DNA of 64,000 nt from Sedimentibacter sp. MB31-C6 (GTDB taxonomy: Bacteria; Bacillota; Clostridia; Tissierellales; Sedimentibacteraceae). Made by a program: the position numbers and the translations under genes. Of this stretch, positions 1 through 64,000 are shown piece by piece (positions within the stretch are counted from its first letter, which is position 1; the number at the start of each line of letters is the position of its first letter). The stretch spans positions 310,001-374,000 of the forward strand of contig NZ_CP142396.1 of assembly GCF_035934735.1 (NCBI RefSeq). Direction: 5' to 3'. A model generated the notes under the pieces. The model ran no database searches. It was not told the origin of the DNA and saw only the letters and a list, made by a program, of their open reading frames with translations.

Positions 1-630
1 ATTTTCTCCTTTCCTTTTCACAACTTTAACCATATTCTTATTTTCATTCTTAATTAAATAGTCACTTAATTCTAAATCATCACTAATTATTCCATGTATT
101 TTTGCAATATAATATTTTTTTATATTCCTTTCTCTAATAGCCTTATTCGTCTGCTTTAAAGTATTGTAATTTTTAGCAGCAATTACTAATCCCGATGTAT
201 TTTTATCAAGTCTATTACAAACTGCTGGTTTAAAAGTGAAACTTATATTTTTCTCTTTTGCATCTAAATACATCTTAATTTCATCTACTAGACTTTTTGT
301 ACTAGTTGCGTCAGGTTGAGTACTTAATCCTACAGGTTTATTTACAATTAATATATTATCATCTTCGTAAACTGTCTTAAAATGTATGCTAGTTTCTTTT
401 AAAGATTTCTTTTCTCTAAACTTAGAAATTGTTTCATCAGATAAATAAATTTGAACTTTATCATCTATTTTTAATATTATTTCAGGTTGTATTCTTAAAT
501 TATTTAACTTAATATTCTTTTTTCTTATCATTTTATGAATAAAAGATTGATTTGCCTTATTTAAGTATTTTTTTAAAAACCGATCAACCCTTTGCCCTGC
601 TTCGTTATTTGTTATAATTATTTCCTTCAT
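1..630 (-). CDS. RluA-family 23S rRNA pseudouridine synthase, 3' end outside window
   Basis: This gene starts with ATG at 630 behind a GGAG ribosome site and is still open at the left edge, so about 210 residues are visible and the C-terminus is missing. The N-terminus (residues about 12-60) looks like an S4 RNA-binding domain. The catalytic motif follows as NRLDKNTSG, with the nucleophilic Asp near residue 142; HRLD is the usual family form. Members convert specific uridines in ribosomal RNA to pseudouridine in the cytoplasm. Which of RluC, RluD or a relative it is cannot be settled from this part. It stands alone, divergent from the next gene. Confidence 0.9.
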   Translation of the reverse strand, partial: MKEIIITNNEAGQRVDRFLKKYLNKANQSFIHKMIRKKNIKLNNLRIQPEIILKIDDKVQIYLSDETISKFREKKSLKETSIHFKTVYEDDNILIVNKPVGLSTQPDATSTKSLVDEIKMYLDAKEKNISFTFKPAVCNRLDKNTSGLVIAAKNYNTLKQTNKAIRERNIKKYYIAKIHGIISDDLELSDYLIKNENKNMVKVVKRKGEN

Positions 631-728
631 AATTTCTCCATTTTTACTTTTTATTAATTATATCAAATTATAAGAAAAGTTTATACAATAAATTGAAAAT
701 ATTAACATGTTTTTATTGAATGAAATTA

Positions 729-757
729 TTGAAAATGTATTCTTTTTATGTTAATAT
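729..757 (+). promoter_or_regulatory. sigma-A type promoter of the YceG-like gene
   Basis: TTGAAA (729-734) and TAATAT (752-757) are separated by 17 bases, about 35 bases upstream of the gene starting at 793. This is a match by eye. Confidence 0.55.
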
Positions 758-792
758 ATTATGTGGTAGTTATAAATTGACGAGGTGTACAT

Positions 793-1341
793 ATGAAAAA
801 AATAATAAATGCCATAAGAGATTTTTTATACAATATAACTGACTATGGATTGATAATTGCTGTAATTGTAATTATGGTTGCTATCTTGGCATGGAGGTTT
901 AACTTATTATTTAATAAAGATATAGAAAAAGAAGTAATTGCTGATGGAGCAGACATAATACAAATTGATGATGAACACGATTCAACTTCTAACCTTAATG
1001 ATAATACTGATGAAATAGATGATGAAATAGATGATGAAAAACCTGAGGTTTCTGATAATGAGGATACGGAAGAACCAGATAATACTGATACAAAGGAACC
1101 TGATGATACTGAAGGCAATAATGTAAGTGATGTTATTGCTACAATTGAAATTCCAGAGGGATCTTTTCCATCTAGTATAGGCGATATTCTTGTAAACTCA
1201 AATTTAATTAATAATAAAAATGAATTTTTAAATAGATCTGTTGAATTAGGACTTGATACACGATTGAGAAGCGGAACCTTTGAAATTGCAGTTGGAACTT
1301 CATTGGATAATATAATCAAAATAATAGCAAACGCAAATTAA
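793..1341 (+). CDS. Membrane-anchored protein with acidic linker and YceG/MltG-like terminal domain
   Basis: The 182-residue product has one membrane segment near residues 19-35. A low-complexity linker very rich in Asp, Glu, Thr and Asn follows (about 50-110). The last 70 residues resemble the small LysM-like N-terminal subdomain of MltG/YceG endolytic transglycosylases (IPEG, later LRSGTFEI). The catalytic transglycosylase domain is absent, so it is unlikely to cut peptidoglycan itself. An envelope-facing role is inferred. The start has a GAGGTG ribosome site and its own promoter. A strong bidirectional hairpin lies downstream. Confidence 0.7.
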   Translation: MKKIINAIRDFLYNITDYGLIIAVIVIMVAILAWRFNLLFNKDIEKEVIADGADIIQIDDEHDSTSNLNDNTDEIDDEIDDEKPEVSDNEDTEEPDNTDTKEPDDTEGNNVSDVIATIEIPEGSFPSSIGDILVNSNLINNKNEFLNRSVELGLDTRLRSGTFEIAVGTSLDNIIKIIANAN

Positions 1342-1357
1342 GCGAAGGAACTAATGC

Positions 1358-1382
1358 GGGACGCATGCAATGCGTCCCCTAC
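1358..1382. repeat. Palindromic dispersed repeat, GACGCAT type
   Basis: Inverted arms GGGACGCAT and ATGCGTCCC are followed by CCTAC-type flank. The same core occurs at 15013-15036 and 15075-15098, with related TATGCAT versions at 14986-15010 and 22940-22966. Confidence 0.65.
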
Positions 1383-1411
1383 AAAAATGGGCGAATTAAT
1401 CGCCCATTTTT
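1383..1411. terminator. Bidirectional intrinsic terminator
   Basis: A perfect 12-base stem (AAAAATGGGCGA / TCGCCCATTTTT) with a 5-base loop carries A and T runs on both sides, so it can end transcription from the gene at 793 and from the minus-strand gene ending at 1410. Confidence 0.85.
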
Positions 1412-1964
1412 AATATTTTTGATTTACGTAATAATCAATAACTGATTTTTTTCTTTTATCTAAAAATACATTCTCTTTTTTTAAAACTTCTAACAACCAT
1501 AAGCACTTTGAATGCAAAACTGCATATTCATAATTACTAAGTACTATTTCGTATAGTTTACCTTCTAGATTTAAAGACTCCATTTTAATAAAATATGCTT
1601 CAACATTTTCATAATGTAAAAATCTTAAGAGTCTAAATGTAGTTTTATCCTTTTCGTTATAATAATAATCAGCTTCATTTAAATATTTGTTATAGAAACT
1701 TATGTGTTTACCCTTATCCTTAATTTCTTGAGCAATCATCCTGTGGTATTTAGCCATCATATTATAATATTGATAATTGTACATTCCCTTTTCAAAACTA
1801 TCAATTCTTTGAAATGGTTTAATGCTTTTTTCTAGCATATATTTATAATTGAGCTCTAAATATTCTTTTTTATTAATATCTCCATTCATATGTTGAATAA
1901 TCAACATATCTCGATGCTCAAAAAAATCATCAAAAATTGTTTTATTAGGTTTAAAATAATTCAT
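1410..1964 (-). CDS. Conserved clostridial protein of unknown function (DUF6648-like)
   Basis: The 184-residue product is rich in Tyr, Lys and Glu, is predicted helical, and has no signal peptide or membrane segment. Overall it resembles short cytoplasmic clostridial proteins I associate with DUF6648; that assignment is from memory and not certain. The ATG has an AAGAGTG-type ribosome site. It is a single-gene unit ending in the shared hairpin at 1383-1411. No catalytic motif is visible and no function is proposed. Confidence 0.7.
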   Translation of the reverse strand: MNYFKPNKTIFDDFFEHRDMLIIQHMNGDINKKEYLELNYKYMLEKSIKPFQRIDSFEKGMYNYQYYNMMAKYHRMIAQEIKDKGKHISFYNKYLNEADYYYNEKDKTTFRLLRFLHYENVEAYFIKMESLNLEGKLYEIVLSNYEYAVLHSKCLWLLEVLKKENVFLDKRKKSVIDYYVNQKY

Positions 1965-2077
1965 AAATTCACTCTTTCTAATTTGTCATTCCTTACTAAG
2001 AACTACATCAATTTTAACAGAATGTACAAACTTTAGCAAGAGCAAAACATTTAAATTTAATCTAAACTTAAATGAAT

Positions 2078-2099
2078 CCACTGACTAATCGCCAGTGGA
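2078..2099 (-). terminator. Weak stem-loop after the P-loop gene
   Basis: Arms CCACTG and CAGTGG with a 9-10 base loop lie just past the stop of the minus-strand gene. The U-run is poor, so termination is uncertain. Confidence 0.4.
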
Positions 2100-2112
2100 A
2101 TTATTTTCTAAT

Positions 2113-2526
2113 TTAACTTATAACTCTATCTTTTAGTACTTCTGGAACAGCCTCTTTATCATGGTTTACACTCATTACAAAATCAACATCAAATTTTTTT
2201 GATAAAAAATCTAATCTTTGTATTACAGTTTCTAATTTATCCATATTTGCTTGGGCAATCTTGTATAATCCATCTATGTAAACTAGTTCTACATCATAAT
2301 CAGTTGCTATTAATCCACATACAAAACCTTGAAATTGCTCATCATTGGTCAACCCAAACTCTTTAGTGTTAATATATCTGATCTTATAATCTAAATCAAA
2401 TATATGCCTATTGCTAGCTTCTAGGAAAACCATCTTACCTTGAATACCATCAATATAATTGTTTGCCATTTCAATCATTCTTTTTGTTTTGCCTGTACCA
2501 TTGTGTCCACAAACTAATTGCACCAT
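2113..2526 (-). CDS. Small P-loop NTPase of unknown role
   Basis: The start is placed at ATG 2526, which has an AGGAGTG ribosome site. An in-frame start at 2616 would add 30 residues of unlikely AT-rich leader. The 137-residue product opens with a Walker A motif GHNGTGKT at about residues 7-14, and a hydrophobic strand VELVYIDG may be Walker B. No partner domain is present. It lies just downstream of the radical SAM gene on the same strand, so the two may be cotranscribed. Its function is not recognisable; it could be an ATPase of the PilT-like or kinase-like P-loop group. Confidence 0.75.
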   Translation of the reverse strand: MVQLVCGHNGTGKTKRMIEMANNYIDGIQGKMVFLEASNRHIFDLDYKIRYINTKEFGLTNDEQFQGFVCGLIATDYDVELVYIDGLYKIAQANMDKLETVIQRLDFLSKKFDVDFVMSVNHDKEAVPEVLKDRVIS

Positions 2527-2618
2527 AATAATCACACTCCTATTCCATATTTTTATAATTGTATACCTATATATATTGTACCACAAATTGAAAATGTTTA
2601 CACTAATTATTTTCAATT

Positions 2619-3536
2619 TTAATAAATAGATTTCATCCCCTGATACCTTTTTTCATTATTCATTTTATCCAAAATTTCATCTTTAATTTTCCACCAACTC
2701 ATACCCCAATTCACAAAAATAGAATTTTCTTTTGGAGCTCTACCTATTAACCTCTGTACAACTATATTTTTATTTAAATTCTCAAGAAATGTTATTACTC
2801 TCTCAATATATTCATCTTTTGATATTAAAGTAAACTCTCCATTTTTATACTTTATTCCCATAATTGTATTTTCCATTAAATACAAGGAATGAATTTTTAC
2901 TGCATCAATACCTAAAACAGACAATATTTTAGCAGTTTCAATAGTATCTGATATATTATCTTTTGGTAAATTTAAAATAACATGTGTACATATTTCAAAT
3001 TCATATTTCTTTATTCGCAATACTGCATCAATAAAAGAAGCAAGAGTATGTCCTCTGTTTATATCTAGTAATGTATGATAATTTACAGTTTGTAGTCCAA
3101 GTTCAATTGTGATATTTATATTAGTTTCTTTTTTAAAGTTATAGAGAAATTCAAGATATTCATCTCCTATACAATCAGGTCTCGTTGAAATAGAAATTTC
3201 AACTATATTATCAACTGCTGCCTCTCTAATATAATTTTTAAAGTTTTTGAGCTCCATATACGTATTTGTATAATTTTGAAAATATGCAATGAACTTTTTA
3301 GCATTATATTTTCGTGAAATATAATCCATATTCTTATTAATTTGTTCCTTGACACTTAATGTGCTTTCAAGCATTTCAAATCCGGTGCCTATTTCTGCAC
3401 AAAAAGTACATCCACCATACCCTATTTTTCCATCTCTGTTCGGACATGTTACAGGAAGATTTATAGGAAGTTTATAAACTTTTTCATTATATTTTTTTTT
3501 CAAGTATTTTGAATATTCGTTAAATAGTTCGGTCAT
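2619..3536 (-). CDS. Radical SAM protein of the YhcC/YtqA type (TIGR01212)
   Basis: The 305-residue product carries the cluster-binding cysteines C31, C43 and C46 in the unusual spacing C-x11-C-x2-C (CPNRDG...GGCTFC), the mark of the TIGR01212 group. The TIM-barrel part contains STRPDC and ELGLQT motifs of the Elp3-like branch. Family members are cytoplasmic radical SAM enzymes whose substrate is not established; an RNA-modifying role is often supposed. The ATG has a GGGAAT ribosome site. The gene ends 3 bases from the extended reading frame of the P-loop gene. Confidence 0.88.
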   Translation of the reverse strand: MTELFNEYSKYLKKKYNEKVYKLPINLPVTCPNRDGKIGYGGCTFCAEIGTGFEMLESTLSVKEQINKNMDYISRKYNAKKFIAYFQNYTNTYMELKNFKNYIREAAVDNIVEISISTRPDCIGDEYLEFLYNFKKETNINITIELGLQTVNYHTLLDINRGHTLASFIDAVLRIKKYEFEICTHVILNLPKDNISDTIETAKILSVLGIDAVKIHSLYLMENTIMGIKYKNGEFTLISKDEYIERVITFLENLNKNIVVQRLIGRAPKENSIFVNWGMSWWKIKDEILDKMNNEKRYQGMKSIY

Positions 3537-3760
3537 TTTTATTCCCTTTTTAATTTACAAATTCAATTTTATTATTTATTTTAATTTTATTTCTTTATTT
3601 TATTATAAGCATTAATTATATTAAAATCAATATTTTATCATAATTTGTTTATATTAATATTATTAATTAAAGATTTATCTTCTTTTCCATTAATTAATTT
3701 AAATTATTTTAATTATATTGTAAATAATAATAATGCAAATTAATATATTGGAGGTATGAT
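3537..3760. other. AT-rich intergenic spacer
   Basis: This region separates two diverging genes and must hold promoters for both. It is almost pure A and T, with several near-consensus hexamers and none that stands out. No RNA element or ORF is seen. Confidence 0.5.
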
Positions 3761-3979
3761 ATGCACATTAAAGAAGGAATGATTCCTACTGTATTAGGAA
3801 CAGTTGCTACTGCAACAGGTTTAGCTTTAAGAAACTCTAATCTACCTGAATCTTATAGAAATGGTATTATTGGTTTTGGATTAGCCAATATAGCTTTAGG
3901 TTCAGCTGAAATGATGAGTAATAATATTCAAAATCGTGATATGATGGGAAAAATAACAAAGGCTATTAATATGAAATAA
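3761..3979 (+). CDS. Small hydrophobic protein of unknown function
   Basis: The 72-residue product starts at ATG behind a strong GGAGG site. Two moderately hydrophobic stretches (about residues 8-24 and 34-53), rich in Gly and Ala and separated by NSNLPES, suggest a membrane-associated hairpin. No family is recognised. Its own terminator follows at once, so it is monocistronic. Confidence 0.65.
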   Translation: MHIKEGMIPTVLGTVATATGLALRNSNLPESYRNGIIGFGLANIALGSAEMMSNNIQNRDMMGKITKAINMK

Positions 3980-3982
3980 ACA

Positions 3983-4018
3983 TAAAAGAAGCATGCTTTT
4001 TAGCTTGCTTCTTTTATA
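3983..4018. terminator. Intrinsic terminator
   Basis: A long stem pairing AAAAGAAGCA with TGCTTCTTTT, with T and A runs on both sides, serves the small gene at 3761 and probably the convergent DUF378 gene. Confidence 0.85.
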
Positions 4019-4021
4019 CTT

Positions 4022-4213
4022 TCAGGCAAATATAACGTAGAACAGTGTATATAGTCCAGCAATTCCTATTAATATATAAAATATTCTACCTAATTTGTTA
4101 TTCCAACCACCAAAAAAATTTTCTACTATATCAATTTTTGCTATTCCATATAAACCCCAATTCAAAGCGCCTATTACTATAAGAATTGATGCTATCGCCG
4201 CTAATATTTTCAT
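4022..4213 (-). CDS. DUF378 small membrane protein
   Basis: The 63-residue product has two membrane segments (about 4-22 and 42-61) and the family pattern ALNWGLYG after the first helix. DUF378 (YuzA-like) proteins are small integral membrane proteins of unknown role, common in Firmicutes. The ATG has an AGGAGG site. The gene lies alone, convergent with the small gene at 3761. Confidence 0.88.
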   Translation of the reverse strand: MKILAAIASILIVIGALNWGLYGIAKIDIVENFFGGWNNKLGRIFYILIGIAGLYTLFYVIFA

Positions 4214-4286
4214 ATTTCCTCCTATATACTTTTTATTACATTATATTGAGCAATCAAAGGAAATATGTACATACTTACATAAAATT

Positions 4287-5126
4287 TTAATTAATATTGA
4301 ATATCTTAGACAATTCAAAAGAAACTGCTGAATTATTATTATCATATTTTGATATCATATTAGATGACTTAATACAACTTTCAGTTCCATTTTTCATGGC
4401 TATACCTAGCCCTGAATTAAATAATAATTCAATATCATTATTATCATCTCCAAAAGCTATTATCTCTGATGGCTTCACGTTAATTCTATCTAAATATTTT
4501 TTTAAAGCTCTCCATTTACAACCATTTACATGCAAGAACTCTAATAAAGCTCTATTACTTATATTCCTGTTGCAAATTACATTATATTCTCCATTTATTG
4601 TTTTTCTTACCTTATTACTAAAAGTATCAAGAACTTCAAACTCAGCTAAATAACAAACTGATAAAATATTCATAATATCTTTTGGCTTAAATTTAACATA
4701 TTTTACTCTTCTATCTTCTTTTTTTACATAACCAAGATAGGCTTCTTCATAATCTTCATTTTCAAATATCATATCAAATCCATTATCATATTCATCTACA
4801 TGTATAACAGGATTCAAGTTATACTTCAAACCCTCCTCGTATATACTTGAAAAAATTGTAGAATCTAAATAACTGTGCTCTATTAGTTCATCATTGTATG
4901 AAAGTCTACTTATAGCACCATTATTTGCTAAAATAATAGGCTTAGTTTCTTTAATCCGCTCTGTGAGTTTTTTAGCCATATAATAATTTCTACCAGTAGC
5001 TATTACAATTTGAATACCTTTAGAATATAATTTTTTAAGAATAATTTCATCTTTTTTACTTATGATCTTTTCGTCATTTAACAAAGTTCCATCAAGATCC
5101 AATACAATAATTTTATAGTCCATCAT
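4287..5126 (-). CDS. Cof-type HAD-superfamily phosphatase
   Basis: The 279-residue product begins with the HAD motif DLDGTLL (nucleophile Asp and acid Asp near residues 10 and 12), then has the ATGR motif and, near the C-terminus, GDDNNDIELL, which supplies metal-binding Asp. The long cap between them is the Cof type (subclass IIB). Such enzymes dephosphorylate sugar phosphates, nucleotides or cofactor phosphates in the cytoplasm; the substrate cannot be predicted. Two adjacent ATG codons follow a GGAG site and either may be used. Confidence 0.9.
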   Translation of the reverse strand: MMDYKIIVLDLDGTLLNDEKIISKKDEIILKKLYSKGIQIVIATGRNYYMAKKLTERIKETKPIILANNGAISRLSYNDELIEHSYLDSTIFSSIYEEGLKYNLNPVIHVDEYDNGFDMIFENEDYEEAYLGYVKKEDRRVKYVKFKPKDIMNILSVCYLAEFEVLDTFSNKVRKTINGEYNVICNRNISNRALLEFLHVNGCKWRALKKYLDRINVKPSEIIAFGDDNNDIELLFNSGLGIAMKNGTESCIKSSNMISKYDNNNSAVSFELSKIFNIN

Positions 5127-5141
5127 ATCATCTCCAATATT

Positions 5142-5170
5142 ATTATACTATTAATAGTCATAATAGTCTA
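5142..5170 (-). promoter_or_regulatory. Promoter of the HAD phosphatase gene
   Basis: On the minus strand TAGACT (5170-5165) and TATAAT (5147-5142) are 17 bases apart, just upstream of the ATG at 5126. A 12-base palindrome ACTATTAATAGT adjoins the -10. Confidence 0.5.
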
Positions 5171-5205
5171 GTTGAAATAAGATAAATGAACGTTCAAAAT
5201 CATAT

Positions 5206-5260
5206 TACGCAACACCCGCTACCCCCCTTAACGGCAAGGACGTTCCGTCCTTTGCAATCC
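5206..5260. repeat. GC-rich patch with hairpin, probable dispersed repeat
   Basis: A stretch containing CACCCGCTACCCCCC and a hairpin with arms GGACG and CGTCC stands out from the AT-rich surroundings. It encodes nothing visible. It resembles short noncoding repeats, but no second copy was found here. Confidence 0.4.
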
Positions 5261-5263
5261 TCG

Positions 5264-5308
5264 TTTTTTATTATATAGGAAAGGATAACTTTCCTATATA
5301 ATAAAAAA
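5264..5308. other. Perfect 20-base inverted repeat
   Basis: The arm TTTTTTATTATATAGGAAAG (5264-5283) is exactly repeated in inverse at 5289-5308 around a 5-base loop. It lies beyond the oppA terminator and may serve as a second, bidirectional terminator. Confidence 0.8.
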
Positions 5309-5337
5309 AGCAGCTCACATTGTGAACTGCTTTTTAA
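5303..5337 (-). terminator. Intrinsic terminator of the opp operon
   Basis: A stem pairing AAAAAGCAG with CTGCTTTTT, with inner TCACA/TGTGA pairing, sits directly after the oppA stop and has a U-run on the minus strand. Confidence 0.85.
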
Positions 5338-5345
5338 AATTCTAA

Positions 5346-7091
5346 TTATTGAACTATTTCAGCGTATCTGAAATCCCATTTATTTGTTAATGTTAATTCT
5401 ACTCCTTCTACTATTGACTCATCAACTATATTTGTAAAAGTATAATAGTAAATAGGTGCTACAACATGGTTGTTCATTAAAGCATCTTCTGCTGCTTTTA
5501 AAGCTGCATCTCTATCTGTACCAGTTGTTAAACGAGATTCATTAAGAGCATTTTCAAATTCTTCTTGCTCTGGATTCAATGTAGTGTCATGTGGTGCAAC
5601 TACAGGTTCTTCTTTATATCTCCATTGTGGGTCGTTGTTTCCAGAGTTAGAAGCAAATAAATCTAGCATAGTCATAGCATCACCGTAGTCACCTAACCAA
5701 CCACCTCTAGCTATCATATATTCTCCAGCTCTTCTAGTTTCTTGGAATACTGCCCAGTCTTGGTTAAGAAGTTCAACATCTATACCAAGGTTTTGCTTCC
5801 ACATACCTTGTAATGCTTCTGCTATTTTCTTATTATTCTCATTTGTGTTGTATAAGAATGTTATTTTTGGTAATCCTTCACCATTTGGATAACCTGCTTC
5901 AGCCAATAAGGCTTTTGCTTCTTCAACTAAAGCTTTATTAGGATCTATACCATACTCATTTACTGGTACACCATCTTCATTTAATTCTCTTATTTCATTT
6001 CCATCAGAATAAATTAATCCAGTTGGAATAAAACCTGTTGCAGGAATTTGTCCACCCTTAGTTACTTGTTCAACAAATTGAGTTCTATCAATAGCTAATG
6101 AGAATGCTTTCCTTATTAAAGGATCACTAAACACTTCATTATCAACGTTAAATTGAACATAATAAGTACCTATATGTGGCGTAATTTTGAAGTTAGGATC
6201 TTCTTTTTGAAGTCTAGGAATTTGTTCTATAGTAATACTATCAAGAACTTGGATTTCTCCATTTTCATATCCATTAAGAGCAGTAGTTCCTTCAACTATC
6301 ATAAGACCTTTAATTCCAGCTAATTTAACACTATCAGCATCCCAATAATTTTCATTTTTAACCATTGTTAAATGATCACCAGTCTTATATTCAGTTAAAT
6401 GGAATGCACCATTTGAAATACAAGTTTCAGGATTCTTTTCCCAACCTTCACCGTTAGCTTCAACTATATCTTGTCTAACTGGCATATAAGTATAGAATGA
6501 AGTTAAACTTAAGAAGTATGGTACTTGGAATTTCAAATTAACTTCTAAAGTAGTTTCATCAATAGCTTTAACTCCAACATCATCTCTTGAAGCTTCTCCA
6601 TTGAAGTATTCATCACCATTAACTAAATAGTTAGTTACTAAGAATGAATAATCTGAAGCTGTAGCTGGATCACATGCTCTTTTCCAAGCATATTCAAAAT
6701 CTGCTGCAGTCAAAGGTTCTCCATCTGACCATTTCAAGCCTTCTCTTAAATGGAAAGTATAAGTAGTTCCATCTTCAGAAATATCCCAAGTTTCTGCTGC
6801 TGCTGGTTCAATACCATCTGCAGTTTCTCTTGTTAAACCTTCAAACAAGTTTTGAATTATGTGTCCACCATCAGATGCACTGTTTAGAGTTGGATCCCAA
6901 GTTTGTGGGTCAACTGCTATATTCCAAACTAAATAGTCTTCGCTTCCAGCAGGTGTTTCATCTGCAGGTGTTTCATCTCCTGGTGTTTCTGTTTCATCTG
7001 TTGCTGGTGGTTGATCTTGTTGTGCACAACCAACTGTTACAGATAATACCATTGTAAGTACAACTAATAATGATAGTACTCTTTTTAACAT
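5346..7091 (-). CDS. oppA: Oligopeptide-binding lipoprotein of an ABC importer
   Basis: The start is placed at ATG 7091, which has a GGAGGG site and gives a proper lipoprotein signal: Lys-Arg, hydrophobic core, then VTVGC with the lipidated Cys near residue 22. An upstream in-frame start at 7142 would bury the signal. A Thr/Glu/Pro-rich linker leads into a full SBP_bac_5 domain (RNLFEGL-like QNLFEGLTR, later FHLREGLKWSDGEP). The roughly 580-residue size is normal. It captures peptides outside the cell for the OppBCDF complex. It is last in the operon but has its own promoter, as expected for a component needed in excess. Confidence 0.95.
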   Translation of the reverse strand: MLKRVLSLLVVLTMVLSVTVGCAQQDQPPATDETETPGDETPADETPAGSEDYLVWNIAVDPQTWDPTLNSASDGGHIIQNLFEGLTRETADGIEPAAAETWDISEDGTTYTFHLREGLKWSDGEPLTAADFEYAWKRACDPATASDYSFLVTNYLVNGDEYFNGEASRDDVGVKAIDETTLEVNLKFQVPYFLSLTSFYTYMPVRQDIVEANGEGWEKNPETCISNGAFHLTEYKTGDHLTMVKNENYWDADSVKLAGIKGLMIVEGTTALNGYENGEIQVLDSITIEQIPRLQKEDPNFKITPHIGTYYVQFNVDNEVFSDPLIRKAFSLAIDRTQFVEQVTKGGQIPATGFIPTGLIYSDGNEIRELNEDGVPVNEYGIDPNKALVEEAKALLAEAGYPNGEGLPKITFLYNTNENNKKIAEALQGMWKQNLGIDVELLNQDWAVFQETRRAGEYMIARGGWLGDYGDAMTMLDLFASNSGNNDPQWRYKEEPVVAPHDTTLNPEQEEFENALNESRLTTGTDRDAALKAAEDALMNNHVVAPIYYYTFTNIVDESIVEGVELTLTNKWDFRYAEIVQ

Positions 7092-7146
7092 AATATCCCT
7101 CCAAAAATCTATGTATTTACAGTTAACAAAAATTAACTGCATTTAT

Positions 7147-7175
7147 ATTATCCTCCATTTTATACAATGTGTCAA
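7147..7175 (-). promoter_or_regulatory. Internal promoter for oppA
   Basis: TTGACA (7175-7170) and GATAAT (7152-7147) with a 17-base spacer lie about 60 bases upstream of the oppA ATG, in the gap after oppF. Confidence 0.6.
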
Positions 7176-7200
7176 GATTAACTTATCATGTATAAAATGG
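7155..7200. repeat. 12-base inverted repeat between oppF and oppA
   Basis: CCATTTTATACA (7155-7166) is exactly repeated in inverse at 7189-7200 around a 22-base loop. The -35 box of the oppA promoter lies in the loop and one arm lies in its spacer. It could be an operator or an RNA-stabilising hairpin; no U-run follows. Confidence 0.7.
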
Positions 7201-7213
7201 AAGTAATATCTAA

Positions 7214-8197
7214 TTATTTATCAAGAAGATGACATGCTACATAATGTTCACTACCTATATCCTTAAATTTAGGATTTTCTTGAGAACATATATCCATTGC
7301 ATATCTACATCTTGTTCTAAATTTACAACCTGAAGGTGGATTAACCGGACTAGGTACATCTCCCTCAAGTACAATTCTATTAGAAGATTCTGCTACATCA
7401 GGATCAGGTATTGGAATTGATGATAGCAAAGCCTGTGTATATGGATGAACTGGATTATTATACAATTCATTACTTGCAGCAATCTCTACAAGACTTCCTA
7501 GATACATTACACCTACTCTATTTGATATATGCTTAACCATTGAAAGATCATGAGCTATAAACAAATATGTCAAGTTTCTTTCATTTTGTAAATCTTCAAG
7601 CATATTTATAACCTGTGCTTGTATTGATACGTCAAGAGCTGATATCGGCTCATCACAAATAATAAACTCTGGGTCTACAGCCAAAGATCTTGCTATTCCT
7701 ATACGCTGTCTTTGTCCTCCAGAAAATTCATGAGGATAACGAGCTGCGTGGTCCTTGTTTAACCCTACAGTATCAAGCAGTTCATAAATTCGCTCTTGTC
7801 TTTCCTTGCCATGAGCAAGATTGTGAATATCCATAGGTTCACCAATAATATCTGAAACTGTCATTCTAGAATTAAGGGATGCATATGGATCTTGGAAAAT
7901 CATTTGAATCTTCTTTCTATATGGCATTATTTGATTTTTATCAAATTTAGCTATATCTTTGCCATCATATATAATCTCACCTGCTGTTGGGTCGTATAGT
8001 TTAATTATAGTACGTCCAGTAGTAGATTTACCACAGCCAGACTCCCCAACAAGACCAAATGTTTCTCCTTTTTTTATATAAAACGAAACATCATCAACTG
8101 CCTTTGTAATTTCTGGATTTTTCTTAATAAATCCTTTATTCTTTATAAAGTACTTTTTTAAGTTCTTTACTTCAATCAATTTATCATTACTTGCCAA
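7214..8197 (-). CDS. oppF: Oligopeptide ABC transporter ATPase OppF
   Basis: The 327-residue ATPase has Walker [10 protein letters not shown], the signature FSGGQRQR, Walker [12 protein letters not shown] and the C-terminal oligopeptide-transporter cysteine motif (CKFRTRC). It energises peptide import with OppD at the inner face of the membrane. The start is a TTG at 8197 preceded by GGGAGGGG, and the gene overlaps the end of oppD by about 11 bases, which indicates translational coupling. Confidence 0.95.
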
Positions 8198-9218
8198 TTC
8201 TTACCCCTCCCTTCAAACTTTCATAATTTTCATTTTTAGGTGCATCAGGGTGGAGTAGCCAACACATTGACTCATGTTTTCCATCTTCTGATTTAAAGTA
8301 AGGAGGCTGTTCTTGATTACAAATACGCATAGCGTAATCACATCTTGCATAAAATGGGCATCCTGTAGGAGGATTTAATAAATCAGGTGGTGTACCTGGT
8401 ATAGGAATTAATTTTTGTTTTAAATCTGATGTAACTTTTGGTATTGATTTTAATAATCCCATTGTATACGGATGTCTTGGTTCATAATAAATATCTCTAA
8501 TTGAACCTTTTTCCATAATAAGTCCGCCATACATTACAACTACTCTAGAACAAACATCTGCAACAACTCCCAAGTCATGAGTTATTAATATTGTAGATGT
8601 ATTTAATTTCGAATTTAAAGTTTTAATAAGTTCGAGAATTTGAGCTTGAATAGTAACATCAAGAGCTGTTGTAGGCTCATCTGCTATTAAAAGCTCTGGT
8701 TCACAAGAAAGCGCTATTGCTATCATAGCCCTTTGTCTCATTCCACCTGAAAATTCATGAGGATAATTTTTTATCCTTTTTTTAGGATCAGGTATATTAA
8801 CTAAATTAAGCATCTCTAAAGCCTTTTCATGAGCTTCATGTTTCGATAATTTTTGATGCTTCATTATTGCTTCTGAAATTTGATCTCCTATTGTATAAAC
8901 AGGGTTTAATGATGTCATAGGATCCTGAAAAATCATTGCTATTTCATTACCTCTAATATTCATCATCTCTTTATTAGATTTTTTTGCTAAATTTTTACCA
9001 TTAAAAAATATTTCTCCGTCAACTATTTTTCCTGGATATAATAAAAGTTTCATGATTGATAGTGAAGTAACACTCTTACCACTACCTGACTCTCCTACTA
9101 TACCAATAGATTCTCCTTTTTCTACGTCAAAACTTACGCCTCTAATTGCTTTTACTTCGCCTAAGTGAGTGAAAAAAGATGTTCTCAGATTTTTAACTTC
9201 TAATATTTTTTCTGACAT
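8187..9218 (-). CDS. oppD: Oligopeptide ABC transporter ATPase OppD
   Basis: The start is placed at ATG 9218 behind GAGGTG; the upstream GTG at 9233 overlaps that site. The product of about 343 residues shows Walker A GESGSGKS, signature FSGGMRQR, Walker B LLIADEPTTALD and the C-terminal zinc/cluster-like motif CPFYARC. It pairs with OppF. The gene lies 17 bases after oppC in the order oppB-C-D-F-A. Confidence 0.95.
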   Translation of the reverse strand: MSEKILEVKNLRTSFFTHLGEVKAIRGVSFDVEKGESIGIVGESGSGKSVTSLSIMKLLLYPGKIVDGEIFFNGKNLAKKSNKEMMNIRGNEIAMIFQDPMTSLNPVYTIGDQISEAIMKHQKLSKHEAHEKALEMLNLVNIPDPKKRIKNYPHEFSGGMRQRAMIAIALSCEPELLIADEPTTALDVTIQAQILELIKTLNSKLNTSTILITHDLGVVADVCSRVVVMYGGLIMEKGSIRDIYYEPRHPYTMGLLKSIPKVTSDLKQKLIPIPGTPPDLLNPPTGCPFYARCDYAMRICNQEQPPYFKSEDGKHESMCWLLHPDAPKNENYESLKGGVRIGK

Positions 9219-9234
9219 TTTTATACACCTCACT

Positions 9235-10497
9235 TTACTTTCTTTGTTTTGGATCTAGAGCATCTCTAAGACCATCACTGAATAAATTAAAAGCTAATAT
9301 TGTTATTGAAATAGCTGCCGCTGGTATAAACAACTGATATGGATATGTCATATATGTTAGTAAAGCGTCATTACACAATGAACCCCAAGATGCTTGAGGA
9401 GCGGATACTCCTAAGCCTACAAAACTTAAGAAAGCTTCCGTAAATATAGCTTGCGGTATTTGCATTGTTGCTGATACCATTATAGGTCCCATCATATTTG
9501 GAACTAAATGTCTTAACATAATTCTTTTTGATGACGCTCCTAATGTATGAGCAGCCAATATAAATTCTTGTTCTTTTAATCCTAACACTTGTCCTCTTAC
9601 AAGTCTTGCCATAGGAAGCCAATAAGTTATACTTAAAGCAATTATAATAGGCATCATTCCATTTCCTAAAACTACCATTAATAGTATAACATATAATAAT
9701 GTCGGAATTGCACTTATTACGTCAACAATACGCATCATGATATTGTCAACCTTTCCTCCAATATAACCAGCTATACCACCATATAATACTCCAATAATTA
9801 AGTTTACAAAGGCTGCAACGAAACCAACTATTAAAGAAATACGTCCGCCATGTAGTACTCTTATGAACATATCTCTTCCCAGATTATCTGTTCCCATTAT
9901 ATATGTTTTATTATGAACAGAGTTTACAGGTAAAACCTCTTTATCATCCATAAGAATTTTTACTTTTTTTGTATTGTCTAATTTAAATTTTGCTTCAACA
10001 AGATCTATTGAAGGATCTCGCCTTGCTTTCTTTTGTAAATTTTTATATTCTACATTTGCCTCAAAATAAGGGCTATAATCTACAATTACTTCTTGTCCAT
10101 CAAAATCATATAAATATCTTTTGTTTTCCAAATCATCCTTAACTAAAGGACGCTTTTGTAATAAAGTACCATCTTCTGATACATCTATAAGATAATATTC
10201 TCCGTTCATATAAAAATAATTTCCATCAATTTCATAGATATCCATCATTATACCTATATTTCCGAAATCTAGCACCTGATCTTCAAATGTTATAGGATAA
10301 AACATAGGTACTAAAACACAGGCCAAAATGATTATTACTATAGCAACCAAAGAAACCATTGATACTTTATTTTGTTTTAATCTTCTTTTTGCATCCTGCC
10401 AAAATGTTAGACTTTGTCTAGATACTTTTTCCGCATCTTTTTCTGATTTTTCTAAAGGTGTCCACATGTCAGGAGACATTTTAAAGTTATTTCCCAT
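9235..10497 (-). CDS. oppC: Oligopeptide ABC transporter permease OppC with enlarged outer loop
   Basis: The 420-residue membrane protein has an N-terminal OppC_N helix (about 46-68) and a standard BPD_transp_1 domain after the motif MGTDNLGRDMF, with the EAA-type loop AAHTLGASSKRIMLRHLVPN. OppC proteins are usually about 300 residues. Here about 110-120 extra residues, hydrophilic and rich in Asp, Tyr and Lys, sit between the first helix and that motif, so they probably face outside. The ATG has an AGGAGG site. Confidence 0.93.
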   Translation of the reverse strand: MGNNFKMSPDMWTPLEKSEKDAEKVSRQSLTFWQDAKRRLKQNKVSMVSLVAIVIIILACVLVPMFYPITFEDQVLDFGNIGIMMDIYEIDGNYFYMNGEYYLIDVSEDGTLLQKRPLVKDDLENKRYLYDFDGQEVIVDYSPYFEANVEYKNLQKKARRDPSIDLVEAKFKLDNTKKVKILMDDKEVLPVNSVHNKTYIMGTDNLGRDMFIRVLHGGRISLIVGFVAAFVNLIIGVLYGGIAGYIGGKVDNIMMRIVDVISAIPTLLYVILLMVVLGNGMMPIIIALSITYWLPMARLVRGQVLGLKEQEFILAAHTLGASSKRIMLRHLVPNMMGPIMVSATMQIPQAIFTEAFLSFVGLGVSAPQASWGSLCNDALLTYMTYPYQLFIPAAAISITILAFNLFSDGLRDALDPKQRK

Positions 10498-10511
10498 TTT
10501 AAATATTCCTC

Positions 10512-11429
10512 CTAATCATATTTTATACGCGGATCTATAAATACATACAGTATATCCACTAATAGTGTTGCTATTACGATAAAAATTCCAAAGAACACTG
10601 TAATTCCCACTATAAGAGTATAATCTCTGTTTGTAATGCTTGTAGTAAACAATGAACCTATACCAGCTATACCGAATACCTTTTCAACAACAAATGACCC
10701 AGTTATTAAAGATGCAATCATTGGTCCAAGATATGTAACTACAGGTATCAATGCATTTCTCAAAGCGTGTTTAATTATAACTATACCTTCTGATAGTCCC
10801 TTAGCTCTTGCAGTACGTATATAATCTTGCTGTAATACATCTAGTACTGAAGTTCTTGTAAGCCTAGTTACATAAGCAAGTGAAAACATACCTATACAAA
10901 GAACTGGACCAATATAATGCTTCCATGTATCTGCTCCAAAGGAAGGAACCCAGCCAAGTTTTCTATTAAAAATATAAAGAAATAATGTTGCAAAAACAAA
11001 ACTTGGTATCGTTGCCCCTAATGTAGCAATAATCATTGAAATCCTATCTGGTACTTTATTTTGCTTAAGAGCAGAAACTATACCTAAGAAAATACCTACA
11101 ATAATTATAAACACTGAAGACCAACCCCCAATTCTCAATGAATATGGAAATCCATCTGCAATAATTTGATTAGTAGTTAATCCTATTTTTTGGAAGGATA
11201 CACCAAAATCTCCATGCATGAAATTTTTTAAATATGTTACATATTGCTCAAATAAAGGTTTGTCCAATCCATACTTAGCTTCTACAGCTGCTCTTACTTC
11301 TGGCTGCAAAGCCTTTCCAGTCGAAATAGGATCACCTGGAATGGCGTTCATTAACACAAATGTTAAAGTCATAATAAACCATATAGTAATTATTGCTGAA
11401 ATAATTCTTTTTACTATATATCTTGCCAC
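10512..11429 (-). CDS. oppB: Oligopeptide ABC transporter permease OppB
   Basis: The 305-residue permease has the usual N-terminal MARYIVKRI start, six predicted helices, and the ATPase-docking loop RTARAKGLSEGIVIIKHALRN in two parts. It is first in the opp operon. The start is a GTG at 11429 with a GAGGAG site, and a near-consensus promoter lies upstream. With OppC it forms the membrane channel for peptides. Confidence 0.95.
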   Translation of the reverse strand: MARYIVKRIISAIITIWFIMTLTFVLMNAIPGDPISTGKALQPEVRAAVEAKYGLDKPLFEQYVTYLKNFMHGDFGVSFQKIGLTTNQIIADGFPYSLRIGGWSSVFIIIVGIFLGIVSALKQNKVPDRISMIIATLGATIPSFVFATLFLYIFNRKLGWVPSFGADTWKHYIGPVLCIGMFSLAYVTRLTRTSVLDVLQQDYIRTARAKGLSEGIVIIKHALRNALIPVVTYLGPMIASLITGSFVVEKVFGIAGIGSLFTTSITNRDYTLIVGITVFFGIFIVIATLLVDILYVFIDPRIKYD

Positions 11430-11464
11430 TTTTATTTTCTCCTCTCTAATATAATAGTGATATA

Positions 11465-11493
11465 ATTATAGCACAGGAATTCTTAAATATCAA
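11465..11493 (-). promoter_or_regulatory. Promoter of the opp operon
   Basis: TTGATA (11493-11488) and TATAAT (11470-11465) are separated by 17 bases, about 35 bases before the oppB GTG. Confidence 0.7.
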
Positions 11494-11774
11494 TATTTTA
11501 ATTTATATGCCAAATTTGTTTAAATATGTAAGAAATCGTTTATTATAATCATGAAAACGTGTTCATATTCTAGGGTTTCTATTCTTTGCTTTGTATGGAA
11601 ATATTTTAAATCGTGCATATTTATGCATGTTCTTACTTCTGAAAAGGTAAAAAAAGCGTTTTAATTGCAACCAAAAATATATAATTGTAAGTATTTTACA
11701 AACAGCGGTAATCTTATTCTACCTTTTCTAAGTATTAAATTACTATATGTTTGTTTAATGCTAAATATTGTACT
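11494..11774. other. Intergenic region upstream of the opp operon
   Basis: This AT-rich stretch between the pepD stop and the opp promoter shows no ORF, T-box, riboswitch consensus or clear terminator. Confidence 0.5.
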
Positions 11775-13217
11775 TTAATTCTTTATCCTCTTTAATATTT
11801 CACATGTAAGTTTATAAATATTATCTATTGATTTAATACTAATATGTTCATTTGGTGAATGTACTTCCCAAGCATCGGGACCAAATGAAATTGCATCTAA
11901 ACTGTCTATTTTTTCCATCAACAAACCACATTCAAGACCTGCATGTATAGCTTCAATTTGCGGCTCTTTACCATACATTTCTTTATATGTCTCTATACAA
12001 ATGTTTCGTATTTTTGAATCTTTAGCATACTCCCAACCAGGATAATAATTTCCAACTTTACATTTAATATTTAATATATCTCCAATTTGCTTTATAGTTT
12101 GTTCAAAGCTATGTGTCAGTAATGTTTTAACAGAACTTCTAGCTTGATTATATAATTTTATACTTTCTTCGTCAGTAGTTATAACACCAAGGTTATTAGA
12201 ACATACTACAAGATCAATTTCTGTACTTTTTGACAAAACACCATTAGGAGTTAGATTAATCGCAGATATTACTTTATTGAAAATCTCCTTATCTAAAGGT
12301 ACTTCTTTTGTATTATTTTCTATTAACAATACACTAATTGATTTATCAGTAAAAGCATATTCACTCTTGAGAATATCATTCCATTCTACTACTTTGTTTT
12401 TTACTGATTCTAAATTAAGAATAGTAATTTTAGCACTGGCTTCTCTTGGAATTGCATTTGTTTTTGAACCTCCATTAATACTAACTAAGTCTATTTCATC
12501 TTTTAAATCATAAAGAATTCTTGCTAATATTTTATTAGCGTTACCTTTTTCTTTATCTATATCTGTACCAGAATGCCCTCCAGATAGCCCTTTTATCATA
12601 AGTTTATAAGTATTTTTTTCTTTAATATTTTGTAATTTAATAGGTATTTCTAATATAGCTTCACATCCACCTGCACAACCGCATGTAAATATACCTTCTT
12701 CTTCACTGTCTAAATTCAAAAGATATTTACTATTAAAAATACTTCCATCTAATCTTTGTGCTCCAGTCATACCTTTTTCTTCATCTGTTGTTATCAAAAC
12801 TTCTATTGAAGGATGTACTAATTCATCTGAATCTAAAATAGCAAGGGCCATTGCCACTGCTATTCCATTATCTGCACCTAAAGTCGTTTCTGTGGCATAA
12901 ATACAATCGTCTATTATCCTCAATTTTATTGGATCTTTTTCAAAGTCATGAACAATACCTTCGTTTTTTTCGCAAACCATATCCATATGTCCTTGTAACA
13001 TTACAGTAGGCGCATTTTCATAACCTTTTGATGCTGGTTTTTTTATAATTATATTCAAATAATCATCCTGTATTACATCCCAGCCTTTATTAATTGCTAA
13101 ATTATAAAGATAGTCTGAAATTTCCTTCTCATTACCTGAACCTCTAGGAATTTTGGAAATCTCCTCAAAATAGTAAAATACCTTTTCTGGCTTTAAACCC
13201 TGTAAAACTTTTGACAT
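11775..13217 (-). CDS. pepD: Aminoacyl-histidine dipeptidase (M20 family)
   Basis: The 480-residue product matches cytosolic PepD-type beta-Ala-His dipeptidases in length and motifs: metal ligands in GHMDM (H77, D79) and GADNGIA (D116), catalytic Glu in TTDEEKGM (about 146-147), and the late GLECG and HSPNE motifs. It hydrolyses dipeptides, probably those delivered by the Opp system and other peptidases. The ATG has a GGAGG site. It follows the signal peptidase gene by about 50 bases on the same strand. Confidence 0.93.
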   Translation of the reverse strand: MSKVLQGLKPEKVFYYFEEISKIPRGSGNEKEISDYLYNLAINKGWDVIQDDYLNIIIKKPASKGYENAPTVMLQGHMDMVCEKNEGIVHDFEKDPIKLRIIDDCIYATETTLGADNGIAVAMALAILDSDELVHPSIEVLITTDEEKGMTGAQRLDGSIFNSKYLLNLDSEEEGIFTCGCAGGCEAILEIPIKLQNIKEKNTYKLMIKGLSGGHSGTDIDKEKGNANKILARILYDLKDEIDLVSINGGSKTNAIPREASAKITILNLESVKNKVVEWNDILKSEYAFTDKSISVLLIENNTKEVPLDKEIFNKVISAINLTPNGVLSKSTEIDLVVCSNNLGVITTDEESIKLYNQARSSVKTLLTHSFEQTIKQIGDILNIKCKVGNYYPGWEYAKDSKIRNICIETYKEMYGKEPQIEAIHAGLECGLLMEKIDSLDAISFGPDAWEVHSPNEHISIKSIDNIYKLTCEILKRIKN

Positions 13218-13270
13218 TTAGTACCTCCTTTATTTTTCTTCGTAGAAATTTGATTAACAATGAGATATTT

Positions 13271-13780
13271 TTATTCTACTTTTCCCATTCTATTAAATGG
13301 GAAAAATCTAAACAATACTTTTCCAATTATTTGTTCTTCTGATATATATGGATTGTTCCAATACCTTGCATCAAATGATATTGGTCTATTATCACCTAAA
13401 AAGAAATACGATTTGTCTGGAACTTTGAAAATTTTTGCTTCCCCTTTAGACTCTATAACATATGGCTCATCTAATTCTTCACCATTTATAAAAACACTTC
13501 CATCTTCTTTTATTTCAATTTCTTCTCCTGGTAAACCTATTAACCTTTTCACTAATCTTTTATCATCAAGTTCTTCAGACTTAAACACAAGTATATCACC
13601 ACGTTCTGCATTTTTAATATTAAATAATTCATTAACATACAGTCTGTCTCCAGGAATAATTGTATCCTCCATAGAGCCTGTTGGTACTGTAACTAATATA
13701 AAAACAAATTTATTTAAAAATAACACTATAATTAAAGCTATAACTATAGGTATAACCCATTCTTTAATAAAATACTTCAT
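13271..13780 (-). CDS. lepB: Type I signal peptidase
   Basis: The 169-residue product has one N-terminal membrane helix (about 8-30), catalytic Ser36 in the motif TGSMEDT, the general base Lys78 in RLVKRLIGLPGE, and the C-terminal box GDNRPISFDAR. It cleaves signal peptides on the outer face of the membrane. The length is typical of Gram-positive SipS-like enzymes. It sits in the same minus-strand run as the dipeptidase and pepD genes. Confidence 0.95.
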   Translation of the reverse strand: MKYFIKEWVIPIVIALIIVLFLNKFVFILVTVPTGSMEDTIIPGDRLYVNELFNIKNAERGDILVFKSEELDDKRLVKRLIGLPGEEIEIKEDGSVFINGEELDEPYVIESKGEAKIFKVPDKSYFFLGDNRPISFDARYWNNPYISEEQIIGKVLFRFFPFNRMGKVE

Positions 13781-13813
13781 TATACCACTTCCTATTCATT
13801 TTATTTTGCTGTA

Positions 13814-14842
13814 TTATTTAAATATTTCATTTAAAATCCTGTAGAAATTACCACCTATAATAAGCTTCACATCATCTTCATGTATTCCTCTTTTTAAGAG
13901 TTCTTCCGTCAAAAGATAAACATCAGCATGGGACTTCAGACTATCACTGTCTTGTTCTACATAATTGAACTTTAATTCACTATCATAGTAATTATTGCAT
14001 AAATCAAAGCCATATCCTACATGTTCTGCACCTACTAAGTTAATTATATACTCTATATGGTCAGCTAATTTTTCAATAGGATTATCTTTTTCTTCAACTC
14101 CTGCAATATTTTTATATGCATTAATTCCTATTACACCGTTTCTTTCTGCTATTGCCTTAATTTGATCATCATTTAAATTTCTCATCCTGTTATGTATGCT
14201 TCTGGAGTTTGAATGAGAAGCAATGAATGGCTTGTTTGTAAACTTAACTATATCCCAAAATCCTTCATCATTTAAATGACTTACATCTATAACCATATTC
14301 ATTTCTTCCATCAATTTTACTACCTCAACCCCAAAATTAGTAAGTCCGCCTCTTTGACCTTCTTCAACAGGATTAAAGCTACAGCCGTCTGCAACAAAAT
14401 TTCTTCTGCTCCAAACTAATCCTGCAGCTCTTACACCAAGTTCGTAGAATATTTTTAAAAGACCTAATTCGTTTCCAATAGGCTCTAATCCCTCAAAAGA
14501 TAAAATTATTCCAATTTTATTTTCATTTATTACTTTATTTAGATGCTCTTTTGTCTTTACTAAAATTACTTCCCCATTACATGTTTTTATATCTTCCATA
14601 ATAGCATTTATTTGACCAAGAGCAACTTTCAATGCCATTTCAGGGAGAAATATGCCATCAATATACAAAGATGACACAATTATATTAAATCCACCTTTCT
14701 TAAAATTTTCAAGATATCTATTTTTGATTACATCTTTTTCTCCTGCCATATATCTATTGTATATTTCTCCAGCTAAATCTAAATGTGTATCAATAATTAT
14801 ATTATTTTGATGCAAATTTAATGCCACTTTTTTATAATCCAT
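13814..14842 (-). CDS. Membrane dipeptidase-like M19 peptidase
   Basis: The 342-residue product carries the zinc ligands of the renal dipeptidase family: DTHLDL (H20, D22), an EGLEP motif and later HSNSR. M19 enzymes hydrolyse dipeptides, including some with D-residues. No signal peptide is seen, so it should be cytoplasmic. The ATG at 14842 has a GGAG site. It is the first gene of the run leading to lepB and pepD, which supports a shared peptide-use function. Confidence 0.92.
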   Translation of the reverse strand: MDYKKVALNLHQNNIIIDTHLDLAGEIYNRYMAGEKDVIKNRYLENFKKGGFNIIVSSLYIDGIFLPEMALKVALGQINAIMEDIKTCNGEVILVKTKEHLNKVINENKIGIILSFEGLEPIGNELGLLKIFYELGVRAAGLVWSRRNFVADGCSFNPVEEGQRGGLTNFGVEVVKLMEEMNMVIDVSHLNDEGFWDIVKFTNKPFIASHSNSRSIHNRMRNLNDDQIKAIAERNGVIGINAYKNIAGVEEKDNPIEKLADHIEYIINLVGAEHVGYGFDLCNNYYDSELKFNYVEQDSDSLKSHADVYLLTEELLKRGIHEDDVKLIIGGNFYRILNEIFK

Positions 14843-14931
14843 TAAACGCTCCTTTATGATTATTATTGATTATATTATAAATACTTTAAGTGAAATATAC
14901 AAGTTAATTTTGAGAACGACTCTGATTATAA

Positions 14932-14958
14932 CAAAAAAACAGAACGCAAAAGCGTTCC
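14932..14958 (-). terminator. Intrinsic terminator of the M24 peptidase gene
   Basis: The hairpin GAACGC-AAAA-GCGTTC is followed on the minus strand by seven Us (14939-14933). It lies beyond a cluster of dispersed repeats. Confidence 0.8.
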
Positions 14959-14985
14959 AAGACTTTCTTATCATACCTAACAATT

Positions 14986-15098
14986 GTAGGGTATGCATTG
15001 AATGCATACCGCGGTACGCATAGAATGCGTCCCCTACGTTTGGGATGTTGCAGGTCGCATGCAATGCAAAAACAGGACGCATAGAATGCGTCCCCTAC
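14986..15098. repeat. Cluster of three palindromic repeat units
   Basis: Unit 1 (14986-15010) is GTAGG then GGTATGCATT and its inverse AATGCATACC. Unit 2 (15013-15036) and unit 3 (15075-15098) have ACGCAT-AGA-ATGCGT followed by CCCCTAC in the opposite direction. A degenerate half unit (TCGCATGCAATGC) lies between them. The same family occurs at 1358 and 22940. Confidence 0.7.
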
Positions 15099-15100
15099 AA

Positions 15101-16195
15101 TTAGTTTTTGATAATTTGTATTTCTTTTGTCGCTTTATTTAAAATCTCGTTGCCATTTTCTGTTACTGCAACTATATCTTCTATCCTCATTCCTACTTTT
15201 CCAGCTATATATATGCCAGGCTCAACGCTAAATACCATTCCTTCTTCTAAATATCTTTGATTACTTGCTTTAATGTCTGGAGACTCATGAACAGAATATC
15301 CAATACCATGTCCAAGTCTAGTGAAGAAATATTCTCCATATCCAGCCTTTTCTATCACTTCTCTAGCTGCTTTATCTACATCTGGTATATAAGCTCCATT
15401 AACTGCTGCTTTTTCTCCAGCTTCTTGTGATTGTAATACAATTTCATATATTTTTCTTTCTTCATCAGTAATATCACCTACAAAAACTGTTCTAGACATA
15501 TCTGCACACATATCATTATATTTACAACCCCAATCAAGAACTATAACATCTTTTTCCTGTATAACTCTTTGATCGTCATTATAATGAGGATAAGAAGAAT
15601 TAGGACCTGAACAAACCATAGTAAAACCTTCATCAGCGCCTTTCGCTTTGAAAATTTCATTCATTTTCTTAGCTATATCTGCTTCTTTTATACCTGGTTT
15701 AATAAATTGCAATAATTCTTCATAAGATTCATCTGTTATACGTGCAGCCATCCTCAAATTATCAAGTTCGTCAGCATCCTTTATCATTCTCATTTCTTCT
15801 AATAGAGGCTTTCCGTTTACAAATTTAACATTCACTGCTTCCATAATTTGAAGTATAATAAAAGCCCTTTCTGTTGAATTAACTCCAATAGTTTTACCTA
15901 TTAATCCATTTTCCTGAAATGCCTTCTGTACAGTATCAATAAAATTGTCACCGTCAAACCATCCATAAACCTTAATATCAGGACCTAATACCGCTTGTAC
16001 TTCATCTACCGTCAACAAATTACATATGTAAAAATATGTTCCGTCACTTTTTATAATTAACCCTTGAAATCTTTCACACAAATGTGTATTATGTCCCATA
16101 ATAAATTCCATTTCTTCTGATGGAGCAATTAGTAACGCATCCAATTTTCTATCTTTTAAAATATTGACTAGTTTATCAAAATATTTTTGTCTCAT
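15101..16195 (-). CDS. M24-family aminopeptidase P / Xaa-Pro dipeptidase
   Basis: The 364-residue product has a creatinase-like N-terminal domain (about 1-130) and a pita-bread M24 domain. The metal-binding residues are visible: Asp in VLDWGC and MCADMSRT, His in RLGHGIGYSVHE, Glu in FSVEPGIY and Glu in MRIEDIVAV. Such enzymes release the residue before proline. It lies directly downstream of the FAD/Fe-S dehydrogenase operon but has its own promoter, which suggests linked proline or imino acid use (inference). Confidence 0.92.
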   Translation of the reverse strand: MRQKYFDKLVNILKDRKLDALLIAPSEEMEFIMGHNTHLCERFQGLIIKSDGTYFYICNLLTVDEVQAVLGPDIKVYGWFDGDNFIDTVQKAFQENGLIGKTIGVNSTERAFIILQIMEAVNVKFVNGKPLLEEMRMIKDADELDNLRMAARITDESYEELLQFIKPGIKEADIAKKMNEIFKAKGADEGFTMVCSGPNSSYPHYNDDQRVIQEKDVIVLDWGCKYNDMCADMSRTVFVGDITDEERKIYEIVLQSQEAGEKAAVNGAYIPDVDKAAREVIEKAGYGEYFFTRLGHGIGYSVHESPDIKASNQRYLEEGMVFSVEPGIYIAGKVGMRIEDIVAVTENGNEILNKATKEIQIIKN

Positions 16196-16226
16196 ATTAT
16201 ATTTCTCCCTTCAACCTATTGTTCTT

Positions 16227-16255
16227 ATTATAATTCCATATATTAAATAAATCAA
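16227..16255 (-). promoter_or_regulatory. Promoter of the M24 peptidase gene
   Basis: TTGATT (16255-16250) and TATAAT (16232-16227) have a 17-base spacer, about 30 bases before the ATG. Confidence 0.6.
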
Positions 16256-16283
16256 CATTAGTTTCCATAAAATCTTCGTTGTT

Positions 16284-17432
16284 CTAAACTACTGATGGTT
16301 CAAGTAATAAATTTCCTGTTTTAAATCTATTTAAATTCAGCATGCTTACATCGATAGTAGGTTCCTCATCTAAAATCATTTCTGACATCACTATTCCTGT
16401 AATAGGACCAAACATAAAACCATGTCCACTGAAACCCACAGCCATATAAAAACCTTCAACATCTTTTGATTTTTCGTATATAGGTTGTTTATCAGGAGTC
16501 ATATTATAAAGACCCGCCCACTGTCTGACTACCCTTAACTTAGATATTGGAGGAAGAATTAAATCGATTGTTTTAGCCATTTCTTCAATGAATTCCCAAC
16601 TTGAAGTCATTCTTAAATCTCTTGGTTCATTAGAATCTCCTCTTCCCATTATAAAAGAACCTTCCGGTGATTGTTGAACATAAAGATTTAAACCAAAGGA
16701 CATTACCATAGGACCTTGCATAGGTTCAACTGGTTCAGTTGCTAAAATTTGATGTCTTTCTGAATATACAGGAATATCAATACCCACCATTTCTGATATT
16801 TCTTTAGACCATCCATTAGTTGCATTAACTACGCAATTTGTAGCTATATTTCCATTATTAGTTACTACACCAACTACTTTATCACTTTTAACAATTATAT
16901 TAGTTACTTCAGTGAAAGTATTAAACTCTACTCCTAATTTTTTAGCAGCTTTATAAAATGCATCAGTTGTATGAAATGGATTCAAAAATCCGTCTTTTTC
17001 ACAATAAGCAGCACCCTTTAAAATACTAGTATTTAAGTATGGTACGATTTCTCTTGCTTCATCTAAATTTAACATACGCGAAGGTATTCCATATTTATGC
17101 TGTATCTTTATATTTTTCTTAAACTGTTCAATTTCTTTATCAGTATCTGCAATTAACAAATATCCACTTTGCTTAAAATCAACATCCCTATCATATTCTA
17201 GTATTTCATTTGCATGTTCATAAAATTCTATACTTTTTTTAGCTATTTTACAGTTCATATCTGTTCCCCACTGCATCCTTACTCCAGCACCACATCTTCC
17301 TGTGGAACCACTACAAATATAACTTTTCTCTAGTACAATTATATTTTTAACTCCTTTTTTAGCTAAATTGTATGCTATTGAACAACCAGAAATTCCTCCT
17401 CCTATAATTACTATATCTGCACTAGTCTTCAT
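16284..17432 (-). CDS. FAD-dependent amine oxidoreductase, sarcosine oxidase beta / proline dehydrogenase beta type
   Basis: The start is placed at ATG 17432 with a GGAGGG site; the in-frame TTG at 17453 lies upstream of that site. The 382-residue DAO-family protein has the FAD-binding GGGISGC (about 11-17), then GRCGAGVRMQWG, and the C-terminal VGFSGHGFMFGP typical of the beta subunits of sarcosine oxidase, opine oxidase, HcnC and dye-linked L-proline dehydrogenase. It should oxidise a secondary or alpha-amine and pass electrons to the other four products. It overlaps the BFD gene by 11 bases. Confidence 0.88.
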   Translation of the reverse strand: MKTSADIVIIGGGISGCSIAYNLAKKGVKNIIVLEKSYICSGSTGRCGAGVRMQWGTDMNCKIAKKSIEFYEHANEILEYDRDVDFKQSGYLLIADTDKEIEQFKKNIKIQHKYGIPSRMLNLDEAREIVPYLNTSILKGAAYCEKDGFLNPFHTTDAFYKAAKKLGVEFNTFTEVTNIIVKSDKVVGVVTNNGNIATNCVVNATNGWSKEISEMVGIDIPVYSERHQILATEPVEPMQGPMVMSFGLNLYVQQSPEGSFIMGRGDSNEPRDLRMTSSWEFIEEMAKTIDLILPPISKLRVVRQWAGLYNMTPDKQPIYEKSKDVEGFYMAVGFSGHGFMFGPITGIVMSEMILDEEPTIDVSMLNLNRFKTGNLLLEPSVV

Positions 17433-17703
17433 CTTTTCTACCCTCCTCTGCAATTAATCCTAGTTTTACACCTACAACAGGAGGTCTATTTGTTTGAAAT
17501 TTTACATCTTTTATATTTTTGCCTGTTGCTAAAGCAATTTCCCTCATAACTAGTTGACCGCAAGTTTTTCCCTGACAAGGTCCCATTCCTATACGGGTTA
17601 TTCTTTTTATTTCTTCAAAAGTTATATACCCTTCGCTTATTAAATTTCTTACTTCTTTTAAGGTAACGTCTGAACATCTACAAATAATTGTATTTTCATC
17701 CAT
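17422..17703 (-). CDS. BFD-like [2Fe-2S] protein
   Basis: The 93-residue product is a stand-alone bacterioferritin-associated-ferredoxin domain with cysteines C8, C10, C43 and C48 (CRC...CQGKTC). In HcnB and opine oxidase alpha chains this domain is fused to the C-terminus of the NAD(P)/FAD-type subunit; here it is a separate gene in the same operon. It should carry electrons between flavin subunits. Confidence 0.9.
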   Translation of the reverse strand: MDENTIICRCSDVTLKEVRNLISEGYITFEEIKRITRIGMGPCQGKTCGQLVMREIALATGKNIKDVKFQTNRPPVVGVKLGLIAEEGRKDED

Positions 17704-17708
17704 TATAA

Positions 17709-18197
17709 CTATACCTCCACTTTTATATTTCTTATATCATATAAATATTTCCTATCAATTTCTATTGTAATTATTGGAGTTCTATCAAAAGATTTTGGAT
17801 TTAATATCTTTAACACCTTTGCATCTGTTATGTAATTTCCTTCTCTATCTAACCCCTTTACTATTTCATCTTTTTTAGGTAATGGCAAAAATTCATAAGG
17901 TATCTTTACTTCTACTGTATAATTTGATTTGGAACCATCCACTATCATTATAGCTAAACCCGGACATTTACTTAAACAAATTCCACAACCAGAACAATTC
18001 TCAAAATTCACTTTAGGGACACTATTAATATCTGTTCCTACTTTAATTGCATCTAACTTACAAGCAGTTTGACATGGATTACATGGTATTTCTTTATAAC
18101 ACTCAACTACAGCAACTGGCCCCCTATTAATTCTATCTACTAAAGGAAACTTTTCCATAATCATATCTTTACTTGGAATTCCCGTTTGTTCGAACAT
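17709..18197 (-). CDS. Two-cluster 4Fe-4S ferredoxin subunit
   Basis: The 162-residue product has two cysteine clusters: C33, C39, C42, C46 and C68, C71, C74, C78 (CSGCGICLSKCPG). The C-terminal half has no recognised domain. Its place between the BFD protein and the flavoprotein suggests it is the electron exit of the dehydrogenase complex. The ATG has an AGGAGG site. Confidence 0.88.
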   Translation of the reverse strand: MFEQTGIPSKDMIMEKFPLVDRINRGPVAVVECYKEIPCNPCQTACKLDAIKVGTDINSVPKVNFENCSGCGICLSKCPGLAIMIVDGSKSNYTVEVKIPYEFLPLPKKDEIVKGLDREGNYITDAKVLKILNPKSFDRTPIITIEIDRKYLYDIRNIKVEV

Positions 18198-18209
18198 TTC
18201 ATACCTCCT

Positions 18210-19295
18210 TTATCTATTTACAATTTGCTCAATTCCAATCAAAATTTTTTGTCCAACTGGTCCTGAGCGTAAGTTATATAATTGTTTCTCAAATTCTGCC
18301 CTTTTTACTTCATAGTCATTAGACTTATGTCCTATTTTCGCTGCTGCACAAAGGCCAGCTAAATATCCTTCTACCATTGCTGAACTTGCTTCTTCTATAC
18401 CACATGCATCACCTGCTACAAATACATTTTCTATAGAGGTTTCGTAATTATCGTTTCTCACGGGAACAGAACCGCTTAATTGGGGAACATACTTCATTTC
18501 ACATCCCCTCATTGATAACAACTCATTTAAAGGAGTAAGGCCAACAGAAATGCACATAACATCAACATTAAATTCTTTTTCCGTATCACTAATTTGTTCA
18601 AATTTATCATTAACTTTACATACTATTACTTTTTCTAAACAATCTTTTCCAATAGCCTCTTTTACCGTATGAGAAGTTAAAATAGGTACACCCATTCTCC
18701 TAATTTTTGAAGCATGAACTAAATATCCTCCAATTTTTGGAGCTGCATCAAGAATAGCTACAACTTCTACACCAGCTTGCATCAATTGATAACTTACTAT
18801 GAGACCAATATTTCCAGCCCCTACCATAAGAACTTTTTTTCCTGGTTTAACACCATATACATTCATTAATGTTTGTACCGCTCCTGCACCATAAATTCCT
18901 GGTAAATCATTATTTGGAAATGCTAGGTATTTTTCAAAGGCTCCTGTTGCAACAACAATAGCTTTTGGCTTTATTTTAAAATAATTGTCTTCTTTATGTA
19001 AAATAGTGATTACACCATCTTCATACATACCAACAACAGTAGAATCCATCATTACTTTAACGTTTTCATATAACATTTTTAATTCATTTACTAATATTTC
19101 TTTTATGTCAATTCCTCTTGTTGAAGCATATTGTTTTTCTGAACCAAAAAACATATGTGTTTGTTTAACTAATTGACCGCCGAAGTCTTTGTTTCTCTCT
19201 ATAATAAGTACCTTTGAACCACTTTTAGCAGCACTTATTGCAGCACATAAACCTGCTGGACCACCACCAATTACAACTAAATCGGCCTCTTTCAT
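18210..19295 (-). CDS. NAD(P)/FAD-dependent oxidoreductase, HcnB / proline dehydrogenase alpha type
   Basis: The 361-residue flavoprotein has an N-terminal dinucleotide motif GGGPAG (about 10-15), a second GAGNIG motif mid-protein, and VFVAGDACG near the C-terminus for FAD. It lacks the N-terminal 2Fe-2S and C-terminal BFD parts found in fused homologues, because both are neighbouring genes. The ATG overlaps the stop of the 2Fe-2S gene. The best parallel is the alpha subunit of heteromeric amine dehydrogenases; the substrate is not fixed by sequence. Confidence 0.88.
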   Translation of the reverse strand: MKEADLVVIGGGPAGLCAAISAAKSGSKVLIIERNKDFGGQLVKQTHMFFGSEKQYASTRGIDIKEILVNELKMLYENVKVMMDSTVVGMYEDGVITILHKEDNYFKIKPKAIVVATGAFEKYLAFPNNDLPGIYGAGAVQTLMNVYGVKPGKKVLMVGAGNIGLIVSYQLMQAGVEVVAILDAAPKIGGYLVHASKIRRMGVPILTSHTVKEAIGKDCLEKVIVCKVNDKFEQISDTEKEFNVDVMCISVGLTPLNELLSMRGCEMKYVPQLSGSVPVRNDNYETSIENVFVAGDACGIEEASSAMVEGYLAGLCAAAKIGHKSNDYEVKRAEFEKQLYNLRSGPVGQKILIGIEQIVNR

Positions 19296-19600
19296 TTTAT
19301 CACCCCTTTTCCTTCCTGAGTTTCAACTATCATCCCTTCTTTTAAATCAGTAACACAAGTTTTAATATTAGGTACACCATTAACTACCATAAAGCAAGAT
19401 GAACAATTACCAATTGCACAAAAAAATCCTCTTGGTCTGTTAGAAAATAAACTTTTGCCTAAAACCTTTACACCTGCTGCATGCAAAGCTGCAGCTATCG
19501 TTTCTCCTTCATATCCTTCTACTTCTTGTCCATTAAAAGTAAATTTAATTATTTTTTTTCTTTTAAATTCAAGAATAGGATGGTTTTCAATTCGCATCAT
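19292..19600 (-). CDS. 2Fe-2S subunit (Fer2_4), sarcosine oxidase alpha N-terminal type
   Basis: The 102-residue product matches the Fer2_4 domain that begins sarcosine oxidase alpha chains: YEGETIAAAL, then cysteines C61, C66, C69 and C82 (C-x4-C-x2-C-x12-C). It is the first gene of a tightly packed five-gene operon. Two ATG codons in tandem follow GGAGTG. A sigma-54 promoter lies about 90 bases upstream. Confidence 0.9.
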   Translation of the reverse strand: MMRIENHPILEFKRKKIIKFTFNGQEVEGYEGETIAAALHAAGVKVLGKSLFSNRPRGFFCAIGNCSSCFMVVNGVPNIKTCVTDLKEGMIVETQEGKGVIK

Positions 19601-19690
19601 TTAAACACTCCTTTAATATTTTTACAGCAATATCATAATTTAACACAAATAGACGAAACATACATCTATTTCCTATTTATACTTTATTAG

Positions 19691-19706
19691 AGCAATTACC
19701 ATGCCA
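19691..19706 (-). promoter_or_regulatory. Sigma-54 promoter of the FAD/Fe-S dehydrogenase operon
   Basis: On the minus strand the sequence TGGCATGGTAATTGCT has the -24 GG and -12 GC exactly 10 bases apart, close to the consensus TGGCAC-N5-TTGCT. Start of transcription is expected near 19680. Confidence 0.85.
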
Positions 19707-19788
19707 ATACAATATAAAATTATTACATTTTATAAACCTCAAATTTGAACTAATTGAATTAACTAATAATTTACTGCATATATATAAT

Positions 19789-19828
19789 GTCAAATTTATG
19801 ACAATTCGTCATATTTCTGACATGTCAG
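19789..19828. promoter_or_regulatory. Array of GTCA/TGAC half-sites, probable activator binding site
   Basis: Half-sites alternate: GTCA 19789, TGAC 19799, GTCA 19808, TGAC 19818, GTCA 19824. The last two form the perfect 12-base palindrome CTGACATGTCAG. The array lies about 110-150 bases upstream of the expected sigma-54 start site, where enhancer-binding activators usually bind. Confidence 0.6.
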
Positions 19829-20039
19829 TTTTTCGATAAGATACTAATATGTTTTCACATTAATTACTTTAATTATTCAGAAACTTTATTAATTATATAT
19901 ATTATAACTATATGATAAAATGAAATAATAATATTATTGACATGCTTAAATAAACTAAAATTACAATAAAATCAAGATTAATTTTCATTTTATTAGTATT
20001 ATTATATTTATAATAATTTGTATAGAACTATAAAAATTA

Positions 20040-20068
20040 TTGATTTATAGTATGTCATGTGCTATACT
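20040..20068 (+). promoter_or_regulatory. Promoter of trkA-trkH
   Basis: TTGATT (20040-20045) and TATACT (20063-20068) are 17 bases apart, about 45 bases before the trkA ATG. The rest of 19830-20110 is AT-rich; no riboswitch of the c-di-AMP (ydaO) type is recognisable. Confidence 0.65.
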
Positions 20069-20113
20069 ATTTGGAATGTAGCCTAATGCTATACTTTTTA
20101 TTGGAGGAAATTA

Positions 20114-21481
20114 ATGAAAATAATTATAGTCGGTGGAGGTAAAGTTGGTTATACTCTAGCTCAACAACTCTCTACTGAAAATCATGATATAACGCTAGTT
20201 GATAACAATTCTAATGTATTGAATCGTGCTGATGAAACCTTAGATGTTATGTGTATAAAAGGAAATGGAGCAAGCGCAGAAATATTAAAGGCAGCTGGTG
20301 TTAGTCATACAGACCTATTAATTACCGTTACAGATAGTGATGAATTAAATATGATTTGTAGTGTCATTGGTAAAAAGTTAGGTGCATTGCACACAGTTGC
20401 TAGAATTAGGAATACAGATTATTCCAATGAGCATAAAATGCTAAAGCAAGAGCTTGAGCTTGACATGGTTATAAACCCTGAAATGGATGCTGCTGCAGAA
20501 ATATCAAGAACATTGCAGTTTACTTCTGCCACCAATGTTGAAACTTTTGCAAATAATATGTTAGAAATGGTTCAATTTCGAGTATTAGAAACAGACCCTA
20601 TAGTTAATAAAACATTAATTGATTTAGCTAAAACCAGACCATCAAATGTATTGTTCTGTGCAGTTAGCAGAAATAACGAAGTCTTTATACCAAAAGGAAG
20701 CTTTGTATTTAATCCAAATGATGTAGTTTATGTAATTGGAGAAAGAGGCGATATATCAAGTTTCTTTAATTATTTAGGACGCAGTTCTCAAAAACCAAAA
20801 AATATTACTATAGTTGGTGGAAGCAGAATTAGTATTTATTTAACATGGCTTTTAAGTGAAATTGGAATGAATGTAAAAATAATTGAACTTAAAAAAGAGA
20901 GATGTCTTCTCTTAAATGAAATTTTATCTAATGCATTGATAATTTGTGGGGACGGTACAGATCAGGAAGTTTTAGACAATGAAAATATTGTTTCAGCTGA
21001 CGCTTTTGTAGCTCTTACTGACAGAGATGAAGAGAATTTAATTAGCTCTCTATATGCACATCAATGCAATGTGCCTAAAGTAGTACTAAAAATAAATCGT
21101 TTAAATTATGTGCCAATTGTTAAAAAACTAGGTTTAGACAGTATAATTAGTCCAAAATATACAACTGCTAATAATATATTAAGATATGTAAGAGCACTGA
21201 ATAATTCAAAAGGAATCGCTGTAGAAAAATTATACAAAATTATGGATGATAAAGCCGAAGTTGCTGAATTTACTGCAAAAAACCCAAACGAATTAGTAGG
21301 ACTTTTAAATATTAAATTAAAAGATTTAAACTTAAAAAAAGATATATTGATAGCAGCAATAGTTCGAAATAAAAAAATTATTATTCCATATGGTGATGAT
21401 TTAATAAAAGCAGGGGACAAAGTTATTGTTGTTACAAAAAAAGGATTTATAACTGATTTAAAAGAAATTCTAGAAGCTTAA
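20114..21481 (+). CDS. trkA: Trk potassium uptake regulatory subunit TrkA
   Basis: The 455-residue product has the duplicated RCK layout of TrkA: an NAD-binding motif IIVGGGKVGYTLA at the N-terminus, a TrkA-C part, then a second nucleotide fold from about residue 233 (ITIVGGSRISIYL) and a second TrkA-C part. It binds NAD(H)/ATP and gates the TrkH channel from the cytoplasm. The ATG has a strong GGAGG site. It is the first gene of a two-gene operon. Confidence 0.95.
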   Translation: MKIIIVGGGKVGYTLAQQLSTENHDITLVDNNSNVLNRADETLDVMCIKGNGASAEILKAAGVSHTDLLITVTDSDELNMICSVIGKKLGALHTVARIRNTDYSNEHKMLKQELELDMVINPEMDAAAEISRTLQFTSATNVETFANNMLEMVQFRVLETDPIVNKTLIDLAKTRPSNVLFCAVSRNNEVFIPKGSFVFNPNDVVYVIGERGDISSFFNYLGRSSQKPKNITIVGGSRISIYLTWLLSEIGMNVKIIELKKERCLLLNEILSNALIICGDGTDQEVLDNENIVSADAFVALTDRDEENLISSLYAHQCNVPKVVLKINRLNYVPIVKKLGLDSIISPKYTTANNILRYVRALNNSKGIAVEKLYKIMDDKAEVAEFTAKNPNELVGLLNIKLKDLNLKKDILIAAIVRNKKIIIPYGDDLIKAGDKVIVVTKKGFITDLKEILEA

Positions 21482-21495
21482 TTGGAGGCACTTGA

Positions 21496-22941
21496 ATGAA
21501 TATACGAATTGTACTTAAAGTGATTGGTACAGTAATGTTTTGGGAAGCATTTTTAATGTTCCCATCTCTTATAATTTCACTTGTAGACAAGAGTTATGAT
21601 ATTAACGCCTTTCTTATATCAATAATATTAATAGGTATAATCGGTGCTATATTAAAAAACTTTAAAACAAATGGATCTCATATGAGAAAACGTGAAGGTT
21701 TTGCTGCCGTATCTATTAGTTGGTTAGCAATGTCCATATTTGGAGCCCTTCCATTTTATATAAGCGGTTCAATTCCTTCTTATATTGATGCACTTTTTGA
21801 AACAGCTTCAGGATTCACTACTACAGGAGCTAGTATATTACTAGATATTGAAAGTTTACCAAGAGGATTGTTATTCTGGAGAAGTTTTACTCACTGGATA
21901 GGTGGTATGGGAGTTCTTGTTTTTACATTAGCATTAGTTCCTTCATTAGGTGCTCGTTCAGGTTTCTTAATGAAAGCAGAAAGCCCGGGGCCTTCCCCTG
22001 GGAAACTAGTTCCTAAACTATCTGAAACTGCAAAAATACTATATATAATATATGGTGTAATGACTGGAATTTTAATAATTTTCCTTGTGATTTCTGGTAT
22101 GTCTGTTTTTGATTCATTTATACATGCATTTGGAACAGCAGGTACAGGTGGTTTTTCTAACCGTGCATTAAGTGTTGGGGCATATAATAATCCATGGATT
22201 GATTGGATTATTACGATTTTTATGTTTTTATTTGGAGTAAATTTCTCCTTGCATTATTTTATATTAAGAGGTGACTGGAAAAATGTATTTAAAAATGAAG
22301 AATTTCGCTTTTATGGTATAACTGTTTTAATAGCTATACTATTAATTTGCATAAATATTTTGCCATTAAATGATTTTTCTATAGCTGATTCATTAAGGCA
22401 ATCAGCTTTTCAAGTATCAACAGTAGTTACGACAACAGGATATGCTACAACTGATTTTAATCTATGGCCTACCTTTTCAAAAACAATTTTGATGATGCTT
22501 ATGATTTTTGGTGCTTGTGCTGGTTCTACAGGTGGAGGTATTAAGTTTGTTAGAATTTTAGTTTTAGTTAAATCTGTTTACTATGAAATTAAACATACTA
22601 TACATCCTAATTCAGTAAGAACTGTAAAGGTTGATGGTAAATCACTTGATACAGATACACTAACAAGCATTATGATTTTCTTTTTTGCTTATGTTGCAAT
22701 TTTAATAATAGCTGTAATTATTATATCTTTAGATAATTTTGATTTTATGACTACTTTTTCATCTGTAATTGCAACCCTTAGTAATATTGGTCCAGGTTTT
22801 GAGATGGTTGGACCAATGGGTAATTATGAAGCCTTTTCAAATTTAAGTAAAATTGTTTTAACAGCTTGTATGATTATAGGTAGATTAGAAATAATACCAG
22901 TCATCGTTCTACTCTCACCATCTATTTATAAGAAAAACTGA
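21496..22941 (+). CDS. trkH: Trk potassium uptake channel subunit TrkH
   Basis: The 481-residue integral membrane protein has four repeated pore loops with selectivity-filter motifs such as TTTGAS, TAGTGGFS, TTTGYA and SNIGPGFE. It forms the K+ channel controlled by TrkA. It starts 14 bases after trkA with a GGAGG site. A palindromic repeat unit directly follows the stop. Confidence 0.95.
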   Translation: MNIRIVLKVIGTVMFWEAFLMFPSLIISLVDKSYDINAFLISIILIGIIGAILKNFKTNGSHMRKREGFAAVSISWLAMSIFGALPFYISGSIPSYIDALFETASGFTTTGASILLDIESLPRGLLFWRSFTHWIGGMGVLVFTLALVPSLGARSGFLMKAESPGPSPGKLVPKLSETAKILYIIYGVMTGILIIFLVISGMSVFDSFIHAFGTAGTGGFSNRALSVGAYNNPWIDWIITIFMFLFGVNFSLHYFILRGDWKNVFKNEEFRFYGITVLIAILLICINILPLNDFSIADSLRQSAFQVSTVVTTTGYATTDFNLWPTFSKTILMMLMIFGACAGSTGGGIKFVRILVLVKSVYYEIKHTIHPNSVRTVKVDGKSLDTDTLTSIMIFFFAYVAILIIAVIIISLDNFDFMTTFSSVIATLSNIGPGFEMVGPMGNYEAFSNLSKIVLTACMIIGRLEIIPVIVLLSPSIYKKN

Positions 22942-22966
22942 GGGTATGCATATAATGCATACCCTC
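22940..22966. repeat. Palindromic dispersed repeat, TATGCAT type
   Basis: The inverted arms GAGGGTATGCAT and ATGCATACCCTC flank a three-base TAT centre. It matches unit 1 at 14986-15010 in its core. It lies at the trkH stop between convergent genes, where it may also end transcription. Confidence 0.65.
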
Positions 22967-23013
22967 ACAACCTATCTATTTTTTATGCAAATATCTTCCT
23001 ACTACGTACATCA

Positions 23014-23712
23014 TCATATCTCCCATTTTTTATTTATTAATATAGTTGTAAAATACGATATATCTTCTTTTTTCATATCACTTATATTTTTATATATCAC
23101 TTCTTCGTTTTTAGATGAATTACTAACTGCTATGGCATATCTTTCAAGTTGTTCATCTATCAAAAGGTTAATAATTTCATCATAATCTTTATATACTTTC
23201 ATTATTACGATAGAATTTTCGTTTATTATGTACCTTTTCAATTTATCAATTCCAATTGTAGCTGGTATAATTACCAATGAATCATTCCCCTCAACTAATG
23301 GAAAATTATTATTTGCAGCAATATCTAAAAATGATGTTATACCAGGTATTGTAATTATCTTTACTTTGTCTTTTAATAATTTTAATAAATAAATATATGT
23401 ACTGTACACCATTGGGTCTCCAATAGTTACGAATCCAACTTTTTTATCTTCTAGAACATCTTTTTCAATTTCATTTGCTATTGCTTTCCAAGTATTTTGC
23501 AATTTTTTAGTATTGTAATTCATTGGAAAATATCTATCTTTAATAATAATATTATCTTTTAAATAGCATTGAACTATATTATGAGCTACGCTAAATGAAT
23601 CTAAATTTTTAGCAGTTGGAACAAATAAAATATCTAACTCTTTTAAAATATCAATGGCTTTTTTTGTAATTGTATCGCTACTTCCAACTCCAACTCCTAT
23701 TCCGTAAAACAT
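23014..23712 (-). CDS. cbiL: Precorrin-2 / cobalt-factor II C20-methyltransferase
   Basis: The start is placed at ATG 23712, behind GGAGGG. The 232-residue SAM-dependent tetrapyrrole methyltransferase begins YGIGVGVGSSDTIT and has the TIGDPMVYSTY and PGITSF motifs of CbiL. It adds the C20 methyl in the anaerobic corrin pathway. It is the last gene of the long B12 operon, convergent with trkH. Confidence 0.92.
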   Translation of the reverse strand: MFYGIGVGVGSSDTITKKAIDILKELDILFVPTAKNLDSFSVAHNIVQCYLKDNIIIKDRYFPMNYNTKKLQNTWKAIANEIEKDVLEDKKVGFVTIGDPMVYSTYIYLLKLLKDKVKIITIPGITSFLDIAANNNFPLVEGNDSLVIIPATIGIDKLKRYIINENSIVIMKVYKDYDEIINLLIDEQLERYAIAVSNSSKNEEVIYKNISDMKKEDISYFTTILINKKWEI

Positions 23713-23760
23713 TTTTCCCTCCTGTCTAAATATCATTTTACATTTTAAACTGATATTTAC

Positions 23761-24387
23761 TTATATATCGTAAAGCAGAGCATTACAAATTGCTGCTGCA
23801 ATATTACTGCCACCTTTTCTACCCTTTGCCACAATAAATTCTACATCGTCAAGGCTCATTATAAGCTCCTTTGCTTCAATTACATTTACAAAGCCTACTG
23901 GTACTCCAATTATAAGTTCAGGTATAAAATTACCTTCTTTAATAATTTCATATAGCTTAATTAATGCGGTAGGAGCATTTCCAATTGCAAAAATTACAGG
24001 TCCATTTATTTTAGATGCTCTTTCCATTGAAATTGTAGCTCTTGTTTCTCCCCGCAATTCAGCTTCCTTTAATACATCTTCATCTGCCATAAAGCAATGA
24101 ACATTTACACCAAATTTGGCAGCTATCTTTTTATTTATACCAGCGTAAACCATATTAGTATCTGTTATAATAGTCGCACCCTTTTTTATTGCTTCTTTGC
24201 CTCTTTTAACAGCATCTTTTGAAAATTTCAATGAATTTAAATAATCAAAATCCGCTGATGTATGTATTGCTCTTTTTATTATTGGTTCTATTTCAGGACT
24301 TAATTTTATATCACCAATTTCTTGTTGTATTATCTTAAAACTTCTTTTTTCAATATCATGGGGTTCTACAAATTTTATATTGTTCAT
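23761..24387 (-). CDS. cbiC: Precorrin-8X / cobalt-precorrin-8 methylmutase
   Basis: The start is placed at ATG 24387, which has a GGAGG site inside the end of cbiG. The product of about 208 residues shows the CbiC features IEKRSFKII, the active-site His in AIHTSADFD, DTNMVYAGI and GVPVGFVNV. It moves the C11 methyl to C12 to give cobyrinic acid. The neighbouring frame upstream (to 24432) overlaps cbiG and is not needed. Confidence 0.94.
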   Translation of the reverse strand: MNNIKFVEPHDIEKRSFKIIQQEIGDIKLSPEIEPIIKRAIHTSADFDYLNSLKFSKDAVKRGKEAIKKGATIITDTNMVYAGINKKIAAKFGVNVHCFMADEDVLKEAELRGETRATISMERASKINGPVIFAIGNAPTALIKLYEIIKEGNFIPELIIGVPVGFVNVIEAKELIMSLDDVEFIVAKGRKGGSNIAAAICNALLYDI

Positions 24388-24400
24388 ATTTCCTCCAGTT

Positions 24401-25447
24401 CTAACAACTTTTATATTTAAAATCAATATCAAAATTATCTATAGCTACAGCTACTGTTATAGAATTTTTAACTGTTTTCTTTATTGTAAGTTTATGTGAA
24501 TTGCTTCCAATAATAGCTGCTCTTTCGCAAACAGTATCAACACCAGTTATAGAATTTACAAAATTTGATTTTGAAAATTGTCCATTAATCTTATTTAACT
24601 CATCTTTACTATAAGTAAAAAATGGTACTTTAAAAATGCGTGCTGTTTTGATAATAGCTTCTTCATCTTTTTTTAAATCTATTGAATTTAATGATTTTAT
24701 TGCCCAATGAGATATATTATTTTCCGTCAATACATCTTTTATTGCATAATATATATTTTTAAAATTTGTGTTTTTTCTACAACCAACTCCAACAGAAACT
24801 ATCTTTGGAATTACATTTAAAGTATTATCAAAGGGTTTTTTATTACTATCTAAACTTAAACATATTCCTATTTCATTTTGATTTACATCTATTTCAGGAG
24901 GAAATTTTTCTGTTATTTGAAAATCACTTGCAAGTCCTATTTTTTTATTCTCTAATATGTCTGCTGCTATATCTCTTGCAGCTTTAAGGCTAAATAAATG
25001 CATATTTTTATTAGCTGCCCATTCATCAACAGCAAATTTACCATTAATATCAGTAGCTGTTGTAATAATTGGATTTCCCCCTACTATATCAGCAATTTTA
25101 ATACTCAATTGATTTGCTCCACCAATATGCCCACTTAATAAAGAAATGATATTCTGTCCTTTTTCATCTATACATATTATTGCAGGATCTGTTTTTTTGC
25201 TTTTTATAAAAGGTGCTATAGCTCTAACTGCAATTCCAAGAGCGCCTATAAAAATAATACAATTTTTTTCTTTAAAAGATTTTTTAGTGCTGTTATATAA
25301 ATTATCTTGTCTAACTTCAACATAACGAGCTGAATATACATACCTTTTAGGTACAAAAGCTTCTATATTATGCTCATTTAATCCTTCAATAATTTTATCA
25401 CACAATTTTGCACCGTTTCCAGAAAATGCATATATATCTATATTCAA
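24401..25447 (-). CDS. cbiG: Cobalt-precorrin 5A hydrolase
   Basis: The 348-residue product has the three CbiG parts: N-terminal domain with FIGALGIAVRAIAP, central domain with LLSGHIGGANQL, and C-terminal domain with VGVGCRKN and SLNSIDLKKDE. It opens the delta-lactone ring in the anaerobic pathway, releasing acetaldehyde. The start is a TTG at 25447 with a GGGAGG site 7 bases upstream. It overlaps cbiC by about 15 bases counted from the chosen start. Confidence 0.94.
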   Translation of the reverse strand: MNIDIYAFSGNGAKLCDKIIEGLNEHNIEAFVPKRYVYSARYVEVRQDNLYNSTKKSFKEKNCIIFIGALGIAVRAIAPFIKSKKTDPAIICIDEKGQNIISLLSGHIGGANQLSIKIADIVGGNPIITTATDINGKFAVDEWAANKNMHLFSLKAARDIAADILENKKIGLASDFQITEKFPPEIDVNQNEIGICLSLDSNKKPFDNTLNVIPKIVSVGVGCRKNTNFKNIYYAIKDVLTENNISHWAIKSLNSIDLKKDEEAIIKTARIFKVPFFTYSKDELNKINGQFSKSNFVNSITGVDTVCERAAIIGSNSHKLTIKKTVKNSITVAVAIDNFDIDFKYKSC

Positions 25448-25480
25448 ATAAATGCCTCCCTTCTTATAGAATACGCAAGC

Positions 25481-26965
25481 CTAAAGTATTCCTATAATTT
25501 TATATATTTTCTTTATATTAATAGCCTCTCTAACAGAGTTTGCCAAAATATCATACTGACTTTCCTTATATTCTGCTAAATCAAAATTAACTAATTCGTC
25601 TGAATTTAAGCCTTTTTGTTTCATAAGTATTTCTACTATTGTATTTGCTATTTTGCTGTTGTCAAAAATTCCATGTATATAGCTACCTGCGACATTGTCA
25701 CAAACACATCCTTCTAATTTTAAACCAATATTATTCAATGGTTCTCCTTCAGATATTTCTGTATTGCCCATATGAATTTCATATCCCCAAATTTCAATAT
25801 CAGATAGCTGTTTGAAAAGACCACTAATGCTATTTATATTGCCTCTAACTTGAGTCGTTGTTTTACTATGGTTAAATGTTGTTTTAGTTTTCAGTAACCC
25901 TATTCCATTGATATTGCCTCCGCCTTCTATATTGTCAGGATCATTTATACTTTCACCTAACATTTGATAACCTCCACAAACACCAAATACAGCCTTTCCT
26001 TCATTAGCATGTTTTATAATTCTTGTTTCGAGTCCAGATTGCCTTAGCCATTTCATATCATTGATAGTATTCTTTGTTCCAGGTATAATTATCATGTCAG
26101 GATTTCCTAACTCTTTTGTATTAGAAACATACCTCAGTGATACACCTTTAATTAGAGAAAATATATTAAAATCAGTAAAATTTGAAATATGAGGCAACTT
26201 TATTACCCCAATATCTATAAGACTAACATTATACTTATTAGTGAGTTTTTGTGATAAACTATCCTCATCATCAATATCTACATTTAGATATGGTACGACA
26301 CCTAACATATCAACCTTTGTTATATCATAGAACATATCCAACCCAGGTTTTAGTATGTCTACATCACCTCTGAATTTATTAATGACAAATCCTTTTACTC
26401 TTGACTTTTCATCATCATCAAACAACAACATAGTTCCAGCTAAGGATGCAAATACACCACCTCTGTCTATATCTCCTACTATTATTACAGGAGCATCTAC
26501 TAATTTTGCTAACCCCATATTTACAATATCATATTCTTTTAAATTGATTTCTGCAGGACTTCCAGCACCTTCAATAACTATTATGTCATAATCATCTGAT
26601 AAAGAATTATAAGCTTCCATAATATGAGGTATTAATTCTTCTTTATATTCATAGTATTCCTGAGCTGTCATGTCTTTTAAAACCTTTCCATTCAATATAA
26701 CCTGTGAGCCTTTATTACCCATAGGTTTTAGTAATATTGGATTCATTCTTACATCAGGTTCTATGCCTGCTGCTTCCGCCTGCATAACCTGTGCTCTGCC
26801 CATTTCTAATTTATCCTTAGTTATATATGAATTTAAAGCCATATTTTGAGACTTGAATGGTGCAACTCTATATCCATCTTCCTTGAATATTCTGCATAAT
26901 GCAGCTGTTATTAAGCTTTTACCAGCATTAGAAGTAGTTCCTTGAATCATTATAACTTTAGCCAT
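25481..26965 (-). CDS. cbiP: Cobyric acid synthase
   Basis: The 494-residue product has an N-terminal dethiobiotin-synthase-like ATP site (QGTTSNAGKS) and a C-terminal glutamine amidotransferase part with the nucleophile in FGVCGGYQMLG and His in GSYIHGIFD. It amidates four carboxyls of adenosylcobyrinic a,c-diamide. Its start touches the stop of the upstream phosphatase-like gene. No cbiA, the enzyme for the preceding amidations, is present in the window. Confidence 0.95.
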   Translation of the reverse strand: MAKVIMIQGTTSNAGKSLITAALCRIFKEDGYRVAPFKSQNMALNSYITKDKLEMGRAQVMQAEAAGIEPDVRMNPILLKPMGNKGSQVILNGKVLKDMTAQEYYEYKEELIPHIMEAYNSLSDDYDIIVIEGAGSPAEINLKEYDIVNMGLAKLVDAPVIIVGDIDRGGVFASLAGTMLLFDDDEKSRVKGFVINKFRGDVDILKPGLDMFYDITKVDMLGVVPYLNVDIDDEDSLSQKLTNKYNVSLIDIGVIKLPHISNFTDFNIFSLIKGVSLRYVSNTKELGNPDMIIIPGTKNTINDMKWLRQSGLETRIIKHANEGKAVFGVCGGYQMLGESINDPDNIEGGGNINGIGLLKTKTTFNHSKTTTQVRGNINSISGLFKQLSDIEIWGYEIHMGNTEISEGEPLNNIGLKLEGCVCDNVAGSYIHGIFDNSKIANTIVEILMKQKGLNSDELVNFDLAEYKESQYDILANSVREAINIKKIYKIIGIL

Positions 26966-28018
26966 TTAACAATCATTCCTTTCACTTTCTTTAATACTCA
27001 TTATAATGTCAACACATCCCTTTTCATGTTTCCCTGTTTTTGAACTAGTTTGATGATCAGATACTATAATTAAATTTATTTTCTCTTGAGTGTTTTTATA
27101 TATTGGATTTAAAAATTCTCTATCTATTTTTTCTATAAATTGTATCTTTCCCCAAAGGTCCTTCCTATGGGACACTTCGTCCGTTCCATTTATATGAGCT
27201 ATTACAATATCATGTGTTTTTATTTCGCCAATAACTGCATTTGCTTTTTCATATAAATCTGTATTTGTATCTCCAGTTGAGTTTTTTAAATCAACAACAT
27301 CAATTTTCATCGCTTTTGCTATACCTTTTACTATTTCAGCATTACAAACACAGGAACATGATTTATTGTGTAAACTTGAAAAAACAGGCAATTTTATTTT
27401 TTCTGATACTCCCCATGGATAAAACATATAATCATTACTTTTAATTACAATTTGATTTTTCTGTACAAATTCATTTAACTTTTCTATTTTTCTAATATCA
27501 TTAATCATAGTTTCCATACTTTGTCCCATATTTTCATGTGGAGGCACATCTTTTAATGAGACTATGTCTTTATCTTTTTTTACAACTATTATGTTTCTAT
27601 ATTCGCTTATGTGATAAAACTTTAAATTATTTCCTGTCTTTACATTATGAGAGACACTTTCTAATTCGTCAATAGACAAGCCTTTTCCATAAAAAGTTTC
27701 TAATTTATTATCTTTTACACTTATCAAATTACACCTTAACACAACTTCATCATCTTCAATGTTAATATCTGAAGCTATCGCCTCTAAATATGCTCTATTT
27801 TTAGGTATACAGCTTTCTGCTACACCTAATATTGTAAGTATGCAATTTAGACTATCAGGATTTCTGCTAGTCGGACAAAATGTTGTTTTACTATGACTGC
27901 CTTTTTTTATTATTTTATTTAAAGTTGGTGTTTTTGCATATTCTAAGGGAGTCATATTATTAAGTTCCGGTACTTTTTCTTCACTAACTCCATCTAATAT
28001 AATTAAAATTGTTTTCAT
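26966..28018 (-). CDS. Phosphoglycerate mutase-like metalloenzyme of the ApgM type, in the B12 operon
   Basis: The 350-residue product belongs to the alkaline phosphatase superfamily near archaeal-type cofactor-independent phosphoglycerate mutase (COG3635). Metal-binding motifs are ILDG (about 7-10), the TPLEYAKTP loop, HINGTDEVSHR and VSDHQT...GKH. It overlaps the cobD stop by ATGA and touches cbiP, so it is an integral member of the corrin operon. A glycolytic role is unlikely here. A phosphatase step of the nucleotide loop (alpha-ribazole phosphatase) is inferred, because no cobC-type gene is in the window. Confidence 0.8.
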   Translation of the reverse strand: MKTILIILDGVSEEKVPELNNMTPLEYAKTPTLNKIIKKGSHSKTTFCPTSRNPDSLNCILTILGVAESCIPKNRAYLEAIASDINIEDDEVVLRCNLISVKDNKLETFYGKGLSIDELESVSHNVKTGNNLKFYHISEYRNIIVVKKDKDIVSLKDVPPHENMGQSMETMINDIRKIEKLNEFVQKNQIVIKSNDYMFYPWGVSEKIKLPVFSSLHNKSCSCVCNAEIVKGIAKAMKIDVVDLKNSTGDTNTDLYEKANAVIGEIKTHDIVIAHINGTDEVSHRKDLWGKIQFIEKIDREFLNPIYKNTQEKINLIIVSDHQTSSKTGKHEKGCVDIIMSIKESERNDC

Positions 28019-29091
28019 TTTGCTCTTATTATCTCTTTCAATTTTTTTATAAATAATTTATTTTCATCTTTAGATTTAACAGCAATTCTATAATAATGAT
28101 AATCTAAATTCATATAATTTGAACAACTTCTAATTAAAATTCCTCTTTTAAGCATCTCTTCTTTTAAATCTATTTTTTCAATAATCTTAAAAAGTATATA
28201 ATTAGCATAAGACTCATAAACTTTAATATTAAGATTTTTCATTTCATTAGCTAAATATTTTCTTTGTTCAGTTACATAGATAATAGATTTAGCTAAATAA
28301 TCTCTTTCTTTTAATGCTGCTAGTCCTGAAGCCTGTGCTATTGTCGATACATTCCAAGGAGGTCCTGAATTTTTTAGGCCTCTTATAATTTCAGTATTTG
28401 ATGACAAGCAGTATCCAAGTCTAAGTCCTGGTATAGCATATGTTTTAGTAAATGCCTTTAAAATAATAAGATTATCATATTTTTTTAAAATATTACTTAC
28501 ACTGTACTTTTCTTTATCTTCAACAAAATCTAAAAAACATTCGTCTATAACGACAACTACACCTATGCTCTTACTGTGAGAAATTATTGTTTCTAACAAT
28601 TTTTTATCTGTTATTTGACCAGTAGGATTATTTGGGTTGCAAATAAATACAATATCGACTTCATCATTAATGCTATTTAATATTTTATCTGTAACTTTAA
28701 AATCATCTTCTTCAATAAGATTAAAATACTTTATATTAGTACCTACTGTTTTCAAAGCTTGTTCATATTCACTGAATGTAGGTGCCAATAGAAACCCATT
28801 ATGAGGAATGAAATTAAGAGCTATTCTATATATTGCTTCAGCTGCACCATTAGAAGTAAATATCCATTCTACTGGTATATTTTCATATATAGATATGCTA
28901 TTTACTAATTCTCTACAATTTATATCAGGATATCTATTTGAGTATTTTATTGAATCTATTGCTGCTCTCTGAACGCCTTTTGGTATTCCTAAAGGATTAA
29001 TATTTGATGAAAAATCAATTATTTTATTTTCACTTATTCCTAATTTTCTTGCTGCAGTGTAAATATCTGCACCGTGTTGTTTTTTTTTCAT
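28015..29091 (-). CDS. cobD: L-threonine-O-3-phosphate decarboxylase
   Basis: The 358-residue fold-type I PLP enzyme has FSSNINPLG at the N-terminus, NPNNPTG, and the PLP-binding Lys in FTKTYAIPGLRLGY, as in CobD of the cobalamin pathway. It makes aminopropanol phosphate for the linker joined by CbiB, which is the adjacent gene. A histidinol-phosphate aminotransferase is the alternative by sequence, but the context decides for CobD. The ATG has an AGGTAGGTG site. Confidence 0.92.
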   Translation of the reverse strand: MKKKQHGADIYTAARKLGISENKIIDFSSNINPLGIPKGVQRAAIDSIKYSNRYPDINCRELVNSISIYENIPVEWIFTSNGAAEAIYRIALNFIPHNGFLLAPTFSEYEQALKTVGTNIKYFNLIEEDDFKVTDKILNSINDEVDIVFICNPNNPTGQITDKKLLETIISHSKSIGVVVVIDECFLDFVEDKEKYSVSNILKKYDNLIILKAFTKTYAIPGLRLGYCLSSNTEIIRGLKNSGPPWNVSTIAQASGLAALKERDYLAKSIIYVTEQRKYLANEMKNLNIKVYESYANYILFKIIEKIDLKEEMLKRGILIRSCSNYMNLDYHYYRIAVKSKDENKLFIKKLKEIIRAK

Positions 29092-29116
29092 TATTACACC
29101 TACCTAGTCATTACTG

Positions 29117-30058
29117 TTATAGAATTATCTTAATTACCAGTCCTATTATCAGACAAATTAATGATGTTGCATACATTAACTCATTTGCCCTTTTTATATC
29201 TTCTGTTTTAATTTCCCTTATATCGTCGCCAATAGTTGGTTTAGATACTAATTTCCCACCATAGTAGTTGTTTCCTCCAAGCATAATACTTAATGCTCCA
29301 GCACATACTGACTCTGTCTGGGCTGAATTTGGACTTCTATGATTAAATCTGTCTCTTTTATAAATTTTATATGCATTTTTATAATCTATTTTTAAAAAAT
29401 AAGATGCTATAATCATTAAATTAGCTGATATCCTTGAAGGTATATAATTTACAACATCATCAGCAATAGCTGAAAATCTCCCTATGTTAATATACTTTTC
29501 ATTTTTATATCCAACCATGGAATCTAAAGTATTTATTGCTTTATACATAAATCCCAAAGGTGCTCCTCCTATTAAAATAAATATTATTGGAGCAATAACA
29601 CCATCTGATGTATTTTCTGCAATTGTTTCAACAGTCGCCTTTATTATTGATTGTGAATCAAGATCTTCAGTATCACGTCCCACAATGTAAGATAACAATC
29701 TACGAGATTCAATAATATTATTCTGCTTTAGCGTATAATAAACTTTCATACTTTCATCTTTCAAACTTTTAGTTGCAAGAATATAGTAGTTCATTATGCT
29801 TTCTATTATTATTGCTGCAACAATATTTATCTCTGATACAAAAAATAAAATTACGTAAGGTATAATAAATGATATCCCTACAACAATTAACCACAGTATT
29901 ATTCCAGCCCTTATTTCAGAATGTTGATTATCACAGTTTTTTCTCAACCTTTTTTCGATACTATTAATTGTTTTTCCTAATAGTCTTATCGGATGCGGAA
30001 ATCCTTGAGGATCTCCAAAAATTAAATCTAATATGTAACCTATTCCTAATGAAATCAT
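29117..30058 (-). CDS. cbiB: Adenosylcobinamide-phosphate synthase
   Basis: The 313-residue membrane protein has the N-terminal GYILDLIFGDP motif, helices near 67-90, and the conserved TVETIAENTSDGVIAP and MVGYKNEKY parts of CbiB. It attaches aminopropanol phosphate to cobyric acid at the membrane. It is flanked by cobD and the cbiE-cbiT fusion in the same operon. Confidence 0.95.
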   Translation of the reverse strand: MISLGIGYILDLIFGDPQGFPHPIRLLGKTINSIEKRLRKNCDNQHSEIRAGIILWLIVVGISFIIPYVILFFVSEINIVAAIIIESIMNYYILATKSLKDESMKVYYTLKQNNIIESRRLLSYIVGRDTEDLDSQSIIKATVETIAENTSDGVIAPIIFILIGGAPLGFMYKAINTLDSMVGYKNEKYINIGRFSAIADDVVNYIPSRISANLMIIASYFLKIDYKNAYKIYKRDRFNHRSPNSAQTESVCAGALSIMLGGNNYYGGKLVSKPTIGDDIREIKTEDIKRANELMYATSLICLIIGLVIKIIL

Positions 30059-30080
30059 TGTTTTATCCTTTTTTCATATT

Positions 30081-31292
30081 CTATAATTTACCTTTACCAC
30101 TTATTATATATATTGGATTTTGACCAATCATCATATCATGAATTCCTGCTTTTTTAGACTTTGATACTGATACATTAACTATTTCAACATCAACAAATTT
30201 ATACTTTCTCATACACTTTAATGCTTCATTTAAGCTTTGCAATGATATAGCATTTATTACAATGCTTACAAAGGGATTTTTATTTAATACAACTTTTATT
30301 ATTTCTTCTAATTTTCCAGCACTACCTCCAATAAATACACAATCAGGTTTTGGAAGGTTAATTAACCCATTTGGTGCAGCAGCATTCACTAACTCAATAT
30401 TATATGCTTTAAACTTTTTAATATTTTGTTTAATCAATTCTATTGCACTTTCATTTTTTTCAATAGAATATATAGAGCCATTATATAGTTTTAGTGCAAT
30501 TTCAATAGATACAGTACCTGTTCCTGCTCCAATATCATATACAATTGAATCGTTAGACAAATTAAGTTTACTTATGGAAACAGTTCTAACTTCAGATTTT
30601 GTCATTGGAACCTTGCCTGAGATAAAATCTAAATCCTTAATAGAGCGTAATCCTAAATTCTTTTCTAAAGCTTCATCATTATGTATAATCATTACAGCAA
30701 GATTTCCAAATTGCATTTTAGCAATTTTTGATGCCTTATCTTCTACAATTCTTTCTTCGTTATATGAAAGATTTTCACCAACACTTACCAAAAGATGCCC
30801 TAAATTTTTAGACACAAGAATCTCACATATATTATTAGGTTTTAAATCTCCGCCTGTTAAAATAAATACTTTCTTATTAAACATAACATTTGAAATAATA
30901 TTAATTTTTCTTCCATGGGCACTAACATATTTTATATCTTCCCAAGACAAGTTTAACTTTGAACAAAAATACTGCAATGAACTTAATGCTGATATATTTT
31001 CAACATAAATATTATTCTTAGTTAATATATCTGTCAGTTTTTTTGAAAGACTATAAAATCCTGTATCTCCTGAAACTAAGACACTAAACTTGTTATGCTT
31101 ACTATTTAATATATATCTATATATTTCTTCTGGATTAATACTTTCAAAAATTTGTTTATTTAAATTAGAAAAGCTATTTATCATCCTTGTTGCTCCAATA
31201 ATACAATCTGATGATTCTATAGCTTCTATAGTTGCTTTACTTAATAAATCTTCATTACCAATCCCATATCCAACAATGCAAACTTTTTTCAT
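30081..31292 (-). CDS. cbiET: Fused cobalt-precorrin-7 C5-methyltransferase and C15-methyltransferase/decarboxylase
   Basis: The 403-residue protein joins CbiE (about residues 1-200, GYGIGNEDLL, SGDTGFYSL) to CbiT (about 205-403, SAM-binding GAGTGTVSIEIA). The same fusion is known as CobL in the aerobic pathway. It methylates C5 and C15 and decarboxylates the ring C acetate. The ATG overlaps the cbiJ stop. Confidence 0.94.
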   Translation of the reverse strand: MKKVCIVGYGIGNEDLLSKATIEAIESSDCIIGATRMINSFSNLNKQIFESINPEEIYRYILNSKHNKFSVLVSGDTGFYSLSKKLTDILTKNNIYVENISALSSLQYFCSKLNLSWEDIKYVSAHGRKINIISNVMFNKKVFILTGGDLKPNNICEILVSKNLGHLLVSVGENLSYNEERIVEDKASKIAKMQFGNLAVMIIHNDEALEKNLGLRSIKDLDFISGKVPMTKSEVRTVSISKLNLSNDSIVYDIGAGTGTVSIEIALKLYNGSIYSIEKNESAIELIKQNIKKFKAYNIELVNAAAPNGLINLPKPDCVFIGGSAGKLEEIIKVVLNKNPFVSIVINAISLQSLNEALKCMRKYKFVDVEIVNVSVSKSKKAGIHDMMIGQNPIYIISGKGKL

Positions 31293-32047
31293 TTTATTAG
31301 CTCCCTGAAAATATTACAAATTTCTTTTAATGTCATACCTTCCTCATGTGGTTTTCTAATGACTAGACATTTTGTTCTAGAATTTATACATGCTTGTACT
31401 TTTTCATTAAATCCTCCAGTATTAGAACTTTCTTTAGTTACTAAATATTTTATATCTAAACCATTAATCAAAGCACTATTCATTTCTTCAGTAAAAGGTC
31501 CTTGCATGCATATTATATTTTTATTTTTGTAACCTAAATCAATACACCTTTTTAATGAACTTTCCATTGGAAGTATTCTAACGAAAATTCTATCCTCATA
31601 ATTCATTATTTTTGTAAATTCATCAAGATCTTTACTTCCTGTAGTTAATAAAATATTCCCTGAACAATTATTTAAATAATTTATAATTTCAATTAATTCA
31701 TCAAAATATATATAGTTATTATTGTATTCAGCAGATTCTCTAATAATCCTAAAATAATTAATGTTACAATATGTTGTAGACTTAATTAAGTTTTCTGTAA
31801 CTATTCTTGCAAAAGGATGAGTGGCATCCACGACATAGTCGTATTTATTATTTGAAAATAAATATATCATTTCTTTATCGTCTATTCGTCTTTGATAAAT
31901 TCTGATATTTTTAATATTTTCAATAAATTGTTGTCCATAATTGGTAGTAATAAACAAATCTGCTTTTAAATTTATTTGTGACAAATACTTTGCAAACAAC
32001 CTACCTTCTGTAGTACCACCAAATATACAAATACGTGGATTTTTCAT
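31289..32047 (-). CDS. cbiJ: Cobalt-precorrin-6A reductase
   Basis: The start is placed at ATG 32047, within the cbiF stop (TGATG); a GTG one codon upstream is possible. The product of about 252 residues has the N-terminal nucleotide motif IFGGTTEGR, DATHPFA and the late TKESSNTGGF of CbiJ/CobK. It reduces cobalt-precorrin-6A using NADH. Confidence 0.94.
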   Translation of the reverse strand: MKNPRICIFGGTTEGRLFAKYLSQINLKADLFITTNYGQQFIENIKNIRIYQRRIDDKEMIYLFSNNKYDYVVDATHPFARIVTENLIKSTTYCNINYFRIIRESAEYNNNYIYFDELIEIINYLNNCSGNILLTTGSKDLDEFTKIMNYEDRIFVRILPMESSLKRCIDLGYKNKNIICMQGPFTEEMNSALINGLDIKYLVTKESSNTGGFNEKVQACINSRTKCLVIRKPHEEGMTLKEICNIFRELIK

Positions 32048-32802
32048 CACATTTTACCTTTTCTATATTCATGAGTAAAATTTGGGTTGTATAATTCGCT
32101 TCTATTGTAATCATTACCTAGAAAATTACCAATTAGAATTAAAGCTGTTTTATTTATATTGTTTTTTTTCATAGTTTGTGGAAGGGTTTCAATTGTACAC
32201 TTAAATATTTTTTCATCTGGCCATGTCGCTTTATATACTACTGCAACAGGAGTTTCCGGCTCATATCCTCCTGCAACTAATTCAGCAGATAATTTATCTG
32301 TTAAATTAGAACTTAGAAATAAAACCATAGTTGATTTATGGACTGCAAAAGAACGTATACTCTCCCTTTCAGGCACAGGAGTTCTTCCCTCCATACGTGT
32401 TATAATTACAGATTGACTAACACTAGGTAATGTATACTCTGCCCCTAAAGCAGCAGCAGCTCCACAGAAAGAGCTTACTCCTGGCACAACCTCATATTCA
32501 ATTTTTAGTTTATTTAACATATCAATTTGCTCTCTAATTGCCCCGTATATACTTGCATCTCCTGTATGCAATCTAACAGTCATCTTATTTTCTTTTTCTG
32601 CAATTTTAACTACATCTATAACTTCTTCTAAAGTCATATGTGCACTATTATAAATTTTACAGTTCTTTTTTGTATATTGTAAAAGTTCAGGATTTACTAA
32701 TGAACCTGCATATATTACAACATCTGCCTTGCATAACAATTTTTGTCCTCTTATAGTAATTAAATCTACTGCTCCAGGACCTGCTCCTACAAAATATAAC
32801 AT
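32047..32802 (-). CDS. cbiF: Cobalt-precorrin-4 C11-methyltransferase
   Basis: The 251-residue SAM methyltransferase shows the CbiF/CobM motifs YFVGAGPGAVDLIT, GDASIYGA, PGVSSFCGAAA and EGRTPVP. It adds the C11 methyl. The ATG has an AAGGAG site lying inside a copy of the cbiD 3' end, which suggests that cbiD and cbiF were once direct neighbours. Confidence 0.95.
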   Translation of the reverse strand: MLYFVGAGPGAVDLITIRGQKLLCKADVVIYAGSLVNPELLQYTKKNCKIYNSAHMTLEEVIDVVKIAEKENKMTVRLHTGDASIYGAIREQIDMLNKLKIEYEVVPGVSSFCGAAAALGAEYTLPSVSQSVIITRMEGRTPVPERESIRSFAVHKSTMVLFLSSNLTDKLSAELVAGGYEPETPVAVVYKATWPDEKIFKCTIETLPQTMKKNNINKTALILIGNFLGNDYNRSELYNPNFTHEYRKGKM

Positions 32803-32805
32803 ATT

Positions 32806-32892
32806 TAATCTCCTTTAATCTAAAATTCCAAAATTATTTGAAAAAATTATAACTTTATTTTTATTTTATTATCAACCCTTTTACTTATATAA
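32806..32892. repeat. Direct repeat, copy of the cbiD 3' end (frameshifted)
   Basis: This 87-base stretch matches 34841-34928 with about five differences including one single-base indel (about 94 percent by eye). Read as cbiD it has a frameshift and a premature stop, so it is a dead duplicate. It supplies the cbiF ribosome site and the stop codon of the nrdG remnant. Confidence 0.85.
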
Positions 32893-33306
32893 TATTATTT
32901 CATTTTCTATTAGCGATTTTTTTATATCTATAATTCTTTGATTAGTAGAACCTCTGAACCTAAGATTGTTTTGAAAAAACTTCTCATCGTATCTACCGTC
33001 AACTAATACATCGCAAAATTTCAGCAGCTTAAAATATTTTTTATTTTTTAGTATCTCTTCATAGGTGTGTCCGCTGTATATCCATATATCCTTACAGGTA
33101 TTGGTTTTGATTTTTTCAGCAAGCACAGCAAGAGGCTCCGCTTGCATCATTGGCTCGCCGCCTATAAATGTAATGTTGGTAAAGGTTCCTATAATTTTTT
33201 CAAAGACTTCATCAATTTTCATGGCATATCCCGAATTAATGTCCCAGAGTTCTTTATTATGACATCCTTCACATCTTAAATCACACCCGCTTAAATAGAG
33301 AGCCAT
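32881..33306 (-). pseudogene. nrdG: nrdG remnant: anaerobic ribonucleotide reductase activase lacking its N-terminus
   Basis: The 141-residue reading frame begins in the middle of the NrdG core, at ALYLSGCDLRCEGCHN, with the radical SAM cysteines at about 8, 12 and 15. The usual 15-25 residues before this point are missing. The rest (FIGGEPMMQ, WIYSGHTYEEI, FRGSTNQRIID) is intact. Upstream DNA switches directly into nrdD sequence in another frame. The frame could still be translated, but the protein has no NrdD partner here. Confidence 0.8.
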
Positions 33307-33701
33307 TCTTCAATACAGTCTCAACTTTGTCATCAGGTTTTAATTTTTCGCTTTCAAGCCACATTCCCGACATAAGCATAGGAAATTGCTTTTTTATTGC
33401 AGTACTCTGAAATACATATCTGTCATAAAGCTGTTCTGCAGACACGTCTATGCATTTTTGAAGTTTTTTAAAAAACTCTCTTTTCTTGTCGGTAAGGCTT
33501 TCCATATCCCTACATTCCAATGCAAGCTTAACTATATTAATAGTTGTGAAGGATAGATTCATCTGTTATTTCTTGTGCGATTTGCTTTGCCATTCCTATA
33601 TCTTGTCCCATAGCTGTGTGGCTCATTGCCTTAAGTATGGCATCAGATATTTTGTTTTTATCAAATTCTATCAATCTTCCATCTCTTTTTATAACATTCA
33701 T
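33281..33701 (-). pseudogene. nrdD: nrdD remnant: two pieces of anaerobic ribonucleotide reductase joined out of frame
   Basis: From ATG 33701 (GAGGAGGG site) 54 residues of a typical NrdD ATP-cone are encoded (MNVIKRDGRLIEFDKNKI...), ending at a stop at 33537. In a second frame, from about 33562 to 33281, follows a piece from the middle of NrdD (NLSFTTINIVKLALEC ... LKPDDKVETVLKNGSL). NrdD is normally about 700 residues, so hundreds of residues are lost between the pieces and after the second. The first piece starts within the stop of the cbiO remnant. Confidence 0.85.
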
Positions 33702-34108
33702 TTAGTACCCTCCTCGAATTCATTCCCAAATAATTCACTTTCATTTTTGTAAAGTTCTTTCCCCAAATATTTATGGACCTTAACTAAAAATGGTTCTTCC
33801 AATTCAGCTTTATCTAAAATTTCCTTATTAAGAAATATCATTTCCTTTTTTCCTTCAAACAGCACATATCCCTTGTTAAGTACATATATATAGTCACACA
33901 TTTCATAAATAAAATTCATATCGTGACTTGAAACCACAATGGATTTTTCTTCTTTATCGCTCAGTTTTTCTAATATGTTCTTAACATTTTCTTGTGAACT
34001 GTAATCTAAGCCTGCAGTCGGTTCATCAAAAAAAATAATATTATGATTCATTGCCACCACACTTGCAATTGATACGTTCTTTCCTTCCTTCTGATTACTT
34101 AATATTTT
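33698..34108 (-). pseudogene. cbiO: cbiO remnant: C-terminal part of a cobalt transporter ATPase
   Basis: The frame opens inside the end of cobJ with a damaged signature (LSNQKEGK), continues SIASVVAM, Walker B IIFFDEPTAGLD and the H-loop SSHDMNF, and ends with the CbiO-type tail FLVKVHKYLGKELYKN. The Walker A half of the ATPase is gone, so no functional ATPase can be made, although an internal ATG at 34060 would allow a 120-residue product. cbiM, cbiN and cbiQ are not in the window. Confidence 0.82.
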
Positions 34109-34818
34109 GCCTCATAACCTCTTTTAGTTATAATTTTATTATTTTTAATATATGTTGAGCTGTTGCCCACTATTACTATGCTTAGCATATCAACCGTTTC
34201 ATAATCAATTGTATCCATTGTACAAATTTGAACCTCTTGATTTTCCCTACATGCATTTTTTACTATGCCTACAGGAGTTGAATTGGATTTATATTTGCTC
34301 ATTATTTCAAAAGCATTTTTCAAATAATCCGGTCGTCCCTTGCTCCGAGGGTTGTAAATGCATATTACAAAATCACCCTCTGCTGCTAAAGCAACTCTTT
34401 TATATATTAAATCAAGCGGTGTTAATAAATCACTTAAGCTTATGTGACAAAAGTCGTGCATGAGAGGTGCTCCCAATACAGCAGCAGCTGCTGTGGATGC
34501 TGTTACTCCACTGACAATCCTGACTTCTTCATCCTCTGACAATTCTAAAATCAAGCCAGCCATACCATATACCCCTGCATCTCCCGAGCTTATAACCGAC
34601 ACTGTCTTGCCTGTCTTTGAAATTTCTATTGCCTTTTTAACTCTATCTATTTCCTGTTTCATACCATTTGAAATAACTTCCTTTTCTTTGAGTAAATCTT
34701 CAATTAGATTTATATATGTTTTATATCCAACTATGACATCTGATTGTTCAATTGTTTCCATTGCCTTATATGTCATTGTTTCCTGGCTTCCGGGGCCTAT
34801 ACCCACAACGTTTATCAT
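34099..34818 (-). CDS. cobJ: Cobalt-precorrin-3B C17-methyltransferase
   Basis: The start is placed at ATG 34818 (MINVVGIGPG) with GGGAG five bases upstream; an ATG four codons earlier has no such site. The product of about 239 residues has the CobJ/CbiH motifs GPGSQETMT, SSGDAGVYGMAG, GVTASTAAAAVLGAPLMHDFCHISLSD and IYNPRSKGRP. It performs ring contraction and C17 methylation. Its base composition looks less AT-rich than the neighbouring cbi genes, and it sits in a segment bounded by direct repeats, so it may have been acquired separately. Confidence 0.93.
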   Translation of the reverse strand: MINVVGIGPGSQETMTYKAMETIEQSDVIVGYKTYINLIEDLLKEKEVISNGMKQEIDRVKKAIEISKTGKTVSVISSGDAGVYGMAGLILELSEDEEVRIVSGVTASTAAAAVLGAPLMHDFCHISLSDLLTPLDLIYKRVALAAEGDFVICIYNPRSKGRPDYLKNAFEIMSKYKSNSTPVGIVKNACRENQEVQICTMDTIDYETVDMLSIVIVGNSSTYIKNNKIITKRGYEAKY

Positions 34819-34840
34819 ACTAACTCCCATCTTTTATTTA

Positions 34841-34928
34841 TAATCTTCTTTAATCTAAAATTCCAAAATTATTTGAATAAATTATTAACTTTATTTTTAA
34901 TTTATTATCAACCCTTTTATTTATATAA
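34841..34928. repeat. Direct repeat, in-place cbiD 3' end
   Basis: This is the intact partner of 32806-32892. It encodes the last residues of CbiD (RVDNKLKIKL to the stop at 34850) plus a few bases beyond. Together the copies bracket cobJ and the cbiO/nrdD/nrdG remnants. Confidence 0.85.
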
Positions 34929-35935
34929 AATTCTGCTCTTTCCCTTATTTTGCTTAAAACTTTGTTTTCAATATTTTCCCTTATTAAAATTTCAACTACT
35001 TGTTCGGTAGTAATACATGATAAAATTTCTTTAATTACTTCCTTTCCTACTCCGTATAAAGCTGCATAACAACTTAATATCTCCATCCTAAAGTCACCAT
35101 TATTAGAATGAGTGTTCATCATACCCCCAGCAACTTTAACCATTTTTCCGATATGCCCAACTATTAAAATTTCATTAAAATTTAGTTCAATTGCATAGTC
35201 TAAAACTTCACCTAAGTAATTGCTAAATTTTAAGCTGTTTTCTCCTCTAATTCCTAATGATTTATCTATAAAAGACTGAGCATAATTACCTGGAAATGCT
35301 AAAAGCTCATTGTAGCCCTTTTCTTTTATAACCCTCATTTCAACCTTTAAACTTTCAACTAATGCCTTTTCACTCATTGGTTCAACTATACCTGTTGTAC
35401 CTATTATAGAAATTCCTCCTTTAATGCCTAAATGCGGATTGAATGTTTTTTTGGCAACTTCTTTTCCATCTGGTGCTGAAATTATTACGCTAATACCTCC
35501 ATCATATTTATATTCACGACAAACTTGTCTTAAATTATCAATTATCATCTTTCTAGGAACAGAATTTATCGCAGCACTACCTACAGGGCAATCAAGACCT
35601 TTTTGGGTAACTCGTCCTACTCCCTCACCTCCATCTATGCTAATTTTTCCAGTTTCATCAAGTTTAATTTTAGCAAAAATTAGTATACCATCTGTTACAT
35701 CAGGATCATCACCACTGTCTTTTTTTACACAGCAACTTACTCCTTGACAATCAAAAGTAGGATCTATTATTTCAATTAAAACCTTATTTTCATTAGGCAG
35801 TTGAACATAAACTTTATTTACTATTTCTCCAGAAAAAATCATACGAGCTGCTGCCACTGCCGCTGCTGTAGCACATGTTCCCGTCGTATAACCACATCTT
35901 AACTTTTTGCCATTTTTAATAATAAACTCTTTCAT
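34850..35935 (-). CDS. cbiD: Cobalt-precorrin-5B C1-methyltransferase
   Basis: The start is placed at ATG 35935 with GGAG upstream; the longer frame to 35965 would start within the riboswitch terminator. The product of about 361 residues has the hallmark LRCGYTTGTCA at the N-terminus, VGRVTQKGLDCPVG and GTTGIVEPMSE. It methylates C1 in the anaerobic route and is absent from the aerobic route, so it fixes the pathway type. It is first in the operon, directly behind a B12 riboswitch. Confidence 0.95.
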   Translation of the reverse strand: MKEFIIKNGKKLRCGYTTGTCATAAAVAAARMIFSGEIVNKVYVQLPNENKVLIEIIDPTFDCQGVSCCVKKDSGDDPDVTDGILIFAKIKLDETGKISIDGGEGVGRVTQKGLDCPVGSAAINSVPRKMIIDNLRQVCREYKYDGGISVIISAPDGKEVAKKTFNPHLGIKGGISIIGTTGIVEPMSEKALVESLKVEMRVIKEKGYNELLAFPGNYAQSFIDKSLGIRGENSLKFSNYLGEVLDYAIELNFNEILIVGHIGKMVKVAGGMMNTHSNNGDFRMEILSCYAALYGVGKEVIKEILSCITTEQVVEILIRENIENKVLSKIRERAEFYINKRVDNKLKIKLIIYSNNFGILD

Positions 35936-35947
35936 AATTTTCTCCAA

Positions 35948-35977
35948 AATAAAAAAGTCTTCCAATTTTCGGAAGAC
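35948..35977 (-). terminator. Riboswitch-controlled terminator before cbiD
   Basis: The hairpin GTCTTCC / GGAAGAC (35977-35957) is followed by six Us on the minus strand and ends six bases before the cbiD ribosome site. An upstream stretch (36037-36027) can pair with its 5' arm over 11 bases as an antiterminator. Confidence 0.85.
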
Positions 35978-36049
35978 GTAATAAGCTTATAATATTCTCA
36001 TATCAATAAATTTATTTTAGATAATCCTCCCGAAAATCTACAAATACTA

Positions 36050-36195
36050 AACTTGGCAGGTCTCCTGACTATCGGTTCATCTAATGTTCACCTTCCCATG
36101 TTTTAAAACACAGTGGTATAAAAGCATTATCACCTTTCACAGTAGCGGGGGCTGTAACAGATTCGACTGTTTTCCCTATTAAAACTTACGTTACC
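36050..36195 (-). ncRNA. Adenosylcobalamin riboswitch of the cbi operon
   Basis: On the minus strand the leader contains the B12 box AGTCAGGAGACCTGCC (36070-36055), the upstream core GCCCCCGCTACTGTGAAAGG and ACCACTG, and GGGAAGG, in the right order for a cobalamin riboswitch. Ligand binding should favour the terminator at 35948-35977 and switch off the cbi operon. Confidence 0.95.
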
Positions 36196-36223
36196 AAATT
36201 TATCAATATTCTATTTGTTTTGA

Positions 36224-36252
36224 ATTATATATTAAGTTCATTTGAATGTCAA
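36224..36252 (-). promoter_or_regulatory. Promoter of the cbi operon
   Basis: TTGACA (36252-36247) and TATAAT (36229-36224) are perfect consensus boxes separated by 17 bases. The predicted leader of about 280 bases contains the whole riboswitch. Confidence 0.85.
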
Positions 36253-36369
36253 CAGCCAAATTAAACTATTATAGAGATAAAGGCTTGTTTTTACCCATAA
36301 TAATAATTTTTAGTTATTATAAGAGGAATTTTTCATAAGATTAAATAAGAAAATAAATTGGGGGAGCTT

Positions 36370-37089
36370 ATGGAAAATACTATTAAGAAAATTAATATAA
36401 TATTTGCAATAGCATTATTAATTGTAATAATTATTACTCTTTGTATTGATACTACAAAGTCTACAGAAACTATAGATGCATCAGAAAAAGAAATATCAAA
36501 TAAAATAAAAATTCTCATTGATCCTGGTCACGGAGGAGTTGACCAAGGAGCATCTGGTAATCTAAAAAAACCTGAAGCACCAATAAATTTAGAAATATCA
36601 CAAAAATTAATGAAATTTTTAGAAGCAAGCGGCTTTGAGGTTTTTATGACACGTTATGAAGATAAAGGTTTATACACAGAAAAATCTACTACTATAAGAG
36701 CCAAAAAAAATGAAGACTTAGCTAACAGAGTAAAGGCAATTAATAACTCTGAAGCTGACTTAGCAATTTCTATACATCTTAATTCTTTTACTCAAAAGCA
36801 ATATTATGGAGCACATGTATTTTATCAAAAAAAATTTGATACAACTAAAGTAGCTGCCGATATTTTACAGGATAATATGATAAAAATACTTGATAACAGT
36901 AATAATAGAGTTGCTCAAATTAAAAAAGATATAAAAATAATGGATGATACTAATATTCCAACAATACTAATTGAATGTGGATTTCTTTCAAACGCTGAAG
37001 AAGAAAAAAAGTTAATTTCAGAAGAATATCAAGAAAAAATTGCATGGGCTATTTACGCAGGACTAATTCAATACTTTAATCAATTGTAA
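36370..37089 (+). CDS. N-acetylmuramoyl-L-alanine amidase, CwlD-like
   Basis: The start is placed at ATG 36370 with GGGGAG upstream; the in-frame TTG at 36358 lies before that site. The product of about 239 residues has an N-terminal membrane segment (about 8-27) and an Amidase_3 domain with zinc ligands in DPGHGGVDQGA, an early Glu, SIHLNS and the catalytic Glu in ILIECGFLSN. It cleaves the amide between muramic acid and peptide outside the membrane. CwlD makes muramic delta-lactam in spore cortex; that identity is likely but not proved. Confidence 0.88.
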   Translation: MENTIKKINIIFAIALLIVIIITLCIDTTKSTETIDASEKEISNKIKILIDPGHGGVDQGASGNLKKPEAPINLEISQKLMKFLEASGFEVFMTRYEDKGLYTEKSTTIRAKKNEDLANRVKAINNSEADLAISIHLNSFTQKQYYGAHVFYQKKFDTTKVAADILQDNMIKILDNSNNRVAQIKKDIKIMDDTNIPTILIECGFLSNAEEEKKLISEEYQEKIAWAIYAGLIQYFNQL

Positions 37090-37139
37090 TCAATCACTAT
37101 ATTCTAACAGATTTCACTAGCAATTGCTTCACACTGTTT

Positions 37140-37190
37140 CAACGAGTTATATATTGCCTCGTTATAAGTATGGAGACTTGCTTTTTTTTG
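37140..37190 (+). terminator. Possible terminator of the amidase gene
   Basis: An AACGAG/CTCGTT hairpin and a small AAGT/ACTT hairpin precede a run of eight Ts. The stem is short, so this is only probable. Confidence 0.4.
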
Positions 37191-37238
37191 TTATTTTGAG
37201 ATTTTTTGTAAAAATACTCGTTATTTAACATATTTTAA

Positions 37239-37267
37239 TTGAAATAACAAACATTTTGTAGTATAAT
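37239..37267 (+). promoter_or_regulatory. Promoter of the gene at 37298
   Basis: TTGAAA (37239-37244) and TATAAT (37262-37267) are 17 bases apart, about 30 bases before the ATG. Confidence 0.7.
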
Positions 37268-37297
37268 TTATTAGATGTATTTAAATGGAGGACAGTT

Positions 37298-37918
37298 ATG
37301 AATTTTAAGGAAATCGAATCTTTTTTAAATAGTATAAAATCTGTCATATCATGCAAAATTATTGCTGATAAAAATAACATTACTGAAATACATGTATTGT
37401 CAGATAGCAGTAGACACACTAAACAAGTAGCTAGAGATATACGTTCAACTTTATTGTCACAATTCGATATAGTTGTTGATTATAAAGTAATCAGTGTGGC
37501 ACAAATTATAAAAAATTTATACATTAATTCTAATTTCAGACTTGTATATGAAGGACATACAAACGAATTTACTTCTGACAGAGTAAAAATATGTACAATT
37601 CTTTCTTGGGATGATAAAGAATATACAGGTGAATCTGATGGAATTAAATCAGAAAAAAACACACTGAATGTAGCTGCAATGTCTGCCCTTGATGCTATAA
37701 AAAATGCAATTGGATTAGATTGTTTCATTGTTGAAGATATTCAATTAGCAAAAATAGCTGGACAAGATACTATTTTAACAGCAATTACACATATAGACCA
37801 TGGTACAGAAGATGTACTAATTGGTTCCTCAATGATAGTGAATAATAAAATAGATTCTGTTATAAAATCAACATTAAATGCAATAAACCGTAAAATATGT
37901 TTATATTTTAAAGAATGA
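37298..37918 (+). CDS. Conserved protein of unknown function, upstream of HD-GYP gene
   Basis: The 206-residue product starts at ATG behind GGAGGA. It has two parts: an N-terminal alpha/beta domain (about 1-75) with the pattern EIHVLSDSSRHTKQVARDI and ISVAQI, and a C-terminal domain (about 80-206) with AMSALDAIKNAIG and IGSSMI. I recall similar proteins in actinobacteria and clostridia, often without assigned function. There is no signal peptide. It is followed by a small ORF and an HD-GYP protein on the same strand, so a role in that signalling unit is possible (inference). Confidence 0.75.
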   Translation: MNFKEIESFLNSIKSVISCKIIADKNNITEIHVLSDSSRHTKQVARDIRSTLLSQFDIVVDYKVISVAQIIKNLYINSNFRLVYEGHTNEFTSDRVKICTILSWDDKEYTGESDGIKSEKNTLNVAAMSALDAIKNAIGLDCFIVEDIQLAKIAGQDTILTAITHIDHGTEDVLIGSSMIVNNKIDSVIKSTLNAINRKICLYFKE

Positions 37919-37920
37919 TT

Positions 37921-38107
37921 GGGCTGACAAAACTTTTAAAACTAGCGTAGCGAATCCTTCCTGTTCTCTTAGCGAACAGAGCAGAGATATCTTTAGGAGG
38001 GGTTTAAATGAAAAAGTTAATGCCTATAATCGCATCAATAGTTGCTTTAATATTAGCAAGTGGTGCAAACTATACAGCACTTTAAGAAAATATAATTATG
38101 TCAGCCC
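37921..38107. repeat. 9-base inverted repeat enclosing a small ORF
   Basis: GGGCTGACA (37921-37929) starts just after the stop of the preceding gene, and its inverse TGTCAGCCC (38099-38107) lies just before the ribosome site of the HD-GYP gene. A second hairpin CTGTTC/GAACAG lies inside. The whole may fold as one RNA domain. Confidence 0.55.
38008..38085 (+). CDS. Possible 25-residue hydrophobic peptide
   Basis: An ATG behind a very strong AGGAGGGG site opens a 25-residue frame starting MKKLMPIIASIVALILAS and ending ANYTAL. Two Lys followed by a continuous hydrophobic stretch look like a signal peptide or a single membrane helix. The ideal ribosome site and the position between two conserved genes argue that it is translated. 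No family is known to me. Confidence 0.6.
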   Translation: MKKLMPIIASIVALILASGANYTAL

Positions 38108-38132
38108 TTCATTATATATGTGAGGTATAAAA

Positions 38133-39428
38133 ATGAATATTAAATTACAAAAAAAAAATCTTCAATTATATACATATGTTTTTATACTATCTCTTTTAGC
38201 TATTGTAGTTTTAGCATTTTTAATAAAGTCATATCAAATAACAGATATAACATTACTTATTGTATTTTCAATTCTTTCAGCTATTGCTGAAACTTTTCTA
38301 ATACCTTTACCTGTATTTGGAGCAATATCCGTCAGCTTCGCATTAACATTCTCATCAATTTTATTAACCGATCCACTAACTGCAGCAATAATAACAGTTT
38401 CAGGCGTTTTCTTTAGATGTCCATATGTAGATGGTAGAGGTAGAGTTAACATATTAAATAGTCAAATTTATAAAACTATATTTAATATAAGTCAAAGCAT
38501 AATAAATGCAGGAATAGCTGGTGTTATATATGTGTATACAGATAAAGTTTTTAATTTTGGTTTTGATTTCTATAACCCTATTGCCGGCTTATTAACTTTA
38601 ATTGTATACTTATTACTTAATTCTTGTTTTATGGCAAAATTAATGTCTATAATACTAGCCGAAAGCTTTGCTAACGTATGGAGAAATTATCTATTAGGAT
38701 TCATAAATATTGCATTAGTTAGTCTTTTAGGAATAGTAATTGCTTTTTCATATAATAGCTATAGTTTAGGAGGAATATTATTATTCTTCATTCCACTACT
38801 TCTTGCTAGATACACATTTAAATTATATTTAGATATGAGAAAAAATTATTTTGATACAATAAATATGCTTATCCGCACAATAGAAGCTAATGACCCTTAT
38901 ACAAGTGGTCATTCCATGCGTGTCAGTAATTATGCTGAAAGTATAGCTAGAAAGTTAAATTTACCTCAAAATAAGATAGATATCTTAAAAAGTGCTGCTT
39001 TACTTCATGATATAGGAAAGATTGGAATTGATAAAAAAATATTAAATAAAACTGGAAAATTAGAGGATTATGAATTTGAAATAATTAAAAAACATTCAGA
39101 AATAGGAGCTACAATAATATCTGATTTAAGTTACATGGCTAATATTTCTGATATTATAAAACATCATCATGAAAGAAATGATGGTAAAGGTTATCCAGAC
39201 GGGCTTAGTTATAATAATATTCCACTGGAAACATCTATTTTAACAATTGCTGATTCCTTTGATGCTATGACATCAGACAGGCCTTACAGATATGCCTTAT
39301 CTTTGGATGATGCCCTAGAACAAATAATGTCAAATTCTGGTACTCAATTTAATCCAGACATAACTGATAATGCTATAATTGCATTAAAAGAAACTTATTT
39401 AAAACTATCACAATTGAATAGTGGGTGA
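38133..39428 (+). CDS. Membrane HD-GYP domain protein, probable c-di-GMP phosphodiesterase
   Basis: The 431-residue product has about six membrane segments in residues 15-225, resembling a MASE-type sensor, followed by an HD-GYP domain (about 230-425). The catalytic HD pair is at about 292-293 (LLHDIGKIGID), and HHERNDGKGYPDG gives the GYP signature. Such proteins degrade cyclic di-GMP or related dinucleotides in the cytoplasm. The ATG has a GAGGT site. It is probably cotranscribed with the next gene, 3 bases downstream. Confidence 0.92.
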   Translation: MNIKLQKKNLQLYTYVFILSLLAIVVLAFLIKSYQITDITLLIVFSILSAIAETFLIPLPVFGAISVSFALTFSSILLTDPLTAAIITVSGVFFRCPYVDGRGRVNILNSQIYKTIFNISQSIINAGIAGVIYVYTDKVFNFGFDFYNPIAGLLTLIVYLLLNSCFMAKLMSIILAESFANVWRNYLLGFINIALVSLLGIVIAFSYNSYSLGGILLFFIPLLLARYTFKLYLDMRKNYFDTINMLIRTIEANDPYTSGHSMRVSNYAESIARKLNLPQNKIDILKSAALLHDIGKIGIDKKILNKTGKLEDYEFEIIKKHSEIGATIISDLSYMANISDIIKHHHERNDGKGYPDGLSYNNIPLETSILTIADSFDAMTSDRPYRYALSLDDALEQIMSNSGTQFNPDITDNAIIALKETYLKLSQLNSG

Positions 39429-39431
39429 ATT

Positions 39432-40004
39432 ATGCTTATAGAAATGGTAATTATATCAATAATATCTTTAATTATATTAATGATACGAAAAAGAAAAACT
39501 GTAATTTTATCAAAAATAGATATAGAAATAAAGGGTTACAAAATAATTATAATAATGGCAATAATAGAAATTACTGCTCAATTTTTATTTAAAAGATTCA
39601 ATAACAGTAATTTATTGCAGATATTATCTTTAAATTGGTTGATTTATCTCGGAATACTAATTATAGCTATTATAAATATTAAAAAACATTATATGAAAAT
39701 ATTTTTAATTGGAACACTATTAAACTTTATTGCTATAATTACAAATAATTTTAAAATGCCAGTTTTAGTTTCTGAAAGCCTTTTAAATTATAAAGCTAAT
39801 ATATTATTTTTAAAATCGGGGCAAGATTTGGTACATTCATTACTTACAGATGCTACACACTTTAAAATATTATGTGATATCATAACATTACCTCCACCCT
39901 ATCCTTTCGTTAAAGCAATAAGTATTGGTGATGTTTTTCTTTTAATTGGTGTTTTTATCTTTTGGCAAGAAACTTTTGGTAACAAAGAAAGAGAGAATGC
40001 ATAA
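39432..40004 (+). CDS. DUF5317-type membrane protein
   Basis: The 190-residue product has about five hydrophobic segments and the family features NFKMPV, HFKILCDIITLPPPYPF and SIGDVFLLIG. DUF5317 proteins are membrane proteins of unknown function that frequently adjoin HD-GYP genes, as here. It begins almost at the stop of the HD-GYP gene, so the two are translationally linked. Confidence 0.82.
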   Translation: MLIEMVIISIISLIILMIRKRKTVILSKIDIEIKGYKIIIIMAIIEITAQFLFKRFNNSNLLQILSLNWLIYLGILIIAIINIKKHYMKIFLIGTLLNFIAIITNNFKMPVLVSESLLNYKANILFLKSGQDLVHSLLTDATHFKILCDIITLPPPYPFVKAISIGDVFLLIGVFIFWQETFGNKERENA

Positions 40005-40027
40005 ATCCAATAATAATCTACTTTATA

Positions 40028-40543
40028 CTAAAACATATATTGGCTAACTATAAAAGCTGCTAGTAACGATGCTACATGAGCAATAATTCCTACTTTAACA
40101 GTATAACGAGTCTGAGTTATACCTACAGCACCAAAATAAACTGCTATAGTATAAAATAGCGTTTCTGAAGAACCCATCATAACAGAAGCACATCTACCGA
40201 TTAAAGAATCAGCTCCATATTTTTCGATTATTGTTTGAACAACTCCTAATGATCCTCCACCTGACAACGGTTTTATAATTACTAAAGATAATAACTCTGA
40301 GGGAAATCCTATTTTTGAAAAAATGGGACTTAATAATTTTACTATAAATTCTTCAGCTCCTGATTGTATAAATAAATTAATTGCAAAAATTATTGCTAAT
40401 ATATATGGAAATATTTTTAAAGCTGACATTGCACCTTCTAATGCTCCTTCAATAAATTCTGAATAAATGTCTACATCTTTTATTATTCCATAAACTAAAA
40501 TCACACCTATTAATACAGGTAAAATCAAATCAGATATATTCAT
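40028..40543 (-). CDS. spmB: Spore maturation protein B
   Basis: The 171-residue membrane protein of the nucleoside-recognition (Gate) domain family has the SpmB features PLSGGGSLGVV and GSSETLFYTIAVYFGAVGI in neighbouring segments. SpmB acts with SpmA in spore core dehydration in Bacillus. It follows spmA by 5 bases with an AAAGGAT site in the end of spmA. Confidence 0.93.
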   Translation of the reverse strand: MNISDLILPVLIGVILVYGIIKDVDIYSEFIEGALEGAMSALKIFPYILAIIFAINLFIQSGAEEFIVKLLSPIFSKIGFPSELLSLVIIKPLSGGGSLGVVQTIIEKYGADSLIGRCASVMMGSSETLFYTIAVYFGAVGITQTRYTVKVGIIAHVASLLAAFIVSQYMF

Positions 40544-40548
40544 GATAT

Positions 40549-41118
40549 TTAAATCCTTTCATAGTATTTAGCAAAAACAACAGCAATTATAGTAGAAAAA
40601 GTTGTTGCTAATAATGTAGGCATAATTATATCTGTTGGATTTACAGCCCCTGCTTCTGCCCTAATCTTTATAATACTCAAAGGGAGTAACTGTATGGATG
40701 ATATATTTATAATTAAAAGCATGCACATAGAATTAGTTGCAATTTTTTTATTTTTATTTGTCTTTTGAATTTCTTGCATTGCTTTAATACCGAGAGCAGT
40801 TGCAGAATTTCCCATTCCAAGAAAATTTGCTGCTATTGTCATTATTATTGCATTAACTGCTAGAGAATTATTTTGAATATCTTTAAATAAAAATTTAATT
40901 AACGGCCTTATTACATAAGCAATTTTATTTAGTATTCCTGATTTTTCTACTATACGCATCATACCAGTCCAAAAAGCCATAATGGAAACCAAGCTTAATA
41001 TTAAATCTACAGATTTTTGTATGTCATAAAATAAAATATTAGAAATTACCTCAGGTTTATTATTTAAAAAGGAAAAAATTAATCCAAGTCCTATCAACCC
41101 AAACCAAATATTTCTCAA
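40549..41118 (-). CDS. spmA: Spore maturation protein A
   Basis: The start is placed at TTG 41118, because AAAGGATGG lies six bases before it; the ATG at 41136 has no ribosome site. The product of about 189 residues begins RNIWFGLIGLG, as SpmA proteins do, and contains AANFLGMGNSATALGIKAM. With SpmB it marks the organism as a spore former. Confidence 0.92.
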   Translation of the reverse strand: MRNIWFGLIGLGLIFSFLNNKPEVISNILFYDIQKSVDLILSLVSIMAFWTGMMRIVEKSGILNKIAYVIRPLIKFLFKDIQNNSLAVNAIIMTIAANFLGMGNSATALGIKAMQEIQKTNKNKKIATNSMCMLLIINISSIQLLPLSIIKIRAEAGAVNPTDIIMPTLLATTFSTIIAVVFAKYYERI

Positions 41119-41154
41119 ATATAACCATCCTTTCATTCAAATATTAAAACACAA

Positions 41155-41192
41155 AAAAACAAACATATTATTTAATAATATGTTTGTTTCCA
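41155..41192 (-). terminator. Intrinsic terminator between the CBS-domain gene and spmA
   Basis: The stem AAACAAACATATTAT pairs with ATAATATGTTTGTTT and is followed on the minus strand by a U-run. It ends transcription of the gene at 41223-42482. Confidence 0.85.
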
Positions 41193-41222
41193 TTTATAAA
41201 TACATATTTTGTATATCTATCT

Positions 41223-42482
41223 TTAAATCACATCACATTCTCTATTAACTCTTTCTACTTTTATTTCTAAAACTTTTTTTGCTTCTGCTTTTGTAACGGT
41301 AATATCCAAATTTTTATATGAAATTTTATCTCCTTCTTCAGGAATTTCTTCAAAAATCATCGTAAGCCATCCATTAACAGTAGTAACATCTAGTTCTTCG
41401 TCCTGTTCAATATCAAATAAATCAAACATATCATCAATATCTGCATTACAGGATATAAGAAACTTTTCATCTCCTACTTTCTTAAACCATTCTATTACCT
41501 TGTCATGCTCATCCCAAATTTCACCTACAAGTTCTTCTATTATATCTTCCATCGTCACTAAGCCTTCTGTACCACCGTACTCATCTATAACTATTGCCAT
41601 ATGAGCTTTTGACAATTGTAAGTCCCTTAACAATTCTGATATTTTTTTATTGGGTGTTATAAATAAAACCTTTGATATAAGTTTTTTAATATTCTTTTCT
41701 TTTCGATTAAGTGATTGATAAAAATCTTTTTCATGTAAAACACCAATTATATGATCAATATCTCCTTGAAAAACAGGAAGTCTTGAATATCCACTGATTA
41801 AAAAAATATCTTTTATATGTTCCAGACTATCATTTTCTTCAATTCCCAATATATCAATTCTAGGTGTATAAATATCTTCAACTATAGTTTCGTTAAATTC
41901 TATAGCAGATCGTAATAAATCACTTTCACTTTTATTTATTACTCCTTCATTTTCTACTTCATCAATCATTGATTTTAATTCATCTTCTGTAATTGAAGGT
42001 TGTTCCTCTTCTTTTACTATTTTGCTACATATTTTTTTCCATGAACAAAAAAATATATTTAGAGGTTTAAATAGTATTACTAATATTCTAATTATTGGTG
42101 CTGATAACATAGCTGTTTTTTCTGGAGCCATATTAGCTAAACCTTTTGGTAGCATTTCACCAAATATAACTATTACAATTATTGTAATTATCGTTGCCAT
42201 TGTAATACTAATATTTTGAAAATTTTTAGAAATAATAAATAATGATAAAGATGTTATAGTAATATTTACTATTATATTACAAATAAATATAGTAGCCATT
42301 AAACTATCAAAATCTTCATCTAACTTCAAAGCCAAGTCTGCTTTTTTATTATTTGAATTTGCTAAGTATTTCATTCTTATTCTATTATAATTAATATATG
42401 CATTTTCAGTACCTGAAAAAAATCCTGACATAATTAATAACAATAAAAATATACTGACCTGACTTATCCCGTCACTGTCCAT
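41223..42482 (-). CDS. CNNM/HlyC-CorC family membrane protein with CBS domains
   Basis: The 419-residue product has a CNNM transmembrane domain (about 1-175, with FSGTENAY and GEMLPKGLA), two CBS domains (about 205-330, YTPRIDI and AIVIDEYGGTEGLVT) and a CorC_HlyC C-terminal domain (about 345-415). Relatives export or sense Mg2+ or Co2+. The old hemolysin name has little support. It is monocistronic with a consensus promoter and terminator. Confidence 0.92.
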   Translation of the reverse strand: MDSDGISQVSIFLLLLIMSGFFSGTENAYINYNRIRMKYLANSNNKKADLALKLDEDFDSLMATIFICNIIVNITITSLSLFIISKNFQNISITMATIITIIVIVIFGEMLPKGLANMAPEKTAMLSAPIIRILVILFKPLNIFFCSWKKICSKIVKEEEQPSITEDELKSMIDEVENEGVINKSESDLLRSAIEFNETIVEDIYTPRIDILGIEENDSLEHIKDIFLISGYSRLPVFQGDIDHIIGVLHEKDFYQSLNRKEKNIKKLISKVLFITPNKKISELLRDLQLSKAHMAIVIDEYGGTEGLVTMEDIIEELVGEIWDEHDKVIEWFKKVGDEKFLISCNADIDDMFDLFDIEQDEELDVTTVNGWLTMIFEEIPEEGDKISYKNLDITVTKAEAKKVLEIKVERVNRECDVI

Positions 42483-42524
42483 TTTTGTAAATCACTCCCA
42501 ATATAATTATTTAATCTATATATA

Positions 42525-42553
42525 ATTATAATGTATATACAAGATGGTGTCAA
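42525..42553 (-). promoter_or_regulatory. Promoter of the CNNM/CBS gene
   Basis: TTGACA (42553-42548) and TATAAT (42530-42525) have a 17-base spacer, about 45 bases before the ATG at 42482. Confidence 0.8.
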
Positions 42554-42710
42554 CAACATTAAATTTATTAAAAGCTCCAAAATAAATTTATCTTAATTTA
42601 TTCTTTAGACTTTATAACTCGAAATTTTATATGTATAATTTCACCAATTACTTTTCTGCTGAAATTGCTAAAAATACTAATTTAATTCTACCTTATTTGT
42701 ATTCTAAAAA

Positions 42711-45700
42711 CTATATACCCTCCTCTATACTTCCTTCTGTTTCAATATATGCCTTACAAAGCTCTTTATATTGTTCTTCGGTTGCATTCCAGTACCCTCG
42801 TTCTTTAGCTTCTATCATTCTCTCTATTATGTCAGAATATGCCCATTTGTTGTTATCTTTCATTCTTTCTCTAATATTTTCATTAGCTATATAAGTTGAA
42901 TGCAGATTGTCGAATATCCATCCCTCAACTTCGTTTGTAGTAGATGCAAGTCCTATAATATTTTCAAATATTTTTTCTATTTTCTGTGCTCCATGATATT
43001 TATTCTCCAGCATACCATCTATCCATTTAGGATTTAATAGTCTTGTTCTAACCCCTCTAGCTATAGAATTTTGCACGTTATCGGTTTCTATTTTTTCACC
43101 TGTTGTGTCATTTATATATATTTTTACTTTTTCACCTTTAGATACTTCAACTGCTTTTGCCATACCTCCAAAATGAGTATAGAAATCATCTAAATCAGTA
43201 ACTTCATAACCATGATAACTTCTAATTTGAGTTACTAAATCAACTTTCGAAAGCATCTCATTGAATAAGCCTTCTATTTTTCTTCCTCTATAATTTTTAG
43301 TGTAGATATTTCCTGTGTTTTGTATAAACAAATTTCCTAATTGTGATTCATCTTTCCAATTTCTTGTTTCTATTAGTTTATTTACGCCATTGCCATATTC
43401 CCCTTCTCTCGGACCAAATAATCTGGAATAGGATAATTCTTCTGCCTCACATTTTTCGTAGCCTTGATTTATAAGACTATCATAAATTTTCTTGCTATTT
43501 GCTTTAAAATAGTTGAAATCATCTGGTTCATCTAACAAATATATATCTCTAAAAATATTATTTAACTCATCTACCATATTAGGATACATGTCTCTAAAAA
43601 ATCCTGACATATCAATTGTTATATCTGTCCTTGGGTGGTTTAATTTTTCCATTGGGATTATTTCATACTGGAAGTTGAATTTATTTTTGTTATTGCCTAT
43701 TTTCACTCCTAAATAATTTAATATTTGCCCTAATGTTTCACCCTGTGTTCTTGATGTTTCAATTCCCCAAAGAACAATTGCTACACTTTTAGGATATTGA
43801 CCTGTTTCAGCTTTGTATTTTTCTATTGTATTTTCAGCTATATTTTTTCCTCTTTCATATGCAACTGCTGTAGGAACGGAATATGGGTCAAACTGATACA
43901 TATTATAGCCAGTAGGTAAAACTTCAGGATTTCTAAATACATCTCCTGACATCTTTGCTGAAAGGTATTCACCGTTTAAAACCTTTAGCAGTCCATTCAT
44001 TTCATTACAATTTCTAACAGCTTCCATGCATTGCTTACCAAAGTTTAGTGCATCTAAATAACAGCTATCAACTTCACCCTTATCTATAAAATTATCTATA
44101 ATTTCATTAGAAAAAACATCTAATCTTTTCAATAATTCTACATTATTTTGTTTTAATTCTTCATCATAATTTAATCCTTCTTGTTCGCATATTAGTCTTT
44201 TTAAAGATTTAGTTTCTGTTCTATCGTATCTTAATACAAATTTCATAAAATTAATTGCTTCTTCTACATTATATCCCTTTCCAAATGTATGTAACCCACA
44301 AGGTATTAAGGACCTTTTCATTCTATATAGTTCATTTTCAAGTTCATCTAAATTCTCTGCACAGATGTTTAACTTTTCTGCCTTTTCTTTAATATTACTA
44401 AAAATATCTTTGCATTTTGTAGCATCTGTATGTTCTGCTACATGATATTCATTTATTAGTGATTCTATTAAAATTAAATCTCCATATAGTTCTCCCTCCG
44501 TGAAATTAGGGGGTTGATAACTAATCATAACAGCATGAGCACGTCTTTTTGCTATAGATGACTCAGCAGGATTAGTAATATTATAAATATAGGCATGTGG
44601 CATATCATATACCATAATATCTGGATAGCAATCTGATGACATACCACATTCTTTTCCCTTTAAAAATTCAAGTGTACCATGTGTACCAACATGAACTATT
44701 ATATCTGCCTCAAACTCTTCTTTTAACCATTTATAGTATGCTTGGTATTGATGATGCGGCGGAAGAAATCTATCATGATATGTTTTTTCAGGGTTTTCAT
44801 GAATACCTCTAGTTGGCTGAAGCCCAACAAATACATTTTGAAAAATTTTCCCTGGTATTAAAAAATCATTTCCTTCTACCATTATATTTCCAGGTGCTTC
44901 TCCCCATGTTCCACAAGTATCCTTATAGTTAACTACATTTTTAATTTCTGAAATATAATTTTTCGAATTATATTTAATCATATGTTTACTTGTGTCTTCT
45001 GTACTCCACTTTCCTGAATTTACTATTTTGCCCGCAGTGAAATAACCCATCAGATCTTCTTTGCTTATAGAATCTACGCTGTAACCTTCATTTTTTAAAT
45101 TGCTAAGTATGTTTTCTACTGATTCAAATGTATTTAAAAAAGCACCTCCAAAGATATTTCCTTCTGATGGTGGATAATTGTAACATATTATTGCAACCTT
45201 CTTGTCCTTGTTTTGTTTATGTCTTAGATTAATCCACTTTTTAACTCTTCCAATTAACTTTTCAACTCTATCTTCTATTATGTCTAATTCAATAATTTCA
45301 ACGTTATATTGTTTGTTAAAGCTATTATTCTTTATACCTCCAACTGGGTACATTTCAATAGAACCATCTAATTCTGGAAGCATTACAGTTGTTAAAAACT
45401 CCCCTGTACTAATTCCCTTATCAGATGCTTCCCATTCTGCAATTTCTCTCTTTGCCATGAAGAAAGGATGTATGCAAGGCACATTTAGCTTCTTTAGTAA
45501 ATCAAGATCATGTTGACTTTCTTCTCTCATAGGTCCTGACGCCAATCTAAATGCCATAAAATTTAGTATAATATCTATTTTAGGAGAATTTGGTGATAAT
45601 AATATATTCTCTACTTCATTTAAATGCCTTCTGCCATAGGAAGTAAATGCAATAGGAATTACATTTGCAAATTGGGATATTCTATCTGATATCTTCCCTA

Positions 45701-46388
45701 TTTGATCTTGTGTCCTATTTGGTCCACTATTTCCATAGTAGAGTATTGCAACTGTTGGTTTTTCATAATTAATATATCCTTGTTTTATATAATCATCTAA
45801 ATCTAGAAATCTCTTCATATTTGATGGGTCACAAATTGATATTGGCTTAGGTTTGACTGGAGGTTGAGGTTCTTTGATTTCTTTATGATTTTGATAATCT
45901 CTTAAAATTAAATACAACATGTTGAGGATTTCTTCTACTCCTGCATTCTTCCAGTATTGCCTAATATATATATAATTTCGTATGTCTTTATTGTTAACTA
46001 ACTCAGTATTTTCATATGATCCTGTTACTTCTATAGCTTCTATTTGTGATGGGTGCTCTTTTACTAAAAATTCTCCTAGCCTTGAAACAGTGTTTAACTT
46101 ATATCTTTCTCCATTGCCTATTATAACTAGATTTTTATTATAATGTTTACAACTATTAAAGCATGTTTTACCTATTTCAGGGCTACTTCCCATTAAATCA
46201 AGTATGATGAAATTGCTCTCTACTATTGAATTTTCTATCTCTTTCAAACTATCTGGGGAAACCTTACTTCCCACGTAAAACAATTTTAAATCCAAGAGAT
46301 TACCGTATTTTTCTTCTATTACACTTTTTGCTTTTATAATGTCTGATATAACTGGATTAGACACTGTTACTATCACTAGCTTTAACAT
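42711..46388 (-). CDS. cobN: Cobaltochelatase large subunit CobN / magnesium chelatase H family
   Basis: The start is placed at ATG 46388 with GGAGG; the GTG at 46400 overlaps that site. The product of about 1225 residues shows the CobN core motifs YPPSEGNIFGGAFLN, HVGTHGTLEFLKGKE, LWGIETSRTQGETLGQ and the late DDFYTHFGGMA. It binds the corrin ring and inserts the metal together with ChlI and ChlD encoded just upstream. The B12 genes here belong to the anaerobic route, where cobalt normally enters early through CbiK or CbiX, so its exact substrate is open. Confidence 0.9.
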   Translation of the reverse strand: MLKLVIVTVSNPVISDIIKAKSVIEEKYGNLLDLKLFYVGSKVSPDSLKEIENSIVESNFIILDLMGSSPEIGKTCFNSCKHYNKNLVIIGNGERYKLNTVSRLGEFLVKEHPSQIEAIEVTGSYENTELVNNKDIRNYIYIRQYWKNAGVEEILNMLYLILRDYQNHKEIKEPQPPVKPKPISICDPSNMKRFLDLDDYIKQGYINYEKPTVAILYYGNSGPNRTQDQIGKISDRISQFANVIPIAFTSYGRRHLNEVENILLSPNSPKIDIILNFMAFRLASGPMREESQHDLDLLKKLNVPCIHPFFMAKREIAEWEASDKGISTGEFLTTVMLPELDGSIEMYPVGGIKNNSFNKQYNVEIIELDIIEDRVEKLIGRVKKWINLRHKQNKDKKVAIICYNYPPSEGNIFGGAFLNTFESVENILSNLKNEGYSVDSISKEDLMGYFTAGKIVNSGKWSTEDTSKHMIKYNSKNYISEIKNVVNYKDTCGTWGEAPGNIMVEGNDFLIPGKIFQNVFVGLQPTRGIHENPEKTYHDRFLPPHHQYQAYYKWLKEEFEADIIVHVGTHGTLEFLKGKECGMSSDCYPDIMVYDMPHAYIYNITNPAESSIAKRRAHAVMISYQPPNFTEGELYGDLILIESLINEYHVAEHTDATKCKDIFSNIKEKAEKLNICAENLDELENELYRMKRSLIPCGLHTFGKGYNVEEAINFMKFVLRYDRTETKSLKRLICEQEGLNYDEELKQNNVELLKRLDVFSNEIIDNFIDKGEVDSCYLDALNFGKQCMEAVRNCNEMNGLLKVLNGEYLSAKMSGDVFRNPEVLPTGYNMYQFDPYSVPTAVAYERGKNIAENTIEKYKAETGQYPKSVAIVLWGIETSRTQGETLGQILNYLGVKIGNNKNKFNFQYEIIPMEKLNHPRTDITIDMSGFFRDMYPNMVDELNNIFRDIYLLDEPDDFNYFKANSKKIYDSLINQGYEKCEAEELSYSRLFGPREGEYGNGVNKLIETRNWKDESQLGNLFIQNTGNIYTKNYRGRKIEGLFNEMLSKVDLVTQIRSYHGYEVTDLDDFYTHFGGMAKAVEVSKGEKVKIYINDTTGEKIETDNVQNSIARGVRTRLLNPKWIDGMLENKYHGAQKIEKIFENIIGLASTTNEVEGWIFDNLHSTYIANENIRERMKDNNKWAYSDIIERMIEAKERGYWNATEEQYKELCKAYIETEGSIEEGI

Positions 46389-46401
46389 ATTTGCCTCCAC
46401 A

Positions 46402-48297
46402 CTACATAATCATACTTTCTTTTACAGCTCCAACTATTTTATCTGCTGCAAGATCTCCTAAGCTATAATATTTAGAGTTCATTGCATTTGCAATTTGTTT
46501 AGCAAGCCCAAGCTTTACGAAACCTTGTTCAGTATCTATAACAAGTGATTGTATGTTTGATTTATTAATTTTAATAGCCATATTAATTGCCTCATGAAAA
46601 GCATCCCCACCATCTAATGATGAATTAGCTCTTCCATCAGTTACAAGAACTATGACTGGCAACATATCAGGATCTTTCCTCATATTAGTCTTTATAATTT
46701 CATACCCCTTAGAAAGACCTACTGCTAAAGGTGTTTTACCTCCTGTTGGAAGCACTCTCAAACTCTTTTGAGCTAGTTCTACACTTCTTGTAATTTCCAA
46801 CAAAACTTCTGCATCTTTTTTCTTAAAAGCAATCATACCTACCTTGTCCCTTTTTTGATATGCATCTGTTAGTAAAGATAAAATTGCTCCTTTAACTTCT
46901 GTCATTCTTTTTTTAACTCCCATTGAACCACTTGCATCTACTATAAACAATATAGTGCTTCCTATCCTTTTTTCTCTCATCTTTACTCTAAAATCATTTT
47001 TATCAATAGATATAGCAAGATTATTTTTTTCTCTTATTCTCTGATATGGTGCTGCCGCTCTAATTGTGGCATCGAAAGCTATATCATTTACTTTTTCTTT
47101 AGTAAATCTATATTTTACATATCTGCCTTGTTTCAAATTTGTTTTTGTTTTACTTCTTTTCCCACTACCTTTATAAATTTTTCTAATTTGCGCATCTATT
47201 TTTAGTGGCTTAATTGAAAAGATACTACCAATATCATCTATATTACTATCATATTTGTCATCATTGTCTGTTTCTTTTTCATTATTTTCAAAATTTATAT
47301 TATCTTCCGATTTGTTTTCTTCTTGTTCTATTTCATGCTCATTATTATTTTTGTTTTCATCTTGATTTTCTTTTTCTTTTTCATTATTGTTTTGTTTATT
47401 GTTTTTTTCATCTTTATTGTCTTCGCCATTGCTTGTTTTAGGAGGCAATTCGCGTATTCTATGAGCAAGTGCAAATCTCGCTGCTTCATAAATGTCCTCA
47501 TTACATATATTTGTTCTATTATCAAATGCAGCTATAGCCTTTGCAGTTTCTATAATTATTATCTCTGCTCTATGTCCCTGACAATTAGATTTTACGGATA
47601 ATTCTGCTGCTAATTCCATTGAACTTACTGATACTTCAATTCTTTCAAGACAGTTCTTCGCACATATTATTCTATCATAAAGCTTATTCGATTCTTCTTG
47701 CCATTTTTCTATATATTTAACTGGATTATTATCGTATTCTAATCTTCTTTTTATTATTTCTTTTCTATCTTCTATGACCTGTATTCCCTTAACATCAACA
47801 TACAATCCAAATCTATCTAAAAACTGTGACCTCAAATTTCCCTCTTCTGGATTCATAGTTCCAACTAAAACAAAATTAGATTTATGCGAATATGATATTC
47901 CTTCCCTTTCAACATAGTTTATTTTAGATGATGATACATCTAATAAGCTGTTTACAATATTTTCACTCAATAAATTAACTTCATCAACATATAAAAAGTT
48001 GCCATCTGCTCTTTTCAAAATACCTGCTTCATAATTTATTTCACCATTTATGATTGTTTTTTGAATGTCAATTGTTCCTATCAATCTATCTTCGGTTACA
48101 TTTAGTGGTATTTCAACTACTTTTAATGAATGCATTAACTCTGCTAAACCTCTAACTAATGTAGATTTTGCATTACCTTTTTCGCCACTTATTAAAACTC
48201 CGCCAATTAAAGGATTTATTAAATTTAATATTAGAGCTCTTTTTATTTTTTCCTGGCCAATAACTGCTACAAAAGGAAATACATAAGTTTTTTCCAT
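46402..48297 (-). CDS. Chelatase subunit D: AAA domain plus von Willebrand A domain
   Basis: The 631-residue product has an N-terminal AAA domain with Walker A GEKGNAKST (38-46), a highly charged Asn/Glu/Lys-rich linker (about 290-355), and a VWA domain with the MIDAS motif DASGS (454-458). This is the ChlD/BchD layout. It bridges the ATPase ring of subunit I and the large subunit. It lies between chlI and cobN with short spacers and should be cotranscribed with them. Confidence 0.92.
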   Translation of the reverse strand: MEKTYVFPFVAVIGQEKIKRALILNLINPLIGGVLISGEKGNAKSTLVRGLAELMHSLKVVEIPLNVTEDRLIGTIDIQKTIINGEINYEAGILKRADGNFLYVDEVNLLSENIVNSLLDVSSSKINYVEREGISYSHKSNFVLVGTMNPEEGNLRSQFLDRFGLYVDVKGIQVIEDRKEIIKRRLEYDNNPVKYIEKWQEESNKLYDRIICAKNCLERIEVSVSSMELAAELSVKSNCQGHRAEIIIIETAKAIAAFDNRTNICNEDIYEAARFALAHRIRELPPKTSNGEDNKDEKNNKQNNNEKEKENQDENKNNNEHEIEQEENKSEDNINFENNEKETDNDDKYDSNIDDIGSIFSIKPLKIDAQIRKIYKGSGKRSKTKTNLKQGRYVKYRFTKEKVNDIAFDATIRAAAPYQRIREKNNLAISIDKNDFRVKMREKRIGSTILFIVDASGSMGVKKRMTEVKGAILSLLTDAYQKRDKVGMIAFKKKDAEVLLEITRSVELAQKSLRVLPTGGKTPLAVGLSKGYEIIKTNMRKDPDMLPVIVLVTDGRANSSLDGGDAFHEAINMAIKINKSNIQSLVIDTEQGFVKLGLAKQIANAMNSKYYSLGDLAADKIVGAVKESMIM

Positions 48298-48315
48298 TTT
48301 ATAATCACCCCTATT

Positions 48316-49356
48316 CTACAACTCGGCTATGCAATTTATTATTTCTTCAACTTTAGAAAAATCTAATAAACCTTCCTCGAATGGTCTTCGTCTCATTCTG
48401 TGTGGGAGTGTCAATTCTGCTGCTTCTATCATATCTCTATTATTTATTTCATCTCTACCATCAAAGGCTGCTATAGTCATTGCAGTTTTTATAATACTTA
48501 TATCTGCTCTATGTCCGTCTACTTCCATTTTTATACTAATTGTAGCGGCCATTTCAAGTACTTTATCACTTATTTTAACTAGTCTAAGCATCTTTTGTGC
48601 ATTTAATATTTTATCCGTTAATTGATTTTGTTCTTCTATGTAGTTTTTTATGAAAACTGAACTATCCATTTCATATTTGAGCCTTCTTTTTATAACTTCT
48701 ACTCTTTTTTCTGTTTCTCTCTCTCCTACCACATCTACGACCATTCCAAATCTATCTAATAGCTGTGGTCTTAAGTCGCCTTCCTCCGGATTCATTGTTC
48801 CCACTAAAATGAATTTGGCAGGATGACAAAACGATACACCTTCTCTTTCCACTGTATTTACACCCATGGCTGCTGAATCTAATAAAATATCTACTACATG
48901 GTCATCAAGCAAATTCACTTCATCCACATATAATATATTTCTATTTGCATATGCTAAAATACCTGGTTCAAATTTCTTCTCACCATTTTTTATTGCATGT
49001 TCAATATCTAACGTACCTACTACTCTATCCTCTGTAGCACTTATGGGTAAATCTATAACTTTCATTTTACTATTTGTTGAATTTAGTGTTATACCATTAT
49101 TAATTTTTTCCATACATTCTGTACACATACTGCTTTTATCATATGGATCACATCCAAAAACACATCCTTCAACAATAGATTTTTGGGGTAAAAGCTCAGC
49201 TAATGCTCTAACTGCAGTTGATTTAGCTGTTCCTTTTTCACCTCTGATTAAAACTCCTCCCAAAGAAGGATTTATAACATTGTATATCAATGCTTTTTTC
49301 ATATTTTCTTGTCCAACTATTGCCGTAAATGGATATATTGCATTTGTACTTTTCAT
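48316..49356 (-). CDS. Chelatase ATPase subunit I (ChlI/BchI-like)
   Basis: The 346-residue AAA+ protein has Walker [10 protein letters not shown] (39-47), Walker [17 protein letters not shown] and the sensor arginine region LLDRFGM. In metal chelatases it forms the ATPase ring that drives insertion. It contains a cysteine-rich insert (about 68-80: [17 protein letters not shown]) typical of the BchI family. The ATG has an AAGGAG site. Confidence 0.92.
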
Positions 49357-49402
49357 TTATAATAACTCCTTTCCTTATCACTCGATATTGCTTGATATAA
49401 CT

Positions 49403-50137
49403 TTATTCAGCTTTTTTACATCCTCTTATACCTATAACAAATACTATTAAAAAATAACACACTAATATTAGAGGATGAATAATTAAATTTGTTATCTCTT
49501 CACCGTTGCTTCTTAAACCTAAACTTGTATGGGTAAGTGGTAATATCCATATAACACCTTTCATTACGCCTGGCATTTTGTTTAAGGAAAAAAATGTTCC
49601 ACATAAAAACGACATTGGAGTTATTACAAAGCTTGAAAATTTAGACAATGTTCGATGAGAATTTATTAATATTCCAGCTGCAAATCCAATAGCAGCAAAA
49701 ACTAAACAATTAAGAATGACAATGAGAACAAAATATAATGATAATTCTAATTCAATACCACATATTAATGTCAAAAAAATTATTAGAAAAGCTGAATATA
49801 TTCCCATTAATGCACCTGAAACAATTTTGCCCAAGGCATAGGAAGTCAAAGTAATGGGTGCTATCATAAATGATTCAAATGTTTTATAAAAAATTCTAGA
49901 TACATTTACTGATGTTGCTGTATTGTTATAGCTTGATGACATTGTAGTCAATGCAACAATACCAGGAATAATAAATTTAATATATGATTGACCTTCTACG
50001 GTTACTCCTCCACCCAGCCCCCAACCAAAAGCAATTAAATATAATATTGGTGAAACCATGGAAGCTAAGGTTATAGTCCAAAATTTTCTTTTAAATAGCA
50101 CATATTCTTGCCATAAAATACTTAAAAAAGCTGACAT
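49403..50137 (-). CDS. ABC-2 type transporter permease
   Basis: The 244-residue membrane protein has about six helices and the ABC-2 pattern (SFESFMIAPI-like FESFMIAPITLTSYALGK, later MSFLCGTFF). The start overlaps the stop of the ATPase gene (TAATG), so the two form one exporter. It lies between the corrinoid importer and the chelatase genes, which hints at a cobalt- or tetrapyrrole-related substrate, but this is inference. Confidence 0.9.
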   Translation of the reverse strand: MSAFLSILWQEYVLFKRKFWTITLASMVSPILYLIAFGWGLGGGVTVEGQSYIKFIIPGIVALTTMSSSYNNTATSVNVSRIFYKTFESFMIAPITLTSYALGKIVSGALMGIYSAFLIIFLTLICGIELELSLYFVLIVILNCLVFAAIGFAAGILINSHRTLSKFSSFVITPMSFLCGTFFSLNKMPGVMKGVIWILPLTHTSLGLRSNGEEITNLIIHPLILVCYFLIVFVIGIRGCKKAE

Positions 50138-50976
50138 TATTCACCCACCCTTTTATTAGTCAATTTTATAAACACATCTTCCAAATTAGATGGTCTAATA
50201 TTTATACTTCCTGTTAAAGTATCCGCAAAAGAAGCTGCTTCTTCTTTTTTCTGAAAGAATTCGCTTTTTGTTGTTCCATTTTCATAATATTCAACGGTAT
50301 ATTTGCCAACCCCTTCAATTAAACTTTTAGGGCAATCTAACCGAATTAGCTTCCCTTCATCTATAAGCCCAACTCTATCACACAAAACTTCTGCCTCTTC
50401 TATATAATGTGTAGTTAATAATACTGTCAATCCATCTTCCTTCAACCTTTTTAACAAATCCCACATTTTACGTCTCGCTGCTGCATCAAGTCCAACCGTT
50501 GGTTCATCTAAAAGAAGTAATTCAGGATTATGCATAAGTGCTCTTGTAATCATTAGTTTTCTTTTCATTCCTCCTGAAAACTCATTAACAAGCTTATCAG
50601 CTCTATCACTTAATTCTATAAAATCTAAAAGTTCATTTATTCTTTTTCTTCTAATATCTTTAGGTATGTTGTAAATCCTGCCATTTAGCTCGAGATTCTC
50701 CCATGCTGTCATTTCTACATCTAAATTGTTGCCTTGTGGTACAACTCCTATTTTCATTTTTACTTCTTTTAAATTTCTATCCATACTTTTATCATTAATA
50801 ATAATATCTCCAGATGTTTTTGGAGTTAATGTGCTTATCATTCTAATAGTTGTTGTTTTACCCGCTCCATTTGGACCTAAAAGTCCAAAAAACTCCCCTT
50901 TATTAATTTTTAAATTTAAATTATTAACTGCAATTAAATCATTGTATTTTTTAGTTAGATTTTTAATAACTAACAA
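50137..50976 (-). CDS. ABC-2 type transporter ATPase
   Basis: The start is placed at TTG 50976, with GGAGGAA upstream; the in-frame TTG at 50991 contains that site. The product of about 279 residues has Walker A GPNGAGKTT, signature FSGGMKRK, Walker B LLLDEPTVGLD and the DrrA/CcmA-type tail. It powers the permease encoded next to it. The substrate cannot be told from sequence. Confidence 0.92.
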   Translation of the reverse strand: MLVIKNLTKKYNDLIAVNNLNLKINKGEFFGLLGPNGAGKTTTIRMISTLTPKTSGDIIINDKSMDRNLKEVKMKIGVVPQGNNLDVEMTAWENLELNGRIYNIPKDIRRKRINELLDFIELSDRADKLVNEFSGGMKRKLMITRALMHNPELLLLDEPTVGLDAAARRKMWDLLKRLKEDGLTVLLTTHYIEEAEVLCDRVGLIDEGKLIRLDCPKSLIEGVGKYTVEYYENGTTKSEFFQKKEEAASFADTLTGSINIRPSNLEDVFIKLTNKRVGE

Positions 50977-51035
50977 TTTTTGTTCCTCCAAACTCAGATT
51001 ATAATTTCTTAATATACTAAAAAAGAAACTACTTT

Positions 51036-51062
51036 AAAAAAATCTGCCCCAATGGCAGTTTT
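51036..51062 (-). terminator. Terminator after btuD
   Basis: The hairpin CTGCC / GGCAG followed by seven Us on the minus strand lies between btuD and the ABC-2 ATPase gene. It may only partly stop transcription into the downstream genes. Confidence 0.7.
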
Positions 51063-51119
51063 TATTATTCAAATTAAATTTTAATATAACTTAGAAATCA
51101 ACTAAGCACTTGCTATATA

Positions 51120-51902
51120 TTATGCTATAGTTTTTCTAGGTATAAAGAACGGACAATTATTAATTTTATCATCATATATGTCTGCATCTATCCTAAAAAT
51201 ATCTTTCAACAAACAACTGCTAATCACATTTTCTGGTTCACCAAAATCACATAACTCACCATTATTTATAACTAATATTTTATCAGAATACCTAGCGGCT
51301 TGATTTAAATCATGTAAAACCATAACAACAGTAAGACCTAATGTTTCATTTAATTCTTTAATTAATTCTAAAACTTCCAACTGGTAAGATATATCTAAAA
51401 AAGTTGTAGGTTCATCTAATATTAAAATTTTAGGCTTTTGTGCCAATGACATAGCAATCCAAGCCCTCTGACGCTCCCCGCCAGAAAGTGTTATAACAAA
51501 CCTTTTTCTCATATCCTGTAACCCTGTTTTCTCTAATGCCCAATCTATAATATCTTTATCTTCTTTCCCTAACCTTTTACCAAATTTAATATGAGGATAT
51601 CTACCATAAGAAACTAATTCCTCTATTGAAATATCAGAAGATACATTTTTTACTTGTGGCAAAACTGCTAGTTCTTGAGCTATATCCTTTGTTTTTTTCT
51701 CTTTTATATTAATTTTATCTAAAAAAATATCACCACGAGATATTTTCAAACATCTGCTAACCGCTTTTATTAACGTAGATTTTCCAGAACCATTTGGACC
51801 TATTATTGTAGCAATTTCACCAGTATTAATGTGGAAACTAACATCCTTAACTATTTTTTTATCAGTATATTTAACATCTAAGTTCTTTACTGTTAATTCC
51901 AT
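51120..51902 (-). CDS. btuD: Corrinoid (B12-type) ABC importer ATPase
   Basis: The 260-residue ATPase has Walker A GPNGSGKST (about 35-43), signature LSGGERQR, Walker B ILILDEPTTFLD and the H-loop LHDLNQAARY typical of the FecE/BtuD group. It joins the BtuC-like permease and BtuF-like lipoprotein. The corrinoid specificity is inferred from the cobalamin riboswitch upstream; an iron siderophore importer would look similar. Confidence 0.9.
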   Translation of the reverse strand: MELTVKNLDVKYTDKKIVKDVSFHINTGEIATIIGPNGSGKSTLIKAVSRCLKISRGDIFLDKINIKEKKTKDIAQELAVLPQVKNVSSDISIEELVSYGRYPHIKFGKRLGKEDKDIIDWALEKTGLQDMRKRFVITLSGGERQRAWIAMSLAQKPKILILDEPTTFLDISYQLEVLELIKELNETLGLTVVMVLHDLNQAARYSDKILVINNGELCDFGEPENVISSCLLKDIFRIDADIYDDKINNCPFFIPRKTIA

Positions 51903-51903
51903 T

Positions 51904-52908
51904 TTAATTCTTCTCCCTTCTTCTAAGCAAATATAGAAAAAACGGTGCTCCTAATGCTGACATTATAATTCCAACAGGTATTTCCATAGGGGCAAAAATT
52001 ACCCTCGATATGGTATCACAAATAACTACTATGCTAGAACCTGTAAAAATTGTTGCAGGCAATAAATACCTATAATCTGATCCGATAAACAGCCTCGTAA
52101 TATGTGGCACAATCAGTCCAACAAATCCTAGTAGTCCTGCTACACTCACCGCTGCCCCTGCGAGTAAAGAAGAAATTATAATAAATAAAAATCTTGTTTT
52201 CTCTACATTTATTCCGAGTCCAGTTGCAACCTCATCACCTAACATAAGTATATTTAATTTATTGGGTATAAATAACAATAATATTATACCAATAGTAGCA
52301 TATGGAAATATTGTCGATACATGTTTCCAATTAGTAGCAGATAATCCTCCAACCATAAATCCAATTATTCCTGAAACCTTATCTGGATAAAATGTCATAA
52401 TAGCATTAGTTCCTGCCCCTAAAAGTGATGAAACTGCTACCCCAGCTAATATAAGTCTCATTGGAACTACTCCTTCTTTCCATGCAAGAAAATAAATTAG
52501 AAGAGTAGCTAATAAAGCTCCCACAAATGCTCCTGCAGGAGCTAAAAAGTAATAACTAGGAAAAATTATAAGCACAATCAAAGTTAAAAGACCTGCACCT
52601 GCAGAAACTCCGATAATATTTGGTCCTGCCAAGGGGTTTCTCATCACACCTTGTAATATCGCCCCTGATAAAGCAAGACATGTTCCTACCAATGCTGCAA
52701 CAATAGTTCTTGGTAATCTAACATTCCATATTATTTGATAATTCACAGTAGCTTCTTCAAATAAAACTGCATTTAATATTTCTTTAAATGATATCTTGAC
52801 GGCTCCGTTGCCGATACTTATAAAAAAACTCAACACAGCTATAATTATAAAGATTAATAATATAAGCTTTTTCTTGATGCCTTCCTGCTTTGTATTGCTG
52901 CTATTCAT
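51904..52908 (-). CDS. btuC: Corrinoid ABC importer permease, FecCD family
   Basis: The 334-residue protein has about ten membrane segments and the FecCD motifs VRLPRTIVAALVGTCLALSGA (in part) and GFVGLIVPHITRL. Gly-rich GVSAGAGL follows the third helix. It forms the membrane channel of the importer. It is separated from the binding-protein gene by 24 bases and touches btuD. Confidence 0.92.
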   Translation of the reverse strand: MNSSNTKQEGIKKKLILLIFIIIAVLSFFISIGNGAVKISFKEILNAVLFEEATVNYQIIWNVRLPRTIVAALVGTCLALSGAILQGVMRNPLAGPNIIGVSAGAGLLTLIVLIIFPSYYFLAPAGAFVGALLATLLIYFLAWKEGVVPMRLILAGVAVSSLLGAGTNAIMTFYPDKVSGIIGFMVGGLSATNWKHVSTIFPYATIGIILLLFIPNKLNILMLGDEVATGLGINVEKTRFLFIIISSLLAGAAVSVAGLLGFVGLIVPHITRLFIGSDYRYLLPATIFTGSSIVVICDTISRVIFAPMEIPVGIIMSALGAPFFLYLLRRREKN

Positions 52909-52932
52909 TATGCCTAATCTCCTTAATTACTT

Positions 52933-53994
52933 TTATTTATATACCTCTGGATAAAGAATCTCAGCTAAACCTTGGTACGCCTCTGGATATCTATCATTTG
53001 GCTTATACATATATAAATCCTTTGGTAAAACTATATATTTATCATTCTTTACTGCTTTTAAAGAAGCCCATGCTGGATTATCTTGTGCATCAGTTTTTAA
53101 TCTTTCCATTATTTTTTCATGGTCACTTCCCATAGTTTGTACAAATATAAAATCTGGGTCTTCTTGAATTATTTTTTCCATACTAAATACCTTAGCATTT
53201 GATGGATCTGTTTGTGTATCTGATATGTTAATTGTATTTAAATCTTTTAACATTTCACCAACCATTGATTCAGAATTTCTTACAGTAAGACTTTTAGCTG
53301 ATGCAAACAATATAAGAACTTTATAATTTTCATCTGTTGGTGCTTTTTCAACTATTTCATCAACACCTTTTTTTACTTTATCCATTTGTTCTTTATACAA
53401 ATCTTCTCTTCCAGTAATTGCAGTGAATAACCTTACTGATTTATAATAATCCTCTAAGTAATCATTCTTAATTGCTATAACTTGTATATTATTTTCTTTT
53501 AATGTAGGAATCATTTCTGTTTGTCCACTAAATCCACTTGTCATGATTACTAATTCAGGCTGAAGTGCTAATACTTTTTCTAAACTTGGAGCTCCTGATG
53601 TTCCAACTACTTCAGCTTTTAGAGATTCTTCAACTGGTTTTTCTTCTGATTCTTCTACTCTTCCTACAACTTCTCCACCACAACTATAATAAATATCTAA
53701 GTACGAATTGTATAAGCATACTACTCTTTCAGGATTCTTTTTAATAGATACCATTTCTCCTGTATAATCTTCGAAAGTAACATATTCTTCATTTATAGTA
53801 ACTCCATATTCAGAAACAACTTCATTATTTGCTGGTGTTTCTGTTGTATTGTTTTCTTCTTTGTTGCTTTCTTCTGTACTAGGTGCTGAAGTTTCAGGAA
53901 TAGCTTCATTTGAATTATCCTTGCTACACCCTGTGATTAATGTAATTAGCATTAAAGCTATAATTAATAATGCTAAAAATTTAGTTTTTTTCAT
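52933..53994 (-). CDS. btuF: Corrinoid-binding lipoprotein of the ABC importer
   Basis: The start is placed at ATG 53994 with GGAG upstream; the TTG at 54006 contains that site. The product of about 353 residues has a lipoprotein signal ending LITGC (Cys near 23), an acidic Ser/Thr/Glu-rich linker, and a Peripla_BP_2 domain (PERVVCLYNSY, ALQPELVIM). It captures ligand outside the cell. Its leader carries a complete cobalamin riboswitch, so a corrinoid ligand is most likely. Confidence 0.9.
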   Translation of the reverse strand: MKKTKFLALLIIALMLITLITGCSKDNSNEAIPETSAPSTEESNKEENNTTETPANNEVVSEYGVTINEEYVTFEDYTGEMVSIKKNPERVVCLYNSYLDIYYSCGGEVVGRVEESEEKPVEESLKAEVVGTSGAPSLEKVLALQPELVIMTSGFSGQTEMIPTLKENNIQVIAIKNDYLEDYYKSVRLFTAITGREDLYKEQMDKVKKGVDEIVEKAPTDENYKVLILFASAKSLTVRNSESMVGEMLKDLNTINISDTQTDPSNAKVFSMEKIIQEDPDFIFVQTMGSDHEKIMERLKTDAQDNPAWASLKAVKNDKYIVLPKDLYMYKPNDRYPEAYQGLAEILYPEVYK

Positions 53995-54049
53995 TTTCTT
54001 CTCCAAACAATTAATATCATTTTTTAACTAAACAAAATCTTCATATAAA

Positions 54050-54079
54050 TAAAAAAACCATAGCCGTACGGCTATGGTT
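54050..54079 (-). terminator. Riboswitch-controlled terminator before btuF
   Basis: A perfect 24-base palindrome (arm AACCATAGCCGT) is followed by seven Us on the minus strand, between the aptamer and btuF. Confidence 0.88.
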
Positions 54080-54139
54080 AATATGCTGAATAAACATAAA
54101 AATAATAACTTCCCACCGAAGACTTATTCATAAAATTCA

Positions 54140-54275
54140 TAGGCAGGTCTCCTGACTTATGGATTAACCTACTCTCAAAACCTTCCCAGAAAGTGCTCCA
54201 GTGGTATACTTTGATTTCGTTCCAATTACAGTAGCGGGGGCTGCAGCGGATTTTAACCGCTTTCCCTTTTAATCA
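54140..54275 (-). ncRNA. Adenosylcobalamin riboswitch of the btuFCD region
   Basis: On the minus strand the B12 box AGTCAGGAGACCTGCC (54157-54142), the core CAGCCCCCGCTACTGTAATTG region, ACCACTGG and GGGAAGG occur in the standard order. The B12 box is identical to that of the cbi riboswitch. It should lower import and downstream genes when cofactor is plentiful. Confidence 0.95.
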
Positions 54276-54351
54276 TATAAACCTATAATTTTTATTATTT
54301 AATTTTCAAATTCTTGTATTCATTGTTATGATTTCTCAATTGAGTAATTAA

Positions 54352-54380
54352 ACTCTATCATAACTGTTTTTTAATGTCAA
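54352..54380 (-). promoter_or_regulatory. Promoter of the btuF operon
   Basis: TTGACA (54380-54375) and TAGAGT (54357-54352) are 17 bases apart, upstream of the riboswitch. Confidence 0.65.
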
Positions 54381-54570
54381 GAAAATTCTTTTAAACCCAG
54401 CTCTGAAAATTCTCACTTTTTAAAAATTTGTTGCTGAATTTATTACTATCTTTCTCAATAAGCATAAACAGTAAAAATAGTGGAATACTAATAATATTTC
54501 TATTAATCTTTAAATGTAAAATATAAAAATCGTTTTCACCAAAATTAAAGTAATGTTAAGAATTAATTAA

Positions 54571-54598
54571 TTGATATAATTAACAAAAATGCTATATT
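54571..54598 (+). promoter_or_regulatory. Promoter of the glycosyltransferase gene
   Basis: TTGATA (54571-54576) and TATATT (54593-54598) have a 16-base spacer. The rest of 54381-54570 is AT-rich with nothing recognisable. Confidence 0.45.
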
Positions 54599-54641
54599 AC
54601 AAGCATAAAGAAGTTTATTTGACTGAATGGAGGTAATTGAT

Positions 54642-55898
54642 TTGTTATCATTTATTAGTTTATTTAATTTAACTATATTTTTATTGTTTACAGGATTTTA
54701 CTTATATCAAATATATTATATACCAATTTCATTATTTAATAAGGGTAATGACTACATTTCTAAGGAAAATCATAAATATGCTGCAGTAATAGCTGCAAGA
54801 AATGAAAGTGCCGTTATAGGGCAATTAATTAATAGTATAAAAAAGCAAAAATATCCGGCATCTTTAATTGATATATATGTTATAGCAGATAATTGTACAG
54901 ATAATACTGCTAATATTGCTAGAAGTGCAGGTGCTTTTGTATTTGAAAGGTTTAACAAAAATAAAGTTGGTAAGGGATACGCTTTAGATTATGCTTTTAA
55001 AGCTATTATGAATAACGATAAACACTATGATGGGTATTTTGTTTTTGATGCTGATAATTTGTTAGATGAAAATTACATAGCTGAAATGAACAAAGTATTT
55101 GACAATGGTTATAAAGTTGTAACAAGTTACAGAAACTCTAAAAACTATGATACAAATTGGCTATCCGCTGGGTACTCATTATGGTTTTTAAGAGAAGCAA
55201 AGTATTTAAATAATTCAAGGATGTTACTAAAAACTGGATGTGCAATATCAGGAACTGGATTTTTAGTTCATAATGATATAATTAAGAAAAACAACGGATG
55301 GAAACATCACTTATTAACTGAAGATATCGAATTTTCTATTGATTGTGCTATACAAGGAGAAACTATTGGATATTGTGGTGATGCAGTATTATATGATGAA
55401 CAACCATATATTTTTGAACAATCTTGGAACCAGCGATTACGTTGGGCTAAAGGATTTTATCAGGTGTTTGGTAAATATGGTAAAGATTTAGTAAAGTGCA
55501 TTATATTTAAAAAAAGCTTTTGTTGCTTTGACATGCTTATGACAATAATGCCAGCTCTTTTTCTATCATTATTTAGTGTTGCTGTAAATTTGACATTATT
55601 AACTATTGGTATGTTAAATATCGGAACCTCTACAATTATTGTAAAGGAAACAACAAATGCCATTATTATGTCTTCTGTAAATTCTTATTTAGTATTTTTT
55701 ATGTTAGGGCTTTTAACTACAATAACTGAATGGAATAAAATAAATACAACACCTATAAAGAAAATAAAATATGTGTTTACATTTCCATTTTTCATATTCA
55801 CTTATGTTCCTATTTCAATAGTAGCATTATTTAAGAAGATTGAATGGAAGCCTATAACACATAATATAGCAAAATCAATTGAAGAAGTAAGTCAGTAA
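54642..55898 (+). CDS. Membrane family 2 glycosyltransferase
   Basis: The start is placed at TTG 54642 because GGAGGT lies seven bases before it; the ATG at 54627 overlaps that site and has none of its own. The product of about 418 residues has one N-terminal helix, a GT-A domain with AARNESAVIG, DNCTDNTA and DADN, the catalytic TEDIEF, and the processive-type motif QRLRW, then about three C-terminal helices. It should polymerise or transfer sugars at the membrane, like cellulose- or hyaluronan-synthase relatives. No polysaccharide cluster surrounds it. Confidence 0.88.
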   Translation: MLSFISLFNLTIFLLFTGFYLYQIYYIPISLFNKGNDYISKENHKYAAVIAARNESAVIGQLINSIKKQKYPASLIDIYVIADNCTDNTANIARSAGAFVFERFNKNKVGKGYALDYAFKAIMNNDKHYDGYFVFDADNLLDENYIAEMNKVFDNGYKVVTSYRNSKNYDTNWLSAGYSLWFLREAKYLNNSRMLLKTGCAISGTGFLVHNDIIKKNNGWKHHLLTEDIEFSIDCAIQGETIGYCGDAVLYDEQPYIFEQSWNQRLRWAKGFYQVFGKYGKDLVKCIIFKKSFCCFDMLMTIMPALFLSLFSVAVNLTLLTIGMLNIGTSTIIVKETTNAIIMSSVNSYLVFFMLGLLTTITEWNKINTTPIKKIKYVFTFPFFIFTYVPISIVALFKKIEWKPITHNIAKSIEEVSQ

Positions 55899-55910
55899 GT
55901 AAAGAATCTA

Positions 55911-55941
55911 TAAAGGGTGCAAACTATGTTTACACCCTTTA
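55911..55941. terminator. Bidirectional intrinsic terminator
   Basis: TAAAGGGTG pairs with CACCCTTTA, extended by AAAC/GTTT, between the convergent glycosyltransferase and ornithine racemase genes, with T/A runs on both sides. Confidence 0.88.
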
Positions 55942-55952
55942 TATTTTTTCTT

Positions 55953-57020
55953 TTATATATATTTTTTATCTACATAACTACTTGTTGTGGCTCTCAATAA
56001 ACTAGAATAACTAAGCTTAAAGTTTACTATATCTCCAACTTTATAATTTTTATCAGATTCAGTAACGTCCAATATCAAGTGGTCTGAACTAGCACCTAGT
56101 ATATCAATTTTAGAGTCTATAGGATGCAGGTTGTCAGAATCTATATCCTGTCTACCTACTGCTATTATGGCCCTTTTTATTATTCCTCTGTCTTCATATA
56201 CAGGTTTATTCCCAAAGGCATCAACTCCTGTTTCACCAATAGGAACTGATTGTTTTTCTTTAAGTTCGATAATCTCTGCTTCTAACACAAAAGCATCATC
56301 GCAGAATCCTTCCAGCATATTACTGTAAGCAGTTTCATTACCTAATAAAAATGCCTCACCTACTCTTAAATTGTTTATTTCCTTTGGTAATTCATTTCTT
56401 TCAATTAAATAAACAGAACTTGAATTACCGCCAGAAATCATTTCTAACTTAACATTAAATCTTTTCTCAATTTTATGTGCAGTATCAACTAATACTGATA
56501 AATTTTCATTTTTAGGAATAACAGCACCATAACATGTTAAATTAACACCAAGTCCAAAAAAATCAATATTATTAAACTTAAGTATTTCTTCAACTGTTTG
56601 ATAGATTTCATCTTCATTTTTATAGAATATACCTTCTCTTAAGTCTCCTAAATCTATCATAAGCAATACTTTATGCTTTTTCCCTTGTCGCTCTGCTGCA
56701 TCATTTAGTTTTTGAATTGTTTTAATTTCAGAATTCAATGATATGTCTGCAAAACGAACAACATCATCTGCTTCAGACCCCATAGGCAGCCTTAATAATA
56801 CCTTTTCTTTTTTTGAATTCACATAATTTTTAAGATTTTGAATGCGTGAATCAGCCAAATAATCTATTTTAGAATCTTCTAGTATTTTATAAATTTCAAG
56901 ATCAGCACAGTATCCTTTTGTCACTATCATAAGAGAGCACCCTGCGCCCTTAACAATCTCAGTTATTTTATCCAGGTTGTTTTTAATTTTATTTAAATCA
57001 ATTACTAATCTTGGAAACAT
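55953..57020 (-). CDS. orr: Ornithine racemase
   Basis: The 355-residue fold-type III PLP protein is of the alanine racemase N-terminal family, with PLP Lys35 in MIVTKGYCAD, and matches the Orr type in length and context. It interconverts L- and D-ornithine, which supplies the D-ornithine used by OraSE. It is last in the ornithine operon, 10 bases after the mutL-like gene, with an AAGGAG site. Confidence 0.9.
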   Translation of the reverse strand: MFPRLVIDLNKIKNNLDKITEIVKGAGCSLMIVTKGYCADLEIYKILEDSKIDYLADSRIQNLKNYVNSKKEKVLLRLPMGSEADDVVRFADISLNSEIKTIQKLNDAAERQGKKHKVLLMIDLGDLREGIFYKNEDEIYQTVEEILKFNNIDFFGLGVNLTCYGAVIPKNENLSVLVDTAHKIEKRFNVKLEMISGGNSSSVYLIERNELPKEINNLRVGEAFLLGNETAYSNMLEGFCDDAFVLEAEIIELKEKQSVPIGETGVDAFGNKPVYEDRGIIKRAIIAVGRQDIDSDNLHPIDSKIDILGASSDHLILDVTESDKNYKVGDIVNFKLSYSSLLRATTSSYVDKKYI

Positions 57021-57030
57021 GACTTTCTCC

Positions 57031-58386
57031 TTATATAATTCTTAAGCTTTTCTTCATCAAAAGAAGTGCATCTGAAGGATAACTTTTAGAAAGAACACCT
57101 AAAGAAGAAAAGATATAATCTTCATCAATCAATACTTTAGCAGTTTCTGTTGGATACAGTTCCTGCTCTTTTCCATGAACTTTAACTTCTTCTAATATTC
57201 TTTTATTCCCAGGTAATCTTGTAAGAGCTCCACCTGTTCCTATAATAAACTTTATAGCTGTTAAATCCTTTCCTTCTGCAACAGTCTTCTTCCCTGATGC
57301 TGTATAAAAGTAGCGTAAATGTCCTGCATGTCTTTCCAAAGATGTAAGCACAGCTTCTTTTGTAAGTATTTCAACAAACTCTTTTTCCCTATCATTAATA
57401 GGTATTGGTTTATAATTTGCTAATAATTCGTTTACATCAGGAAATTCTTTTGTCAAATTATCTATTCCAATCTTTTCAACAACATGGTTTACATTAACGT
57501 AAACACCTAAGTCTCCTTCAACTGTTCTTTTAGCAATGGGTTCTGGACTTATTAAAATTGAGTTAATCTCTTCAGAACCTTGAGTTACAGAATGAACGTC
57601 TGTAGTAGCTCCACCAACATCAAATATAATTAAATCACCTAAGTCTTCTTTTAAGACTTTTGCTGCTTCCATTACTGCACCTGGCGTAGGAATAATAGGC
57701 CCTTTAACTAAATCTCGTACCTTTGACATTCCAGGAGCATGTATAATATGTTCTTCAAAAGCATCTTGAATTATTTTCCTTGTGGGTTCTACAACAAGAG
57801 TGTCAATTTTAGGATATACATTTTCAACTATATAAACTTGATTCTCTGCTTCTTCGCACATCAACTTTACTTCTTCCTGATTTTCAATGTTACCGGCATA
57901 AATAATAGGAATTTTTAATCCCATGGAAAGTATCATTTCCAAATTGTATAGAGCTGTATCTCTTTCACCATAATCAACACCACCAGCAACAAGCATAATA
58001 TTTGGATTAATCTCTTGTATCTTTTTCAAATCTGTTCTTCTCAATTTACCAGAGGTTATCATTTTAATAATACCTCCTGCACCAAGAGCTGCTTCTTTTG
58101 CAGCACGAACAGTCATATCATATACAAGACCATGGACAGTCATTTTTAACCCGCCTGCAGCACTACTTGTAGCCAGCATATCATCCCATGTTATATTATC
58201 AGCTTTAAGATTTTCCTTTAAACTGTTTATAGCACCATTGAGCCCTACCGTAACATCACCATTTAAGACAGTGGTAGGCGCCTGCCCCTGTCCAGCAAAA
58301 ACTGGACTGGGAGTGCCTATTCCATTGAATGCATTGACTACTGTAGTGGTACTTCCAATTTCAGCTACCAATACGTCAATTTTCAC
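57031..58386 (-). CDS. MutL/GlmL-type reactivating ATPase of the ornithine operon
   Basis: The 451-residue product belongs to the GlmL/MutL group: the N-terminal phosphate motif AEIGSTTTVVNAF and the later DVGGATTDVHSV are ASKHA nucleotide-binding motifs. Homologues lie beside glutamate mutase and ornithine aminomutase and are believed to reactivate or protect the B12 enzyme. The start is a GTG sharing one base with the oraE stop, so production is coupled to OraE. It has nothing to do with mismatch-repair MutL. Confidence 0.9.
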   Translation of the reverse strand: MKIDVLVAEIGSTTTVVNAFNGIGTPSPVFAGQGQAPTTVLNGDVTVGLNGAINSLKENLKADNITWDDMLATSSAAGGLKMTVHGLVYDMTVRAAKEAALGAGGIIKMITSGKLRRTDLKKIQEINPNIMLVAGGVDYGERDTALYNLEMILSMGLKIPIIYAGNIENQEEVKLMCEEAENQVYIVENVYPKIDTLVVEPTRKIIQDAFEEHIIHAPGMSKVRDLVKGPIIPTPGAVMEAAKVLKEDLGDLIIFDVGGATTDVHSVTQGSEEINSILISPEPIAKRTVEGDLGVYVNVNHVVEKIGIDNLTKEFPDVNELLANYKPIPINDREKEFVEILTKEAVLTSLERHAGHLRYFYTASGKKTVAEGKDLTAIKFIIGTGGALTRLPGNKRILEEVKVHGKEQELYPTETAKVLIDEDYIFSSLGVLSKSYPSDALLLMKKSLRII

Positions 58387-60581
58387 TATTTATTCATTTC
58401 CCTTCTTCTTTTAACTAAGAAACTTGCTACATCAATACCATGACTTCCTCTTCCAAAACCAGCGTCAAGGCCAGCTTCAACAGCAATTTCATTACTTACT
58501 TGAGTTCCACCGCAAATTATCATAACTTTATCTCTTATACCTTTTTCGATACAAAGATTATTAATTTTTTTCATATTTTTTACATGAACATCATCATGAG
58601 TTATTATTGTACTTACTAAAATAGCATCTGCATTTGTTTCAATAGCAGCATCTACTAATTTTTCAACTGGACAAGAAGTTCCAAGATATTCATACTTAAT
58701 ACCAAAACCTTCTATACCACCATGTTTGATATCTAATGTTTCTTTCAATCCAACTGAGTGTTCATCTTCTCCTACAGTTGCAGCTACAACAAACATTGAT
58801 TTATCTTGAATATCCTTTCTAATTTCAGCTTCAGAAAGCACTTCTATTTTTTCTGGTATAATTAACTCATTTACATCGATATCAAAATTAACTCTTCCTT
58901 TTATTTCTACATAAGTTCCTTCCGAAGGATGCATTACTTGTTTGTGAACAACTGTTACATCTTCTAGTCCCATTTTCTCACCACATTTAATTCCAGCAAA
59001 TTCTGCTGTTCTTTCATCTACAGGTAAGAAAATTGAAAGTAATACTGTTCCATCAGCTCTCCATTCAACTTCAGGTTTTACAAGATTTGAATCATAATAT
59101 TTATTTGCTTCTTCAAGTCTATTGTTTACATTATCATTTTCATCTAATTCATCGATATAAATTATCTTTGAATGATCTTCAAATGTATCTCCACCTATTG
59201 CATCACTAGCTTTAGTAAATTGTGTTGGAACTTTGTTATATCCATAATGTACAGATACAGGAGCGAAATAGTCTTCATCTCTTTCATAAATAAATCCATA
59301 TCCAATACCGCCTTCAATTTCTCTTGCGATACCATCTCCATTTCTTTCTGGATATTTACCACTATCTACAAAGAATCCTTGTTCAACAGCTTTAAAGTAG
59401 CCACCTACTTCAATCATTTCTTCCATGAACAATATTGCTCTTTCTTTTAATTCACGTACATCTTTACCAAGTACACCATCTCTATCTAACTTAACTAATT
59501 CTCTAAATCCATCCATTCCAGTCAAAGCTTGCTTAGCTGTCATTACACCTGCAATATTATTGTAATGCCATGGAACATTTCTTCCTTCATCAGGAGTTAT
59601 AGTAGATTGAATATCAGCACTTGTCAATCTTGAAATAACCATATTCAAAGTATGAGTAACAGCTGCTTCTCTAGTATCAGATTCCATATACTTAGTATTT
59701 TGTTGAGCTCTCATTTTATATTCTCTAAATAAATCACGTAAAGCAACTGCATATGGCATATCAAGCCTCATACATGGCGCTGGAGGTGCAGTAGGAGGTA
59801 CAGTTGATAACGCAATATTTTCTGGTTTAATTCCAATTTTTCTTGAGAATATACTATTAATTGCATGCTGTACCATTAATTCTGGCATTACTTTCCATGC
59901 TTGCATTGCTGTAGCATTTGCATTATGTGCACCATCAATTTGAAGCATTCCAGCCCAAGCCATAACTTTTTTAGCTTCACAAGCGTCAACAAAACTTCTA
60001 ACCATATTAATATTTCTATATAATATATTGTATTGAGGATCTTGATGAGCTCCATTTACTCCTTCTTCAGCAAACATAACAGCTATATCTGGTCCTGCTA
60101 CTCCTGAAATATAAGAATGGAAATTAATAGGACGACCAACTTCATCTTCTATTAAGTCTAACGCCTTTCTGCTTGCTCTTACTTGCTTTCTAGTAACCAT
60201 TATACCACCAATACCTTGGTTTGTACCTTCAAGCAATGAATCTATATGTGACTGTCCTGCTGTTCTAATAACCATTATGTGATCAGCTCCATGCCAAGCA
60301 GCCATACGCATTCTTCTTATATCATCTTCAAATCTACCTGAAGCTATTTCAGTAGTAATAACACAATCTGGTTGTGGGTCTATATATCCAAAACCTCTGC
60401 TTCCAGGTAAAGGAACAGAATTCTCAAGTGCTTCTGAAGCTTCATGATATTCAAAATCACCTATGTTTCTTGGTTCATTACTTCCTTCTCTCCATGTCCA
60501 GTTACGTCTTCTAGGTTCATATTTATCTAAATCTTTTAATAGTTCTTTTATATCTATCTTTTTGTTAGGATCTAATTTCAT
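58386..60581 (-). CDS. oraE: D-ornithine 4,5-aminomutase large subunit
   Basis: The 731-residue product has an N-terminal PLP-dependent TIM-barrel domain and a C-terminal B12-binding Rossmann domain with the base-off motif DEHSVG (D606, H608, G611) and the PLP lysine K619 in TLDIKHGG, eleven residues after the His as in the characterised enzyme. It converts D-ornithine to 2,4-diaminopentanoate by radical rearrangement with adenosylcobalamin and PLP. The ATG has a strong AGGAGGG site. It follows oraS directly. Confidence 0.97.
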   Translation of the reverse strand: MKLDPNKKIDIKELLKDLDKYEPRRRNWTWREGSNEPRNIGDFEYHEASEALENSVPLPGSRGFGYIDPQPDCVITTEIASGRFEDDIRRMRMAAWHGADHIMVIRTAGQSHIDSLLEGTNQGIGGIMVTRKQVRASRKALDLIEDEVGRPINFHSYISGVAGPDIAVMFAEEGVNGAHQDPQYNILYRNINMVRSFVDACEAKKVMAWAGMLQIDGAHNANATAMQAWKVMPELMVQHAINSIFSRKIGIKPENIALSTVPPTAPPAPCMRLDMPYAVALRDLFREYKMRAQQNTKYMESDTREAAVTHTLNMVISRLTSADIQSTITPDEGRNVPWHYNNIAGVMTAKQALTGMDGFRELVKLDRDGVLGKDVRELKERAILFMEEMIEVGGYFKAVEQGFFVDSGKYPERNGDGIAREIEGGIGYGFIYERDEDYFAPVSVHYGYNKVPTQFTKASDAIGGDTFEDHSKIIYIDELDENDNVNNRLEEANKYYDSNLVKPEVEWRADGTVLLSIFLPVDERTAEFAGIKCGEKMGLEDVTVVHKQVMHPSEGTYVEIKGRVNFDIDVNELIIPEKIEVLSEAEIRKDIQDKSMFVVAATVGEDEHSVGLKETLDIKHGGIEGFGIKYEYLGTSCPVEKLVDAAIETNADAILVSTIITHDDVHVKNMKKINNLCIEKGIRDKVMIICGGTQVSNEIAVEAGLDAGFGRGSHGIDVASFLVKRRREMNK

Positions 60582-60594
60582 CTAAATACCCTCC

Positions 60595-60945
60595 TTAAAA
60601 TAATGTATCTACATCGTCCCAGTGTCTACCATTAGCCAATTCCAAACCAGCTTCACGTACAGAAACACCGAGTTTTTGTGATAATTTCCATACAACATTA
60701 CCAGCACCTTTGCCCATTAAACCTTTATTCATAACACCTTCTACAATTGGTTTAACTTCAAGACTAGAAAATCCCATCCTTAATAAAATACTTCTTTCCA
60801 CAGATGGTGTTGTATTTTTTCTTCCTAATTCTAGAAGAGGGTCAACTATTTGTTCTGCTAAATTCCAAAACTTCTCATATAATTGTTCATCTGTAAGATT
60901 AGCTAAATGAGTTCTTCTTTGTTCAAAATCGTCAGCTCTTTTCAT
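60595..60945 (-). CDS. oraS: D-ornithine 4,5-aminomutase small subunit
   Basis: The 116-residue product begins MKRADDFEQRR and contains LLRMGFSSLEVKPIV and RHWDDVDTLF, as in OraS. It is the small subunit required for OraE activity. The length is normal. It is placed immediately before oraE with a GGAGGAG site. Confidence 0.96.
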   Translation of the reverse strand: MKRADDFEQRRTHLANLTDEQLYEKFWNLAEQIVDPLLELGRKNTTPSVERSILLRMGFSSLEVKPIVEGVMNKGLMGKGAGNVVWKLSQKLGVSVREAGLELANGRHWDDVDTLF

Positions 60946-60982
60946 ATTTACTCCTCCGTTATTTTATATTTTTTATTCTTTA

Positions 60983-62383
60983 TTATAAAGAAGCTATAAC
61001 ATTTTTTACATAATCAACATTTGTTTTAGTTTCAACAGCTAAAAATTCTAAATCTTCTGCTGTTGGAGTTACATTGTACGTTTTTATAGCATTCTTAATT
61101 AATGATTTTCTCATATGATCTAAATCTGCATCTTGTGCTTTTATCTTAGAAGGATGCGATGGTAAAATAATATTTTTACCTGGTACTTCATCCTTTGGAT
61201 CACCAAATAATATTTCTATACCATTTTCTCTCGCAAATGATAATTGAGGTTGAATGTGCTTTCCTGCTCCTGTATACTCTGTTTCTTGTACAACAATCAT
61301 TTGATCTTCATCCATTTCTTGTGCTAAAGAGAATGCTGCTGTTAATGCTGTATTTCCTGCTGGACCTTTTTCTAATCCTTCAAGACTCGCTAATGCTTCT
61401 GTTATATAAAACACTTCTCCTTGATGTATAGTCAAATATCTATCCATATATCTTAATGGTCTTGCTGCAGATCGTGGAACATCCGATCTATCTGGCCATG
61501 TTGAAAATGGCATTCCAAATCCTGTATGTCCAGTTGTAAATGATTTTTTATTGAACTGTATATCTGAAGCCATATGTAATCCTGACAAATCTACACTAGC
61601 TCCTACTATCTTAGTTTCAGCTCCGGCTTTTCTAAGTCCTCTTGCTGTTCCTGTTAAGTTTCCTCCACCTGCATTTGTAGCCATTACTACATCTGGATCT
61701 TTTCCATATTTTTCTCTGAATTGCATTGCAATTTCATATCCTAATGTTTCAACGCCTGCTATACCAAATGGTGTATATAGTGATGCATTAAAGTAACCTG
61801 TTTCTTCTAATAATACTAAAAATGAATAGAATAATTCAGGTCCAACAGATAATTGTACTACTTCTGCCCCTAATGCTTCACATTTTCTTGCTTTTTCAAT
61901 TATTTCTGGCTGACCTACACCTCTTGAATCATAACATTCTTGAACTACTATACATTTTAACCCTGCTATAGCTGCCTGGGATGCAACTGCTGCACCATAA
62001 TTACCGCTTGTTGCTGCAATTACACCTTTGTAACCTAGTTTCTTTGCATGATATACAGCTGTTGCTGCTCTTCTTGCTTTAAAACTTCCTGATGGATTTG
62101 AAGCTTCATCTTTTATAAATATTCTTGCTCCTTTTCCTGGAGCTGCGCATTTTCTTGCTAAAGCTGTTAAATTTCTTAGTTCTAAGATTGGAGTATTTCC
62201 TACTCCTGTTTGTCCTTGTATCTGTTGTATTTCTTCTAGTGTATAACCTGCTTCTTTCATCATTTTTTCATAATCAAAAGCTATTGATCCACTTTCAAAT
62301 TTAGAGAAGTCAATTTTAGTTGATTGTTTCATTATTTCTGATTTTCTTTCATTGACTGCTGCATAACTCATATCTTTACTCAT
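60983..62383 (-). CDS. ortB: 2-amino-4-oxopentanoate thiolase, beta (PLP) subunit
   Basis: The start is placed at ATG 62383 with GGAGG 9 bases upstream; an in-frame TTG at 62398 overlaps that site. The product of about 466 residues is a fold-type II PLP enzyme similar to threonine synthase, with the PLP Lys102 in NPSGSFKARRA and the phosphate loop NAGGGNLTG. With OrtA it cleaves 2-amino-4-oxopentanoate with CoA to alanine and acetyl-CoA. It overlaps the ortA stop by 8 bases. Confidence 0.95.
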   Translation of the reverse strand: MSKDMSYAAVNERKSEIMKQSTKIDFSKFESGSIAFDYEKMMKEAGYTLEEIQQIQGQTGVGNTPILELRNLTALARKCAAPGKGARIFIKDEASNPSGSFKARRAATAVYHAKKLGYKGVIAATSGNYGAAVASQAAIAGLKCIVVQECYDSRGVGQPEIIEKARKCEALGAEVVQLSVGPELFYSFLVLLEETGYFNASLYTPFGIAGVETLGYEIAMQFREKYGKDPDVVMATNAGGGNLTGTARGLRKAGAETKIVGASVDLSGLHMASDIQFNKKSFTTGHTGFGMPFSTWPDRSDVPRSAARPLRYMDRYLTIHQGEVFYITEALASLEGLEKGPAGNTALTAAFSLAQEMDEDQMIVVQETEYTGAGKHIQPQLSFARENGIEILFGDPKDEVPGKNIILPSHPSKIKAQDADLDHMRKSLIKNAIKTYNVTPTAEDLEFLAVETKTNVDYVKNVIASL

Positions 62384-62681
62384 TATCAGCACCTCCAAAC
62401 AATATATCTCTTACTTGTTCGTTTACTTTTAATAGTTCTGGAACAAATTTACCAAAATCATGTTTATAGTATGGATTTACTTCTAACAACTTACCTTTTT
62501 CTATACGTTTTGTTCTCGTTAAAACTGTAACTTCATCTCCAATATTTGCATCTTCCTGCAAATATCCTTTTACCCACAACTCTAACGGTACTCTTTTTGT
62601 ATCGTCGGGTACTTGAGGTGCTCTTGCTGATGGCTCCATAACTATTCTATGAATTAAAACCCATTCACCTTTTTTAATCAT
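62376..62681 (-). CDS. ortA: 2-amino-4-oxopentanoate thiolase, alpha subunit
   Basis: The 101-residue product has the short OrtA pattern IHRIVMEPSARAPQVPDDTK and VNPYYKHDFGKFVPEL. It is the small partner of OrtB. The ATG has an AAGGAAG site. It follows ord by about 80 bases in the same operon. Confidence 0.95.
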   Translation of the reverse strand: MIKKGEWVLIHRIVMEPSARAPQVPDDTKRVPLELWVKGYLQEDANIGDEVTVLTRTKRIEKGKLLEVNPYYKHDFGKFVPELLKVNEQVRDILFGGADNE

Positions 62682-62759
62682 TATTACACTTCCTTACTAT
62701 TTTATTGAATTTTTCATATTTTCTATTATCACACAATCTCTAAGTCTCTCATCACAAAT

Positions 62760-63818
62760 TTATTTAACTATTTTACATTCAGGATCAATTCTATCTCTCA
62801 TGTCACCCATTATTGCCCTTGGTACTGGTAATGAAATCATAGTTTGTAATCCTGCTTTAGCATTTATTATTTGAGGTATCATATTTACAACCATTGCTAT
62901 TGTTCCAATTCCACCTGGCACCTCTGGTGAGTTAACCATATTAATATCTGGAGTTCCTTTTATTATTACGTAATCACCAGTATTTACACCTACTTGTTCT
63001 GGTTCAATTTGTTGTGGATGATCCATTTCTATTTTAACTTCTCCGTCAATATATCCATAACCTTTCATAGCAACTCCAGCTACATCTCCTGCCTTTGCAA
63101 ATCCATAAGGAGCTTTTCTGTCAACATCAGTTACTATTGGATCCATCGATTGAGTAACCTTATCAACATTCCAACCAATTGCTTCAGCTATCATATTAAT
63201 TGATTCATGAAAACCAACGTGTCCAGCCATTGTACCATCTTCTACACGTTTTTTGAATTCATCTACTCCTAAACCAATACCTTGTTCTTCCATAACAGTA
63301 GGTCCAAATGGTGATAAACTATTAACTCTTCTTGAAACTACATGATCAATAGATTCACAACATCCAGTCATAACTACTACTAAAAGGTCCATAATTAAAC
63401 CAGGATTAATACCTGTTCCAAGTATTGATACTCCATTAGCTTTTGCTAATTCATCGATTTGTTTAGCTAATTCAGGTTCTTGTGCTTGTGGGAAGGCCAT
63501 TTGTTCAGCACTAGAAATTACATTTATCTTTTTCTCTAAAACAAACTTAAACTTATCAAAAGCATTTCTTGTAAAAGAATCTGTAACACATAAACAAACA
63601 TCAGCGCATCTTTCTTTAATTACTTCTTCAGGAGTTCCGACTATAACATCTGCCCTATTGCCTCTTTCAACTCCAACTAACTCATACATACTTTTACCAA
63701 GTTTAGCACCTATATCTATAGCACCTACAATTTCAACGCCTTTTTTCTTTAATAGCATTTTTGCCATACCAGAACCCATTGCACCCAAGCCCCAAATAAT
63801 TACTTTTACATTTTGCAT
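62760..63818 (-). CDS. ord: 2,4-diaminopentanoate dehydrogenase
   Basis: The 352-residue NAD(P)-dependent enzyme has an N-terminal Rossmann motif WGLGAMGSGMA and the dihydrodipicolinate-reductase-like layout of Ord (GTGINPG, SRRVNSLSPFGPTVMEEQGIG in two parts). It oxidises 2,4-diaminopentanoate to 2-amino-4-oxopentanoate, releasing ammonia. It is the first gene of the ornithine operon, with a GGAGG site and a sigma-54 promoter about 75 bases upstream. Confidence 0.96.
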   Translation of the reverse strand: MQNVKVIIWGLGAMGSGMAKMLLKKKGVEIVGAIDIGAKLGKSMYELVGVERGNRADVIVGTPEEVIKERCADVCLCVTDSFTRNAFDKFKFVLEKKINVISSAEQMAFPQAQEPELAKQIDELAKANGVSILGTGINPGLIMDLLVVVMTGCCESIDHVVSRRVNSLSPFGPTVMEEQGIGLGVDEFKKRVEDGTMAGHVGFHESINMIAEAIGWNVDKVTQSMDPIVTDVDRKAPYGFAKAGDVAGVAMKGYGYIDGEVKIEMDHPQQIEPEQVGVNTGDYVIIKGTPDINMVNSPEVPGGIGTIAMVVNMIPQIINAKAGLQTMISLPVPRAIMGDMRDRIDPECKIVK

Positions 63819-63892
63819 TTGTATACCTCCATAATTTAAATAAATTTTATTTTTTGATTTATATTATATATAAATATCTATAATTAATATAT

Positions 63893-63908
63893 AGCAATAA
63901 CTATGCCA
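63893..63908 (-). promoter_or_regulatory. Sigma-54 promoter of the ornithine operon
   Basis: On the minus strand TGGCATAGTTATTGCT places GG and GC exactly 10 bases apart, as required for sigma-54. It differs at only two positions from the promoter at 19691-19706. Transcription should start near 63880. The upstream activator region reaches the window edge and is only partly visible. Confidence 0.85.
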
Positions 63909-64000
63909 TTTAAATTTAAGTATTTTTATAAATTCTTACTTAAAGCCTTAATCCGTCATTTTTGAACTATAAATAATTTTCCCACTATTTAATAATTAAT

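Follow-up and report, generated by a model that had tools for sequence, protein, structure and literature searches.

A conserved array of inverted repeats upstream of a σ54 promoter in Sedimentibacter and its probable enhancer-binding protein

The closest described systems are found in clostridia, Escherichia coli and Bacillus thuringiensis. In the accessible part of their study, Nie et al. (2019; PMC6615313) report TGT-N10-12-ACA upstream activating sequences for 15 groups of clostridial enhancer-binding proteins (EBPs), PrdR among them; most sites lie 100-250 bp upstream, often several per promoter, and the promoter reads TTGGCAT-N5-TTGCT. Table 1 of that study contains no sarcosine-oxidase/proline-dehydrogenase-like operon as a target. 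For NorR of E. coli, the available sections of PMC2941729 describe three enhancer sites upstream of the single σ54 promoter of norVW, which are essential and scaffold a higher-order oligomer. Moreover, SoxR of B. thuringiensis is a σ54 EBP that activates the sarcosine-oxidase-like SoxA/SoxB operon from an inverted-repeat site, according to the accessible portion of PMC4941409. A literature search that reached few subscription journals found no earlier account of the EBP-operon pair described below.

We analyzed a window of 64,000 nucleotides from Sedimentibacter sp. MB31-C6, whose positions are used throughout. Its sequence contains five half-sites, GTCA at 19789, TGAC at 19799, GTCA at 19808, TGAC at 19818 and GTCA at 19824, as well as a 12-bp palindrome, CTGACATGTCAG, at 19817-19828; both are located where the original prediction had placed them. 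No other cluster with at least four half-sites per 40 bp exists in the window. Dinucleotide-preserving shuffles of the 513-bp intergenic region never produced five half-sites per 40 bp (0/4000), and four were seen in one shuffle. On the minus strand, the half-sites form the arms of three 16-bp dyads with the pattern YGTCA-N6-TGACR:

19788..19803, minus strand, dyad 1, promoter-proximal, TGTCATAAATTTGACA; 17.3 bits; begins 97 bp upstream of the -24 element
19807..19822, minus strand, dyad 2, TGTCAGAAATATGACG; 19.2 bits; 19 bp upstream of dyad 1
19823..19838, minus strand, dyad 3, weak, TATCGAAAAACTGACA; 11.3 bits; abuts dyad 2

The corresponding distances are 116 bp for dyad 2 and 132 bp for dyad 3, and all three agree with the position of upstream activating sequences, roughly 100-250 bp upstream of a -24/-12 promoter. 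This layout revises the original prediction in part. The half-sites do occupy 19789-19828, but the feature itself reaches 19838. Instead of half-sites spaced near one helical turn, the repeating unit is a 16-bp dyad with a pitch of 19 and then 16 bp. The palindrome is present but is not a site by itself, since it is created by the junction of the abutting dyads 2 and 3. The matrix behind these scores was trained on 41 sites of 19 orthologs and did not include the sequence of the window. Across 500 shuffled versions of the region, the best matrix score was at most 3.6 bits in 95% of cases and 12.8 bits at the highest. Dyad 3 is therefore insecure on score alone, since its 11.3 bits are within the range of the best shuffle.

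The σ54 promoter was detected by a consensus search with TGGCAYNNNNNTTGCW, which has 24 matches in the genome compared to one for the reversed control. It is located about 85 bp from the start codon of the first gene (19600) and is oriented towards an operon that encodes a sarcosine-oxidase/proline-dehydrogenase-like complex as well as peptidases:

19691..19706, minus strand, σ54 promoter (-24/-12), TGGCATGGTAATTGCT
19292..19600, minus strand, first operon gene, 2Fe-2S protein (Fer2_4; SoxA N-terminus-like)
18210..19295, minus strand, FAD/NAD oxidoreductase (Pyr_redox_2; SoxA-like)
17709..18197, minus strand, 4Fe-4S ferredoxin-like subunit
17422..17703, minus strand, BFD-like 2Fe-2S / SoxA A3-domain subunit
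16284..17453, minus strand, DAO-family FAD oxidoreductase (SoxB-like catalytic subunit); best solved relative 1y56 chain B, E 4.5e-82
15101..16195, minus strand, M24 peptidase (Xaa-Pro dipeptidase-like), probably co-transcribed; gene order kept in relatives
13814..14842, minus strand, M19 dipeptidase, probably co-transcribed; gene order kept in relatives

The operon is a split SoxA/SoxB-like set (Fer2_4, Pyr_redox_2, 4Fe-4S, BFD/A3, DAO) followed by the M24 and M19 peptidases. The solved structure closest to the DAO subunit, 1y56 chain B, is labelled sarcosine oxidase; we take 1y56 to be the Pyrococcus dye-linked L-proline dehydrogenase. Gene order was read in 18 of the 80 named loci introduced below. 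Downstream of the oxidoreductase set, relatives carry genes for a ferredoxin and an aldehyde:ferredoxin oxidoreductase, and Geosporobacter ferrireducens has ProA (glutamate-5-semialdehyde dehydrogenase) at this place. Because of the ProA and aldehyde oxidoreductase neighbors and the 1y56 relative, the substrate is most likely proline or a related amino acid; proline would be converted to glutamate through the semialdehyde. Instead of proline, the complex might use sarcosine, hydroxyproline or some other secondary amine.

Some further features of the region are of note. In sister lineages (L088:2175-4843, minus strand, and relatives) the operon carries a tungsten-type aldehyde:ferredoxin oxidoreductase and a polyferredoxin, and Sedimentibacter has neither at this place. 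A σ54 promoter-like match, TGGCATTAAATTTGCA, is found at 14811-14826 (minus strand) within the start of the M19 dipeptidase gene; it has no dyads upstream and may be due to chance. The window has a second σ54 promoter, TGGCATAGTTATTGCT, at 63893-63908 (minus strand), which adjoins an EBP gene past the window end (G000:C1:374707; G000 being the window's genome).

The original prediction held that a lack of conservation upstream of orthologous operons would count against the array. We searched for the array there and found it to be conserved. The search covered 27 genomes of the family and yielded 23 close orthologs of the operon flavoprotein (at least 74% identity, own included), 20 of which have a σ54 match upstream. 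Among the three that do not, the sequence of L054 is interrupted by its contig end and a run of N, and in L049 only ~140 bp precede the first gene; L053 has its full upstream region. A pair of dyads exactly 19 bp apart is present in all 19 genus loci with a σ54 match, own included, which corresponds to 19 of the 20 family loci; in the sister genus (G001, L056) the 19-bp pair is missing, and the dyads that do occur are isolated and weaker (12.5 and 10.6 bits). The position of dyad 3, 16 bp further up, holds a site above 8 bits in 5 of the 19 genus loci, own included, and none above this value in the other 14. The mean majority fraction is 0.75 in the columns of the array, compared to 0.48 in the flanks, and G/C columns of at least 80% number 8 versus 0. 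The distance between dyads and promoter varies from 77 to 102 bp across the genus and the pitch stays constant. When the same motif procedure was applied to eight shuffled sets, it returned 0-8 sites with no recurring spacing. Moreover, the upstream dyads of S. saalensis and S. hydroxybenzoicus are identical to those of G004 and G003, which belong to the same genus. We also considered helical phasing of the array relative to the promoter (Rayleigh R 0.51, p ~0.007 at 10.5 bp, n = 19 distances). This peak is broad, with its optimum near 11.5 bp, and the test was post hoc and took no account of kinship, so that phasing is not used as evidence.

A single GTCA-N6-TGAC motif is not enriched genome-wide, since the 3.02-Mb genome contains 7 copies, including two in the array, compared to 25 of the reversed pattern. 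The tandem arrangement is specific. We searched the 27 genomes for YGTC-N8-GACR-N3-YGTC-N8-GACR, and all 11 places found with 0 mismatches are at this operon, as are 7 of the 9 with one mismatch; at two mismatches there was no excess over the reversed control in these genomes. Furthermore, among the 24 σ54 promoters of the genome only the operon promoter has the dyads. The next-best promoter, L074, scores 10.6 bits and has a different, mirror-ordered palindrome, and the remaining promoters reach at most 6.4 bits. L074 (G000:C1:1542621, outside the window) is a σ54 promoter with three mirror-order dyads, CGACA-N6-TGTCG; nearby are the EBP L021 and, at 1544666, a PrdB-family-like gene that contains TGA. 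The mirror-order dyads are perhaps the enhancer of a glycine/betaine-type reductase.

To which EBP the dyads belong is suggested by other families. A scan of named species gave 80 loci, including those of S. saalensis, S. hydroxybenzoicus and Dethiosulfatibacter aminovorans; the named set overlaps the unnamed collection (e.g., L175 is G001), and the two counts are not added together. Sixty-three loci are outside the genus (the genus rows, L169 and earlier, being excluded), and of these the 9 with less than 2.2 kb upstream were set aside, leaving 54. An EBP with at least 45% identity was found directly upstream in 8 of the 54, all of which combine a σ54 promoter with two or more dyads. In the 46 loci lacking an EBP directly upstream, two dyads never occur together, a single one occurs in three loci, and the 900 bp examined contain no σ54 match. 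Three of the 46 (L222, L224, L228) have a sister EBP further upstream with a gene in between, which in L228 is an SNF-family symporter. In these three loci the EBP gene is followed by three dyads of at least 14.5 bits each, with a strict σ54 match in two; L228 has the dyads and no strict match. In L215, where no sister EBP was detected, there are no dyads. Seen from the EBP side, there are nine EBP loci in three other families of the order. In eight of them the EBP gene precedes the first genes of the operon, and the interval between them contains a σ54 promoter and two or more dyads. The ninth, L136, ends at a contig edge and has one dyad. In these families the dyad pitch is 19-21 bp. Several copies of the inverted repeat are thus conserved upstream of orthologs, as is typical of upstream activating sequences, in 19 of 19 genus loci and 8 of 8 EBP-linked loci. 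The dyad pitch outside the genus is 18-21 bp, and the constant 19 bp therefore applies to the genus alone. A tree of 49 rows (from which L003, L015, L020, L111 and L198 were left out) unites the genus EBPs, including that of the window's genome, with the operon-linked EBPs in a single clade (support 99/95). The proposal that the array is an enhancer for a σ54 activator is supported by the dyads at orthologous operons and by their position beside the gene of one particular EBP in other families, a link that comes from comparing sequences across genomes.

The genome contains a σ54 gene and 21 strong EBP matches. In G001, of the sister genus, the EBP gene lies directly upstream of the operon; that the 19-bp pair is missing there counts against the proposed link. 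Compared with 19 of the 21 EBPs of the window's genome (L003 and L015 left out), the G001 EBP is most similar to L013, with 64% identity over 470 residues, followed by 38% for the next. A whole-genome search with the EBP also gave one match in G000 at E values up to 1e-120. The candidate gene is located at G000:C1 ~758.7-760.1 kb. Both it and the G001 EBP gene have a methyltransferase and glnS as neighbors, indicating that operon and regulator gene have moved apart, by ~430 kb, in Sedimentibacter. The candidate has an N-terminal PAS domain and the two domains that define NtrC-type EBPs, a σ54-interaction AAA+ domain (PF00158, 226.7 bits) and a Fis-type helix-turn-helix (PF02954, 47.9 bits). 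As the single ortholog of the operon-linked EBP in this genome, L013 is the probable regulator of the operon. The motif had at first seemed impossible to assign to a named regulator; it now falls within a published class, whose TGT and ACA arms are separated by 10-12 bp according to the accessible part of PMC6615313, and can be tentatively assigned to one EBP of the genome. The 14-kb EBP region of the genome (L089) has no dyads of at least 9 bits that would point to autoregulation. An in-frame TAG in the EBP of G032, G034 and G035 proved to be the natural stop near the C-terminus. G002 has a second EBP, 49% identical, with two related dyads nearby (CGTCTAATAATAGACA, CGTTTAATATTAGACA; L111:1401-1459), perhaps a paralogous regulon.

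Presence and absence of promoter and EBP were compared in 22 operon genomes with a readable upstream region (G006 left out); since the assemblies are unequally complete, this is supporting evidence only. The σ54 promoter is present in 20 of the 22, and 19 of these 20 also have the EBP; in G020 (88% complete) promoter and sites are present and the EBP was not found. G007 and G018 have neither promoter nor EBP. Conversely, G014 and G024 have the EBP and no close ortholog of the operon.

We consider it improbable that the dyads are bound by a different EBP of the genome, such as a PrdR-like protein or a glycine-reductase regulator. There are 21 EBPs to choose from, the TGT-N10-12-ACA class is common to 15 EBP groups in what is accessible of PMC6615313, and G020 keeps its sites although no EBP ortholog was found. 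Yet two or more dyads accompany the operon in 8 of 8 loci with this EBP upstream and in 0 of 46 without, and the other σ54 promoters of the genome, many of them beside other EBPs, lack the dyads. PrdR in particular fits poorly, as the target is another operon and no PrdB match in the genome exceeds the cut-off of 300 bits (two are at ~89 bits).

It is even harder to see the array as an operator for a regulator of the divergent trkA gene or of a σ70 promoter rather than as an enhancer of the minus-strand operon. While trkA starts at 20114 on the other strand and TTGACA/CTGACA-like hexamers overlap the array, σ70-like matches number 11 compared to 13.6 in shuffles, and the scans for σ70-like promoters and terminators gave results that were either weak or not above shuffles. 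Moreover, in L160 and L168, which have no trkA neighbor, the dyads stay with the operon, and the other families have no trkA there. Least credible of all, with a negligible likelihood, is a chance cluster or a structural element of DNA or RNA that no regulator binds. Hairpins can arise from palindromic sequence, and G000 has other single GTCA-N6-TGAC sites, but this is opposed by the absence of equally dense shuffles, by conservation in all 19 loci with diverged spacers and by the lack of any Rfam family in 19000-20500.

The array is thus very probably a σ54 enhancer, that is an upstream activating sequence, bound by one NtrC-type EBP. The enhancer is real, well conserved and of a known class; what is newly traced is its probable regulator. 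From the comparison of sequences, which yields the dyads, their spacing, the promoter, the conservation and the EBP link, we infer binding, oligomer formation, looping and activation, as well as signal and substrate. EBP dimers, each subunit with a PAS sensor, an AAA+ domain and a Fis-type helix-turn-helix, would bind the two strong and the one weak 16-bp dyad. The fixed pitch of 19 bp (and 16 bp) would set neighboring dimers such that their AAA+ domains assemble an active oligomer. This oligomer would loop across ~100 bp to σ54-RNA polymerase at 19691-19706, and the looped complex would start transcription of the minus-strand operon. A broader picture strikes us as evenly balanced between right and wrong: the PAS-sensor EBP group, for which Table 1 of PMC6615313 gives no comparable target, would command the oxidative arm of proline/imino-acid fermentation across several clostridial families, and in Sedimentibacter its gene would have become unlinked from the one target detected. 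The template for the activator ring would nevertheless have been kept as a rigid scaffold of two dimers (19 bp, with an optional third dimer 16 bp further), and promoter and regulator would tend to be lost together, as in G007 and G018. Starting from an orphan sequence pattern, the analysis provides a testable regulator-site-operon set for strict anaerobes that ferment amino acids, singles out one EBP among 21 for study and predicts the sequence that it binds. Furthermore, the natural series of promoter distances (77-102 bp) at a fixed 19-bp pitch is useful for studying how dimer spacing sets the assembly of EBP rings.

How does the array compare with the known systems? As at norVW, to the extent that the accessible account describes it, three sites lie upstream of one σ54 promoter. 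NorR belongs to a different EBP family, its sensor domain is a GAF domain for NO, and its site consensus has a different half-site spacing. In contrast to norVW, the third site here is weak, and since only 5 of 19 loci have one above 8 bits, three sites are no general need in this system. SoxR/soxB shares the combination of a σ54 EBP, whose role is predicted in our case, with a sarcosine-oxidase-like operon and an inverted-repeat site. It differs, in the portion of the account that is accessible, by its single 11-bp inverted repeat with a 7-bp gap and an A/T-only-like footprint 54 bp upstream of the start, and by being aerobic. In form the array fits the clostridial class as far as its published description is available: TGTCA-N6-TGACA of the array is TGT-N10-ACA, the EBP is of the Fis type, and several sites lie upstream of a σ54 promoter. 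What sets the Sedimentibacter array apart from that class is a pitch fixed at 19 bp within the genus and a regulator gene that is unlinked from the operon.
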